Below, piece after piece: positions 1 through 51,001 of a stretch of 51,001 bases of DNA. Under the pieces are notes generated by a model that saw only the letters and a list, made by a program, of their open reading frames with translations, did no database searches and had not been told where the DNA came from. Each line of letters begins with the position of its first letter. The stretch's first letter is position 1. The DNA is from Candidatus Rokuibacteriota bacterium (GTDB lineage Bacteria > Methylomirabilota > Methylomirabilia > Rokubacteriales > CSP1-6): positions 1 through 51,001 of the forward strand of contig QHSO01000003.1 of assembly GCA_003220475.1 (NCBI GenBank), in the 5' to 3' direction. A program made the position numbers and the translations under genes.

Positions 1-80
1 GTGGCGGTCTGAGCGTGGGCGGTGACGACGCCAAAGCCGACGAGCATCGCGGACGCGGCCACGAACCACTTGAACGTCAT
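1..80 (-). CDS. Secreted protein, N-terminal fragment cut by window edge
   Basis: Only the first 26 codons are inside the window. ATG at 80-78 is preceded by a strong Shine-Dalgarno (AGGAGG on the minus strand, about 90-95) at good spacing. The encoded start is a typical Sec signal peptide: MTFKW, a hydrophobic core, then an AHA|QT-like cleavage site near residue 23. It begins 25 bases after the stop of the sigma-54 regulator, on the same strand, so the two probably form one transcript. The mature part is off the window, so its function cannot be told; the envelope/polysaccharide context suggests an exported cell-surface component. Confidence 0.6.
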   Translation of the reverse strand, partial: MTFKWFVAASAMLVGFGVVTAHAQTA

Positions 81-105
81 GGGTGTCCTCCTGGTCAGAG
101 CCGGC

Positions 106-1557
<1,452 letters not shown>

Positions 1558-1591
1558 CGGGAATCTTTCTTCCATCGGACCGGCACTTCCA

Positions 1592-1609
1592 TCGCAAGAG
1601 ACGTGCCGT
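1592..1609 (-). promoter_or_regulatory. Sigma-54 (-24/-12) promoter of the degenerate-receiver regulator
   Basis: Read on the minus strand this is CGGCACGTCTCTTGCG, matching the RpoN consensus GGCACG-N4-TTGC with the GG and GC at the required 12-base offset. GG lies at 1607-1606 and GC at 1595-1594. Predicted transcription start is near 1583, about 26 bases upstream of the ATG at 1557. Confidence 0.75.
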
Positions 1610-1675
1610 ACCCGTTTTTCGCGGCTTTAGCGCGCACGTTGAAAATGCGCGTACCGCTCGTCATGGGTGGCGGCT

Positions 1676-1690
1676 CCACTCTGGGAGTGG
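1676..1690. promoter_or_regulatory. Inverted repeat, candidate enhancer-binding site
   Basis: CCACTC-TGG-GAGTGG is a perfect 6-bp inverted repeat. It lies about 95-105 bases upstream of the predicted start of the sigma-54 promoter at 1592-1609, the usual distance for an activator site of this class. It is also just downstream of the sugar-transferase stop, so a role as part of a terminator cannot be excluded. Confidence 0.35.
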
Positions 1691-1723
1691 CGGTGCCCGA
1701 TCGCGGAAAAGGTTTGACGCGGC

Positions 1724-3076
1724 TCATCCCGGACGTTTCCCGGACAGCACGAACTTCACGGTGTCGAACAGGATCCACAGGTCGAAGCGGAGCGAGAGGT
1801 GCTTGATGTAGTAGAGGTCGTAGCACAGCTTGCGCGTGACCTCTTCGGTCGACATCGAGTAACCGGCGCGCACCTGAGCCCAGCCGGTGAGGCCCGGCCG
1901 CACTTCGTGGCGCAGATTGTAAAAAGGGATCACGGCCGAGAACGTCGCGACGTTGGAGGCCATTTCCGGGCGGGGGCCCACCAGGCTCATATCGCCCTTG
2001 AGGATGTTGACGCACTGGGGGAGCTCGTCGAGCCGGTAGCGCCGCAGCACGGCGCCGAAGCGCGTCACGCGGCTGGCGTTGTCGCGCTGCCAGATACCGT
2101 CGGCGCCGCGCTCGGCCTGCCGCATCGTGCGGAACTTGATGAGGCGGAACGGCCGGCCACCGAGGCCGATCCGCTCCTGGATGAAGAAGACCGGTCCGCG
2201 CGACTCGAGCTTGATGGCGAGCGCGATGAGCGCGATGAGGGGAGCCGTCACCAGCAACGCGACGCTCGCGATCACGACGGACATCGCGCGCTTGAGCGCC
2301 AGTTGGGCGCGCGAGACGCGGAAGCCGTCGCCGAAGATGAGTGCGCTCGGTGTGAGCGACTCCACCGCCAGCCGCCGCGTGAAGCGCTCGTACGCCTCGG
2401 TGCCTTCCTCCACGCGGACGCCGCGGAAGCGGCATGCCAGCAACGCGGAGACCGGCAGGTTGCCGCGCCGATCGGGCATCGCGACGATGATGCGATCCGG
2501 GCGCTCGCGCAGCACGACGTCGGCGACGTCGCCGTAGCCGCCCAGCCGTCGCGCGCTCGCCACCGCGTCGCCGTCGGCGGTGAGGACGCCGGTCACGCGC
2601 ATCGCGAGATCGGGCCGTGTCAGGATCTGCCCGGCCAGATCCGCCGCGAGACGCCCGCCGCCCATGATGAGCACGCGCTCGGAAAACGGCGCGCGCTTCG
2701 CGAGCGCGTAGACGCCCAGGCGCAGGACGAGCACGGCGAACAGCGTGACGAACAACACGTAGGGCGCGAGGTTGCCGCCGATGATCGCGTTGGGAAACAG
2801 CAGATACGTTCCGGCCAGCACGAGCGCGGCGAGGCCGAGGGCCCGGCACAGCCGCGTGAAGAGCTGACCGACGTCGTGCGGCGCCTCGAAGTCGTAGAGA
2901 TCGTTGTAGTAGAACGCGCCGAGGCAAACGACAGCTACGATGCCGGCGCGCGCAGCCAGGCGCCAGAGACTCGTCGCCGGGTCGTCGATGGTGGGCGACC
3001 ACATGGCGATCGCGGCGGCGAGCACCGCAACCGTCGAAACTCCATCGAGCCACGCGAGGCGTTGTGCGAGAGACAT
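1724..3076 (-). CDS. Undecaprenyl-phosphate sugar phosphotransferase (EpsB/PEP-CTERM-associated type)
   Basis: A 450-residue polyprenyl-glycosylphosphotransferase that transfers the first sugar-1-phosphate to undecaprenyl phosphate to start exopolysaccharide repeat-unit synthesis at the inner membrane. Several N-terminal membrane segments (roughly 10-120) are followed by a Rossmann-like domain and a further membrane segment near 265-290. The C-terminal bacterial sugar transferase domain carries FRTM, the RRYRLDELPQ..NIL.GDMSLVGPRPE block and RPGLTGWAQV, all diagnostic. Length and architecture match the PEP-CTERM-system sugar transferases. A sigma-54 promoter lies about 24-50 bases upstream of the ATG. 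The next gene downstream on this strand is the sigma-54 regulator. Confidence 0.92.
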   Translation of the reverse strand: MSLAQRLAWLDGVSTVAVLAAAIAMWSPTIDDPATSLWRLAARAGIVAVVCLGAFYYNDLYDFEAPHDVGQLFTRLCRALGLAALVLAGTYLLFPNAIIGGNLAPYVLFVTLFAVLVLRLGVYALAKRAPFSERVLIMGGGRLAADLAGQILTRPDLAMRVTGVLTADGDAVASARRLGGYGDVADVVLRERPDRIIVAMPDRRGNLPVSALLACRFRGVRVEEGTEAYERFTRRLAVESLTPSALIFGDGFRVSRAQLALKRAMSVVIASVALLVTAPLIALIALAIKLESRGPVFFIQERIGLGGRPFRLIKFRTMRQAERGADGIWQRDNASRVTRFGAVLRRYRLDELPQCVNILKGDMSLVGPRPEMASNVATFSAVIPFYNLRHEVRPGLTGWAQVRAGYSMSTEEVTRKLCYDLYYIKHLSLRFDLWILFDTVKFVLSGKRPG

Positions 3077-3108
3077 GTTTCGCCGGGCGCGCCGGCTGAG
3101 CTATGCAA

Positions 3109-3126
3109 CGGCAAGGTCAGTGCCAA
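3109..3126 (-). promoter_or_regulatory. Sigma-54 (-24/-12) promoter of the sugar transferase
   Basis: On the minus strand: TTTGGCACTGACCTTGCC, i.e. TGGCAC then TTGC with GG at 3124-3123 and GC at 3112-3111, exactly 12 apart. Predicted start is about 3100, giving a leader of about 24 bases before the ATG at 3076. Confidence 0.8.
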
Positions 3127-3235
3127 ACCCTGCAAACCGTCGCAGAAGCCTGCGTTTGGGTGCGTTTTTCCCGCAGCCTTACGGTCAGGCGACGGTGCGG
3201 GCGAGGGACGTTACGGGAGAATTACTGCATTCGGC

Positions 3236-3262
3236 TGCAACCGCCCTGAGAAAGCGGCTGCA
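3236..3262 (-). terminator. Hairpin after the beta-barrel gene
   Basis: Inverted repeat TGCAACCGC / GCGGCTGCA (8 of 9 pairs) with a 9-base loop, directly downstream of the beta-barrel stop codon on the minus strand. There is no clear U tract. It separates the beta-barrel transcript from the sigma-54 promoter of the sugar transferase. Confidence 0.4.
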
Positions 3263-3266
3263 CGCA

Positions 3267-4428
3267 CTACGGCCGATCGAAGGTGATGGGGTAACCGAAT
3301 TGCAAACCCACGAACAGCCGGTTCTGATCGGCGTCGGCGGCGAACAGGTTGCCCGCCGTGTCGCGGACCTCGTGGGCGGTGCGCTGCTGGTAGAACTGGT
3401 AGCGCGCGACGGCGGCCATCCACGCCGTGAGCCGGTAGGTGACCTGCAGCGGCAATGTGATCGAGGAAATGTCGATATCCCGGTTGTCGGCGCTGCGTAT
3501 CTTTCCGGCCGACTTCACCCACGAGTAGCGCGGCGCGAAGGACAGCGTCAGCCCGCGCGCGAACGTGATGACGTCGACGTGGCCGAAGACGGACGTGTTG
3601 TCGGTGACGCCGCCGAGGCCACCCGCCGTCGCCACCTCCATTCACGGCCAGCGTGATGGTGGGCGTGACCTGCCAGCTCGCGCCGACCTTCGGGGTGTGC
3701 GTGGTGACCTTGTCCTCGTGCTCGATGTCGAAGTAGCCGAAGTCGTAGCCGATGCTGCCGCGCACCTGCCGTGTCAGCGTGCGATCCAGAAACAGATAGC
3801 CGTGGTAGACGTCGGAGTCGTCGAGCTCGCCGCGCGAGAAGCGCTGCAGGGCGTACGAGGCGCCGCCGCGCACCGCGGTGAACTCGTCGAGCTTGTACGC
3901 GGCGCCGCCGGAGAGCGCGTTGCCCCACGAACGATTGCGTCCGACCGAGACGCCGGCCGGTGAGATGAGGTTGGTGTCCGTGGTGGCGGTGAACGCGTCG
4001 GCGAGGGTGAGCGTGAGGCGCTCGGTCGCTCGCCACATGCCGTCGAGGTTGAAGTTCTGCGTGTTGAACGCGTTGTCGCGGGTCGGGTCGCGCAGATAGA
4101 GCTCGGCCGTGAAGTTGTAACCCGCGATGAGCCGGTGCGTGCGGCTCTCCCAGATCAGATTGATCGCCGGCGTGATCCCGGTGATCAGGTCCCAGGTGCG
4201 ATTGTGATTGTCGAGCAGGATGTTGTCGTTGTACTCCTCGCTCAGCGTGATCGTCGGCAGCAGGGTGAACGGTGCGCGCAGCGGCAGCTGCAGCTTCTGC
4301 GGATCCTGCGCGGGCCCCTGCGTGGCGAACTGCGGCGCGATCGGCACCTGCTGAGCGAGCGCGCGCCCGGGCAGGAGGCACACGGCGAGCACGACGCAGA
4401 CGAGGAGAAGGCGGGCGATCACGCGCAA
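3267..4428 (-). pseudogene. Outer-membrane beta-barrel protein (BBP2-like, PEP-CTERM-associated type), frameshifted
   Basis: The N-terminal part (ATG at 4428) has a signal peptide ending near ALAQ, then beta-barrel strands with the typical opening LSEEYNDNILLDN, as in putative beta-barrel porin 2 and PEP-CTERM-associated outer-membrane proteins. About residue 260, near base 3645, the frame breaks. The barrel continues one frame over to the stop at 3267, ending ...QFGYPITFDRP. Restoring one base would give about 385 residues, a normal size. Read literally, the first frame runs on as Arg-rich nonsense to 3211. It starts 7 bases after the response regulator, so the two are co-transcribed. Either a recent null mutation or an assembly error. 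Confidence 0.8.
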
Positions 4429-4435
4429 ACGAATA

Positions 4436-4828
4436 TCACACGTCGCCGAGCCGCGGGAAGGGCTTTTTGGCCGCGCCCGTGTGGAGTCGTTCGATGGCTT
4501 GGTGGTAGTGCGTGAGCGCCGACGGCTTTTGAATCACGTCGACAGCGCCGAGTTTCTTCACGTCCTCGATCTCCTCGGGCGTCGCGTGGCCGGTGATGAC
4601 GACGATCGCGAGCGCGGGCCGCATCCGCCGCACCTCGGCCATGACGTCGAGGCCATTCATGCCGGGCATCGAGACGTCGAGAAACATCGCGTCGAACGCC
4701 GTGCTCTTGAGCCGGTCCAGGGCCTCGCGTCCGGAATGGACCACCGTTGTCGAATGCCCCTGCCGTTTGAGTGACATGGCGAGGACTTCCGCCACCTGCG
4801 GCTCGTCGTCGACGATCATGATCTCCAT
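4436..4828 (-). CDS. Single-domain response regulator (CheY-like)
   Basis: A 130-residue stand-alone receiver. All active-site elements are present: acidic pair in IVDDEP (5-10), phosphoacceptor Asp in FLDVSMPGMNG, Thr in VITGH, and Lys in IQKPS. There is no output domain, so it must act through protein contact or phosphorelay. GGAGG lies just before the ATG. It is immediately upstream of the beta-barrel gene and divergent from the second sigma-54 activator. No cognate histidine kinase is adjacent. Confidence 0.9.
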   Translation of the reverse strand: MEIMIVDDEPQVAEVLAMSLKRQGHSTTVVHSGREALDRLKSTAFDAMFLDVSMPGMNGLDVMAEVRRMRPALAIVVITGHATPEEIEDVKKLGAVDVIQKPSALTHYHQAIERLHTGAAKKPFPRLGDV

Positions 4829-4843
4829 TTCTTTTCCTCCTTC

Positions 4844-4858
4844 TTGTAAGTACTACAA
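4844..4858. promoter_or_regulatory. TTGTA-N5-TACAA inverted repeat in divergent regulatory region
   Basis: A near-perfect palindrome in the region between the response regulator (minus) and the sigma-54 activator (plus). It sits about 120-135 bases upstream of the predicted start of the sigma-54 promoter at 4953-4970, a normal enhancer distance. Further half-sites TACAA (4875) and TTGTA (4919) lie closer to the promoter. This stretch is AT-rich compared with the rest of the window. The binding protein is unknown; autoregulation by the adjacent activator is a guess. Confidence 0.4.
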
Positions 4859-4952
4859 TATGCCCTGAACTTTCTACAAAGGAATCGTCCCGGAATAGGG
4901 GTCAGAGATCGCAAATACTTGTAATCACTGGAAGGTGACAGTGGGAAAACTC

Positions 4953-4970
4953 TTGGCACATCCAGTGCAT
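4953..4970 (+). promoter_or_regulatory. Sigma-54 (-24/-12) promoter of the receiver-less activator
   Basis: TTGGCACATCCAGTGCAT: GG at 4955-4956 and GC at 4967-4968, 12 apart, matching TGGCAC-N5-TTGC closely (GTGC instead of TTGC). Predicted start is about 4979-4980, giving a leader of about 46 bases to the ATG at 5026. Confidence 0.72.
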
Positions 4971-5025
4971 TTCCTTGCAGAAACTTGAGAGCTGTGCAGC
5001 CGATACCACTGAGGAGAACGCACGG

Positions 5026-6057
5026 ATGAGTGAGCCCCTGATGGCCCTCTGCACCAGCAGCAAGATGCAGCCGATCCGCGATCTGATTTCGAAGGTCGCA
5101 GGCACCAACACGACCGTCCTGCTGCGCGGGGAGAGCGGCACCGGCAAAGAGGTGCTCGCCCGCGCCCTTCACAAGGCGTCGCCGCGCGTCGGCAAGCAGT
5201 TCCTCAAGGTCAATTGCGCCGCGCTGCCCGGCGAGCTGCTCGAGTCCGAGCTCTTCGGCCATGAGAAGGGCGCGTTCACAGGGGCGTACCGTCAGAAGCC
5301 CGGGAAGTTCGAGGCCGCGCACCAGGGCACGCTGCTCCTCGACGAGATCGGCGAGATGCCGCTGCGGCTGCAGGCCAAGCTCCTGCACGTGCTGCAGGAC
5401 GGCGAGTTCTCGCGCGTCGGCGGCGAGAAGATCATCGACAGCGACGTGCGGCTCATCGCTGCCACCAACCGCGACCTCGAAGCCAGCATGCGTGCGCATC
5501 AGTTCAGGGAAGACCTCTATTACCGTCTCAATGTCATCGAGATCCGCATTCCGCCGCTCCGCGAGCGTCGCGAAGAGATCCCGGGCCTCGTCGACTTCTT
5601 CCTCAAGAAGTTCAACGCGCAATATGGCCGCGCGGTTGACATCCCGGCCGAGACGATGCGCGTATTCGTCGATTATCACTGGCCGGGCAATATCCGCGAG
5701 CTCGAGAACGCCATCAAGCGCGTCGTCGTGCTGGGCACGGCCCGGCCCGTCCACACGGAGATCGTGGGTAACATCAGCCGCGGTCCGCGCGTGACCACGC
5801 CCGGCGTCCCGGTCACGACAGCCTCGATCGTGACGCCCGACGCGCCGATCAGCCTCAAAGAGATCGCGCGGCAGGCGGCCCGGGAGGCGGAGCGCGTGGC
5901 CATCAAGGAAGTGCTCGACCGCGTGCACTGGAATCGCGCGAAGGCCGCGCGCCTGCTGCAGATCAGCTACAAGGCGCTGCTCTACAAGATCGTGCAGTGC
6001 GGCCTCGTGGTCCAGGAGACGGAGCCGGAGAAGCAGAAGGAAGTCATCGCGTCCTGA
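5026..6057 (+). CDS. Sigma-54-dependent transcriptional activator without a receiver domain
   Basis: A 343-residue protein made only of the AAA+ sigma-54 activator domain (about 8-240) and a Fis-type HTH (about 298-330). Walker A GESGTGKE (35-42), GAFTGA (82-87) and Walker B LLLDEIGE (103-110) are intact, followed by the arginine-rich [11 protein letters not shown] and [10 protein letters not shown] blocks. With no sensory N-terminus, activity is probably set by a partner protein or by expression level. I chose ATG 5026, which has GAGGAG nine bases upstream, over a TTG at 4975 that would fall before the predicted transcript start. Its C-terminal region is closely similar to that of the regulator at 106-1557 ([19 protein letters not shown]), so the two are paralogs and may share targets. 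Confidence 0.93.
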
Positions 6058-6127
6058 CGGGCACGAGCCATTCGCGGAGCGTGAGCCCCGACATCAGGAC
6101 GAAGTAGAGCAGCACGCGCAGGATCAT
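6044..6127 (-). CDS. Possible 27-residue membrane peptide
   Basis: An ATG at 6127 is preceded by a strong GAGGAGG ribosome site eight bases upstream and opens a 27-codon frame: [12 protein letters not shown], then a short polar tail. Its 3' end overlaps the sigma-54 activator's last 14 bases on the opposite strand. The Shine-Dalgarno and hydrophobic N-terminus are the only evidence. It could equally be chance in this GC-rich background. Confidence 0.3.
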
Positions 6128-6170
6128 CGGTTTTGCCTCCTCAGGGCCGACCTGAAGAGCAACTCCCGTG

Positions 6171-6221
6171 CCCCGCCTGCGCAAGCGCGTCAAGTACGCG
6201 GTTCACGACGCGCAGGCGGGG
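6171..6221. repeat. Long-arm inverted repeat
   Basis: CCCCGCCTGCGC (6171-6182) pairs perfectly with GCGCAGGCGGGG (6210-6221). An inner GCGCGTC/GACGCGC pair can form within the 27-base interval. It lies between the sigma-54 activator and the TatA/B-like gene. It may terminate the activator transcript, although no U tract follows. Confidence 0.45.
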
Positions 6222-6291
6222 CGCACCGAGATGACCGCAGGGAAATTCTTTGCCGCCTTCGGGCACCCCCGGAAGCCCCGTCGGCGCGTGG

Positions 6292-6297
6292 TACCCT
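6292..6297 (+). promoter_or_regulatory. Candidate -10 element seven bases before a start codon
   Basis: TACCCT, followed by seven bases and then the ATG at 6305. There is no Shine-Dalgarno in front of that ATG, so a leaderless transcript is plausible. No convincing -35 element is visible. Confidence 0.35.
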
Positions 6298-6304
6298 AGG
6301 CGCC

Positions 6305-6799
6305 ATGTTCGACATCGGCCTCCAGGAGATGCTCGTCATCGGCGTGCTCGCGCTGCTCGTGTTCGGGCCGTCGAAGCTTCCCGAGCTTGGCCGCATGGTC
6401 GGTCGCGCGCTGCGCGAGTTCCGGCGCGCGAGCGACGAGTTCCGCTCGACGGTGGAGACCAACCTCCACATCAACGACCCCGATCCACCGCCGCCGGCTC
6501 CGTATACGTCGACGTCGGCCGAGTCGATGCTGGCCGAGTCGACACCCGCGCGATTGCCGTCGGAGACCGAGCCGCTCGCGCCGGAGAGCGGCGACGCGGC
6601 TATCGCCGTCGTGGGCGACCTCAGCGAGCACGGCGAGCCGTATTGCGCGCAGCGCGGCTCGCGGCTGTTCCACCGTCGTGAGTGCGGCTGGGCGGCGCGC
6701 ATTCCCGAGATCGAGCGCGTGTACATGAAGACGATGGCCGAGGCGCGCGAGCAGGGGCTGAGCACCTGTCCGGTCTGCGAGCCGTGGGAGCCGAGTTAG
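6305..6799 (+). CDS. TatA/TatB-like protein with C-terminal Ada-type zinc-binding module
   Basis: Residues 1-55 are a classic Sec-independent translocase TatA/B N-terminus: short periplasmic start, one membrane helix (about 7-20), the [11 protein letters not shown] hinge (20-30) and an amphipathic helix. A Pro/Ser-rich linker follows (about 58-100). The tail (about 110-164) is not part of normal Tat proteins. It has Cys114, His123, Cys127 and a CPVC pair (155, 158), with the pattern [13 protein letters not shown] ... A...G....C..C seen in Ada-like metal-binding domains. No TatC lies next to it. The fusion suggests a membrane-tethered zinc module rather than a standard translocase subunit. Confidence 0.82.
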
Positions 6800-6816
6800 T
6801 ACGCCTCTTTTTTTGC

Positions 6817-6846
6817 TTGCCTTCCTCAACACGCGTTGAGTATTGT
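6817..6846 (+). promoter_or_regulatory. lexA promoter with palindromic LexA-box candidate in the spacer
   Basis: -35 TTGCCT (6817-6822) and -10 TATTGT (6841-6846) are 18 bases apart. The spacer is almost entirely the palindrome CTCAAC-ACGC-GTTGAG (6825-6840). A repressor bound there would block RNA polymerase, the classic arrangement for LexA autoregulation. The motif differs from both the E. coli and the Gram-positive SOS boxes. Confidence 0.7.
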
Positions 6847-6865
6847 AAGCGGCCTGGGAGGTGCG

Positions 6866-7501
6866 ATGCGCGAGCTGACCGAGAAGCAGCGCGAGGTTCT
6901 GGCCTTCATCCGCACGTTCATCGGCAAGCATGGTGTGCCGCCCACGGTGCGCGAGATCGGCGACCGGTTCAAAGTGACGCCGCGGGCGGCGTTCGATCAC
7001 CTGCGCGCGCTCGAGCGAAAGGGTGCCTTGCAGCGACGCGCGAGCGCGGGCCGCACGTCGCGGGCGCTGACGCCGGCGGAGCCGGCGGTGCGCATCTCTC
7101 ACGCCGTGCCCATCCTCGGACGCGTGGCGGCGGGTCAGCCGTTGTTCGCGAGCGAGAACCGCGAGGGCGAGCTCCACATCGCGCCCGCCTCGCTGCCCGG
7201 GCGCGGCGAGGATCTGTTCGCGCTGCGTGTGCGCGGTGACAGCATGATCTCGGCGCACATTTGCGACGGCGATCTGGTGCTCGTGCGACGGCAGGACAGC
7301 GCCGCGCCCAACGACATCGTCGTCGCGCTCGTGGAATCGGAGTCGGGCGAGGGCGAAGCGACCGTCAAGCGGTTTTCGCGCGAGGGCGAGCGCGTGGTGC
7401 TCAAGCCGGAGCATCCGACGATGGCGCCGATCATCGTCGACCCGCGCCACACGCCCCTGAGGATTCTCGGCAAGGTGGTCGGAGTGCTTCGAGGCTTTTG
7501 A
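6866..7501 (+). CDS. lexA: LexA SOS-response repressor
   Basis: A 211-residue LexA. The N-terminal winged helix (about 1-65) starts LTEKQREVLAFI. The Ala-Gly self-cleavage site lies in RVAAGQP. The S24-type catalytic domain has the Ser in RGDSM and the Lys in ATVKRF. In unstressed cells it represses DNA-damage genes; RecA filaments trigger its self-cleavage. The ATG at 6866 has GGAGG four to five bases upstream; an in-frame ATG 30 bases earlier would sit at the -10 box and is less likely. A palindromic operator lies inside its promoter. A small membrane ORF follows nine bases after the stop. Confidence 0.95.
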   Translation: MRELTEKQREVLAFIRTFIGKHGVPPTVREIGDRFKVTPRAAFDHLRALERKGALQRRASAGRTSRALTPAEPAVRISHAVPILGRVAAGQPLFASENREGELHIAPASLPGRGEDLFALRVRGDSMISAHICDGDLVLVRRQDSAAPNDIVVALVESESGEGEATVKRFSREGERVVLKPEHPTMAPIIVDPRHTPLRILGKVVGVLRGF

Positions 7502-7509
7502 GGGAGACG

Positions 7510-7707
7510 ATGATGAACACGCACGCGGTCACGTATCCGGCGCTCCAGCGCCGGCTCATTTCGACGCGCCGGTCGCGCGCCCTTTTTTTGCCGCATACCA
7601 CTCAACACGTGCTGCGTGATCACGCGCTGCTCGTCGAGATCGCGCGCGCGGCCGTTGCGCTGCTCGCGCTGACGACGTGGTGCGCATCGCTGCTGTTGAT
7701 TGGGTGA
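7510..7707 (+). CDS. Small membrane protein downstream of lexA
   Basis: ATG at 7510 is preceded by GAGGGAGA and starts eight bases after the lexA stop, so it is likely co-transcribed. The 65 codons give a basic N-terminal half (ALQRRLISTRRSRALF) and one C-terminal hydrophobic segment (about residues 45-64, ending LLLIG). I do not recognise the family. Its 3' end stops 11 bases from the stop of the minus-strand HD-GYP gene. Within it, at 7601-7616, is CTCAACACGTGCTGCG, which repeats the left half of the LexA palindrome. An SOS-linked membrane inhibitor is possible but unproven. Confidence 0.5.
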   Translation: MMNTHAVTYPALQRRLISTRRSRALFLPHTTQHVLRDHALLVEIARAAVALLALTTWCASLLLIG

Positions 7708-7717
7708 AATCGGGCGA

Positions 7718-9470
7718 TCAGAGCGAGCGTGCGACGCGCTCGAATACGCGCGCCTCGAAGAACAGGTCGAGCAGCGCCCCGTCCAGGGCGCCCGATCATC
7801 CGCGACTGGACGGGGATCTGCTCGGCCCGCGCGCCGTAGGGGTAGCCGGTGCCGTCCAGCTTCTCGTGGTGTGCGCGGGCGATCTCCGGCACGCGGCGCA
7901 GCTCCTTCGTCCAGGGAATCTGTGTCAGAAACTGAAACGTGTGGACGACGTGCTGCTGGATGGCCAGACGCTCCTCGTCGGTGAGACTGCCGCGCGGGAT
8001 GGCGAGCACGCGCGCCTCCTCCGGCGTCAGCACGGTGCGCGGCCGCCCTTCCGCGTCTTCCCACGTCTGCGAGGCCAATCGTAGGATTTCGCCCATGAAC
8101 GTCTGCGCCTGCACCGTGGGCTCGTTGGCGACGCCGATGAGATCGATCTGGCGATCGAGCTCGGCCAGCGCGGTCACCAACTCGGCGTCCAGGCGCGCGG
8201 CGTGCTCCGCGTAATCGCCGGCACGGGCCAGCGCGTGGTCGAGCTTGGCGCGCGCGGTGCGCAGCCTGAGGTCGCGCTTGAGCAGCTCCACGCGGTGACG
8301 GATGCGGTCGAGATCCGCGGGATAGAGCTTCTTGGCCTTCACGAGCACGTGCTCGCGCACGCCCACCTTGCCGAAGTCGTGCAGCAGCGAGGCGTAGCGC
8401 AGCTCCATCAGCTCGTCGTCGCGGAATTTGAGCTCGCGGTACGGTCCGGTCTCGCAGCGATCGACGACCTCGGCGAGCCCGACCGTGAGGTCCGCCACGC
8501 GGAACGAGTGGCCCGACGTGGAGGGGTCGCGTGCTTCGATCGCGGTCACCGACGCCTTTACGAATCCCTCGAACAGCTCGCGAATCGACAGGTACAGCCG
8601 GCGGTTGTAGATGGCCACCGCGGCCTGCGAGGCGAGGGAGCCCGCCAGCTTTTCGTGCCGCGCGCCGTAGGGCCGCACGTGCCGCTCGACGTCGTCGGGG
8701 CCGAGCAGCCGCGCCGCGCGATCGTCTTTGCAGTTGATGAGCTGCAGCGCGCCGATCGTCTGCCCCTGCGGCGTTTGCATGGGGACCACGAGCATCGACT
8801 TGGTGCGATACCCGGAATCCTCGTCGAACCGACGGTTGATCGTGAAGGGCGCGTCCTCCGGCGGCGTGTAGGCGTCGGCGAGATTGACCACGTCGCCGGT
8901 GATCGCGACGTACCCGGCGATGCTGCGGTCGGTCAGGGGCAGGGTGGCCGTCCGGAAGGGGACCGCCACGCTGTCGTTCTGTGCGAGGGCGAAGCGCAGG
9001 TGCGGCGTCTCGCCGCGCTCCTCGACGATGTACAGTGACCCCGCGTCGCTGTTGGTGATCTCGCGCGCTTTGCTCAGGATCGTCTCGAGCAGAAAGCGCG
9101 GGTTGGACTCGGCGGACAGCCGGATGCCGATCGCGTTCAGCTCGGACAGATCGCGCTCGAGCCGCGCGCGCTCGGCGGCGGCGTCGAGGTCGGCGAAGGC
9201 CGCGGCCACCGCGTGCTCGAGCATCGCCGCCGGGGCGGCGAGCGGCAGCACGGCGTGCCAGCTCGGCGGCCACGGTCCCGCGTCGGCGGCGGGCACCAGG
9301 CCGAGCACTCGGATGGTCTCGCCCACCGGGACGGGTGAGCGCGGCGTGGCGAGGATCACCGCCTCCTCGGGCGGCGCGGCTCCGATCGGGCGCACGTCGT
9401 AGGCGTCGGCCAGCGCACTGGCGACGGCGGTCACGGCCGGATCGGCATCGTGCAAAATGAGCCTGCGCAT
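7718..9470 (-). pseudogene. GAF/HD-GYP phosphohydrolase, disrupted by a C-terminal deletion and frameshift
   Basis: From ATG 9470: a short N-terminal domain (about 1-85), a coiled coil, a GAF domain (about 125-290) and an HD-GYP domain. The HD-GYP signatures LLHDFGKVG and HHEKLDGTGYP are present, with a long helical insertion between them, as in cyclic-di-GMP phosphodiesterases. Just after QIPVQSRMI the expected segment (ADIFDALTA..RPYK type, about 35-45 residues) is missing. The normal C-terminal end, ALDGALLDLFFEARVFERV then stop at 7720-7718, resumes one frame away. As read, the first frame continues with unrelated residues to 7620, a product of 616 residues. The enzyme is probably inactive unless this is an assembly error. 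Its start is only 19 bases from the divergent ligase start. Confidence 0.82.
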
Positions 9471-9476
9471 CCTGCC

Positions 9477-9482
9477 TAGAAT
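9477..9482 (+). promoter_or_regulatory. -10 element for leaderless transcription of the DNA ligase gene
   Basis: TAGAAT followed by exactly seven bases and the ATG at 9490, so transcription would start at or next to the start codon. A divergent start codon at 9470 leaves almost no room for a leader or an ordinary ribosome site. The same TAGAATAC(A/G)AGG string precedes the oxidoreductase at 43291. Confidence 0.5.
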
Positions 9483-9489
9483 ACAAGGG

Positions 9490-11103
9490 ATGACCGTTTT
9501 CGCGGACTTTGCAGCCCTCGGCCGCCGGCTCGAGCGCGTACGTGGCCGCCTGGAGAAGCGGGACGAGGTCGCCCGGTTCCTGAGGGGGCTGGCGCCTGGG
9601 GAGATCGCCACTTCGGTCTCGTTCCTCGCCGCTCGGGCCTTTCCCGCCTCCGACCCGCGCGTGTTGGGGGTGCGCTGGCTGCCCCGGGATGCCGGCGGCG
9701 GCGCTGAGGGCGCGCCGCTGACCCTACTGGACGTCGCCGGGGCCTTCGCCGACGTTGCGGCCGCGACCGGCGCGGGCGTGCGGCGCACCCGCGACGCGCG
9801 CCTGGCCCGGCTGGCCGCGCGCGCCTCGGCCGACGAGCGCGACTTCCTCAATCGGATCATCGGCGGCGAAATGCGCACGGGTGTCTCGGAGGGCCTGCTG
9901 CTCGAGGCCATCGCGTTGGCCTGGGGCGTCGAGATCTCCGCGGCGCGGCGCGCCGCGCTGTTTCTCGGCGATCTCGGCGCAGTGGCGACGCTCGCGGCGG
10001 CCGGCGGCGCCGCGGCCGTGGCCGGCGCGACGCCGCGGCCGTTCGTGCCGCTGCTGCCGATGCTCGCGGAGATCGCCGACGACTTCGCCGCCGTGCTGAC
10101 CGCGCACGGCGGCCGCACCGCGCTCGAGTACAAGTACGACGGCGCGCGCATCCAGCTGCACCGTGCGGGCGATCGGGTGCAGGTGTGGACGCGGCGCCTG
10201 TCGGACGTCACGCGCAGTCTGCCCGACGTCGTGGCGATCGCGCGCAACGACCTCTCGGGCGAGCCGTTCATCCTCGACGGCGAGGTGGTGGCGCTCGACG
10301 CGGCCGGACGGCCGCTGCCGTTCCAGGAATTGATGCGGCGTTTCCGGCGCGTGCACGGCGTGGAGGCGCTCGCGCGCGAGATGCCGCTGGCGCTGCACTT
10401 CTTCGACTGCCTCATGGCCGACGGGCGCTCGCTCATCGACGAGCCGTACGAGCGGCGCTGGCAGGCGCTGACCGCGGTGACGGGCGGGCGCTATCTCGCC
10501 GAACGGTGCATCGTGACCTCCGAGGCGGAGGCCACGAGCTTTCGCGACCGCGCGCTCGCGGCGGGGCACGAAGGCGTGATGGCGAAGGATCTCGCCAGCA
10601 CCTACGAGCCCGGCGGGCGCGGCAAGCGCTGGTTCAAGCTGAAGACGCCCGAGACGGTGGATTGCGTGATCGTCGCCGTCGACCGCGGCTCCGGCCGGCG
10701 CATGGGCTGGCTGTCGAACTACCACCTCGCGGTGCGCGACGGCGAGACGTTCGCGGACGTCGGCAAGACGTTCAAGGGATTCACCGACGCCCAGTTCGTC
10801 GAGATGACCGAACGCCTGTCCAAGCTGGCGACGGCCGACGACGGCTACACCGTGCGCGTGCGGCCCGAAGTCGTCGTCGAGGTCGAGTACAACGAGATCC
10901 AGCGCAGTCCCACGTACCGCTCGGGACTCGCGCTGCGCTTTGCGCGCATCGCGCGCGTGCGCGACGACAAATCGCCCGGGCAGGCGACGACGCTCGAAGA
11001 GCTGCGACATCTGTACGAGCGCCAGTTCCAGACGAAGGGGCGCGCCGGTGACCCCGGGCGCGCCGGCGACTCCGAACGCGCGGGCGACCCCGGTGTAGAA
11101 TGA
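9490..11103 (+). CDS. lig: ATP-dependent DNA ligase (LigB/archaeal-like)
   Basis: A 537-residue DNA ligase that seals nicks via a lysyl-AMP intermediate. Domains: N-terminal DNA-binding region (about 1-180), adenylation domain with the catalytic Lys215 in EYKYDGAR, then FILDGEVVAL (motif III), EGVMAKDL (motif IV) and FKLKTPE (motif V), and a C-terminal OB fold. Length and domain order match the archaeal/LigB family, distinct from bacterial NAD-dependent LigA. The last 20 residues hold three RAGD repeats. The start codon at 9490 matches where family members begin; an in-frame ATG at 9457 would overlap the divergent gene. Its stop overlaps the next start (ATGA), so translation is coupled to the KaiC-like gene. 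Confidence 0.93.
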   Translation: MTVFADFAALGRRLERVRGRLEKRDEVARFLRGLAPGEIATSVSFLAARAFPASDPRVLGVRWLPRDAGGGAEGAPLTLLDVAGAFADVAAATGAGVRRTRDARLARLAARASADERDFLNRIIGGEMRTGVSEGLLLEAIALAWGVEISAARRAALFLGDLGAVATLAAAGGAAAVAGATPRPFVPLLPMLAEIADDFAAVLTAHGGRTALEYKYDGARIQLHRAGDRVQVWTRRLSDVTRSLPDVVAIARNDLSGEPFILDGEVVALDAAGRPLPFQELMRRFRRVHGVEALAREMPLALHFFDCLMADGRSLIDEPYERRWQALTAVTGGRYLAERCIVTSEAEATSFRDRALAAGHEGVMAKDLASTYEPGGRGKRWFKLKTPETVDCVIVAVDRGSGRRMGWLSNYHLAVRDGETFADVGKTFKGFTDAQFVEMTERLSKLATADDGYTVRVRPEVVVEVEYNEIQRSPTYRSGLALRFARIARVRDDKSPGQATTLEELRHLYERQFQTKGRAGDPGRAGDSERAGDPGVE

Positions 11104-11996
11104 AGCGATTGAGCGCACGCGTCTCGACCGGCATTCCCAGGCTCGACGCGATGCTCGGTGGGGGCCTGCTGCCGGGCACGCTCTCCGTCGTCTATGGCGC
11201 CACCGGTATCGGCAAGACGCACCTCGGGCTGACGTTCGCCGACCACGGACGGATCGCGGACGGCGCGCGCGGCGTGATCCTGGATATGAACGGTCGCGGC
11301 GACAGTCAGCAGCACGACGAGTACGCGGCGCGGCTGTTCGACTGGTCGCTCAAGGAATGGACCCACACCGTGCCGCCGATGACCGAGCCCTATCCCTCGG
11401 CGGACCAGATGGACGCGTTCTACTGCAACGCGCTGAAATGGGTCGGCCGCGTGCGCGATTTTCAGGTGCCGACGCCGGACGGCGCGTGGGCGTTCGACTG
11501 GAACTGGAAGGCGACGTACAACCACGCGCTCCACACGGTGCTGCCGTTCTTCTACTTCCACTTTGCCGCCGGCACGCGCCGCGTGGTCGTGGACGGCGTG
11601 GAGCCGATGGACCAACCCGCGGACTCGATCCAGTTCTGGATGTTCGACGAGCTGTACCGCAAGACGATCCATCGCGACGCGGAGACGCTCGGCATGGAGA
11701 TCTGCCTGCCGGTCTGGAAGCATCGCGCGTTCATCGACGCGCACGGCTATGACCACGCGGCCCTCACCACGCTCCTGCTGGTCACCACCGAGCAGACGCG
11801 GCTCGAGGACGTGCTGGCGCGCAAGGTCGCCGTCGGCGACCTCGGCGCTACCGCCAACACGATCATCGTGATGGGCAGCGAGCGCGTGGGCCAGCGGCTG
11901 GCGAGAATGCTCTCCGTGGTCAAGCATCGCGGCAGCGCCATGAGCGACGAGATCATCGAGTACCGCATCGGGAGCGGCGGGCTCGAGCTCGGGTGA
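11100..11996 (+). CDS. KaiC/RadA-like RecA-superfamily ATPase
   Basis: A 298-residue single-domain RecA-fold ATPase. It opens with the KaiC-type STGIPRLDAMLGGGLLPGT, then Walker A GATGIGKT (33-40). A Walker B-like strand is RRVVVDG. The region between is rich in aromatic residues (WAFDWNWKATYNHA), which is unusual for KaiC or RadA. I see no membrane or DNA-binding segment. The start overlaps the ligase stop by four bases, so the products are probably made together. That pairing suggests a DNA-linked role, but the substrate is unknown. Confidence 0.75.
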   Translation: MKRLSARVSTGIPRLDAMLGGGLLPGTLSVVYGATGIGKTHLGLTFADHGRIADGARGVILDMNGRGDSQQHDEYAARLFDWSLKEWTHTVPPMTEPYPSADQMDAFYCNALKWVGRVRDFQVPTPDGAWAFDWNWKATYNHALHTVLPFFYFHFAAGTRRVVVDGVEPMDQPADSIQFWMFDELYRKTIHRDAETLGMEICLPVWKHRAFIDAHGYDHAALTTLLLVTTEQTRLEDVLARKVAVGDLGATANTIIVMGSERVGQRLARMLSVVKHRGSAMSDEIIEYRIGSGGLELG

Positions 11997-12000
11997 GGCC

Positions 12001-12852
12001 GTGGCGCCCGCCACGTCCTGGCGTCCGCCGTTCGCGTGCATCGACGTCCACGTCCATCTCCATCCGCCGCGCCTGGCGGAGGCCATCCAGCGCCACTTCG
12101 CGCGCGACGGTTGGGTGGCCCACCACCCGTTCGAGCCGACGAAGGTCGCGGCGACGCTGGCCGAGCGCGGCGTCGAGCGCTTTTGCTTCTTCTCGTACGC
12201 GCACAAGCCCGGCATGGCGTGCGAGCTCAATCGCTGGGTGGCCGAGACGGCGGCGGCGCTGCCCGGGGCCATCGGCATCGGCACGCTGCATCCCGACGAT
12301 CCGGATGTCGATGCGATCGCCGCCGAGGCAACGGGCGCCCTCGGTCTGCGCGGCTTCAAGTTCCACCACTCGGTGCAGCGCTTCCACGTGGACGACGAGC
12401 GATTGTTCGGTGTGTACGAGCGCGCGGAGTCGGCCGGCCACGTCTTCGTGCTGCATGTCGGCACGCTGCCGTACCGCGACCCGTTCACCGGCGTCGAGCG
12501 GTTCCGCCGACTGCTCGCGCGGTTCCCGCGGCTCACCGCGATCGTCGCGCACATGGGTGCCTTCGAGAGCGACGCGTTCCTTGCTCTGCTCGACGCGCAT
12601 CCCAACCTCTATGTCGACACGACGATGGCGCTGGCGCCGGCGGCCGGCCGTTACGTCGGCGGCGACCCGGCCACGATCACCGACGCCGCGCTCATCCGCT
12701 GGCAGGACCGGATTCTGTTCGGCTCTGATTTTCCGCTGATCCCGTACGACTACGACGAGGAGCGCCGCTGGGCCTGGGATCGCGCGCTGCCCGACAGCGT
12801 GCGTCGCAAGATCTTCCACGACAACGCCGCGCGGCTGCTGGACCGTGGCTGA
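12001..12852 (+). CDS. Amidohydrolase-2 family metal-dependent hydrolase
   Basis: A 283-residue TIM-barrel hydrolase. Metal ligands are visible: HVHLH (residues 17-21) after strand 1, His in GFKFHHS, His in HVGTLP, His in AHMG, and Asp in FGSDFPL near the C-terminus. This pattern fits the PF04909 family (decarboxylases and hydrolases of aromatic or lactone substrates); the substrate is not evident. It starts at GTG 12001, four bases after the KaiC-like stop, and overlaps the CCA-adding enzyme by eight bases, so it belongs to the ligase operon. Confidence 0.85.
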   Translation: MAPATSWRPPFACIDVHVHLHPPRLAEAIQRHFARDGWVAHHPFEPTKVAATLAERGVERFCFFSYAHKPGMACELNRWVAETAAALPGAIGIGTLHPDDPDVDAIAAEATGALGLRGFKFHHSVQRFHVDDERLFGVYERAESAGHVFVLHVGTLPYRDPFTGVERFRRLLARFPRLTAIVAHMGAFESDAFLALLDAHPNLYVDTTMALAPAAGRYVGGDPATITDAALIRWQDRILFGSDFPLIPYDYDEERRWAWDRALPDSVRRKIFHDNAARLLDRG

Positions 12853-14281
12853 GCTGCGACTGGACCGCCTGGTACCGGCCCAGGCTGCGCTGCTGCGCGC
12901 GGCGAGCGAGGCGGGCGCGGGGCGCGACGCGGTCGTGGTGGGCGGCGCCGTCCGCGACGTGATCCTGCGTCGCGTGGCGGCAGACGTCGACGTCGCCGTG
13001 CCGACGGGCGCCATCGCGCTGGCGCGCCGCTGTGCCGAGCGGGTGCGCGGCACGTGCGTCGTCCTCGACGCCGAGCGCGGCGCCGCCCGCGTGGTGGTCG
13101 AGGGTGGTCTCACGCTGGACGTGACGGACTTTCGTGGACCGACGCTCGCGGCCGACCTCGCCGCGCGCGACTTCACCGTCGATGCGCTCGCCGTCCCCCT
13201 CGACCCGCTGCTCGCTCGGGGCCGCGCGGCGATCGTCGATCCCACCGGTGGCCTCGCCGATCTGGCCGCGCGACGTCTGCGGCCCGCCGGACCCGGCGTG
13301 CTCGCCGACGACCCGCTGCGGGCGCTGCGCGCGGTGCGGCTCGAGGCGACGCTGGGGCTGCGGCTGACGCCCACGGCGGCGCGAAGCGTGCGCGATGCGG
13401 CGCGCGGGCTCGGGCGCGTGGCCGCCGAGCGCGTACGCGACGAGTTGCTGATTCTCTTGACGCTGCCCGAGACCGCACGCGCGCTGCGCCGCGCCGACGC
13501 GCTCGGCGTGCTCGGGGCCGTCATGCCTGAGATCGAGCCGATGCGCGCGACGAAACAGCCACTGCCGCATCGCTTCGACGTGCTCGAGCACTCGCTGCGC
13601 GCCGTCGGCGGCTGCGACCGGCTGCTGGCGCACCTCGACGCGCTGGCGCCGTACGGTGACGAGCTACGCGCCCACGTGGCCGAGCCGCTCGGCGGCGGCG
13701 CCCGGCGCGGCGCCTCGCTGAAGCTGGCCGCCTTGCTGCACGATGTCAGCAAGCCCGAGACGCGCCGCCGCGTGGGAGGCCGCGTGCGGTTCTTCGAGCA
13801 CGACGTGATCGGCGCCCGACGGGCGCGCGCGATCGGCGAGCGGCTGCGGCTGCCCGAGCGCATGATCGCCGTCGTCGAGCGCGTCGTCCGCCATCACCTG
13901 CGCCCGATGCATCTGGGCCATGCACGGACGATCACGGCGCGCGCGCGCTACCGTTTCTACCGCGATGTGCGCGAGGACACGCGGGACCTCCTGCTGCTCG
14001 TCCTGGCCGACGCCGCCGCCGTCACCGGCGCGTCGCCGCTGGTGACGTGGCGGCGCGCCGGCGTCGTCCGCGAGCTCCTGGGCGGCTGGCGCGAGCAACG
14101 CGCCGCCGAAACGCGGCCGGCACTCGTGCGTGGCGAGGACGTCATGGCGCGCTTCTCGCTGGAACCGGGGCCCCGCGTCGGATGGTTGCTTGCTCAAGCA
14201 CGGGAAGCGCAGGATCTCGGGCGCGTGCGCAACCGCGAAGAGGCGCTGGCGTACCTTGACTCGCTCGATCCCGGCCCGTAA
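12845..14281 (+). CDS. cca: CCA tRNA nucleotidyltransferase / poly(A) polymerase family protein with HD domain
   Basis: A 478-residue class II nucleotidyltransferase. The N-terminal polymerase domain has GGAVRD (33-38) and the metal-binding DVDV (47-50), then ARDFTVDALA and the LRAVRLEATL block that selects nucleotides. The C-terminal half has an HD phosphohydrolase domain (LLHDVSKP, FFEHDVIGARRA, VVRHHLRP). It adds or repairs the CCA end of tRNAs, or is a poly(A) polymerase; sequence alone does not separate these reliably. The one tRNA gene in this window already encodes CCA, so a repair role is likely. GTG start at 12845 overlaps the preceding gene by eight bases. Confidence 0.88.
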   Translation: MAELRLDRLVPAQAALLRAASEAGAGRDAVVVGGAVRDVILRRVAADVDVAVPTGAIALARRCAERVRGTCVVLDAERGAARVVVEGGLTLDVTDFRGPTLAADLAARDFTVDALAVPLDPLLARGRAAIVDPTGGLADLAARRLRPAGPGVLADDPLRALRAVRLEATLGLRLTPTAARSVRDAARGLGRVAAERVRDELLILLTLPETARALRRADALGVLGAVMPEIEPMRATKQPLPHRFDVLEHSLRAVGGCDRLLAHLDALAPYGDELRAHVAEPLGGGARRGASLKLAALLHDVSKPETRRRVGGRVRFFEHDVIGARRARAIGERLRLPERMIAVVERVVRHHLRPMHLGHARTITARARYRFYRDVREDTRDLLLLVLADAAAVTGASPLVTWRRAGVVRELLGGWREQRAAETRPALVRGEDVMARFSLEPGPRVGWLLAQAREAQDLGRVRNREEALAYLDSLDPGP

Positions 14282-14329
14282 AGTACCGGCACCACACGGC
14301 AAATTCACCCCCCGCTGAGGAGGGTCCCA

Positions 14330-15877
14330 ATGATTCAGTGGCGTACCACCATCATGCTGCTCGCTGTCCTGCTGCTGCCCGTCGCGGCGGCGGCGCCGGC
14401 GGGCAAGGTCGTGATCGCACAGGGCGTCGATCCCACCAAGCTCGACATCATGGACCAGCAGGAGGCGCCCGCGTCGATCATCGCCTCCCACATCTTCGAG
14501 ACGCTCTGGGAGCGCGACGCGAACCTCAAGATCGTTCCGGCGTTGGCCACCGACATGCCAAAGCTCGTCGCGCCGACGACGTGGGAGGTGAAGCTCCGCA
14601 AGGGCGTCAAGTTCACCAACGGCGAGGAGTTCAACGCCGAGTCGGCGAAGTTCAGCATCGAGCGCGTGAAAGACCCGAAGCTGCGCGCCTCGTCGAACTT
14701 CAAGCCGGTCGAATCGGTCGAGATCGTCGATCCGTACACGATCCGCGTGCACACGAACAAGCCGTGGCCGACGTTTCTCACCGTCATGACGTTCGCGCAG
14801 GCGTCGATGTACCCGCCGAAGGCGTACAAGGACAAGCAGCCGGCGGACATCTCGCGCCAGCCGATCGGCACCGGTCCGTACAAGTTCGTGCGCTGGGCCA
14901 AGGACGAGGAAATCGTGCTCGAGGCCAACGACGCGTGGTGGCGTGGAGCGCCGAAGATCAAGACCGTCGTGTTTCGGCCGATCCCCGACGACGCGGTCCG
15001 CGTGGCCGCACTGCAGAACGGCGAGATCGACGTCGCGGTCAACATTCCGCCGCACCTCGCCAATCCGATCGCGAATCACCCGAAGCTCTTTCTGACGACC
15101 GCGCCCTCGATCCGCACCATCCAGTTGATGTTCCAGACGCACAACTTCGACGAGAAAACGCACCAGGCGACGGGCGTCTACGACGGCCCTACGAAGGACA
15201 AGCGCGTCCGCCAGGCCATTCAGTACGCGCTCGACGTCGACGAGATCATCAAGGGCGTGCTCGATGGCAAGGCCATGCGCGTGGCGACGATGCTGACGTC
15301 GATGCACTTCGGCTTCGATCCCGGCCTCAAGCCGATCAAGCAAGACCTCGCGAAGGTCAAGAAGCTGCTCGCGGACGCCGGTTATCCAAACGGCGTCGAG
15401 ATCACGCTGAATGGCCCGCAGGGTCGCTACGTTCGCGACAAGGAAGTTGCCGAGGCGGCGGCGGGGCAACTCAACAAGGCCGGGATCAAGACGACCTTGA
15501 AGACCTACGAGTTCGTCAACTACCTCAATAACCTGACGTACAAGCACAAGGGCGGCCCCGTGTGGCTCATTGGCTGGGGCACGCCGACCATCGACGCGGA
15601 GACGGTCTACAACCCGCTCTTCCACAACGGCAGTAACCTCGGCACCTACTTCAATCCGGATCTGGACGGCCTCATGGACGCCGCCCAGAAGGAGATGGAC
15701 GAAAAGAAGCGGCTGGCGCTCTATCACCAGATCAACAAGCTCTGGATCGAGGACGCCGCGGCCGCGCCGCTCTATCAGCAGCTCGACCTCTACGGCGCGA
15801 GCAAGCGGATCTCCTGGAAGGCGCGCAGCGACGAGCGTATCAAGGCGACGGAGATGACGCTCAAAGATGGGAAGTAG
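14330..15877 (+). CDS. ABC transporter substrate-binding protein, family 5 (peptide/nickel type)
   Basis: A 515-residue periplasmic binding protein of the DppA/OppA family. It has a signal peptide (core MLLAVLLLPVAAAA, cleavage near 22), then the family-5 fold including KFTNGEEFNAESAKFSIERV and QPIGTGPYKFVRW. There is no lipobox Cys, so the mature protein is soluble. GAGGAGGG lies upstream of the ATG. No permease or ATPase genes are adjacent, so its transporter is encoded elsewhere. A long hairpin directly follows the stop. Confidence 0.92.
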   Translation: MIQWRTTIMLLAVLLLPVAAAAPAGKVVIAQGVDPTKLDIMDQQEAPASIIASHIFETLWERDANLKIVPALATDMPKLVAPTTWEVKLRKGVKFTNGEEFNAESAKFSIERVKDPKLRASSNFKPVESVEIVDPYTIRVHTNKPWPTFLTVMTFAQASMYPPKAYKDKQPADISRQPIGTGPYKFVRWAKDEEIVLEANDAWWRGAPKIKTVVFRPIPDDAVRVAALQNGEIDVAVNIPPHLANPIANHPKLFLTTAPSIRTIQLMFQTHNFDEKTHQATGVYDGPTKDKRVRQAIQYALDVDEIIKGVLDGKAMRVATMLTSMHFGFDPGLKPIKQDLAKVKKLLADAGYPNGVEITLNGPQGRYVRDKEVAEAAAGQLNKAGIKTTLKTYEFVNYLNNLTYKHKGGPVWLIGWGTPTIDAETVYNPLFHNGSNLGTYFNPDLDGLMDAAQKEMDEKKRLALYHQINKLWIEDAAAAPLYQQLDLYGASKRISWKARSDERIKATEMTLKDGK

Positions 15878-15951
15878 CGGGAGTCGGCGCACGCCGGCGC
15901 GGCGCGGCTCCGCGCCGGACCCGCGCCGCGCCGGCACGCGCCGGCTTCCCG
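15878..15951 (+). terminator. Long GC hairpin after the substrate-binding protein gene
   Basis: Two arms of about 30 bases (15878-15907 and 15921-15951) pair with few mismatches around a 13-base loop, starting right at the stop codon. No run of T follows, so termination may be inefficient or Rho-assisted, or the hairpin may protect the transcript. Confidence 0.6.
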
Positions 15952-15993
15952 CACTCGTTCTTTACGCTTCGGAGGAATTCTGGTGCCTCGGAG

Positions 15994-15999
15994 TAATAT
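15994..15999 (+). promoter_or_regulatory. Candidate -10 element of the tRNA gene
   Basis: TAATAT, in an otherwise GC-rich stretch, 12 bases before the mature tRNA 5' end. No good -35 at standard spacing is visible. Confidence 0.4.
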
Positions 16000-16011
16000 A
16001 GGGGGCGCTGG

Positions 16012-16086
16012 GCGGCCGTAATTCAGTGGCAGAATGCCAGCTTCCCAAGCTGGACGTCGCCGGTTCGAATCCGGTCGGCCGCTCCA
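16012..16086 (+). tRNA. tRNA-Gly (anticodon CCC)
   Basis: Full cloverleaf by eye: acceptor arm GCGGCCG/CGGCCGC, D stem ATTC/GAAT, anticodon stem CCAGC/GCTGG around the loop TTCCCAA, so the anticodon is CCC (16044-16046). The T arm is CCGG/CCGG with TTCGAAT. The discriminator is T and the 3' CCA is encoded. It decodes GGG glycine codons. Confidence 0.96.
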
Positions 16087-16091
16087 ATTGA

Positions 16092-16118
16092 GTGGGGGGC
16101 CCCGAAATGGCCCCCCAC
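16092..16118 (+). terminator. Perfect 10-bp hairpin after the tRNA
   Basis: GTGGGGGGCC pairs with GGCCCCCCAC around a 7-base loop (CCGAAAT), six bases after the tRNA. No T tract. It overlaps the start of the first copy of the 64-bp repeat. Confidence 0.5.
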
Positions 16119-16250
16119 ACCCCCCAACGCTCGTCGCGCCCCGAATGAATCGTGGCGCTCCTCGTTTGTACTGGCCGCTGACGGGGCCCGAAATGGCCCC
16201 CCACACCCCCCGACGCTCGTCGCGCCTCGAATGAATCGTGGCGCTCCTCG
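16101..16250. repeat. Duplicated 64-bp repeat next to the tRNA
   Basis: Copies at 16101-16164 and 16187-16250 differ at only two positions and are separated by 22 bases. Each begins CCCGAAATGGCCCCCCACAC and ends with GAATGAATCGTGGCGCTCCTCG-type sequence. The first bases of each copy form a hairpin with the preceding G run. There is no credible gene here; open frames through it are Arg/Gly-rich and follow the repeat. Confidence 0.9.
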
Positions 16251-16266
16251 ATCCGACGGGATACGC

Positions 16267-17010
16267 CTACTCGGTGACGGTTTCGAGGCGGGCGAGCAGG
16301 ACGGTGGCGTTGTCGCGGCCGCCGCGGTCGTTGGCGAGCGCCAGAAGCCTCGAGCATGCCGCGCGTAGATCTTGCGCGTCGCTGACGATCGCGGCGAGCT
16401 CTTCGTCCGCAACCGCTGACCACGCGCCGTCGGAGCAGAGCACGACGATGTCGCCGTGCTCTACGGGCGTGCAGCTGACGTCGACGCGCACGTCGGCCTC
16501 GGGGCCGAGCGCGCGTAGCAGGGCATGGCGTTGCTCGGCGGCCGCGGCCATGGCGCCGGTGGCGCCGCTGTCGATGAGGTGCTGCAAGACCGAGTGGTCG
16601 GTGGTGAGCTGCTGCGCGCGTCGGTTGCGCACGAGATAGGCTCGGCTGTCGCCGACGTGGGCGACGTACAGCTCACTGTCGAGCAGGACGGCCACCGTGG
16701 CGGTCGTGCCCATGCCGACGAGCTCGGCGGACTTGGCGGCGCAGGCGCGGATCCGATCGTTCGCGTCGGCGACCACCAGCACCGGCTGGGCGGTGAGCAC
16801 CGCGCCGAATGCGTCGTTGCCGTGGATGGTCGCCGCCGTCCTGGCGAGATCGGCGATGAGGTAGTAGTCCTCGTTGTTTCGGCGCTGCGTGCCGATGTCG
16901 CTGGCCGCCCCGACACTGGCCGTGGTGCGCCGCCACAAGCGTGGTCGATTCCAGAGTCTCCCGAGCAAGGCGCCGAGGCCCAGCGGGGACCGGTTGGTCA
17001 CCGTCGGCAT
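16267..17010 (-). CDS. PP2C-family Ser/Thr phosphatase with missing core segment
   Basis: A 247-residue PPM/PP2C-type protein. Conserved blocks: RRNNED (43-48), VGMGTTATV (98-106), HVGDSRAYL (118-126), LCSDGAW and RGGRDNATV. The key DGMGGH metal motif is absent. The sequence goes from LVVAD82 straight to ANDRIRA, where relatives have GMGGH and about 40 further residues. The frame is kept, so this looks like a clean in-frame loss of about 45 residues. Metal binding and activity are doubtful. It is the last gene of an operon with a Ser/Thr kinase, FHA protein and lipoprotein; its ATG is directly next to the lipoprotein stop. It would normally reverse the kinase. Confidence 0.85.
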   Translation of the reverse strand: MPTVTNRSPLGLGALLGRLWNRPRLWRRTTASVGAASDIGTQRRNNEDYYLIADLARTAATIHGNDAFGAVLTAQPVLVVADANDRIRACAAKSAELVGMGTTATVAVLLDSELYVAHVGDSRAYLVRNRRAQQLTTDHSVLQHLIDSGATGAMAAAAEQRHALLRALGPEADVRVDVSCTPVEHGDIVVLCSDGAWSAVADEELAAIVSDAQDLRAACSRLLALANDRGGRDNATVLLARLETVTE

Positions 17011-17011
17011 G

Positions 17012-17761
17012 TCACGGGTCTTTCTGCTTTCGCTGGACGTCGACGATGAGCGCGCGGACGCCCGGCGGCGCTTCGTGGCGACACATCTCCAGGGCCGGAT
17101 CGAGGGCCCACAACCGGCGGAGCTCGTCGCGCACGCGCTCGCGCTGCTCGGTGGCGAAATACGCGAAGGCGAGATAGCACCGCGCGTCGGCGAGCCGACG
17201 GACGCGCGTGTTGAGGTCCTCGATGTCCTCGAGGTCGATCAGCGCCTGCTGCAGTCCCCGCACGGCATCCCGGAATCGCGCGGAGACGTACGCGTCCTTC
17301 GCCTTCATCAACACCTGGGTGACGCCGCTGGCGGGCGAGCGCGCCTCGGCCTCGCCGAGCGCGCGCGACAGGCGGCGATGCTCGCGCGCGAGATCGTCGG
17401 CGCCGATGGCGAGATGCGCCTGGGCCAGGCCGTCGTAGGCGACGACGAGCTCATCCAGACGCAGGCTGCGACGATGGATCTTCTCGAGGTCCCACAGCGC
17501 TCGGTTGAGCGGCGGGACGGCGACGCGATAGTTGCGCGCGGCGAGCTCGCTGCGGGCGCGATCGAGATTGGCTCGCAGCGACGGATCCACACCGGACAGC
17601 CGGTACACGACGGGCTTGGTGATCCGCGACTCGAGGCCGAGCTTGGCGTCGGTCGAGACTTTCTCGAACGTCGCGCATCCGCCCGCGGCCAGCGCCGCTC
17701 CGGCGACGAGCGCGAGCAGGCTAGTCTGTGCTCGAGACAAAGCGGCCTGCCTTGAAGTCAT
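17012..17761 (-). CDS. Helical repeat lipoprotein
   Basis: A 249-residue protein with a lipoprotein signal peptide: hydrophobic stretch then lipobox LAAGGC at about residue 29. The mature part is alpha-helical and resembles degenerate TPR repeats (ARSELAARNYRVAVPPLNRALWDLEKI; MKAKDAYVSARFRDAVRGL). I do not recognise a specific family. The ATG at 17761 overlaps the kinase end by 41 bases; a TTG at 17740 would give a shorter signal peptide. Its place between the kinase and the phosphatase suggests a periplasmic or outer-membrane partner of this signalling operon. Confidence 0.75.
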   Translation of the reverse strand: MTSRQAALSRAQTSLLALVAGAALAAGGCATFEKVSTDAKLGLESRITKPVVYRLSGVDPSLRANLDRARSELAARNYRVAVPPLNRALWDLEKIHRRSLRLDELVVAYDGLAQAHLAIGADDLAREHRRLSRALGEAEARSPASGVTQVLMKAKDAYVSARFRDAVRGLQQALIDLEDIEDLNTRVRRLADARCYLAFAYFATEQRERVRDELRRLWALDPALEMCRHEAPPGVRALIVDVQRKQKDP

Positions 17762-19061
17762 AGCTCGCCCGTAACGGGTTTTCGGCGGTGTGCTCTTTCC
17801 CGACCGTGATGAGGTATTCCGGACTGTGCTCGGTTGCCCACTGGAATTGCACGCTGTGCTGCCCGTGTCTCACGCGAACACACGCCTGCGGCGTCTCGCC
17901 GACGGGCCGGCCATCGACGTAGACCTTCGCGAACGGCACGGCATTGACGCTGACGCAGCCACGCTTGGCACTCGGCTGTTGCGCGTCGACGACGCCCGGC
18001 GCCGGCACGCTCGTGCCGGCGGGCGACGACGGTGGGAGCGCGCCAGTCTTGCGGGGCTCGTCACGGGCCGCGATCACACGCTCCATGAGCGGGGTCGTAA
18101 CGATCCCCGCGACGATGGCCACGAGGATCGCGGCGGCGGCGAGCACGACGGTGCGCCCGCGCAGATAGGACGCCAGTGTGCCGACGCCGGTCGTCGTGCG
18201 CTCGATCGCCGCCGCCTGCATCAGCGCCTCGGCGAAGGCGGCGGCGTCCCGGTAGCGATCGTCGGGCTCCTTGTCGATGGCCCGGCGGATGACGGCGTCG
18301 AGCGCGGGCGAGACGGCGAAGTTCCGCTCGCGCGCCGGCACGGGATCGACGTGCAGGACCTCGTCGAGCACGGTGGCCACGTCGTCGCCCGGGAAGGCCT
18401 TGACCCCCGTCAGCGTCTCGTAGAGCACGACGCCCACGGCGAACAGATCGCTGCGAGCATCGCCCGGCGTGCCGCGCGCCTGCTCCGGCGCCATGTACGC
18501 CGGCGTGCCGATCATCATCTTCGTCTCGCTCGTCGGCTTGTCGAGGATCCGCGCCACGCCGAAATCGGTGAGCTTCGCGTTCCAGCGCGCGTCGACCATG
18601 ATGTTGCTGGTCTTGATGTCGCGATGCACGACGCCCTGGGCGTGCGCGTACTCGAGCGCGCGACACACCTGCAGCATCACGTGCACCGCGCGCGCGGGCG
18701 GCAACGGCCCGGCCTCGAGGACTTCCGCGAGCGTCCGTCCCGTGAAGTACTCCATCACGATGTAGGGCGTCTCCGATACGCGGCCGACGTCGTAGACGGC
18801 GACGATGCTCGGATGCGCCAGGCGCGCCGCGGCCATGGCTTCGCGGCAGAGCCGCGCGGCGATCGCCTCGAAATCGCTCCGGGCGACGCTGCTGGGATGG
18901 ATCGTCTTGATGGCGACAGTGCGGTCGAGGTCGCGATCGTGCGCCTTGTAGACGACGCCCATCGCGCCCTGCCCGAGGATCTCGAGCCCTTGGTACCGCT
19001 CTGGCACGCGCGGCGGCACGCTCGCGCTCGCGGCGGCTTCGGCGGAGCCGACTCGGGTCAT
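17721..19061 (-). CDS. Membrane-anchored Ser/Thr protein kinase with C-terminal PEGA domain
   Basis: A 446-residue Hanks-type kinase. Gly-rich loop GQGAMG (30-35), catalytic Lys52 in AIKTIH, HRDIKTSN (146-153), DFG (166-168) and GTPAYMAPEQ are all present, so it should be active. One membrane helix follows (about 305-327). The external part has a PEGA-type domain (VNAVPFAKVYVDGRPVGETP), found in surface-layer-associated or sensor proteins. It phosphorylates Ser/Thr on cytoplasmic targets, probably including the FHA protein encoded just upstream. Confidence 0.93.
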   Translation of the reverse strand: MTRVGSAEAAASASVPPRVPERYQGLEILGQGAMGVVYKAHDRDLDRTVAIKTIHPSSVARSDFEAIAARLCREAMAAARLAHPSIVAVYDVGRVSETPYIVMEYFTGRTLAEVLEAGPLPPARAVHVMLQVCRALEYAHAQGVVHRDIKTSNIMVDARWNAKLTDFGVARILDKPTSETKMMIGTPAYMAPEQARGTPGDARSDLFAVGVVLYETLTGVKAFPGDDVATVLDEVLHVDPVPARERNFAVSPALDAVIRRAIDKEPDDRYRDAAAFAEALMQAAAIERTTTGVGTLASYLRGRTVVLAAAAILVAIVAGIVTTPLMERVIAARDEPRKTGALPPSSPAGTSVPAPGVVDAQQPSAKRGCVSVNAVPFAKVYVDGRPVGETPQACVRVRHGQHSVQFQWATEHSPEYLITVGKEHTAENPLRASYDFKAGRFVSSTD

Positions 19062-19095
19062 GGTCGTGTCCGGCGGCGAGCCCTTCGCTCCGAAC

Positions 19096-19803
19096 TCAGG
19101 CGATCTCGTCGAAGAAGGTGAGCCGCAGTCCGCGCGTCTCGATCACGTCGCCGCCCTTGAGTGGCGCCTGGGCGACCACTGCGCCGTTCACGCGCATTCG
19201 ATGCCAGGAGGAGAGATTTCGTACCTCGTAGCCGGTGCGATTGCGGAGCACGAGGACGTGATGCTTGGGACCGGCGGGTACGCGCAGGTCGCACAGCGGC
19301 GATTGGCCGACCAGCACGGCGCTGCGCTCCAGCCGCTCCAGATAGAAGGTGTCCTGCTTGCCGCGCGCCTCCCACTTGAGATGCGCGCGGCGCTTGAGGG
19401 CCAGCGTCTTGCGCAGCCGTTCCACCTCTTTGAGATCCATGTGGAACGTCTCGCTCGGGCGCGGCAATTCCGGCTTCACGCCGACCTCGCGCTCCTGTAT
19501 GGGCAGCTTCATCACACGGTCGAAGAACAGCGAGAACTTGCCGAACGAGATCTCGTCGCCCCGCGACAGGGGCGTGGGCGCGGCGAGACGCTCGCCATTG
19601 ACGTACGTGCCGTTCGCCGAGCTCAGATCCTCGACGACCCACCGACCGTCGGCGGCCGGCTGCACCCGCGCCTGTCGGCGCGAGACCGACACGTTGTCGA
19701 TGACGATGTCCATGTCCTCGCCGCGCCCGATGTTCACGGCCGACGTCGTGAGCTCGTACGCCTTGATCGGCGTACGTTCCGCGACCAGCGTCAGTGTCGG
19801 CAT
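19096..19803 (-). CDS. Tandem FHA-domain protein
   Basis: A 235-residue protein with two phosphothreonine-binding FHA folds. The first (about 20-95) has the canonical [16 protein letters not shown] and [10 protein letters not shown] motifs. The second (about 165-232) is more diverged ([19 protein letters not shown]) and has lost the Ser of the first loop. Start at ATG 19803, 16 bases after the aquaporin stop. It lies immediately upstream of the kinase, a common arrangement in which the FHA protein reads kinase output. Confidence 0.88.
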
Positions 19804-19819
19804 CGAATCTCGTCCCGAT

Positions 19820-20593
19820 CTAGCGCCGGCCGTTTCCGCGAACCAGAGCCTGGTGCGCGAGCGCTGCGAGCATGCCGCCCACGAGTGGGCCGGCCCAGAA
19901 GATCCACTGCTCATGCCACACCCCCGACACGAACGCGGGTCCGAAGCTGCGTGCCGGGTTCATCGAGGCGCCCGTCAGAGGCGTGGCAAAGAGATAACCG
20001 AGCACGCTCGTGAGTCCGATGGCGGCCAGGCCCAGCGCGGCCGGACGCGAGCCGCCCATCGTCGCCGTCATGAAGGCCGACACGAGCATGAACGTCACCA
20101 CGATCTCGGTCGTCAGCCCACCGGCGATCGAAACGTTGCCGCCGAGCCCGTGCGCCCCGAGGTTGCCGTGCGTGCCTTGCGGCATGATCAGCGTGAGGAC
20201 GAGCGCACCGGCCACCGCGCCCAGGCACTGCATGACCATATACATCGCGCCGCGCGTGACGTTCATCTTCCGCGCGATCATCATCGCGAAGGTCACGGCG
20301 GGGTTGAGATGACCACCCGACATCGGCATCGTCGCCGCGACGAGCATCAAGAACGCGAGCCCCTGCGCGAGAGCGAGCACGAGAAGGCGCGCCGACGCGA
20401 GCTTCTCGCCGAGGATGCCGCCGGTCACGATCACCGTGCCGGCACCGAGGATGACGAACAGAAGACTGCCGAGGAACTCCCCGAGAAGGGCGCGCCGCGT
20501 ATCGGCAGCGGCCAGTTCGGCCCTGACGGTCGCGGGAGCGCGCACTGTGAAATGGACCATTCCGTTTCGGCGCACTGCCTCTGTTTTCGCCAT
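19820..20593 (-). CDS. Aquaporin / MIP-family channel
   Basis: A 257-residue channel with six membrane helices and two half-helix NPA loops: HLNPAVTF (NPA at 97-99) and [10 protein letters not shown] (NPA at 212-214). The Arg after the second NPA gives the usual selectivity filter Arg. It conducts water or small neutral solutes across the inner membrane. The N-terminal 30 residues are a polar cytoplasmic extension. GGAGGGG precedes the ATG at 20593. It is the first gene of the kinase/FHA/phosphatase operon, so turgor or osmotic signalling is a plausible theme. Confidence 0.93.
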
Positions 20594-20822
20594 GTCGCCC
20601 CTCCGCCTTCGTTCGGTTTGGAGACTCGGGACCGTGCCGAATGAGCATCTTCCGGGCCAGGCCAAACGGCGGGGAACTACGCTGATTCCGCGCTGATTCG
20701 GCGGGGCGGGCCGAGCCGCGACACTCCATTCTGTCATCCCGCGACGTGCCACTTTGGTCAGCGTGGGCGAATGACGCGGACTCGATCATGTTGGTGTAGG
20801 CTCGGGGGCCGAAGGAGGGTCT
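20594..20822. other. Divergent intergenic region, aquaporin / omptin-like gene
   Basis: This 229-base gap separates two divergent start codons and must hold both promoters. A possible -10 (TAGGCT) lies about 20 bases before the GGAGG of the omptin-like gene. I see no convincing -35 or inverted repeat. Confidence 0.4.
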
Positions 20823-21737
20823 ATGCGTCGTCGCGCTATCGCGGCCGTGTGGTTCCTGTTCGCCTTCGTTGCCGTCTCGTCCCCCGCCTGGGCGCAGCTG
20901 CCGGCCGATTCGTCGCTGACGCTCGGCGGGCGCGTGTGGGTGACGTCGGGCTACAGCACCAATAGCACCGGACTGTCCGAGCTCCGATGGCGCGGGGTCG
21001 ACAGCGTCGTGCCCGAGCTCAACGTCGACTTCGTGTTCAAGCGCCTCGTGCTGCTCGGGAGCATCGGCGGCGGCGTGATCAAGCAAGGCGTCCTCATCGA
21101 CGAGGACTTCGAGGATCGTGACCACGACGTCCGCTTCTCGCGCACGCGCTCGGACGCCGACGACACCGGCCTCTTCTACTTCAACGTCGACGCCGGCTAC
21201 CGCCTCGTGCGGTGGGGCTCGCGCGAGGAGCCGGGCTTCCTCGATGTGCTCGGCGGCTTTCAGTACTGGCACGAGAAATACGTCGCCTTCGGGGCGACGT
21301 CGGGCTTTCCTGCCGTCGTTCCGCCGATTTCGAATGGCGAGCGGGTGATCACGCAGGACTGGTACTGGTACAGCCTTCGGCTCGGAGCACGCACCCAGGT
21401 TCCGATCGTCGGCGGGCTGAGCGCGAGAGCGCGCGGCTACGTGATCCCGTGGTCGATGAGCGTCGTCGACGACGTCCATCACAAGCGCAGCGATCTGCTG
21501 CACGATCCGAGCTTTCACGACGAGGCGGGCGGCGGCGTCGGCGTTCAGCTCGACGCCGGCATCACGTATCGTGTCTGGCGCGGCCTGTCGGTCGAGGTCG
21601 GCTACCAGTACTGGTGGATCAAGTCGGGCGAAGGCACGTCGACGGCGAGGACGCCCGACGGAGACTTCGACGGCAAGCTCCTCGAAAACAAAACGGAGCG
21701 CCACGGTCCATACCTGAGCGTGCAGTACCGGTTCTGA
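20823..21737 (+). CDS. Omptin-like outer-membrane beta-barrel protease
   Basis: A 304-residue protein with a signal peptide (cleavage after PAWA, about residue 24) and a C-terminal Phe typical of outer-membrane barrels. It matches the omptin fold in length and in catalytic sites. LIDEDFED carries Asp93 and Asp95, equivalent to the OmpT Asp83/Asp85 pair. VVDDVHH carries Asp217-x-His219, equivalent to Asp210/His212. The NGERVI stretch also parallels OmpT. Overall similarity is otherwise weak. Omptins cleave between basic residues and degrade host or antimicrobial peptides on the cell surface. GGAGG precedes the ATG. Confidence 0.75.
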   Translation: MRRRAIAAVWFLFAFVAVSSPAWAQLPADSSLTLGGRVWVTSGYSTNSTGLSELRWRGVDSVVPELNVDFVFKRLVLLGSIGGGVIKQGVLIDEDFEDRDHDVRFSRTRSDADDTGLFYFNVDAGYRLVRWGSREEPGFLDVLGGFQYWHEKYVAFGATSGFPAVVPPISNGERVITQDWYWYSLRLGARTQVPIVGGLSARARGYVIPWSMSVVDDVHHKRSDLLHDPSFHDEAGGGVGVQLDAGITYRVWRGLSVEVGYQYWWIKSGEGTSTARTPDGDFDGKLLENKTERHGPYLSVQYRF

Positions 21738-21755
21738 GCAACCCGGAGGTAACGC

Positions 21756-21857
21756 ATGAGCGGCGCCGTGTACAAGGTCGTCGGCGCGATTCTCGTGGCC
21801 GCGCTCGTGGTGGACTTCGCCTGGGTCATCAAGACCGCGCTGAGCGCGGCCCACTGA
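21756..21857 (+). CDS. Small single-pass membrane peptide
   Basis: A 33-residue frame (MSGAVYKVVGAILVAALVVDFAW...) with an excellent ribosome site (CCGGAGGT, six to seven bases before the ATG). It starts 18 bases after the omptin-like stop, so it is probably co-transcribed. It is one hydrophobic helix with a short polar tail. Its last 29 bases overlap the 3' end of the opposite-strand amidohydrolase. Function unknown. Confidence 0.55.
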   Translation: MSGAVYKVVGAILVAALVVDFAWVIKTALSAAH

Positions 21858-23529
21858 CGGCCGCGCGCAGGACCCGACCCGGATACGCGCCGGTGTGCTG
21901 GCCGTGGTCCACCACGACCTCGCCGCCGACGATCACGTAGTGCACGCCGTCGGCCGCCTGCACCCGCCGCGGCGTCCCCGACGGACCATCGCGCGAGATC
22001 TCGTCCTCTTTCACCCCGATCGTCGCCGGATCGAACACCATGAGGTCCGCGGCCATCCCCTCGCGCACCAGCCCACGATCGCGCAGTCCCATGATGCGCG
22101 CCGGCTGGAAGGTGTAGCGACGAATCGCGTCCTCGAGCGTCAGCAGCTGCCGCTCGCGGACCCATTCGGCGAGCACCCAGCTGGACTCGCCGGCAGTGCA
22201 GAAGTTGGTGTTGAGATGCGCGCCGGCGTCCGACTGCGAGGGAATGGCGTGCCCGGTCTTCACGAACTCGGCGAGGTCGACGTCCTCGGCGGGCGGCCGC
22301 GACTGTAGCTGGAACTCGGTCTCGAGCTGCTCGCCCAGTGCCAGATCCAGCATCACGTCCGCGACATGCTTGCCTTGCTCCGCGGCGAGATCGGTCAGTG
22401 AGCGGCCCTCGAGGCCGCGGTGCTGCGCGAGCGCGGTCTTCTTCACCACGATCGACTGCCACTTGATGAATCGCCCCGGCACGCCGGGGCGGCGGCGCTG
22501 ACGCTTGTCGGCCCACTCCCGAAGCTCGGCGCGCTTGCCCGGGTCGTGAAACGCGGCCAGGCGCTCCTCGAGTGGCTTGGCCATCGCGACGTCCCACACG
22601 TCGAGGTTGCTGAAGAACGTCGTCTTCTTCAGCGTGAACCGCGGATTGAAGGGAATGGCCCGCAGCAGTGCGTAGAGCTGCGCGCCCTCGCGGGTGGCCG
22701 CTTCCACGCGCGGGCGCGGCGCCGCGTCGAAGGTGAGGAAGAACACCGGCCGACCGCTGGCGCGCGCGACGTCGGTGAGGTGCGCGTGGTCCGACTCGGT
22801 GGGCGCGGCGGCGCCCTTGGGAAGGATCTCGATGACCCCGCGATTGAACTCGGCGAGCGTACGGCCCAGCGCGACCCGCTCGTCGTCCGCGGCCAGCCGC
22901 GTGGGCACGGGCTCGCCCTTCGGCCCGGCGTGCGTCGGGGAGTCGGTGGTGCTCCAGCCCCATGCCCCGGCCTCCATCGCCGCGCGCAGCAGTTGCTGCA
23001 TGACGGCGATCTCGTCCTCCGTGGCCGTGCGATCCCACGCGGCCTTGTCCATGGCCGACAGCCGCAGGGGATTATGGCCGACGAGGGGCATGAGGTTCAT
23101 GCCGAGCCCGATGTCGATCGCCTTGAGATATTCGTCGAAGGTCTGCCACGTCCACGGAAGCACCGCGCTCAGCGAGCGCACGGGCAGGTCCTCGACACAG
23201 CAGAACGTGGCGAGCATGGCCTCGCGATGCTCGGGCCGCAGCGGCGCCAGCGTGAGGCCGCAGTTGCCCATCAGCGCCGTGGTCACGCCGTGCCAGACCG
23301 AGGACGTGCAGAGCCGGTCCCAGAACGGCTGCGCGTCGTAGTGCGTGTGCAGGTCGATGATGCCCGGCGCGACGACGAGGCCATCCGCGTCGATGGTGCG
23401 CTCGGCGGCCGCGCTCACGCGCCCGATCTCGACGATGGCGCCGTTCTTCACCGCGACGTCCGCGCGATAGCGCGAAAAGCCACTGCCGTCCACGACCATG
23501 CCGTGCTTGATGATCAGGTCGTACGCCAT
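21829..23529 (-). CDS. N-acyl-D-amino-acid deacylase-like amidohydrolase
   Basis: A 566-residue amidohydrolase-3/D-aminoacylase family protein. The composite N- and C-terminal beta-sandwich (DLIIKHGMVVDGSG; GTPRRVQAADGVHYVIVGGEVV) flanks a TIM barrel with the metal site DLHTHYDAQ, the GNCGLTLAP block and the catalytic Asp in SQSDAGAH. Relatives hydrolyse N-acyl-D-amino acids or related amides; the exact substrate cannot be read from sequence. It follows the beta-hydroxyacid dehydrogenase by 21 bases, in the same direction. Confidence 0.88.
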   Translation of the reverse strand: MAYDLIIKHGMVVDGSGFSRYRADVAVKNGAIVEIGRVSAAAERTIDADGLVVAPGIIDLHTHYDAQPFWDRLCTSSVWHGVTTALMGNCGLTLAPLRPEHREAMLATFCCVEDLPVRSLSAVLPWTWQTFDEYLKAIDIGLGMNLMPLVGHNPLRLSAMDKAAWDRTATEDEIAVMQQLLRAAMEAGAWGWSTTDSPTHAGPKGEPVPTRLAADDERVALGRTLAEFNRGVIEILPKGAAAPTESDHAHLTDVARASGRPVFFLTFDAAPRPRVEAATREGAQLYALLRAIPFNPRFTLKKTTFFSNLDVWDVAMAKPLEERLAAFHDPGKRAELREWADKRQRRRPGVPGRFIKWQSIVVKKTALAQHRGLEGRSLTDLAAEQGKHVADVMLDLALGEQLETEFQLQSRPPAEDVDLAEFVKTGHAIPSQSDAGAHLNTNFCTAGESSWVLAEWVRERQLLTLEDAIRRYTFQPARIMGLRDRGLVREGMAADLMVFDPATIGVKEDEISRDGPSGTPRRVQAADGVHYVIVGGEVVVDHGQHTGAYPGRVLRAAVSGPRSARS

Positions 23530-23550
23530 GTCAGCCCTCGCCGGCGCGCG

Positions 23551-24459
23551 TCAGCGCGCGCCTCTGGAGACGCTCAGCCCGAACCGCTCTTCGACGACGT
23601 GCGTGACTCCCGAGAAATCCTGCCCCGGCCACTTCGCCCTGGCCGCAGTGTACGCCGCCAGCGTCTCTTTGAGGATCGGCATGCGCTCGAGATCGGCGCC
23701 GGCCATCCGCGCGGCGAGCGACACGTCCTTGTGCATCAGTTCGACGGTGAACGTGGCGTCGAAGTTTCCCTCGACGACACGCATCGCGCGCCGATCGAAG
23801 TAGGTGGAGTACGCCATGCCGCCGCCCTGGCGGACGACCTCATAGTAGGTCTGCGGATCGACGCCGAGCCGCGCCGCGAGCGCGAGTGATTCGGCCACCG
23901 CCACCGCGTTCACCGCGCCGAGCGCATTGTGCAGGAGCTTGATGCGATTGCCGGCGCCCGAGGGCCCCACGTACATCGTGAGACGCCCGATGACGTCGAG
24001 CATGGGCTGCACGGTCGCCAGCGCCTCGCGCTCGCCGCCGACCATGAAGAACACCTCACCGCTCTCGGCCTGCGGCGACGAGCCCAGCATCGGCGTATCG
24101 AGATGGGCGACGCCCCGTTCGCGCGCCGCCGCACTGATTTTCTGCGAGGTCTCGGGCGTGACCGTCGAGCAGTCGCAGGTGACGAGCCCCGGCCGCGAGC
24201 CGGCGAGCACACCGGCGGCGCCCAGGTACGTGTCGAGCACGATCTCGTCGTTCGGCAGCGCGCTGAACAGCACGCCGGCACGCGCCGCGACCTCGTGCGC
24301 CGTGCCGTGAACGGTAATGCCCGAAGCGGCGCCGGCGCGCTTGGCGGCGTCGGGGGACACGTCGTGCACGTGCACGGCCCACCCCGCCGCCGCCAGGTTG
24401 CGCGCCATGGGGAAGCCCATGCGCCCCAGTCCGATGAAGCCGATCTCGCCCTTCGCCAT
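23551..24459 (-). CDS. NAD(P)-dependent beta-hydroxyacid dehydrogenase (3-hydroxyisobutyrate dehydrogenase family)
   Basis: A 302-residue oxidoreductase. Rossmann motif GFIGLGRMGFPMARNL (7-22); substrate region DTPMLGSSPQAESGEVFFMVGG replaces the more usual DAPVSGG; catalytic Lys in GAGNRIKLLHN. The all-helical C-terminal half is complete. It oxidises or reduces a short-chain beta-hydroxyacid or semialdehyde. The variant substrate loop means the usual substrates should not be assumed. Related enzymes include 2-(hydroxymethyl)glutarate dehydrogenase of nicotinate fermentation, of interest given the enamidase-like gene 9 kb away. Confidence 0.87.
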   Translation of the reverse strand: MAKGEIGFIGLGRMGFPMARNLAAAGWAVHVHDVSPDAAKRAGAASGITVHGTAHEVAARAGVLFSALPNDEIVLDTYLGAAGVLAGSRPGLVTCDCSTVTPETSQKISAAARERGVAHLDTPMLGSSPQAESGEVFFMVGGEREALATVQPMLDVIGRLTMYVGPSGAGNRIKLLHNALGAVNAVAVAESLALAARLGVDPQTYYEVVRQGGGMAYSTYFDRRAMRVVEGNFDATFTVELMHKDVSLAARMAGADLERMPILKETLAAYTAARAKWPGQDFSGVTHVVEERFGLSVSRGAR

Positions 24460-24488
24460 GTCGTCCTCCGAAGGGCGAGCTTAACGCG

Positions 24489-24968
24489 TCAGGAGACCTT
24501 GCGCTCCTTGACCTCGCCGTGCTGGATCTCGCCGCGCCAGGCGCCCGTCTCGCGGCCGCGCCGCTCGATGAACTCCTGGAAGCGCTCGAGGTCGCCCTTG
24601 ACGCGGACCTTCACGATGCCGAGCGCGTCGGCGACGTTCTCGACGGCGCCCTGCGGATCGTAGTCGACCTGGAGCATCACGCGTGTGCGGTTGTCGTCGA
24701 TCCGGTGAAAGGTCACCGCGCCCGCGTTCCATGCGCCGCCGCGGCTCGTCCACGCGATGCGCTCGTCGGGGCGCTGCTCGACGATCTCGGCGTCCCATTC
24801 CTTTTCCTTGCCGCCGATGACCGCGCGCCAGTGCAGGCGCTTGTCGTCGAGCTGATGAACTTCCTTCACGCCCTCCATGAAGCGCGGAAACTCCTCGAAC
24901 TGCGTCCACTGGTTGTAGACCGCCCGAAGCGGTGCATTGACCTCGATGGACTGCTCGATAGTCGCCAT
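24489..24968 (-). CDS. SRPBCC (START-like) family protein, cyclase/dehydrase type
   Basis: A 159-residue single-domain protein starting MATIEQSIEVNAPLRAVYNQWTQFE, the standard opening of the coenzyme-Q-binding/polyketide cyclase-like SRPBCC family, with a hydrophobic ligand cavity. I choose ATG 24968, preceded by AGGAGGGG. No catalytic residues can be assigned. It sits between the TlpA-like gene and the dehydrogenase, all on the minus strand. Confidence 0.85.
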   Translation of the reverse strand: MATIEQSIEVNAPLRAVYNQWTQFEEFPRFMEGVKEVHQLDDKRLHWRAVIGGKEKEWDAEIVEQRPDERIAWTSRGGAWNAGAVTFHRIDDNRTRVMLQVDYDPQGAVENVADALGIVKVRVKGDLERFQEFIERRGRETGAWRGEIQHGEVKERKVS

Positions 24969-25056
24969 GATGAACCCCTCCTGAACATTCGATCGGGCTG
25001 GTAGTGCGGTCGCAACTTCGGTGCCACCGAGCACCGGTGGAGGGACGCGGCGCGAA

Positions 25057-25695
25057 CTAACGGTGGGCGTGCGCGGGCAGGAATCGTTCCAGCAACGCGC
25101 GCATCTCGGCGCTGTTCCACTCGCGCGCGCCGTGCGCCATCCCGACGGCGTCGCCGCCCGGTCGCACGACGAACGTGGCGGGCAGGCCCTGGACGCGCCA
25201 GGCGCGAGAGGTGCTGAGGTCGGCGTCGAGCAGGATCGGGAACGAAAGCCCGAGCCGCGCGACATACGGCTCGAGCAACGGGCGCGGCGCGCCCCGGTCC
25301 GCGCTGACGCCCAGCACCACGAGCCCGCGGCCGCGGTACTGGTGCCACAGCGCCTCCAGCGTCGGCATCTCAGCGGTACACGGCTCGCACCACGTTGCCC
25401 AGAAGTTCACGATCACGAGCCGCTCGCGGTGATCGTCCAGGGCCGTCGTCCCGCCGTCCAGTCGCGGCAGTCGCAGCGGCGGCGTGCGATGGCCTTCGCG
25501 CAGCTCGCTCACGCCCGCGCGCTCGAACGGATCGAGGCTCGGCGCGTGCGCGCCGTGGTGTCCGCCGTCAACGCCAGCCCGTCGGATCGGCAGCGCCCAC
25601 ACGAGGCCGCCCACGAGCGCGATCGCGAGCGCCGCGCGAACCAGCTGCTGCCGGCGGCTGACGCCGAGCAGCATTCCCGACGCCCACACCTTCAT
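25057..25695 (-). CDS. TlpA/ResA-like membrane-anchored thioredoxin
   Basis: A 212-residue protein with one N-terminal membrane helix (about 20-37) and a thioredoxin-fold domain outside the cytoplasm. The redox motif is WCEPC in NFWATWCEPCTAEMPTLEALW, with a cis-Pro in GLPATFVV. Such proteins reduce apocytochrome c or other extracytoplasmic disulfides. A His-rich stretch (GGHHGAHAP) follows the membrane helix. Confidence 0.88.
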   Translation of the reverse strand: MKVWASGMLLGVSRRQQLVRAALAIALVGGLVWALPIRRAGVDGGHHGAHAPSLDPFERAGVSELREGHRTPPLRLPRLDGGTTALDDHRERLVIVNFWATWCEPCTAEMPTLEALWHQYRGRGLVVLGVSADRGAPRPLLEPYVARLGLSFPILLDADLSTSRAWRVQGLPATFVVRPGGDAVGMAHGAREWNSAEMRALLERFLPAHAHR

Positions 25696-25800
25696 TCGCT
25701 TCGCGAGAGATCTTGCCGCTTCGAGCGCCGGCTTTGCCGGCGCAATCCTGTTGCTGGGGGGAGGCAGGCAGGAGCACGCCGAAGGCGTGCGACGGCCGTC

Positions 25801-25824
25801 GGAAGGGGGGCGAAGCCCCCCTCC
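25801..25824 (-). terminator. Terminator hairpin after livF
   Basis: GGGGGGC / GCCCCCC stem (25805-25811 with 25815-25821) with a three-base loop, extended by GGA/TCC. It lies directly downstream of the livF stop on the minus strand and marks the end of the long Liv operon. No T run. A closely similar hairpin sits at 30382-30404. Confidence 0.6.
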
Positions 25825-25827
25825 GAG

Positions 25828-26535
25828 TTACACACCGAGCTTCTCGCGCGTCACGGGACTCTCACGCAGCTCGCGCGACGAGGCCTCGAACACGATCACG
25901 CCCTTCTCCATGATGTAGCCGCGATCGCACACGCTGAGCGCGACGCGCGCGTTCTGCTCGATCAGCAACACGGTTACGCCGAGCCGCTTGAGCTCGCGGA
26001 TCATGTCGCGGATGTGCCGGATGAACGCGGGCGCCAGCCCCTGCGTCGGCTCGTCCATGAGGATCAGTCGCGCGCCCGCCATCATCACGCGCGCGATGGC
26101 GAGCATCTGCTGCTCGCCGCCGGACAGCGTCTTGCCGGATTGATCCAGCCGCTCACGCAGCCGCGGGAAATGCTGAAAGACCGCGGCCAGCCGGCGCTCG
26201 CGCAGGTCGGCGGAGCGGCGGGGCGCGGCCGAGAGTCCCAGCTCCAGATTCTCGCGGACGGTGAGGCCGGGGAAGATTCGCCGGTTCTCGGGTACGAGCC
26301 CGACGCCGAGGCGCGCGATGTCGTGCGGCGCCAGGCGCGTGAGGTCGCGACCCTCGAACTCGATGGTGCCGCGCCACGGCTTGAGAAAGCCGATGGCCGT
26401 CTTCATCAGCGTCGTCTTGCCCATGCCGTTCTTGCCGAGGAGGGCCACTGCCTCGCCCTGGCGCACGTCGAGCGAGACGCCGAACAGGATCGGCGTCGCG
26501 CCGTAGCCGGCGTGCACCTCGCGCATGCGGAACAC
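25828..26535 (-). CDS. livF: Branched-chain-type ABC transporter ATPase LivF
   Basis: A 235-residue ATPase with Walker A GKNGMGKT, signature LSGGEQQML and Walker B LILMDEPTQGL; the VPENRRIFPGLTVRENL block is typical of LivF. It energises import of a branched-chain amino acid or, in this family, often an aromatic acid or amide. The last gene of the operon, its start is adjacent to the livG stop. Confidence 0.93.
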   Translation of the reverse strand: MFRMREVHAGYGATPILFGVSLDVRQGEAVALLGKNGMGKTTLMKTAIGFLKPWRGTIEFEGRDLTRLAPHDIARLGVGLVPENRRIFPGLTVRENLELGLSAAPRRSADLRERRLAAVFQHFPRLRERLDQSGKTLSGGEQQMLAIARVMMAGARLILMDEPTQGLAPAFIRHIRDMIRELKRLGVTVLLIEQNARVALSVCDRGYIMEKGVIVFEASSRELRESPVTREKLGV

Positions 26536-27282
26536 TCAGTCGTCTCCGCCGCCGAGATACGCCTCGATCACGCGCGGATCGCTGCGAATCGCCTCCGGCG
26601 TGCCCTCCGCGATCTTCTCGCCGAAGTGGAGCACGGCCACGCGGTCGGAGATGCCCATGACCACCGACATGTCGTGCTCGATCAGCAGCAGCGTGAGGCC
26701 GCGCTCGAGCACGACCTTGCGGACGAGCGCGGTCGCGTCCCGCGTCTCTCCGGGCGTCATCCCCGCCGTCGGCTCGTCGAGCAGCAAGAGACGCGGGTCG
26801 GTCGCAAGGGCCACGCAGATCTCCAGATAGCGCTGCTCCCCGTGCGAGAGGTCCCTGGCGTGCGCGTCACGCCGGGCGCCGAGGCCGAACGTTTCGAGCA
26901 GCGCGCACGCCACGCCGTCGACGTCCGGGCGCCGCCAGAGCGACGCGAGGCGCCCCGACTCCGGCGTCCGCGACTGCGCGGCCACGCGCACGTTGTCGAG
27001 CACGGAGATCTCCGGAAAGATGTTGGTGATCTGAAACGTCTTTGCGAGTCCCAGGCGATTGACGCGCTCGGGCGGCAGGCCGGTGATGTCGACGCCGCGG
27101 AATCGCACGCGGCCGGCGTCGGGGGCGAACAGGCCCGACACGACGTTGAAGAGCGTGGACTTCCCCGCGCCGTTGGGGCCGATGACCGAGAAGATCTGCC
27201 CCTCGTCGACGGCGAAGCCGACGCGGTTGAGCGCGGTGAGGGCGCCGAAGCGCTTGGAAACGGCGTCGACCTCGAGGATCAC
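26536..27282 (-). CDS. livG: Branched-chain-type ABC transporter ATPase LivG
   Basis: A 248-residue ATPase: Walker A GPNGAGKST, LAKTFQ motif, signature LSHGEQR (LSGGQ variant), Walker B LLLLDEPTAGM, and the LivG-type IEHDMSVVMGISDRVAVLHFG end. Start GTG at 27282, overlapping the livM stop by four bases (GTGA). It pairs with LivF as the ATPase heterodimer. Confidence 0.92.
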   Translation of the reverse strand: MILEVDAVSKRFGALTALNRVGFAVDEGQIFSVIGPNGAGKSTLFNVVSGLFAPDAGRVRFRGVDITGLPPERVNRLGLAKTFQITNIFPEISVLDNVRVAAQSRTPESGRLASLWRRPDVDGVACALLETFGLGARRDAHARDLSHGEQRYLEICVALATDPRLLLLDEPTAGMTPGETRDATALVRKVVLERGLTLLLIEHDMSVVMGISDRVAVLHFGEKIAEGTPEAIRSDPRVIEAYLGGGDD

Positions 27283-28217
27283 GCGGCCGCCCGCCGGCTG
27301 AAGATGCGGCGCAGTCCCAGCAGTCCGCGCGGCATGAAGAGCACGATCACGATGAGCACGCCGCCGATGACGATGAAGTACCAGTCGACGATGGACGAGA
27401 CCTTGTCGCGCAGGATCGTGAAGAACGCGCCGCCGATGATCGGGCCCACCAGCGTGCCGAGGCCCCCGATCATCACCGAGATGATGAACTCGCCCGACTC
27501 GGTCCACAGCATGAGATCGGGCGTCGCGAAGGCCGAGCGCATGGGATAGATCGCGCCGCCCACGCCCGTGAGCAGCGCCGAGATCATGCACGCGCCCATC
27601 TTGTAGCGCGGCACGTTGTAGCCGAGAAAGCGCGCGCGGTCCTCGTTTTCGCGGATGGCCACGAGCACGCGGCCGAAGTGCGAGGCGACCACCACGCGGC
27701 AGATCGCGTAGGCGATCAGCAGGTAGGCGAGGACGAGGTAGTACTTGCGGGTCGGCGTGTCGATGACGAGCCCGGGCAGCACGGTCGCGTCGGGCAGTCC
27801 CTGGATGCCGTCCGAGCCGCCGAACGTCTGCGTGTAGCGGAAAAACGTATAGACCACCTCGGCGAAGATCAGCGTGAGCAGCGCGAAGTAGATGCCGCGT
27901 CGCGCCGTTGCGAAGTAGCTGACGACCAGCGCGTAGAGCCCGACCACGACGACGGCGAACCCGACGCACGCCCACACGGATTGCACCCCGCGCTCCATGA
28001 GGATGGCCGTGGCATAGGCGCCGAGACCGTAGAAGGCGGCGTGGCCGAACGACACGAGCCCCGTGTAGCCCATCAGAAGATCGAGGCTCATGGCGATCGC
28101 GCCGAAGAGCAGGGCGTCGAACGCGAGCAGCAGGTAGTAGCGCGACATCCCGGGCACCAGCGGCAGCGCCGCCAGCAGCGCGAACACCAGCAGCGCGCGC
28201 CAGCCGAGGACGCTCAC
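27279..28217 (-). CDS. livM: Branched-chain-type ABC transporter permease LivM
   Basis: A 312-residue permease with about eight to ten membrane segments and the LivM landmarks GYTGLVSFGHAAFYGLGAYA and GGLGTLVGPIIGGAFF. The GTG at 28217 overlaps the livH stop (GTGA); longer readings upstream run into livH. It forms the channel with LivH. Confidence 0.92.
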   Translation of the reverse strand: MSVLGWRALLVFALLAALPLVPGMSRYYLLLAFDALLFGAIAMSLDLLMGYTGLVSFGHAAFYGLGAYATAILMERGVQSVWACVGFAVVVVGLYALVVSYFATARRGIYFALLTLIFAEVVYTFFRYTQTFGGSDGIQGLPDATVLPGLVIDTPTRKYYLVLAYLLIAYAICRVVVASHFGRVLVAIRENEDRARFLGYNVPRYKMGACMISALLTGVGGAIYPMRSAFATPDLMLWTESGEFIISVMIGGLGTLVGPIIGGAFFTILRDKVSSIVDWYFIVIGGVLIVIVLFMPRGLLGLRRIFSRRAAA

Positions 28218-29092
28218 TCGAGCACACCCTCGCGACCGAACAACCCGCGCGGACGCACGATGAGCACGACGATCATGATCCCGAAGATCGCGATCGCGAC
28301 GCGCTGGGGATTCATCCACAGCGAGAAGAGGCTCTGCGCGACGCCGATGATGAACGCGGCCACCACGGAGCCCCCCATACTGCCCATGCCGCCGAGAATG
28401 ACGACGATGAAGGCGAGCAGGATCATCTCCACGCCCATCTGCGGATAGACGGTGAAGATCGGCGCCAGCAGCAGGCCGGCCAGGGCCGCCAGCGCGCCCG
28501 ACGCCGCGAAGGTCAGCGTGAAGACGCGCCGGACGTCGACGCCGAGGCCGTCCAGCATCTCGGCGTCCTGCACGGCGGCGCGCACGACGACGCCCGCCCG
28601 CGTGCGCGTGAAAAACAGCCAGAGAGCGAACAGGATCAGCGACGAGGCCGCGAGCAGGAAGAGCCGGTAGTTCGGATACGTCATCCCGAGCAGCGGCGTG
28701 GAGCCGGTGAAGGGCGGCAGGACGCGGCGCATGTCGCCGCCCCAGATCTGTCGCGCGCCTTCGCGGAACACGAGCGCCAGTCCGAACGTGAGGATCAGGC
28801 CATAGAGCGGCTCGCGGCGGTAGATCGGGCGCAGCGTGGTCATTTCGGTCACGGCCGCCACGAGGCCGACGAGGATCGGCGCGGCGATCAGCGCCACCCA
28901 GAACGAATGCGCGACGCCGATCACCGCGATGCCGGCGTAGGCGCCGAGCATGTACAGCTCCCCGTGCGCGAAGTTCATCACGCCGAGGAGCCCGAAGATG
29001 ACCGTCAGGCCCAGCGCCAGCAGCCCCAGCGCGGCCCCGAACACGAGGCCGTGCAGGAGCTGTGGCAGCAGGACCGTCAGGACGTAGTCCAC
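28214..29092 (-). CDS. livH: Branched-chain-type ABC transporter permease LivH
   Basis: A 292-residue permease. It has the family landmarks GLTVIFGLLGVMNFAHGELYMLGAY near the N-terminus and VVILGGMGSMGGSVVAAFIIG near the C-terminus. It starts 10 bases after the livJ stop. Confidence 0.93.
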   Translation of the reverse strand: MDYVLTVLLPQLLHGLVFGAALGLLALGLTVIFGLLGVMNFAHGELYMLGAYAGIAVIGVAHSFWVALIAAPILVGLVAAVTEMTTLRPIYRREPLYGLILTFGLALVFREGARQIWGGDMRRVLPPFTGSTPLLGMTYPNYRLFLLAASSLILFALWLFFTRTRAGVVVRAAVQDAEMLDGLGVDVRRVFTLTFAASGALAALAGLLLAPIFTVYPQMGVEMILLAFIVVILGGMGSMGGSVVAAFIIGVAQSLFSLWMNPQRVAIAIFGIMIVVLIVRPRGLFGREGVLE

Positions 29093-29102
29093 CGAGCGAC
29101 GG

Positions 29103-30323
29103 TCAGTTCTTCTTCTTGATCTCCCACGTGAAGCCTTCCACCGGATCCTTGCCGACCATCGGCGAGCCGATGGTGTCCTTACCTTCGAGCCGCGCGATCG
29201 GCAGGTTCTTGCCGCCCTTTACCTGATAGAGGTGCATGTCCATCACGACCTGGTGGTCTTCCTTGCGGATGCACTGCCGGCCGATGTGCGTGTTGTCCAC
29301 GCACATACCCTCGAGCGCTGCCTCGACCTTATCCGCGTCGAACGTCTTGGCCTTCTCGGCGGCCGCCGCCCAGAAGAGCACGCCGTCGTAGGCGCCGGCC
29401 ATGATGTTGCCGTCGACGCCGAACTTCTTCTTGAAGCGCTCGTTGAACGCGGCCATCTGTTTGTCGGGGTTGTAGGCGGAGTAGTGCGCGAGCTGCACGA
29501 AGCCTTCCATCGGCTCGGCGATGGCCGGCAGGTCCTGCTGCAGCAGGAAGCAGTCGATGCCGGCGAGCTTGTACTTCTTCGTCATGCCGAAGGAGTGCAG
29601 CTGCGTCATGAGGCGCAGCGAGTCGGTGCCGGCGAAGGCCAGGAACAGGACGTCGGGATTCGCCTGATTGATGGCGCCGAACCAGGGGCTGAAGTCCTTG
29701 GTATCGAGCGGCGCGCCGGCCACGCCGACGATCTCGCCGCCGATCTTCTCGAGCGCCGTCTTGAACTGACGGCCGTCCGACTGCCCCATCGCGTAGTCGG
29801 TATAGAAGATGTAGACCTTCTTCCCCATCTTGTCGACGATGTACTTGGCCAGCCCGTTGGCCTGCATGCGCGAGTCGGGCTGGTTACTGAAGTAATACTT
29901 GTGGAACTTGGTCGTGCGCATGAACTCCGCGCACGACACGGCGTTCCAGTGGATCGTCTTGTGCTTCTTGGTGACGTCCATCACGGCCATGGTGGCGCCG
30001 CTCGACACCGCGCCGACCAGCAGCTTGACGTCGTCTTGCAGGATCAGCTTCTCGGCCTTGCGTACGGCCGGCGCGGGCTTGGTCTCGTCGTCCTCGGAGA
30101 TCATCTCGATCTTGTGACCGAGCACGCCGCCCTTGGCGTTGAGCTCCTCCACGGCCATCTGCATGAACATCGTCTGGTACTTGCCGTAGCCCTCGAAGAC
30201 ACCGACCTTGCTGCCGAGGTCGCCGATCTTCACGACCTTCGACTGCGACAGCGCGGGCGCCGTCATCGCGCCGCCGGTCACCGTCAGCGCGGCGAGCACC
30301 ACGAGCCACGTCGTTCGTCTCAT
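29103..30323 (-). CDS. Periplasmic ligand-binding protein LivJ/LivK type
   Basis: A 406-residue type 1 periplasmic binding protein (leucine-binding fold) with a signal peptide ending near residue 26 (ALSQS). The fold landmarks KVVKIGDLGSKVGVF, GGVLGHKIEMISEDDETKP and VDNTHIGRQCIRKEDHQVVMDMHLYQVKGG are seen. The ligand is unknown; this family binds branched-chain amino acids, amides or aromatic acids. GAGGAGG precedes the ATG, which overlaps the stop of the preceding gene (ATGA), so it is coupled to the unknown genes upstream. Confidence 0.92.
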   Translation of the reverse strand: MRRTTWLVVLAALTVTGGAMTAPALSQSKVVKIGDLGSKVGVFEGYGKYQTMFMQMAVEELNAKGGVLGHKIEMISEDDETKPAPAVRKAEKLILQDDVKLLVGAVSSGATMAVMDVTKKHKTIHWNAVSCAEFMRTTKFHKYYFSNQPDSRMQANGLAKYIVDKMGKKVYIFYTDYAMGQSDGRQFKTALEKIGGEIVGVAGAPLDTKDFSPWFGAINQANPDVLFLAFAGTDSLRLMTQLHSFGMTKKYKLAGIDCFLLQQDLPAIAEPMEGFVQLAHYSAYNPDKQMAAFNERFKKKFGVDGNIMAGAYDGVLFWAAAAEKAKTFDADKVEAALEGMCVDNTHIGRQCIRKEDHQVVMDMHLYQVKGGKNLPIARLEGKDTIGSPMVGKDPVEGFTWEIKKKN

Positions 30324-31006
30324 GAGTTCCTCCTCACCGGGAGTTGCGGGCGGACGTCGCCCCGTTGCTGCGCCGGGGGTTCCAGGGGGGCGTAGCCCCC
30401 TTGGTTTGATGGAGTCGTCGTGTCGATGAGCTGCCCGAGGATCTGCGCGATGCGGCCGAACGACGCGCGCAGACGCGCGGCATCGGGCGCGCCCGACGCC
30501 GGCCGCGCCAGCGTCTCGGCGTCGTCATAGGCCAGGCGCATCGCGACCGATGCGCGCGCGTCGCGCTGGCCGACGGCGAAGTCCGCGAGGTTGTAGTACC
30601 GCCAGATCGCCTCGAGGAATCGGGGACCGACGGCGGCGGGTGCGGCGCCGGCGGCCAGCTGGCGGTCGGCTTGTCGCGCCAGGTCGCGCGCGAGCGCCAC
30701 GAAGAAGATCATGAACCCACGCTCGGCCGCGCCGGCGTCGCCCGCCACCAGCGCGGCCCGCGTGCGCGTCTCCAGTCCCTCGGGCAGCGCCGCGGCGCGA
30801 GCGCGCATCTCCGCGCGCAGCGGCCCGCCGTCGTAGAGACGCAGCGCCACGTCGAACTTGCCGGCCTGCGTGGAGAACTTCACCTGCTTGAAGTTCTCGG
30901 TGATCGCGTTGTCCTTCGGCGTGTAGACGCCGGTGTGGTGGGCGGCGGCGGGCGCGACCGCGAGCACACTCACCAGCACGCCGGCGGCGGCGCGGGCGGC
31001 CATCAT
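30320..31006 (-). CDS. Secreted helical protein with predicted His-His mature N-terminus
   Basis: A 228-residue protein. A signal peptide (MMAARAAAGVLVSVLAVAPAAA) is followed by HHTGVYTPKDN, so signal peptidase cleavage after AAA would leave His-His at the mature N-terminus, a potential metal site. The rest is mostly helical and Ala/Arg-rich; I do not recognise the family. Its start overlaps the stop of the membrane gene upstream, and its stop overlaps livJ, so it is translated as part of the Liv operon. The last 25 codons run through a GC hairpin (30382-30404) and may be a recent extension. Confidence 0.65.
   Translation of the reverse strand: MMAARAAAGVLVSVLAVAPAAAHHTGVYTPKDNAITENFKQVKFSTQAGKFDVALRLYDGGPLRAEMRARAAALPEGLETRTRAALVAGDAGAAERGFMIFFVALARDLARQADRQLAAGAAPAAVGPRFLEAIWRYYNLADFAVGQRDARASVAMRLAYDDAETLARPASGAPDAARLRASFGRIAQILGQLIDTTTPSNQGGYAPLEPPAQQRGDVRPQLPVRRNS
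30382..30404 (-). repeat. GC hairpin near the end of the gene before livJ
   Basis: CCA-GGGGGC-GTA-GCCCCC-TTGG-type palindrome: GGGGGC (30386-30391) pairs with GCCCCC (30395-30400), extended by CCA/TGG. It resembles the post-livF hairpin. Lying about 60 bases upstream of livJ, it could protect the livJ-to-livF part of the message or act as a processing point. Confidence 0.5.
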
Positions 31007-31533
31007 CGGCGTGCCAGAAGCGCGCCCGTCAGGCCGGCCAGCCATAGCAGCCCGAGGATCGTCGCGCCGCCGAACGGTATCCAGACGAGCCACTCGGCGA
31101 TGGCCTTGCTCCTCTCCACGCCGTATGCCGGAATGAGCGCGCTCCAGATCAAGTAGCCGAGAGGATACCCGACACCGCCGACCGTGAGAAGAAAGATGAG
31201 TGCCCGCCGGGGCAGGGTCGATCGCGCCAGCGTCGTCACCACCGTGGTGCTCGCGATGACCACCAGCGCCATGCCCTCCGCATGCATGTGGAACAGGCGC
31301 AGCCCGGCGTCGAAGCGGAAGAGCGCCTCGTCCAGTGTCCGCTCGTCCACGTCGCGGACGCCGACGAGCCCGTGCACGTCGGGATGGGCGAGCATGCCGG
31401 TTCGGGCCCAGCGCGCCAACTCGAGCTTGTAGCGCGACATCGAGGCGCCGCCGACTTCGGCGACGACGAGGAGCAGGACGGCGGCGAGCAGGACGCCACG
31501 CGGTGGCAGTCGCCAGGTGTCGATCGGGGCCAC
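31003..31533 (-). CDS. Four-helix membrane protein with FHMHAEG motif
   Basis: A 176-residue inner-membrane protein: helix 1 (about 12-30), a loop with HPDVHGLVGV, then LFHMHAEGMALVV at the start of helix 2 (about 82-103) and two more helices, with YPLGYLIW in helix 3. It is a clear paralog of the next gene upstream: both share VHGL, FH.HAEG and PLGYL. I do not know the family. The two His in HxHAEG could bind metal or heme. Coupled by a four-base overlap to the His-His secreted protein gene. Confidence 0.7.
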   Translation of the reverse strand: MAPIDTWRLPPRGVLLAAVLLLVVAEVGGASMSRYKLELARWARTGMLAHPDVHGLVGVRDVDERTLDEALFRFDAGLRLFHMHAEGMALVVIASTTVVTTLARSTLPRRALIFLLTVGGVGYPLGYLIWSALIPAYGVERSKAIAEWLVWIPFGGATILGLLWLAGLTGALLARR

Positions 31534-31539
31534 GGACCG

Positions 31540-32103
31540 CTAACGTCCACCCGGCGCGGCCGCCGGCTCGCGCCGCGCGAGGACGACGGCCAGGCCGATC
31601 AGACCGACGATCGCGGAGGCGCCGAGCGGGGTGAGCACCCACGTTTCGGCGATCTCGATGCCCGTCTCACGGCCGAGCTGCAGCACCGCGAACGCGTAGA
31701 CGAGATAGCCGAGCGGAAACAGCGCGCCGACCGTGAGCAGCGCGTAGAGCACTCCGCGCAGCGCGCGGGGCCGAACCACGCTGGCCACCAGCGTCGCGGC
31801 GAAGAACAGGACGAGCCCCGTGCCCTCCGCGTGCGTGTGGAAAAAGGACAGCCCGGCTTCGGTGGCGAAGACCGTCTGCTCGCGAACGGTGTCGTCGTAT
31901 TCCGGCGAGCCGGTGAGGCCGTGCACCTGTGGATTGGCGGCGATGCGCGCGGCCGCCCAGCGCGTGGTCGCCGGCCGCAGCTGCGAGAGCACGGCGCCGC
32001 CCAGCTCGCCGAACGCGATGACGAGGATGGCGACGAAGATGACCACGAGCGGCGGCCGACGCACGACGGGCGAGACCCTATCATCGGCGGCACGGTTTGT
32101 CAT
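31540..32103 (-). CDS. Four-helix membrane protein with FHTHAEG motif (paralog)
   Basis: A 187-residue paralog of the gene that follows it. Four helices (about 20-40, 95-115, 120-143, 155-178); the shared features are VHGLTG before the second helix, FFHTHAEGTGLVL and PLGYLVY. It starts at ATG 32103 and is the first gene of an eight-gene run to livF. The divergent catabolic gene starts only 30 bases away. Function unknown. Confidence 0.72.
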   Translation of the reverse strand: MTNRAADDRVSPVVRRPPLVVIFVAILVIAFGELGGAVLSQLRPATTRWAAARIAANPQVHGLTGSPEYDDTVREQTVFATEAGLSFFHTHAEGTGLVLFFAATLVASVVRPRALRGVLYALLTVGALFPLGYLVYAFAVLQLGRETGIEIAETWVLTPLGASAIVGLIGLAVVLARREPAAAPGGR

Positions 32104-32125
32104 TACGCGATCGGTGTGGCAAGGT
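32097..32125 (+). promoter_or_regulatory. Candidate sigma-70-type promoter of the HpaB-like gene
   Basis: -35 TTGTCA (32097-32102), 17-base spacer, -10 CAAGGT (32120-32125), then eight bases to the ATG at 32134. The -35 overlaps the start codon of the divergent membrane gene, so the two transcription units share this 30-base gap. Confidence 0.4.
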
Positions 32126-32133
32126 TTGCCGCG

Positions 32134-33579
32134 ATGCGGAGCGGCCATCACTATCTCGCCAGCCTCGACGACGGGCGCGCCGTCTTCCTCGACGGCGAGC
32201 GCGTCGGCGACGTCACCAAGCATCCCGCTTTCGCCGAACCCATCCGGCGCATCGCGCAGACGTGGGACCTCGCGCGCGCAGCCGATGCGCAGGCGAGCAC
32301 CACCTACGTCGACCCCGTGACGGGTCGTCGCCACAGCGCGATGTGGCTCATCCCGCGCTCGGCGGAGGATCTCGGTGCACGACGCCGCACGCATCATCTG
32401 TGGGCGGCGCCGTCGTATGGCCTCATGGGCCGCACGCCCGATCACGTCGCGTGCGTGCTGAGCGCCTTCGCCGGCTGGCGCCAGCTGTTCGACCGCGGCG
32501 GGACGCGCTTCGGCGACAACGTCGTGCGATTCTACGAGCGCGCGCGGGACGAGGACCTCTATGTCGCCTATGGCATCGTGCCGCTGCAGATCGACCGCTC
32601 GCAACCGGCGCACCGGCAGCCCGAGCCGTTTCTTTATCCGGGCGTGGCGGCGGAGCGTGACGGCGGGATCGTCGTGCGCGGCGCCCAGGGCATCACGACG
32701 TCGGCGGTGCTCGCCGACTGGCTGTTCATCTCGTACATCACCCCGCTGGTGCCCGGCGACGAGACCTACGCGCTCTCGTTCGTGACGCCGGTGAGCGCGC
32801 CGGGCGTGCGGATCTATCCGCGCCGCCCGTACGCGCAGGGGACGACGAGCGTCTTCGACTATCCCCTCTCGTCGCGCTTCGACGAGGTGGACGCAACGAT
32901 CGTGTTCGACGACGTCCTCGTGCCGTGGGAGCACGTCTTCATTTACCGCAACGTCGAGCTCGTCAACGCCCAGTTCCACGAGTCGCCGTCGCACACGCTC
33001 GCCAACTTCCAGTCGCTCGTGCGGTTCACCGTGAAGCTCGAGTTCATGGCCGGGCTCGCGCTGAAGCTGCTGGAGGTGCACGCCGCCGACCGTAAGCCCG
33101 AGGCGCAGGCCTCGCTCGGCGGCGACATCGCGGCGCTGTGCGCCACGTTCGATGCGCTCGTGCAGGCGGCGGAGCGTACCCCGCTGATCCGTGAGGGCGT
33201 GGCGCGCCCGCACCCGCAGTACATCTACGCCGGCATGAGCCTGCAACGCCGGCTGATCGTGGACATGATGCGGACGATCCGCGAGCTGGCCGGCGGCGCC
33301 TTCCAGCAGCTGCCGTCCTCGGAGGCGTCGTTCACCAGCCCGGAGACGCGCGCCGATCTCGAGAAGTTCCTGCGGGGTGCGACGACCGGCGCGCGCGAGC
33401 GCGTGAAGCTGTTGAAGCTCGTGTGGGACTTCGTCGGCACCGAGTTCGGCGGCCGTCAGCTGCAGTACGAGATGTTCTACTCCGCCGCCCAGCCGGTCGT
33501 GAACACACGCATGTTCCGCGCCTACGACTGGGCGCGGGCCAAGGCCGTCGTCGATCGCTGCCTCGGCGAGTACGAGTGA
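32134..33579 (+). CDS. HpaB-family flavin-dependent monooxygenase (4-hydroxyphenylacetate 3-hydroxylase type)
   Basis: A 481-residue protein with the acyl-CoA-dehydrogenase-like fold of HpaB. Visible blocks: SYGLMGRTPDHV (flavin/substrate region), GAQGITTSAVLADWLFISY, DDVLVPWEHVFIYRNVEL and the C-terminal helical bundle. The Cys/His iron-sulfur ligands of the related 4-hydroxybutyryl-CoA dehydratases are not seen, so a monooxygenase using reduced FAD is the better call. No HpaC-type flavin reductase is adjacent. It leads a plus-strand cluster with an enamidase-like enzyme and a molybdenum hydroxylase, suggesting ring oxidation of an aromatic or N-heteroaromatic compound. Confidence 0.85.
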   Translation: MRSGHHYLASLDDGRAVFLDGERVGDVTKHPAFAEPIRRIAQTWDLARAADAQASTTYVDPVTGRRHSAMWLIPRSAEDLGARRRTHHLWAAPSYGLMGRTPDHVACVLSAFAGWRQLFDRGGTRFGDNVVRFYERARDEDLYVAYGIVPLQIDRSQPAHRQPEPFLYPGVAAERDGGIVVRGAQGITTSAVLADWLFISYITPLVPGDETYALSFVTPVSAPGVRIYPRRPYAQGTTSVFDYPLSSRFDEVDATIVFDDVLVPWEHVFIYRNVELVNAQFHESPSHTLANFQSLVRFTVKLEFMAGLALKLLEVHAADRKPEAQASLGGDIAALCATFDALVQAAERTPLIREGVARPHPQYIYAGMSLQRRLIVDMMRTIRELAGGAFQQLPSSEASFTSPETRADLEKFLRGATTGARERVKLLKLVWDFVGTEFGGRQLQYEMFYSAAQPVVNTRMFRAYDWARAKAVVDRCLGEYE

Positions 33580-33600
33580 GCGGGCTCGAGGCGCGGTAAG

Positions 33601-34791
33601 GTGCCGACGCTCGGCGTGGTCAACATCGGCGCCTTCGTCACCGGCGTCCTCTCGGCGCCGCGCGGCGACGCCGAGTCGCTGCTGGCCGAAGACGGACGCA
33701 TCACGGCGCTCGGGTCGGCCAGCCGGACCAACGCCGCACGCGCCGACGTCGTCATCGACTGCCGCGGCACCACGGTCATGCCTGGGCTCGTGGACTCGCA
33801 CTGCCACGTCGTCCTCGGCGACTACACGCCGCGGCAGAAGACCGTCGATTTCCTCGACTCCTATGTCCACGGCGGCATCACGTCGGTGGTGTCCGCGGGC
33901 GAGGGCGTGCACGCGCCCGGCCGTCCGCACGATGCAGCGGCCTCGAAGGCGCTCGCCATCGCGGCCGCGAAGTGCTTCGAGCACTTCCATCCCAACGGCA
34001 TGAAGGTCAACGCGGGCTCGGTCGTGCTGGAGCCGGGCTTGAGCGACGCGGACTTCGCGGAGATGACCAGGCACGGCGTGCGCCACGCCAAGTACGGCTT
34101 CGGCGCTTACACGCATCCGCGCGACGGCGAGCCCGACGTCCGCCGCGCGCAGAAGCACGGTCTGTGCGTGATGTCGCACAGCGGCGGCAACTCGATCCCG
34201 GGCTCGAGTCCGATCACGCATGACGTGTTGTTGCACCTGCGGCCCGATGTCTGCGGCCACGTCAACGGTGGCACCACCTCGCTCGATGAGGACGGGCTTC
34301 GCACGATCGTGCGCGAGACCGACATGGCGCTGCAGCTCGTGCAGGCGGGCAATCTCAAGTCCGCGCTCTTCATCTTGCGGCTCGCGCGCGAAGCCCGCGC
34401 GCTGTTGCGTGTGTGCGTCGCCAGCGACACGCCCACGGGTACGGGCGTGATGCCGATGGGCGTGCTCAAGAGCGTGTGCGAGCTGGCCTCGCTCGGCGAC
34501 CTCGCGCCGGAGACGGTGATCGCCCTCGCCACCGGCAACAACGCGCGCGCCTTTCGACTGGCCGCCGCCGCCACGCTCGTCATCGGCCAGCCCGCCGACC
34601 TCGTCGTGTGCGACGCGCCTGCCGCGTCGCTGGCGCCCGACGCGCTGCACGCGATCGCGCGGGGCGATATTCCGGGTATCTCCGCGGTCGTCATCGACGG
34701 CGAGGTCCGGGTGGGGCGCAGTCGCAATACGCCTCTGGCCAAGCGCCTCGCGTCGATCACCGGCGCCGCGGTGGCCGGCGGCGGGCACTGA
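33601..34791 (+). CDS. Enamidase-like amidohydrolase
   Basis: A 396-residue cyclic amidohydrolase, GTG start at 33601. Metal-site motif DSHCHV (63-68). From memory, stretches such as GDYTPRQKTVDFL, HGGITSVVSAG, GGNSIPGSS and ARGDIPGISAVVIDGE, and the ending SRNTPLAKR, closely parallel the Eubacterium barkeri enamidase. That enzyme hydrolyses 6-oxo-tetrahydronicotinate to 2-formylglutarate in nicotinate fermentation. The neighbouring molybdenum hydroxylase fits a ring hydroxylation before ring opening. The real substrate is unproven. Confidence 0.8.
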   Translation: MPTLGVVNIGAFVTGVLSAPRGDAESLLAEDGRITALGSASRTNAARADVVIDCRGTTVMPGLVDSHCHVVLGDYTPRQKTVDFLDSYVHGGITSVVSAGEGVHAPGRPHDAAASKALAIAAAKCFEHFHPNGMKVNAGSVVLEPGLSDADFAEMTRHGVRHAKYGFGAYTHPRDGEPDVRRAQKHGLCVMSHSGGNSIPGSSPITHDVLLHLRPDVCGHVNGGTTSLDEDGLRTIVRETDMALQLVQAGNLKSALFILRLAREARALLRVCVASDTPTGTGVMPMGVLKSVCELASLGDLAPETVIALATGNNARAFRLAAAATLVIGQPADLVVCDAPAASLAPDALHAIARGDIPGISAVVIDGEVRVGRSRNTPLAKRLASITGAAVAGGGH

Positions 34792-34847
34792 GCCGTCTTC
34801 CGGGCCGGCGGTTGAGCGGGACGCCGCGAGGTGAGTGGCGCGCGCGC

Positions 34848-34877
34848 TTGACACTGCGACGGACGGCTGACTAGAGT
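34848..34877 (+). promoter_or_regulatory. Sigma-70-type promoter of the molybdenum hydroxylase genes
   Basis: Perfect -35 TTGACA (34848-34853), 18-base spacer and -10 TAGAGT (34872-34877). Start near 34884, only about six bases before the ATG at 34890, so the message is nearly leaderless. The three subunit genes can thus be expressed apart from the enamidase-like gene. Confidence 0.65.
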
Positions 34878-34889
34878 GCGAGGCCGCTC

Positions 34890-37372
34890 ATGAGCGATCG
34901 CTGGATCGGCAAGTCGGTCAAGCGCGTCGAGGATTTCCGTCTCCTCACCGGACGCGGAACGTACATCGACGATCATCCGCCGATCGGCAACATCCACCAC
35001 GCGGCGATCGTGCGCTCGCGCCACCCGCACGCGCGCATCCTCGGGTACGACGTGTCGAAGGCGCGCGCGGCCGAGGGCGTGGTCGGCGTGATCACCGGCG
35101 ACGATGTCGCGCGGGAGACGAAGCCGTTCGCGGTCGGCGTCACGACGCCCGTGCACTATTACTGCGCGGCCACCGACAAGGTGCGGTTCGTCGGCGAGCC
35201 GGTGGCGGTCGTCGTGGCGCGCGATCGATACCTGGCCGAGGACGCGGCGGAGCTGGTCGACGTCGAGTATGAACCGCTGCCCGCCGTCGTCGATCCGGAG
35301 AAAGCGCTCCAGCCCGATGCGCCGGTGCTGCACGACAAGGTCGGCACGAACCTCGCCGGTCATCGACGGCTCGTGTACGGGGATCCTGAGCGCGCGTTCC
35401 GCGAGGCCGACGTCGTGCTGCGCGAGCGCTTCCGCTTTCCGAAATACGGCTCCACACCGATCGAGACGTACGGGATCATCGCGCGCTGGGAGCCCGATGG
35501 TATTTGCACCGTCTGGTCCAACTTCATGGGGCCGTTCATCATGCATCCGCTCACCGCGAGGGTGCTCGGGCTGCCCGAGAACAAGCTGCGCTTCATCGTG
35601 CCGACGGACATCGGCGGCTCGTTCGGCATCAAGTCGAGCATCTATCCCTACATCGCGCTGATCGCGCTGGCCGCGAAGCACGCGGGCGTGCCGGTGAAGT
35701 GGATCGAGGACCGCCGGGAGCACCTGCTCGCGTCGTCGAGCGGCACGGATCGCGTCGCCTACCGCGAGCTGGCGGCGAAGAGGGACGGCACCGTCGTCGG
35801 GATGCGCTTCAAGTGGCTCGACAACGTCGGCGGCTACATCCGCAGCCCCGAGCCTGGATGCTCGTTCCGTCCAACGGGCAACTTCGTCGGCCCATACGCC
35901 TTCCAGCACCTCGAGGTCGACGCGTCCGTGGTGATGACGAACAAGAGCCTCACCGGGCCCAACCGCGGCTATGCGTGCGGCCATCTCTACTTCGAAACCG
36001 AGGGGATGATGGACCGCCTGGCCGACGAGCTTGGTCTCGACCCCATCGAGATCCGCCGGCGAAATCTGATAGCGCCGGAGCAGATGCCGTACCGCACGCC
36101 GACCGGCGGCTACTACGACAGCGGCGACTATCCCGCCGCGCTGGACAAAGCCGTGCAGGTCGCCGACTACGCGGACTTGCGACGCCAGCAGGCCAGGGCG
36201 CGCGCGAACGGCCGATGGTTCGGTATCGGGGTCGCGCTGGCCGTCGATCCGTCGGTCTCGAACATGGGGTACGTGGCCACCGCGCTCGACCCGGAGTTCC
36301 GCGCGAAGCCCGAATACTTGCCGAAGTCGGGCGCGGTGGATGCGGCCACGGTGAAGATCGATCCGCTCGGACGCGTGACGACCATCCTCGGCACGACGCC
36401 GCAGGGGCAGGGGCACCAGACGGTCGTCGCGCAGATCGTCGCCGACGAGCTGGGGCTCACGCCCGACGACATCACGGTCGTCGACGAGATGGACACCTTC
36501 ACGCGCATCTGGTCCATCTCCTCCGGCACGTACTCGAGCCGCTTCGGCTCCGTCGGCACCAGCGCGGTCGCGCTGGCCGCGCGCAAGCTCCGCGCGAAGC
36601 TCGTGGACTACGCGGCGCATCTCATGGAGCGTCCGGCGGCCGACCTCGAGTTCCGCGACGGCGCCGTGCGGCCGCGCAGCGGCAAGGGGCCGTCGTATTC
36701 CGTGAAGGATCTCGCGGGCCGCGCGCACTGGAACACCGAGTCGCTGCCCGACGGCATGGAGCCCGGGCTGCAGGCGACTGCGGTCTTCGGCTTCGGCGTG
36801 AGCCGCGCCGTCGACGCCGAGGATCGCGTGAACTCGTCGAACACCTACGGCTTCATCGCGGAGATCATGGCCGTCGAGGTCGATCGGCGGACGGCCGCCA
36901 TCACGATCCTCAAGTATGTGACCGTCCACGATGCCGGCACCATCATCAATCCGATGATCGCCGAGGGTCAGATCTACGGCGGCGCGCTGCACGGCCTCGG
37001 CGGCGCGCTGTACGAGGAGCTGAAGTACGACGACGACGGCCAGTTCCTCACGGGCACGTTCATGGATTACCTCGTGCCGACGGCGACCGAGGCGCCGGCG
37101 GAGATCGAGATCGCTCACATCGTGTCGCCGTCGCCACTCACGCCGCTCGGCTCCAAGGGCCTCGGCGAGTCGTCGTCGATGACCGTGCCCGCCGTCATCG
37201 CCAACGCGGTCAGCGACGCGCTCCGCCCGCTCGGCATCCGCATCACCGAGCTCCCGATGACGCCGAGCAACCTCTGGGAAATGATCCGCCAAGCTGGAGA
37301 TCGCGGAGCGGAGCCACGCGCCTCTCGTGCAGGCCACCCGCGGCCCGAGCCGGACTCCCGGCACTCGTTACA

Positions 37373-37376
<4 letters not shown>
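34890..37376 (+). CDS. Molybdenum hydroxylase large (Mo-cofactor) subunit, xanthine dehydrogenase family
   Basis: An 828-residue molybdopterin-cytosine-dinucleotide-binding subunit. N-terminal aldehyde-oxidase a/b hammerhead (SVKRVEDFRLLTGRGTYIDD ... DKVRFVGEPVAVVVA) then Mo-binding domains with DIGGSFGIK, GPNRGYACGHLYFETE, TPQGQGHQT and the catalytic Glu in GSKGLGES. The AYRCSFR loop of true CO dehydrogenase is absent, so this is not CoxL. Members hydroxylate aromatic N-heterocycles or aldehydes using water. The C-terminal 25 residues are polar and overlap the next gene by four bases (GTGA). Confidence 0.9.
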
Positions 37377-38229
<853 letters not shown>

Positions 38230-38233
<4 letters not shown>

Positions 38234-38709
38234 CCGCCGCGACGGTAAGGCTCACGGTGAACGGCGCGGCACGCGAGGGCCGCTGCGAGCCGCGCAAGCT
38301 GCTCGTCGACTTTTTGCGCGAGGATCTCGGTCTCACCGGCACGCACGTCGGCTGCGAGCACGGCATCTGCGGCGCCTGCACCGTGCTGATCAACGGGGAC
38401 GCGGCGCGCTCGTGCCTGATGCTGGCCGTCCAGGCCGACGGCGCGGAGATCACGACGGTCGAAGGACTGATGCGCGACGGCAGGCTCCATCCGCTGCAGG
38501 AGGCGTTTCGCGAGCACCATGGGCTGCAGTGCGGGTTCTGCACGCCCGGTATGCTGCTCACGGCCCTCGACCTGCTGCGCACGAATCCCTCGCCCAGCGA
38601 ACAGGAGGTGCGCGAGGGGATCTCGGCGGTGCTCTGCCGCTGCACGGGCTATCACGGAATCGTGAAGGCCGTGCGCGCGGCCGCGGTCACGCTCGCGCCG
38701 TCGCGCTAG
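38230..38709 (+). CDS. Molybdenum hydroxylase small (2x[2Fe-2S]) subunit
   Basis: A 159-residue subunit with the plant-ferredoxin-type cluster motif GCEHGICGACTV plus a distal Cys in RSCLM, and the helical C-terminal cluster motif QCGFCTPGML ... CRCTGYHGIV. Both clusters have complete ligand sets. It links the Mo site to FAD. Confidence 0.95.
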
Positions 38710-38713
38710 CGGC

Positions 38714-41674
38714 TCAGCGCTCGCGCACGCGCGCGACGGCCTCCTGCAGCGCCTCGACGGTCACCGGCTTTTCGACGACGAAGTCCACCATCGCGCGCCG
38801 GGCGTCGTCGACGTCCGTGGTGTCGCCCCAGCCGGTGATGAGGCCGACGGGGACGTGCGGACGGCGCGCTTTCACGCCGGCGGCGACGTCCCAACCGGTG
38901 CCGCCCGGCATGACGAGATCCGTGAGGACGAGGTCGAGGTCGGGCTCGGCGTCGAGCCGCTCGAGCGCCTCGTCGGCGCCGGTGGCCGTCAGCACCGTGT
39001 GGCCGTGCGAGGCGAGCATCTCGGCGAGCGCCTCCCGCACTTCGTCCTCGTCGTCCACGAGCAGCATCCGCAGCGCGCCCGCCCGCGGCCCCGTTGCGGA
39101 TCCCGCCGCCGGCGACGTCGCACCTGCTCGCGGCAACATCAGCGTGACGGTGGTGCCGCGCCCTTCGCGGCTATCGAGCGTCAGCTCACCGCCGTGGCTG
39201 CGCACGATGCCGTAGGCGACGCTGAGGCCCAGGCCGGTCGCCTTCACACCCTTCGTCGTGAAGAACGGCTCGTGCGCCTTGAGGCGGACGTGCTCTGACA
39301 TGCCGGTGCCGGTGTCGGCCACGACGAGGACCGCGCGGTCGCCGTCCGTTCGCGTCTCGACGGTGAGGCGGCCGCCCTTCGGCATCGCGTCCACGGCGTT
39401 GAGCACGAGATTGGTGACGGCCTCGCGCAGCGCGGCCGCATCGCCCTCGATCGTGGTCGCGCCCGCGAGGCGCTGTTCCACGTCGATGCTCACCCCGCGC
39501 GCGCGGGCGCTGTCCTGCCAGTGGCCACGGGTGAGCCCGAGCGCGTCGCCGGCCACGTCTTCGAGGGTGAGGGTGCGCAGCTGGCCGACCTGGTGGGTGC
39601 GCGAGAACTGCTGCAGCCGGCGCACGACCTCGGCGCCGTCCTTGGCCGCCTTCTCGATGATCGCGAGCGGTCGGCGCAGCCGGTCGTCCTCGACGTTGCG
39701 CAGCAGCAGCTGCACGCGCCCGACCACGATCGTCAGCAGATTGTTGAGATGATGCGCGGCGCCGCCGGCCAGCTCGCCGAGCGCGCGCAGGGTCTCGCCG
39801 CGCACCAGCTTTTGCTGCATGGCCCGCAGGTCGGCGAGCGCCTGCTGCGCTTCGTCGTAGAGCCGCGCGTTGTCGAGCGCGATGCCGGCCAGATCGGCGA
39901 ACGAGGCGAGGTAGTCGAGCTCCGGCGGCGAATAGCGGCGCGGCATCGTCGTGTTGAACGTCAGCACGCCGAGGACGCGCTCACGGCTGCGGATCGGCAG
40001 GCCGAGATAGGTCACGATGCCCGCCTCACGGTCGCGCTGCGCGAGGTTGTTCTGCGGGTCGTTCGCGGTGTCCGAGACGAACAGCGGCTCGCCGGTGACC
40101 GCCACCCGGCCCGAATAGCTCGAGCCGAGCGGCACCGCGAAATCGGCGGGCACCGGACTGCCGGTGATGGCGCCGAGCCGCAGCGTGCGCGTCTGCGAAT
40201 CGACGACGAGCACCTTCACGTGCGGCGTGCCCGCGATGCCGGCCGCTTCGTGCGCGATCTGCTGCAGCGTGGCGTCGCGGTCGAGGCCGGCCATGACCGT
40301 GCGTGCGGCGCGCAGCAGCGCGCCCAGCTCGTCGGCGCGCCGAAGGGCCGCGGTGTGCACGCGCGCGCGATCGAGCGCGACGGCGGCCTGTTGCGCCAAC
40401 CCGGTGAGCAATCGCACCTCGCGCTCGTCGTACGCGTGCACGTCGTCCCAGGCCGCGGCGATCACGCCGACGAGCGTGTCCTTGGACACGAGCGGCACGG
40501 CGAGGACGGCGCGGATGCCCTGCCGGCGGACGGCGTCGCGCAGCACATCGTCGCCAACGCGATCGGTGGCGTAGCCCGGCGGCTCGTGCTCGCGCCAGTC
40601 GGGCGTGAAGAACGGCGCGCGGCGGAGTGCGGCGGCGCCGACGGCGCCCTGACCGGGCTTCAGCGTGAGCAGATGCTCGATCGGCACGCCACGGCTCGCG
40701 CGCGGCACGAGCTGCTGGGCGCCGTCGAGCTCGAAGACGCCGCACCGCTGCGCGCCGATGAGCGAGCGCGCCGAGTCGGCGACCGTCTCGAGCACGGTCG
40801 GCAGCTCGAGCGTCGACGTCAGCGTGGCCGTGACGTCGTGCAGCGCCGCGAGCTCGCCGGCGTGCGCCTCCGCCTGGCGGACGAGCCGCGCGTTTTCGGC
40901 GGCCAGCGCGATCTGCCCCGCGATCGCCGTGGCCAGCTCCACGATCGTCGGCGCCCACTCGCCTCCATCGCGCCGCACGAGGCGCAGCGAGCCGATGGCC
41001 GCGTACTCGCGCCCGATGGGCACCACCAGCTCGGCGCCGCCCTCGGGCACGGCCGATGGCGACGGCGCGGGGGCGTCCGCAACGTGGATCTCGCAGCACT
41101 CCGCACCGAGCGCGGCCGCCGTGCGGTGGGCGATCTCACCGAGCGCCGCCGGCAGATCGGACGTCGAGGCCAGCGTCTGCGTCACCGCGAGCAGTATCTC
41201 CGCGCGCTCGACGTGCTCGCGCTCTTCGGCGAAGCGCAGCGCGGCGTGGATGGCCGGCCCGCCGGCCGCGGCGATTTCGCGCGCGGCGGCGAGATGGCGC
41301 GCGGTGAACGGCCGGCGGCGTCGAAAGGCCGCGAGCAGACCCAGTCGAATGCCGCCCGCCGCGAGCGGTACCACCAACACCGATCGGATCGATTCCTCGC
41401 GCAGCCATGCGCGTCCCGGCGGTAACGACGCGGGGACGATGCCGAGCGACGGCACTCGCCGCGGCGTGAGCCAGTCGGCGAGGCGGCCGAAGGGACGATG
41501 CGCGAGCGTGCGCGCGGTGGACGGCCGTGCGAAGCCGAGCGCGGCGTGCAGCGCGAGCTCGCTGCCGTCGAGCCCGAGCAGCCACACGGCGACGGCATCG
41601 GCCGACACCCGGGCCTTGCCATCGCCGGCAAGACGGCGCACGACCAGGTCGAGATCGAGAGTGTCCGGGGCCAT
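38714..41674 (-). CDS. Multi-GAF hybrid sensor histidine kinase with C-terminal receiver
   Basis: A 986-residue soluble kinase with no membrane segment. Three to four GAF-like domains occupy about 1-600, followed by a HisKA-type helix pair, an HATPase domain (NLVLNAVDAMPKGG, ADTGTGMSE, GLGLSVAYGIV) and a receiver (about 865-985) with intact Asp in LTDLVMPGG and Lys in VEKP. In the H box, GGAAHHLNNLL, the acidic residue normally right after the phosphoacceptor His is itself His. No partner regulator is adjacent; it converges on the molybdenum hydroxylase genes, four bases away. Confidence 0.9.
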   Translation of the reverse strand: MAPDTLDLDLVVRRLAGDGKARVSADAVAVWLLGLDGSELALHAALGFARPSTARTLAHRPFGRLADWLTPRRVPSLGIVPASLPPGRAWLREESIRSVLVVPLAAGGIRLGLLAAFRRRRPFTARHLAAAREIAAAGGPAIHAALRFAEEREHVERAEILLAVTQTLASTSDLPAALGEIAHRTAAALGAECCEIHVADAPAPSPSAVPEGGAELVVPIGREYAAIGSLRLVRRDGGEWAPTIVELATAIAGQIALAAENARLVRQAEAHAGELAALHDVTATLTSTLELPTVLETVADSARSLIGAQRCGVFELDGAQQLVPRASRGVPIEHLLTLKPGQGAVGAAALRRAPFFTPDWREHEPPGYATDRVGDDVLRDAVRRQGIRAVLAVPLVSKDTLVGVIAAAWDDVHAYDEREVRLLTGLAQQAAVALDRARVHTAALRRADELGALLRAARTVMAGLDRDATLQQIAHEAAGIAGTPHVKVLVVDSQTRTLRLGAITGSPVPADFAVPLGSSYSGRVAVTGEPLFVSDTANDPQNNLAQRDREAGIVTYLGLPIRSRERVLGVLTFNTTMPRRYSPPELDYLASFADLAGIALDNARLYDEAQQALADLRAMQQKLVRGETLRALGELAGGAAHHLNNLLTIVVGRVQLLLRNVEDDRLRRPLAIIEKAAKDGAEVVRRLQQFSRTHQVGQLRTLTLEDVAGDALGLTRGHWQDSARARGVSIDVEQRLAGATTIEGDAAALREAVTNLVLNAVDAMPKGGRLTVETRTDGDRAVLVVADTGTGMSEHVRLKAHEPFFTTKGVKATGLGLSVAYGIVRSHGGELTLDSREGRGTTVTLMLPRAGATSPAAGSATGPRAGALRMLLVDDEDEVREALAEMLASHGHTVLTATGADEALERLDAEPDLDLVLTDLVMPGGTGWDVAAGVKARRPHVPVGLITGWGDTTDVDDARRAMVDFVVEKPVTVEALQEAVARVRER

Positions 41675-41693
41675 GCCGCCGCCCCCGACTATA

Positions 41694-42080
41694 TCAGGGC
41701 TGGCGCGGACCGAAGCCGATGGCGGGACGGTCCTTCACGACAATCGGGCGAAAGCGGACGGGCATCCCGATCGCCAGTGAGTCGAGGGGGACGTCGACGA
41801 CGCGGCCCAGCAGCGATACGCCCTCACGCAGGCGCACGGCCGCGATCGCATAGGGCGCCTCGTCGGCGTGTCCGCGCGGCGCGACCCGGATGACGGTGAA
41901 GCTGGCGATCGTGCCCTCGCCGGAAAGCGGCACGGGCTCCCAGCGGCGCGCGCCGCACTCGGGGCACAGCTCCTTCGGCGGCACGGCGAGCGCGCCGCAG
42001 CCGCCGCAGCGGATCGCCGTCAACCTGCCCTCGCGCGCAGCCGCGAAGAAGCGGCCGAGGGTGACCGTCGACTCAGTCAC
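41694..42080 (-). CDS. DUF35 / OB-fold zinc-ribbon acyl-CoA-associated protein
   Basis: A 128-residue protein: an N-terminal helix, a zinc ribbon with CGGC (about 26-29) and CPEC (about 40-43), then an OB fold (GEGTIASFTVIRVAPRG). Such proteins partner SCP-x-type thiolases and related enzymes acting on acyl-CoAs. GTG start at 42080 overlaps the thiolase stop by eight bases, so the two are co-translated. Confidence 0.88.
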   Translation of the reverse strand: MTESTVTLGRFFAAAREGRLTAIRCGGCGALAVPPKELCPECGARRWEPVPLSGEGTIASFTVIRVAPRGHADEAPYAIAAVRLREGVSLLGRVVDVPLDSLAIGMPVRFRPIVVKDRPAIGFGPRQP

Positions 42081-43227
42081 GGCCGAAGAGACTGACGAGC
42101 ACGGTCGCGGTGTTGCCGCCGAGCGTGTGCGTGAGGCCGCGCCGCGCACCCTCGACCTGGCGAGCGCCGGCCTCGCCGCGCAGCTGCGTGACGACCTCGC
42201 AGATCTGCGCGGCCCCCGTCGCCCCGATCGGGTGTCCCTTGGCCTTCAGCCCGCCCGAGGGATTCACAGGAATCTTGCCGCCGAGACTCGTCCATCCTTT
42301 CTCCGCGGCGATCCCGCCGGCGCCCGGCTCGAACAGGCCGAGGCCTTCGGTGGCGACGATCTCGGCGATCGTGAAGCAGTCGTGCAGCTCGACGACGTCG
42401 ACATCTTGAGGTCCGATGCCCGCCTGACGGTACGCCGCCGCCGCCGCACGCTCGGTGGCGGGCACGCGCGAGAGATCGCGCTTGTCGCCGAGCAGCATCC
42501 AGTCGGAGGCGGCCGCCGAGGCGAGGACCCAGATCGGCCGGCGGGCCGTGCGTGCGACGTCTTCCGATGCCAGCACCAGCGCGGCGCCGCCGTCGCTGAA
42601 CGGACAGCAATCGTAGAGCTTGAGCGGATCGGCGACCTTCGGCGAGCTCAGCACGGTCTCGAGCGTGATCTCCTTGCGGAACTGCGCCTTCGGATTCAGG
42701 ACCCCGTGGCGGTGATTCTTCACGGCCACTGCCGCCATCTGCTCCTCGGTGGTGCCGTGCTTGTGCATGTGGGCGCGGGCCACGAGCGCGAAGACGCCGG
42801 GGAACGTCAGGCCGAGCGTCTGCTCCCACGAGGCGTCCGAGGCGTACGCGAAGTACTCCGTCGAGTCGGCGGTCGGCACGTTCAGCACGCGCTCGGCGCC
42901 GCCCACCAGCACGACGTCGGAGGCCCCGGAGGCGACCTCCATGACCGCGTGGCGAAACGCCGCGTGCGACGAGGCGCACGCCGTCTCGAAGCGTGTGGTC
43001 GGCACGGTCGGGATGCCGAGCACCGAGGCGGCCTGCGGCCCGGTGTGCAGCTGTTTCTCCGTTTCCCCGCCGACGACGTTGCCGTAGTAGAGCGCCTGCA
43101 CGCGGCTGGCCGGCATCTCCGCGTCGGCCAGCGCGTCGGCCGCCGCCTCGGCGAACAGCTCGGCCGACGTGCGCTCGTGCCGACCGAACTTCGTGACACC
43201 GACTCCGATCACCGCCACTCGACGCAT
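42073..43227 (-). CDS. SCP-x-type thiolase (lipid-transfer-protein thiolase)
   Basis: A 384-residue thiolase-fold protein. The nucleophile Cys is in TACASSHAAFRHAV. The C-terminal HDCFTIAEI, NPSGGLKAKGHPIGATG and LGGNTATVLV blocks are present. The last regions match the non-decarboxylating SCP-x/acetyl-CoA acetyltransferase branch that works with DUF35 proteins, for example in side-chain degradation of sterols or branched acids. ATG 43227 has GGAGG six bases upstream. Confidence 0.9.
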   Translation of the reverse strand: MRRVAVIGVGVTKFGRHERTSAELFAEAAADALADAEMPASRVQALYYGNVVGGETEKQLHTGPQAASVLGIPTVPTTRFETACASSHAAFRHAVMEVASGASDVVLVGGAERVLNVPTADSTEYFAYASDASWEQTLGLTFPGVFALVARAHMHKHGTTEEQMAAVAVKNHRHGVLNPKAQFRKEITLETVLSSPKVADPLKLYDCCPFSDGGAALVLASEDVARTARRPIWVLASAAASDWMLLGDKRDLSRVPATERAAAAAYRQAGIGPQDVDVVELHDCFTIAEIVATEGLGLFEPGAGGIAAEKGWTSLGGKIPVNPSGGLKAKGHPIGATGAAQICEVVTQLRGEAGARQVEGARRGLTHTLGGNTATVLVSLFGRD

Positions 43228-43276
43228 GCACGCCTCCGTACGAATCGACTGCTCGCTTGTAATGATAACAGGCAAC

Positions 43277-43282
43277 TAGAAT
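43277..43282 (+). promoter_or_regulatory. -10 element close to the oxidoreductase start
   Basis: TAGAAT, then eight bases and ATG 43291, inside CTAGAATACGAGG, which nearly repeats the sequence before the DNA ligase (CTAGAATACAAGG). The surrounding 63-base divergent gap is AT-rich (TTGTAATGATAA) and also serves the thiolase gene. Confidence 0.45.
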
Positions 43283-43290
43283 ACGAGGCG

Positions 43291-44259
43291 ATGGCGCTGG
43301 TCGTGCTCGGCTGTGGCTGGATCGCGCGACGTCACGCGAGGGCCGCGCGGCGGCTGCGGCTGCCGGTGATCTTCGCGAGCCGCGACGTCGCCCGCGCGCG
43401 CGCCTACGCGCGCGAGTTCGGCGGCGTGGGCGCGTACGGCGACTACGACAACGCGCTGCGCGACCCTCGCGCGCGCGCGGCGGTCGTCTGCACCCCTCAC
43501 GATCGCCACCTCGACGACGTGCTGCAGGCCCTCGCCGCCGGCCGCCACGTGCTCGTCGAGAAGCCGCTCGCACGTACGCTCGACGAGGCCGACCGGATGA
43601 TCGACGCTGCGGCGCGCGCCGGCCGCGTGCTGATGACCGCCGAGAATTTTCGCTTCATGCCCGCCTTCCGCTGGGTACGATGCGCGCTCGACGCACGCCT
43701 GCTGGGCGAGCCGCGCGAGCTGCATCTGATCGCGCGCGGCTGGCGACGGCACGCGGGCTGGCGCCTCACGTCCGACGCGGGCGGTGGCGCTCTGATCGAC
43801 GGCGGTATCCACTACGTGCACGCGCTACGCTGGTGGGGCGGCGAGGTGCGGCGCGTGTTCGCGCTGCGTCCGCCGCAGACACTCGGCGACATGGCCGGCG
43901 AGGACGCCGTCGACGTCCTCGCCGAGTGCGACGGCGGTGCCATCGGCGTCCTCGCCAATTCTCTTGCCGCGCCCGGCGTTTCACGGTTTCAATGGTCATC
44001 GGTGACTGGGACGCGCGCGACGTGCTTCGTCGACAACCGCGGACGCTGGGTCCTCATCCGGGGCCGCGACGGCGTTCGGGCGCGCCTCTTCTGGCGCGAC
44101 ACACGAGGCCACGAGGCGATGCTGCGCGCGTTCGGCGAGGCGATGACGAGCGGGCGCGTGCGCGAGATGGACGGCGCCGAGGGGCGCCGCGATCTGGCGG
44201 TGGTGCTGGCCGCCTATCGCTCGCTGGCCGAGGGCGCGCCGGTGAACCCCGCGTGCTGA
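43291..44259 (+). CDS. Gfo/Idh/MocA-family oxidoreductase
   Basis: A 322-residue NAD(P)-dependent dehydrogenase. Rossmann start LVVLGCGWIARRHARAA, the EKPLARTLDEAD motif (catalytic Lys in EKP) near 90, then the C-terminal beta-sheet domain with DGGIHYVHALRWWGG, supplying the active-site Asp and His. Likely substrates are sugars or cyclitols; none can be assigned. It leads a plus-strand trio with the anchored repeat protein and the acyl-CoA ligase. Confidence 0.88.
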   Translation: MALVVLGCGWIARRHARAARRLRLPVIFASRDVARARAYAREFGGVGAYGDYDNALRDPRARAAVVCTPHDRHLDDVLQALAAGRHVLVEKPLARTLDEADRMIDAAARAGRVLMTAENFRFMPAFRWVRCALDARLLGEPRELHLIARGWRRHAGWRLTSDAGGGALIDGGIHYVHALRWWGGEVRRVFALRPPQTLGDMAGEDAVDVLAECDGGAIGVLANSLAAPGVSRFQWSSVTGTRATCFVDNRGRWVLIRGRDGVRARLFWRDTRGHEAMLRAFGEAMTSGRVREMDGAEGRRDLAVVLAAYRSLAEGAPVNPAC

Positions 44260-44276
44260 CCGAAGAGACGCTGATC

Positions 44277-45788
44277 ATGTTCGGCGCGCTCGTCGCGCTG
44301 GGCCTGGTCTTTCTCGGCACGCTCGCGCTGTTGTGGCCCTCGCGTGGCACGCCGGACGCCGCGTCGGGCGAGCCCAGGCAGCGCTGGCGCTCGAGCCATC
44401 CGCGCCATGCCGCGGGCGCGCGCGAGCGGTATCTGAAACGCGCGAAGGCCTCGGAGGCGACGCCGATCGGGCGGCCGCAGTCGACGCAAACCGTCGCGCC
44501 CGCGCGGGTCACTGCGACGCCGGTCACTGCTGCGCCGGTGAGTCCCGTATCCATCGCTCCCACGCCGCCGACGCCCGCGCCTGTCAGTCCCACGCCGACC
44601 ACGTCCGCGCCGGTCACGCCGGCGCCCGTCAGTCCCACGTCGGTCGGGCCCGCACCCGTCAGTCCCACGCCGACCACGTCCGCGCCGGTCACGCCCACCG
44701 CACTCGTGGATTACTGCCTCGAGCTCTACCAGCAGCATCGTCACGCCGACGTGGTGGAGACCGCGAGCGCGGCGTTTGCCACAGACGCGCCGGCCGAGCG
44801 CCGGCCGGCCGGTGCGCACGAGTCGGCCGCGCTGTGGTCGATCCTGGGACTCGCGCAGCAGGGGCTCGGCGACCACGCGGCGGCGCGCGCCGCGTTGGAC
44901 ACCGCGATCGCAACGGCTCCCGATGTGGAGCGTCCGAAGTATCAGCGTCAGCTCGTGGCGCTCGCGCTCGCGGCCGCCCGGGATCTGATGGCCGCTGCCG
45001 GCGCTCCAGCCGCGCCCGACTCCGACGGCCGGGTCAGCAGCCTGCGCGACGCGCTCGTGTGGCTCGCGCGAGGGCGTGCGGCGGCGCCCGACGATGCGGA
45101 GCTGCGCGAGTTGACGGCGACGGCGGAGACGCGGCTGTGGCCGGCCTACGAGCAGCTCGTCCTGGCGCTGTCGCAACGTCAAGAATTCCGTGCCGCGCGC
45201 GGGATCTTGCGCGAGGCGCTCGAGCGTCCGGGCGTGCCGCCCGCGCGCGCCGAGACGTTCCGCGAGCTCTTTTCGGGAACCTTCAGCGGCGAGATCGGCC
45301 AGCTCACCGCGCAGGCGATCCGCTCGATGCAGGAGGCGCGCGAGAGCGAGGCGCTGAGCGCGCTCGAGCGCGCGGAGCGTTTGCTCGAGAGCGTGCACGA
45401 CGAGGCGCTGCCGCCCAAGCGCCGCGAGGAAGTCGACCGCCGCCTCTGGTGGAGCTACGACAAGCTCGGTCGCCGCCGCGTCGACGCCGGCGCCTTCGAG
45501 GAGGCCCTCGAGCCGCTCGTGCGCGCGCTTCGCCTGGCCGCGACGGCGCCCGATCGGCAGGCCGAGACGCGCGGCGCGCTCGTGCGCGCCTTCGAGGGCT
45601 GGACAGAATCCGCGGCGCTCGCCATCCGCGAAGTGGCCGGCGCCGGCGACCGCGAAGCGGCCCTGGTTCGCAGCGACAAGCTGTGGACGCGGCTGCGCGC
45701 CGCGCTGCACGAGGGCCTGACCGAGCAGGACCTGGGCGTCGCGTTCGCGCGCGTCCGCCGCCTGTTCGAGGAAATCGGCCGGCCATGA
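44277..45788 (+). CDS. Membrane-anchored Pro/Thr-rich helical-repeat protein
   Basis: A 503-residue protein. One membrane helix at the very start (about 3-22), a basic segment, then a Pro/Thr/Ser-rich linker (about 70-135) with the repeated unit VSPTPTTSAPVTP, and a long helical, TPR-like region with regular Leu/Ala/Arg spacing to the end. No family recognised. I chose ATG 44277 (GAAGAGACG upstream) over a GTG at 44253 that has no ribosome site. Its stop overlaps the acyl-CoA ligase start (ATGA). The linker suggests a scaffold held away from the membrane. Confidence 0.7.
   Translation: MFGALVALGLVFLGTLALLWPSRGTPDAASGEPRQRWRSSHPRHAAGARERYLKRAKASEATPIGRPQSTQTVAPARVTATPVTAAPVSPVSIAPTPPTPAPVSPTPTTSAPVTPAPVSPTSVGPAPVSPTPTTSAPVTPTALVDYCLELYQQHRHADVVETASAAFATDAPAERRPAGAHESAALWSILGLAQQGLGDHAAARAALDTAIATAPDVERPKYQRQLVALALAAARDLMAAAGAPAAPDSDGRVSSLRDALVWLARGRAAAPDDAELRELTATAETRLWPAYEQLVLALSQRQEFRAARGILREALERPGVPPARAETFRELFSGTFSGEIGQLTAQAIRSMQEARESEALSALERAERLLESVHDEALPPKRREEVDRRLWWSYDKLGRRRVDAGAFEEALEPLVRALRLAATAPDRQAETRGALVRAFEGWTESAALAIREVAGAGDREAALVRSDKLWTRLRAALHEGLTEQDLGVAFARVRRLFEEIGRP
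44583..44695 (+). repeat. 38-bp direct repeat in the linker-coding region
   Basis: GTCAGTCCCACGCCGACCAC... occurs identically at 44583-44620 and 44658-44695, exactly 75 bases (25 codons) apart, with a shorter relative between them. It encodes the Pro/Thr linker and could change copy number by slippage. Confidence 0.85.
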
Positions 45789-47428
45789 GCGTGAACAATC
45801 CGCTGTCGCTGGGCGCGATGCTCGACGCGGCGGCGGCGCGCGCCGACACGCCGGCCATCGTCTTCAAGGACATCCGTATCAGCTACGCGGAGCTTGCCGC
45901 ACGCGCCGACGCGTTCGCGCGCGGTCTCCTGGCCCTCGGGCTGGGGCCGGGCGATCACGTCGTCATCTGGATGCCGAACTCGATCGAGTGGAACGTCGCG
46001 AACTTCGCCATCGCGAAGATCGGCGCCGTCACGGTGACGTGCAACAGCCGCTACAAGGGCGTCGAGCTCGAGTACGTGCTGCGGCAGTCGGACGCGAAGG
46101 CGCTCGTCATGATGGACCGGCTGGAGACCGCCGGCATCGATTATCGAGAGATCCTCCGCAGCGTGGTGCCCGACGTGCTCTGGCAGCAGGATCGGCGCAT
46201 CGTGAGCGCGAAGTTCCCGGAGCTGCGCCACGTCATCGTCTTCGGCGCCGAGCACGATCCCGGCTGTCTCGGCGCGGATGCCGTCGTCCGCCGCGGCGCG
46301 AAGGTCGCGCCCGGCGAGCTGGCGAAGATCCGCGTGGCGCCCGAGGCGCCGGCCGCGATGCTCTACACCTCGGGAACGACGGGAGCGCCCAAGGGCTGCC
46401 TGCTCTCGCACGGCAATTTCTGGTACAAGGCCCGCGAGTATCTCGCGCTGCACGAATGGGGCCCCGACGATCGATGCCTGGTGCCGGTCCCGTACTTCCA
46501 CATTTTCGGCGCGCTCGGCTGCATCACCGCGAATGCGCTGGCGGGCTCCACTCAAGTCGTCATGGAGGTCTTCGATCCCGAGGAAGCGTTGCGGCTCATC
46601 GAGCGCGAGCGGGTCACGATCTTTTCCGGCGTGCCGACGATGTTCATCACGATTCTCGGCCACCCAGGCTTCCGTGACTACAACCTGCGCTCGTTGCGGA
46701 CCGGTACCATCGGCGCCGCCCCCGTGCCGGTAGAGATGATGCGCAAGATCCTCGATCGCGAGCACGGGCTCGGCATGGATGCCACTGTCGTGTACGGCCT
46801 CACGGAGGCGACGGGCGGGACGCACTTCACGCGGCTCGGCGATCCAATCGAGCAGCGGGTCTCCACCGTCGGACGTGTCACGCCCGAGCTCGTCGATCGC
46901 ATCGTCGATCCCACGACCGGCCGCGAGTGCGCCATCGGCACGGAGGGCGAGGTCTGCGTGAAGGGGCCGAGCCTGATGCTCGGCTATTACAAGCAGCCGG
47001 AGGCGACGGCGGACAAGATTCGCGACGGCTGGCTGCACACCGGCGACATGGGCGTGAAGGACGCGCAGGGATATCTGAGGATCACGGGCCGCCTCAGCGA
47101 CATGATCATCGTCGGCGGCTTCAACACGTATCCGGCCGAGATCGAGAATTTCTACCTGCGGCACCCGAAGATCCTCGACGTGTCGATCGTCGGCGTGCCC
47201 GATCCGGTCCTGGGCGAGGTGGTCATGGCGTTCGTGATCCCGAAGGCCGGCGCCAGCCTCACGGCGCAGGAGATCCGCGACTTCGCCAAGGATCAGATCG
47301 CGAACTTCAAGATTCCGAAGTACGTCGAGATCGTCAGCGAGTTTCCGCTCACCGGCTCGGGCAAGGTGCAGAAGTTCAAGCAGAAGGCGTGGGCGGTCGA
47401 GACGTACGGCTTCAGCGCGCCGGCGTGA
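45785..47428 (+). CDS. AMP-dependent acyl-CoA synthetase/ligase
   Basis: A 547-residue ANL-family enzyme that activates a carboxylic acid as acyl-AMP and transfers it to CoA. P-loop YTSGTTGAPKGC, then VVYGLTEATGG (A5), GWLHTGDMG (A7), ITGRLSDMIIVGGFNTYPAEIE (A8 hinge) and the catalytic Lys in TGSGKVQKFKQK (A10) are all intact. The acid substrate is unknown. ATG at 45785 overlaps the repeat-protein stop. Confidence 0.93.
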   Translation: MSVNNPLSLGAMLDAAAARADTPAIVFKDIRISYAELAARADAFARGLLALGLGPGDHVVIWMPNSIEWNVANFAIAKIGAVTVTCNSRYKGVELEYVLRQSDAKALVMMDRLETAGIDYREILRSVVPDVLWQQDRRIVSAKFPELRHVIVFGAEHDPGCLGADAVVRRGAKVAPGELAKIRVAPEAPAAMLYTSGTTGAPKGCLLSHGNFWYKAREYLALHEWGPDDRCLVPVPYFHIFGALGCITANALAGSTQVVMEVFDPEEALRLIERERVTIFSGVPTMFITILGHPGFRDYNLRSLRTGTIGAAPVPVEMMRKILDREHGLGMDATVVYGLTEATGGTHFTRLGDPIEQRVSTVGRVTPELVDRIVDPTTGRECAIGTEGEVCVKGPSLMLGYYKQPEATADKIRDGWLHTGDMGVKDAQGYLRITGRLSDMIIVGGFNTYPAEIENFYLRHPKILDVSIVGVPDPVLGEVVMAFVIPKAGASLTAQEIRDFAKDQIANFKIPKYVEIVSEFPLTGSGKVQKFKQKAWAVETYGFSAPA

Positions 47429-47430
47429 GG

Positions 47431-47460
47431 CCGGGCATCCCGGCGTTCCGGGATGCCCGG
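47431..47460. terminator. Bidirectional hairpin terminator between convergent genes
   Basis: Perfect 13-bp stem CCGGGCATCCCGG / CCGGGATGCCCGG with a four-base loop CGTT, starting two bases after the ligase stop and 17 bases from the convergent gene's stop. No T run on either side. Confidence 0.75.
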
Positions 47461-47476
47461 CAGCCTCAGCGCTCGA

Positions 47477-48463
47477 TCAAGGGCAGGTGTTGGTGAGCTT
47501 GCAGCGGCGGCCCACCATGTCGATCACGTGCTCGGTCTCGTTGCCGCCGATGAACCCGTGCGTGAGCCCATCGGGATGGGCGGCCAGCCGGAAGTGGTCG
47601 AAGGGAAACCGCCACACGCGCGGCAGGCCGTTGCCGGTGTTGGGATCGACGGTGCCGGGGTCGATGCACTGCCAGTAAATACCGCCCGGCTCCGCGGCAT
47701 CGTAGTTCGCACACTGTGACGCGCGGTCGGCCGCCGGCACCTGCGCGATGTACTTGCGCAGCCACGTCGTCGTCACGCGCTGCACGTTGCTCGACGGGCA
47801 CGTCCCCCGCTGTGGCCCGGGATTATCGATCACGCACTGGGTCACCAGCGATTTGTTGCCGACGGGCGGTCCGTCATCGTACGCGTTGCCGAGGATGTTG
47901 TAGTCGAGCGTCAGACGGATCGAGCCATTGCCCCACGCGTCGGTCACGAAGGTGACGCCCGGGTCGAGTCCCATGCCGTTGGTGAAGTGCGCGGAGAGCG
48001 AGGCCGTCGGCGCGACGGCGCCGCCCTCGACGTAGTAGCCGAGCGGTCCGGCTGGGTAGTTCGGATCGAGAGCCGGCCGCGCGCTGCCGGGCGCAAAGTA
48101 CATCGGCCACGCCAACGGATAGAAGACCGTCCAGATCGTGTAGATCGTGTTCGGACGGAGATTCTTCACTGAGAACTGCAGATCCGTCTGCCCGTTGGAG
48201 ACGCTGAGCGTCATCGTGCCGCTCACGCTGCTCGGTCGCATCACGGGCTGCGAGTAGTTCGGCGTACTGTAGACCATTTGCGTGGGCTCGAAGCGCAGCG
48301 TGTACTGGCCGGGGCTGATAGACGGAGCGAGTAGGCCGGTCACACCGCCTACCACGCCGCCCACGACGTCGAGCAGCCCGCCGAGGAGCCCGGCCGTCGC
48401 CGGTGCGACCGGCGTGAGGATCAAGAGGAACGCCATCGTGACGATGGCCAGGGTGCGTGTCAT
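47477..48463 (-). CDS. Secreted beta-rich protein of unknown function
   Basis: A 328-residue protein with a clear signal peptide (cleavage near ATAG, about 25) and a Gly/Val-rich segment after it (LLGGLLDVVGGVVGGVTGLL). The rest is beta-rich and Cys-containing: QCVIDNP, GTCPSSN, SQCANY, WQCIDPG and the terminal CKLTNTCP give eight Cys that could form disulfides. NLRPNTIYTIWTVFY resembles an immunoglobulin-like strand pattern. I do not recognise the family. Good ribosome site (GGAGG) before the ATG. It follows the hybrid kinase by ten bases and may be co-transcribed. Confidence 0.75.
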   Translation of the reverse strand: MTRTLAIVTMAFLLILTPVAPATAGLLGGLLDVVGGVVGGVTGLLAPSISPGQYTLRFEPTQMVYSTPNYSQPVMRPSSVSGTMTLSVSNGQTDLQFSVKNLRPNTIYTIWTVFYPLAWPMYFAPGSARPALDPNYPAGPLGYYVEGGAVAPTASLSAHFTNGMGLDPGVTFVTDAWGNGSIRLTLDYNILGNAYDDGPPVGNKSLVTQCVIDNPGPQRGTCPSSNVQRVTTTWLRKYIAQVPAADRASQCANYDAAEPGGIYWQCIDPGTVDPNTGNGLPRVWRFPFDHFRLAAHPDGLTHGFIGGNETEHVIDMVGRRCKLTNTCP

Positions 48464-48473
48464 AGTGCCTCCT

Positions 48474-51001
48474 TCAGCGTGCTGCGGCTCCGGCGATCTC
48501 GCCGGCCTGCGACTGCAATACCGTGTCGACCATGCGATTGAGCTGATCCATCGCGACGGGCTTCGGCAGCACCGGCCGCCCGGCTTCCTTCAGGAAGCGG
48601 TGCGAGCCCGGGCTGAGCGTGTCACCCGTCATGAACACCACGCGTCCGGCGAGCTCGGGCCGGTGTCGCGTGATCCACTGCCAGACCGCCTTGCCGTCGA
48701 TGTCGGGCAAGCGCAGGTCGAGAATCACGACGTCGTACGTGTCACGGCTGAGCGATTCCACGGCCGCATGGCCGGTCGCCGCCGCCACCGTGCGATGCCC
48801 CTGCAGCGTGAGGACCTCGAGGAACACGGAGCGCAGCGCCGGCTCATCCTCGATGACGAGGATGTCGGCGGATCGCGCGGTGTCACCGCCGCTCGGCGCA
48901 TCCTCGAGCGGCTCGGCGTGCTGCCCGAGGGGCAGCTCCATGGTGAAGCGCGCGCCGGATCCCGGAGCGTTCTCGACAGTCAAGCGCCCGTCGTGCGCCT
49001 CGACGATGCCGATGCAGAGACTGAGACCCAGCCCGGTGCCTTCGCCGACCGCCTTCGTCGTGAAGAACGGGTCGAACACCTGGCGCAGATGCTCGCGGGG
49101 GATGCCGGGGCCCGTGTCCTCGACCACGATGGCCACGCCCCGCTCGCGCGCCGCGGTCCGCACGGTCAGCACGCCGTCGCGGCCCTGTGCGCTCATGGCG
49201 TGCGCCGCGTTGGTGAACAGGTTGAGCAGGACTTGCTGCAGCTGATAGGGGTCTGCCGAGATCTTCGGCAGCGTCGCGCCGAGGTCGGTGACGACGCGCA
49301 CGCGCTTGAGCGCGAGATCGGGCCGCTGCAGCTGCAGCGCGTCGTGGACCACGTCGTTGACCTCGATGCGGCGCCGCTCCGGCGGGCGCCGCCGCGCGAA
49401 CGCCAGCAGCTCGCGGACGATGCGCGTGGCGCGCCCGCACTCGCCCTCGATCGCGGCGGCGCGCTCGCGCGCCGTCTCGGGCAGCGCCGCACTGGTGCGG
49501 AGCAGCTGCGCCGACATCAGGATCGTCGACAGCGGATTGTTGAGCTCGTGCGCGACGCCGGACAGCAGCGTGCCGAGCGCCTTGAGCTTGTCGGCCTGGA
49601 TCAGCTGATCCTGCGTCTGCTGCAATTCGCGCAGGCGCTCCTGCAGCTCGGCATAGAGACGCGCCTTGTCGAGCGCCAGCGCGGTATGGTGCGCGATGCT
49701 CCCCAGCACGCGGCCCTGCTCGTCGCTGAGCCGACGCGGAGCGCGATAGTAGACCGCCAGCACGCCGATGGGCTGCTCACGAATGCCCAGCGGCACCGCG
49801 ACGCCTGCCTGGATGCCGTGGCTCGACAGATGCGCGGGAACGCCGAAGCGGCGCTCGGCCGCGAGGTCGTCGACCTGGACCAGCGTCTTCTTCAGAAACG
49901 TATAGCCGGCGAAGGAGTCGTCGGAGGGCAGGATCGTCAGCGCGCCGACGATGCCCGACTGCCAGCCCAGACCGGCGTCGAGCCGCAATTGCCCGGTGGC
50001 GGCATCGAAGCGGAACAGGCCGACGACGTCGGCGCTCAGCGCGTTGCGCGTCAGCTGCATCGTGGCCTCGACGATCGCGGGCTCGTCGGTCGTTTCGAGC
50101 AGCCGCTGCGCGAAGTCGTGGAGGTTCCCGTCGTGATGCGCCCGTCGCGCCAGCTGGTCGAACGCACGTCCGTTCTCGATCGCCACCGAGGCCTGCGTGC
50201 CGAAGGCCGACAGCAACTCGACGTCGGCCGGCGTGAACTCGCGCGAGCGGAGATAGAAGACCGACAGCGCGCCATAGATCTCGCCCGTCTGGCCGGCGAG
50301 GGGGATGGCCAGCACCGAGCGCAGCCCTTCGTCCCGAATCCGGCTCACGACCTCGCGCGGAAACGGTACGGTGGGATCGTCGTCGAGCAGCGTGGTGAAC
50401 ACAGGGCGGCGCTCGGCGACGGCGACGCCGGAGGCGCCCTGGCCGAGCGGCAGCGCCAGGCCGGACACGAGCGTCTCGCTGATCGCGCCGGCGCGGCTCA
50501 TCGCCGATAGCACGCGATCGTGCGCGTCGTATCGGAAGAGGATCGCGCCGTCGGCGCCGGACACCTCGAGCGCCTTCGCCACGATCGTGTCGGTGATCTC
50601 GCGCAGATCCAGACTCCGCACGAGCGCGTGGCCCGCGCGATGCAGCACGTCGAGGTCGCGCTGGCGCGCGCGCGCTTCGCGATAGAGCCAGACCTGCTCT
50701 CGCAGCAGGCCGACGAAGATGACACCCACTCCGAGCGGCCGCGCGAAGCCCGCCAGGTACCACGGGATGCTGTAGCGGAACGGGTGGAGCAGGAAGCCGA
50801 GCAGGCCGAGGACCCAGACGAACGCCGCGAGCAGGAAGTAGGCGCCGAAGGCGTCGCGCGCGACGTAGCGTCGCAGACCGCCTGATAGCGCCCACACGCC
50901 GGCGGTGGCGAGGACGAAGTAGCCCGCGCCGAGTCCGAACGGGGTGAAGCGTCCGCCCGCCACCGGAGGCAGCAGCGGCCGCACGTGCAACACCGCGATC
51001 A
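48474..51001 (-). CDS. Hybrid sensor histidine kinase with membrane sensor and two GAF domains, N-terminus off the window
   Basis: The frame is open to the window edge, so the true start is probably outside; the first possible start inside is GTG 50993. From that point: several membrane helices (about 20-105), GAF domains (about 120-290 and 310-470), HisKA with a normal H box GVAHELNNPLS, HATPase (NLFTNAAHAMS, EDTGPGIPREH, GLGLSLCIGIV) and a C-terminal receiver with Asp in LDLRLPDIDG and Lys in LPKPV. All phosphotransfer residues are intact, so it should be an active kinase relaying to its own receiver. Stop at 48474. Confidence 0.9.
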   Translation of the reverse strand, partial: IAVLHVRPLLPPVAGGRFTPFGLGAGYFVLATAGVWALSGGLRRYVARDAFGAYFLLAAFVWVLGLLGFLLHPFRYSIPWYLAGFARPLGVGVIFVGLLREQVWLYREARARQRDLDVLHRAGHALVRSLDLREITDTIVAKALEVSGADGAILFRYDAHDRVLSAMSRAGAISETLVSGLALPLGQGASGVAVAERRPVFTTLLDDDPTVPFPREVVSRIRDEGLRSVLAIPLAGQTGEIYGALSVFYLRSREFTPADVELLSAFGTQASVAIENGRAFDQLARRAHHDGNLHDFAQRLLETTDEPAIVEATMQLTRNALSADVVGLFRFDAATGQLRLDAGLGWQSGIVGALTILPSDDSFAGYTFLKKTLVQVDDLAAERRFGVPAHLSSHGIQAGVAVPLGIREQPIGVLAVYYRAPRRLSDEQGRVLGSIAHHTALALDKARLYAELQERLRELQQTQDQLIQADKLKALGTLLSGVAHELNNPLSTILMSAQLLRTSAALPETARERAAAIEGECGRATRIVRELLAFARRRPPERRRIEVNDVVHDALQLQRPDLALKRVRVVTDLGATLPKISADPYQLQQVLLNLFTNAAHAMSAQGRDGVLTVRTAARERGVAIVVEDTGPGIPREHLRQVFDPFFTTKAVGEGTGLGLSLCIGIVEAHDGRLTVENAPGSGARFTMELPLGQHAEPLEDAPSGGDTARSADILVIEDEPALRSVFLEVLTLQGHRTVAAATGHAAVESLSRDTYDVVILDLRLPDIDGKAVWQWITRHRPELAGRVVFMTGDTLSPGSHRFLKEAGRPVLPKPVAMDQLNRMVDTVLQSQAGEIAGAAAR

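Follow-up and report, generated by a model that had tools for sequence, protein, structure and literature searches.

Conserved sigma-54 promoters at the regulatory head of an exosortase-type exopolysaccharide locus in Rokubacteria

At least four conserved RpoN-type promoters (P1 to P4) are present among Rokubacteria genes that start or control exopolysaccharide (EPS) production, two of them preceding genes for sigma-54 activators and one preceding a newly recognised peptide gene. The best explanation, which is given a probability of about 0.7, is that this region forms the sigma-54-controlled head of an EPS locus in which P1 to P4 are most likely opened by the activators encoded there. The locus is a variant of the sigma-54 regulation associated with PEP-CTERM/exosortase systems. 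The window analysed, a stretch of 51,001 nucleotides, is an entire contig (C105) of a draft genome of 4.8 Mb that is 92% complete and encodes rpoN on contig C141 (PF00309, 63 bits). In the limited set of papers searched, no account of sigma-54 control in Rokubacteria was found.

Orthologous loci for comparison were drawn from the same family (n=10 for P1, n=9 for P2, n=12 for P3 and n=12 for P4), with 74-94% identity in the protein named here activator 3. The hits of a contig search with activator 3 were for the most part sigma-54 activators unrelated to it, none of them a close ortholog judging by name. One locus from the Terriglobia (L240) was too distant to be accepted as an ortholog; it carries genes for a PEP-CTERM protein, a kinase and two activators, one having a normal receiver and the other none.

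Promoter position and conservation

An earlier note on this DNA had proposed three -24/-12 promoters, and for each of these the exact position and the canonical GG-N10-GC spacing were confirmed. P1 (CGGCACGTCTCTTGC; cGGCACG-TCTC-TTGC, 1594-1607, minus strand) precedes activator 1 and probably also serves the EPS operon, P2 (TGGCACTGACCTTGC; TGGCACT-GACC-TTGC, 3111-3124, minus strand) precedes the sugar transferase, and P3 (TGGCACATCCAGTGCA; TGGCACA-TCCAG-TGCA, 4955-4968, plus strand) precedes activator 3. The distance to the start codon is about 35 nt from P1 to the best start of activator 1 (ATG 1557, preferred over ATG 1575, with GGAAGAAAG upstream), 33 nt from P2 to ATG 3076 and 56 nt from P3 to ATG 5026. 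The set is nevertheless larger than had been claimed, as a fourth promoter, P4 (GGGCACGGGAGTTGCT; 6158-6173, minus strand), had been missed; it matches 11/12 consensus bases, the top score in a scan of the window, and lies before the peptide gene in convergent orientation with activator 3. Judged by their letters and their conservation, P1 to P4 are real sigma-54 promoters, each with GG and GC 10 bases apart in a TGGCAC-N5-TTGC context.

Conservation in relatives had been named beforehand as the check on these sites, and it was found at every orthologous locus of the same family, i.e. 10/10 for P1, 9/9 for P2 and 12/12 for P3, with P4 likewise present in 12/12. Hardly any change is seen in the -24 and -12 cores, in contrast to the drifting bases of spacer and flanks, the mean top-base frequencies of core, spacer and flank being 0.97/0.80/0.56 at P1, 1.00/0.69/0.61 at P2 and 0.96/0.65/0.61 at P3. 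P1 and P2 are both still present in one relative (G014) whose sugar transferase gene has decayed to a remnant.

The exopolysaccharide locus

The product of the gene behind P2 (1724-3076, minus strand) is an EPS sugar transferase, a polyprenyl glycosylphosphotransferase (PF02397) that scores 371.6 bits against TIGR03025 (cut-off 295.55) and 372.4 bits against TIGR03013 (cut-off 393.35), and is EpsB/TIGR03013-like. Upstream of it lies a gene for a TIGR03016-like outer-membrane protein of the XrtA system (3211-4428, minus strand; 48 bits, N-terminal part only), with a frame shift near 3640 and a continuation in a different frame. At its other side, 25 nt after activator 1, the window ends inside the signal peptide (MTFKWFVAASAMLVGFGVVTAHAQ; 1-80, minus strand, read from the sequence) of the next gene, presumed to encode an EPS export protein; the equivalent position in relative G012 holds a TIGR03027/EpsY-like EPS export protein.

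In G012 the genes that characterise an XrtA/exosortase EPS cluster all follow activator 1 and share its orientation. They encode EPS export, chain-length determinant, XrtA-associated ATPase, tyrosine autokinase, XrtA deacetylase and exosortase, with glycosyltransferases and a flippase also in the operon. The deacetylase (TIGR03006) and exosortase (TIGR02602) score above cut-off, whereas for export, chain length and ATPase the XrtA-specific models are the best ones, yet slightly to clearly below cut-off. Five relatives carry the exosortase about 14 kb away on the same contig. For the genome under study the cluster was traced through contig C273, which holds a matching operon and, since it ends within the chain-length gene, probably abuts C105. 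Taken together, the gene order in relatives, the 25-nt gap and the operon on C273 indicate that the EPS operon most likely begins with activator 1, with P1 predicted to drive both. This part of the window is the regulatory head of an XrtA-type exosortase/EPS operon, which bears out the role in exopolysaccharide control that had been suggested for it.

Upstream elements

The region upstream of P1 contains a candidate enhancer, GTCAAA-N2-TTTNC (GTCAAACCTTTTCC; 1705-1718, minus strand), that was found in 9/9 loci, in eight of them between -110 and -90 relative to the -24 box and in the ninth at -68; it is missing at P2 and P3 and has a weak match at P4. For PrsR, a linked motif has been described that ends in TTTACA and precedes the sigma-54 motif by about 63 nt (Haft 2006, PMC1569441). 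Two other stretches had earlier been proposed as activator sites and fared differently. The dyad CCACTCCCAGAGTGG (1676-1690) is perfect in the window and in a congener, partial in two further loci and absent from the rest, so that it is intact in 2/9 loci and within one genus only. By contrast, TTGTAAGTACTACAA (4844-4858), a candidate enhancer of TTGTA/TACAA type between the receiver gene and activator 3, is kept family-wide, mostly in imperfect form, with at least one half retained in nearly all of the 12 loci. It is the first of three such elements that stand in fixed order before P3, the others being TTTCTACAAA (4871-4880, plus strand; TACAA in 12/12 loci) and CTTGTAATCA (4918-4927, plus strand; TGTAA in 11/12), and the resulting TACAA/TGTAA/TGGCA arrangement occurs once in the genome, here. 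The candidate enhancer of P4, GGCAAAGAATTTCC (6241-6254, minus strand), follows the pattern GGAA-N5/6-TT-CC in most loci and is weakly P1-like, the P1 matrix giving it 10.8 bits in the window and weak scores in other loci. The idea of one enhancer serving every promoter was discarded for P1, P2 and P3, and because these three share no upstream element, a single activator for all of them is unsupported.

Activators and the PrsK/PrsR question

Both activators are unusual in their receivers, as the earlier note had described. Activator 1 (106-1557, minus strand; Pfam Sigma54_activat, Response_reg and HTH_8) combines an AAA+ domain and a Fis-type helix-turn-helix with a degenerate receiver, in which the acceptor aspartate of NtrC-type proteins is alanine and the conserved lysine is arginine in 10/10 orthologs. 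Activator 3 (5026-6057, plus strand; PF00158, AAA_lid_14 and HTH_8) has no receiver and begins at the AAA+ domain, with an identical start in all 12 orthologs. Divergent from its gene lies that of a stand-alone response-regulator receiver (4436-4828, minus strand; PF00072, 97 bits) with an intact DD/D/T/K set, and these catalytic residues are preserved in 13/13 aligned sequences.

Identity with PrsR (TIGR02915, cut-off 502.6) was rejected for activator 1 (337 bits) and activator 3 (317 bits), and no kinase was found among the genes flanking the activators within the window, whereas PrsR is accompanied by an adjacent PrsK. A true PrsR, at 568.6 bits, is encoded elsewhere in the same genome on contig C61, as is a PrsK above its family cut-off. 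It is possible, though unlikely, that a different sigma-54 activator, e.g. PrsR via PrsK, opens P1 to P4, with activators 1 and 3 serving as outputs that target other sigma-54 genes, such as those for PEP-CTERM proteins and pilin, in a feed-forward cascade without feedback. The presence of both proteins above cut-off, the sigma-54 sites before PEP-CTERM and pilin-like genes and the differing upstream elements of P1 and P3 would all fit such an arrangement. However, among 60 relatives, in incomplete assemblies with the 16 best candidates per genome scored, PrsK exceeded the cut-off in seven and in none of G002, G014, G018, G032 and G033, all of which retain the locus, suggesting that the locus can probably do without PrsK/PrsR. 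The inheritance of activator genes and promoters as a single block also argues against an outside activator.

A membrane peptide behind the fourth promoter

Behind P4 lies an open reading frame for a membrane peptide of 27 amino acids (6044-6127, minus strand). A frame of 27-30 codons, usually preceded by an RBS-like stretch, follows P4 in 10/12 loci and was not found in the other two, although P4 is present there. The peptide is predicted to consist of one hydrophobic helix plus a basic tail, and has the consensus LRVLxYxxLLxxxAxRE with five invariant residues (L3, R4, Y8, L11 and E19). Variability is highest at third codon positions (0.32 vs 0.21 and 0.10), and dN was lower than dS in 5/5 close pairs, clearly so in four, the sequences being short. 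There was no match in Pfam; when 99 related genomes were searched with a profile HMM of the peptide, ten gave a match at E<=2e-9, only at this locus, and the next best match had E=0.03.

An improbable reading of these features is that of a brake, in which activator 3 is kept inactive by a partner, either the receiver or the peptide, and negative feedback results from damping of the circuit by the peptide at the membrane. Receiver-less activators of the PspF type are held by partner proteins, PspF itself being controlled in trans by PspA, and the peptide gene is served by a separate conserved sigma-54 promoter that faces activator 3 in convergent orientation. Binding of a partner to activator 3 is, however, without sequence support, and the peptide was not found in two loci that have the promoter. 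Activator 3 resembles PspF in having no receiver, with control by a trans partner only proposed for the former; PspF differs in that its partner is PspA and not a receiver domain, and in that pspF is not transcribed by sigma-54.

Sigma-54 sites across the genome

The earlier view that three such matches would rarely arise by chance is carried by their position and conservation, not by the motif count. The window contains nine sites scoring >=10/12 against 4.55 in shuffles, so that taken by itself the motif says little. Counts of raw matches were set aside as evidence because shuffled sequence yields half of the window count and because a one-mismatch pattern gave 257 matches vs 397 for its reversed control. 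Of 29 exact TGGCAC-N5-TTGC sites in the genome, 25 are intergenic and 23 lie <=120 nt upstream of a start predicted by a simple codon-usage gene finder, compared to 4.6% of random positions, while a control with a 7-base spacer, two bases longer, gave three matches, all within genes. Conservation is the strongest evidence for the promoters, and position is far stronger than motif counts. The alternative that the sites resemble -24/-12 elements by chance, the genome being GC-rich, could draw on a window count only twice the shuffled mean; it is contradicted by conservation at four orthologous promoters, the spacing control and the promoter-zone enrichment, and is highly improbable.

Beyond P1 to P4, one isolated site lies in the window at 25011-25026 (minus strand), and others precede PEP-CTERM-like genes (contigs C22 and C82), two pilin-like genes and many genes for signal-peptide or envelope proteins. 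The module of P1 to P4 thus belongs to a broader, surface-related sigma-54 regulon.

Proposed mechanism and comparison with known systems

Under control by the locus's own activators, sigma-54 RNA polymerase would wait at P1, P2, P3 and P4 until ATP hydrolysis by a sigma-54 activator allowed them to open, with activators 1 and 3 being the likeliest to do so. Opening of P1 would then give activator 1 and the EPS operon in the same direction, P2 the sugar transferase, P3 activator 3 and P4 the small membrane peptide. Activator 1 would not be phosphorylatable in the usual way and so, as a working guess, may be set by its own amount, while the divergently encoded stand-alone receiver may exert control over activator 3 in trans. 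With a sigma-54 promoter before each activator gene, activation would reinforce itself or proceed in steps. The feedback or cascade wiring of EPS control proposed earlier is accordingly plausible from the arrangement of the genes, and self-wiring is a reasonable inference from the two activator genes under sigma-54 promoters. A more tentative extension, considered unlikely, is that the split regulator of receiver and receiver-less activator, together with the micropeptide, constitutes a bistable, self-amplifying EPS switch in which the micropeptide is a novel modulator of a sigma-54 circuit.

In Proteobacteria, PEP-CTERM/exosortase systems are regulated by PrsK-PrsR and sigma-54 (Haft 2006, PMC1569441; Aquincola pepA, PMC9850573), the motif pair was observed in Proteobacteria only (PMC1569441), and in Aquincola the sugar transferase gene epsB2 adjoins the regulators (PMC9850573). 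The Rokubacteria locus is similar in linking sigma-54 promoters and NtrC-like activators to an XrtA/EPS locus, in the sugar transferase gene near the regulators and in the PEP-CTERM genes under sigma-54 sites. It differs in that its activators score below the PrsR cut-off, have a degenerate or absent receiver and lack an adjoining kinase, and in that its sites govern the activators and EPS genes themselves. The syp locus of Vibrio fischeri likewise encodes its own sigma-54 activator, SypG, and has several sigma-54 promoters, for four operons, within an EPS locus, but SypG has a phosphorylatable receiver with a kinase relay and no receiver-less partner (PMC10162802). In Myxococcus xanthus, sigma-54 activators such as Nla28 form a cascade that includes autoregulation, with activator-controlled sigma-54 promoters before activator genes (PMC9765219, citing Giglio 2011); that cascade spans scattered loci, serves starvation development and has experimentally demonstrated activity. 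The M. xanthus cascade (PMC9765219) and the multi-promoter EPS control by SypG (PMC10162802) are precedents for self-wiring.

These results extend sigma-54 control of an exosortase/EPS locus beyond the Proteobacteria, to uncultured and little-studied soil Rokubacteria, whose regulators at this locus differ from the PrsK/PrsR set. They yield four sharply defined promoters, two oddly built regulators and a newly recognised peptide, all of which can be tested in the laboratory. If the feedback is true, the locus would represent a compact natural all-or-none switch for exopolysaccharide production.

Sigma-54 sites and the outer-membrane protein gene

A conserved sigma-54 promoter and a 27-aa membrane-peptide ORF (together 6044-6173, minus strand), overlapping the end of the receiver-less activator gene, had been overlooked in the earlier note. 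An exact sigma-54 consensus, TGGCACCGAAGTTGCG, also lies at 25011-25026 on the minus strand, approximately 42 nt ahead of a polyketide-cyclase/lipid-transport (SRPBCC) gene at 24489-24968. Elsewhere in the same draft genome, sites on contigs C22 (L192, at 1129 and 3324) and C82 (L195, at 237) are located approximately 13-35 nt ahead of one lipoprotein gene and two PEP-CTERM-type genes, and TGGCAT-N6-TGCA sites precede type IV pilin-like genes on contigs C18 and C99 (L210 and L222). Within the outer-membrane protein gene, a frame shift at ~3640 (minus strand) places the C-terminal part in another frame, reflecting either a sequencing error or a pseudogene.

Related loci and the PrsK/PrsR system

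In genomes G030 and G055 (L078, L079), a stand-alone receiver is divergent from a receiver-less activator, followed by a degenerate activator and then an EPS operon, with TGGTAC-N5-TTGC sites upstream of the activator; this is a more distant version of the window locus. A single stretch of a Terriglobia genome (L240; G102, contig C128) carries a kinase, an activator with a receiver, a divergent receiver-less activator, a PEP-CTERM gene and a TPR lipoprotein. The tandem PrsT-like TPR, PrsK and PrsR genes on the draft genome's own contig C61 (L246) are a canonical PEP-CTERM two-component system in Rokubacteria.
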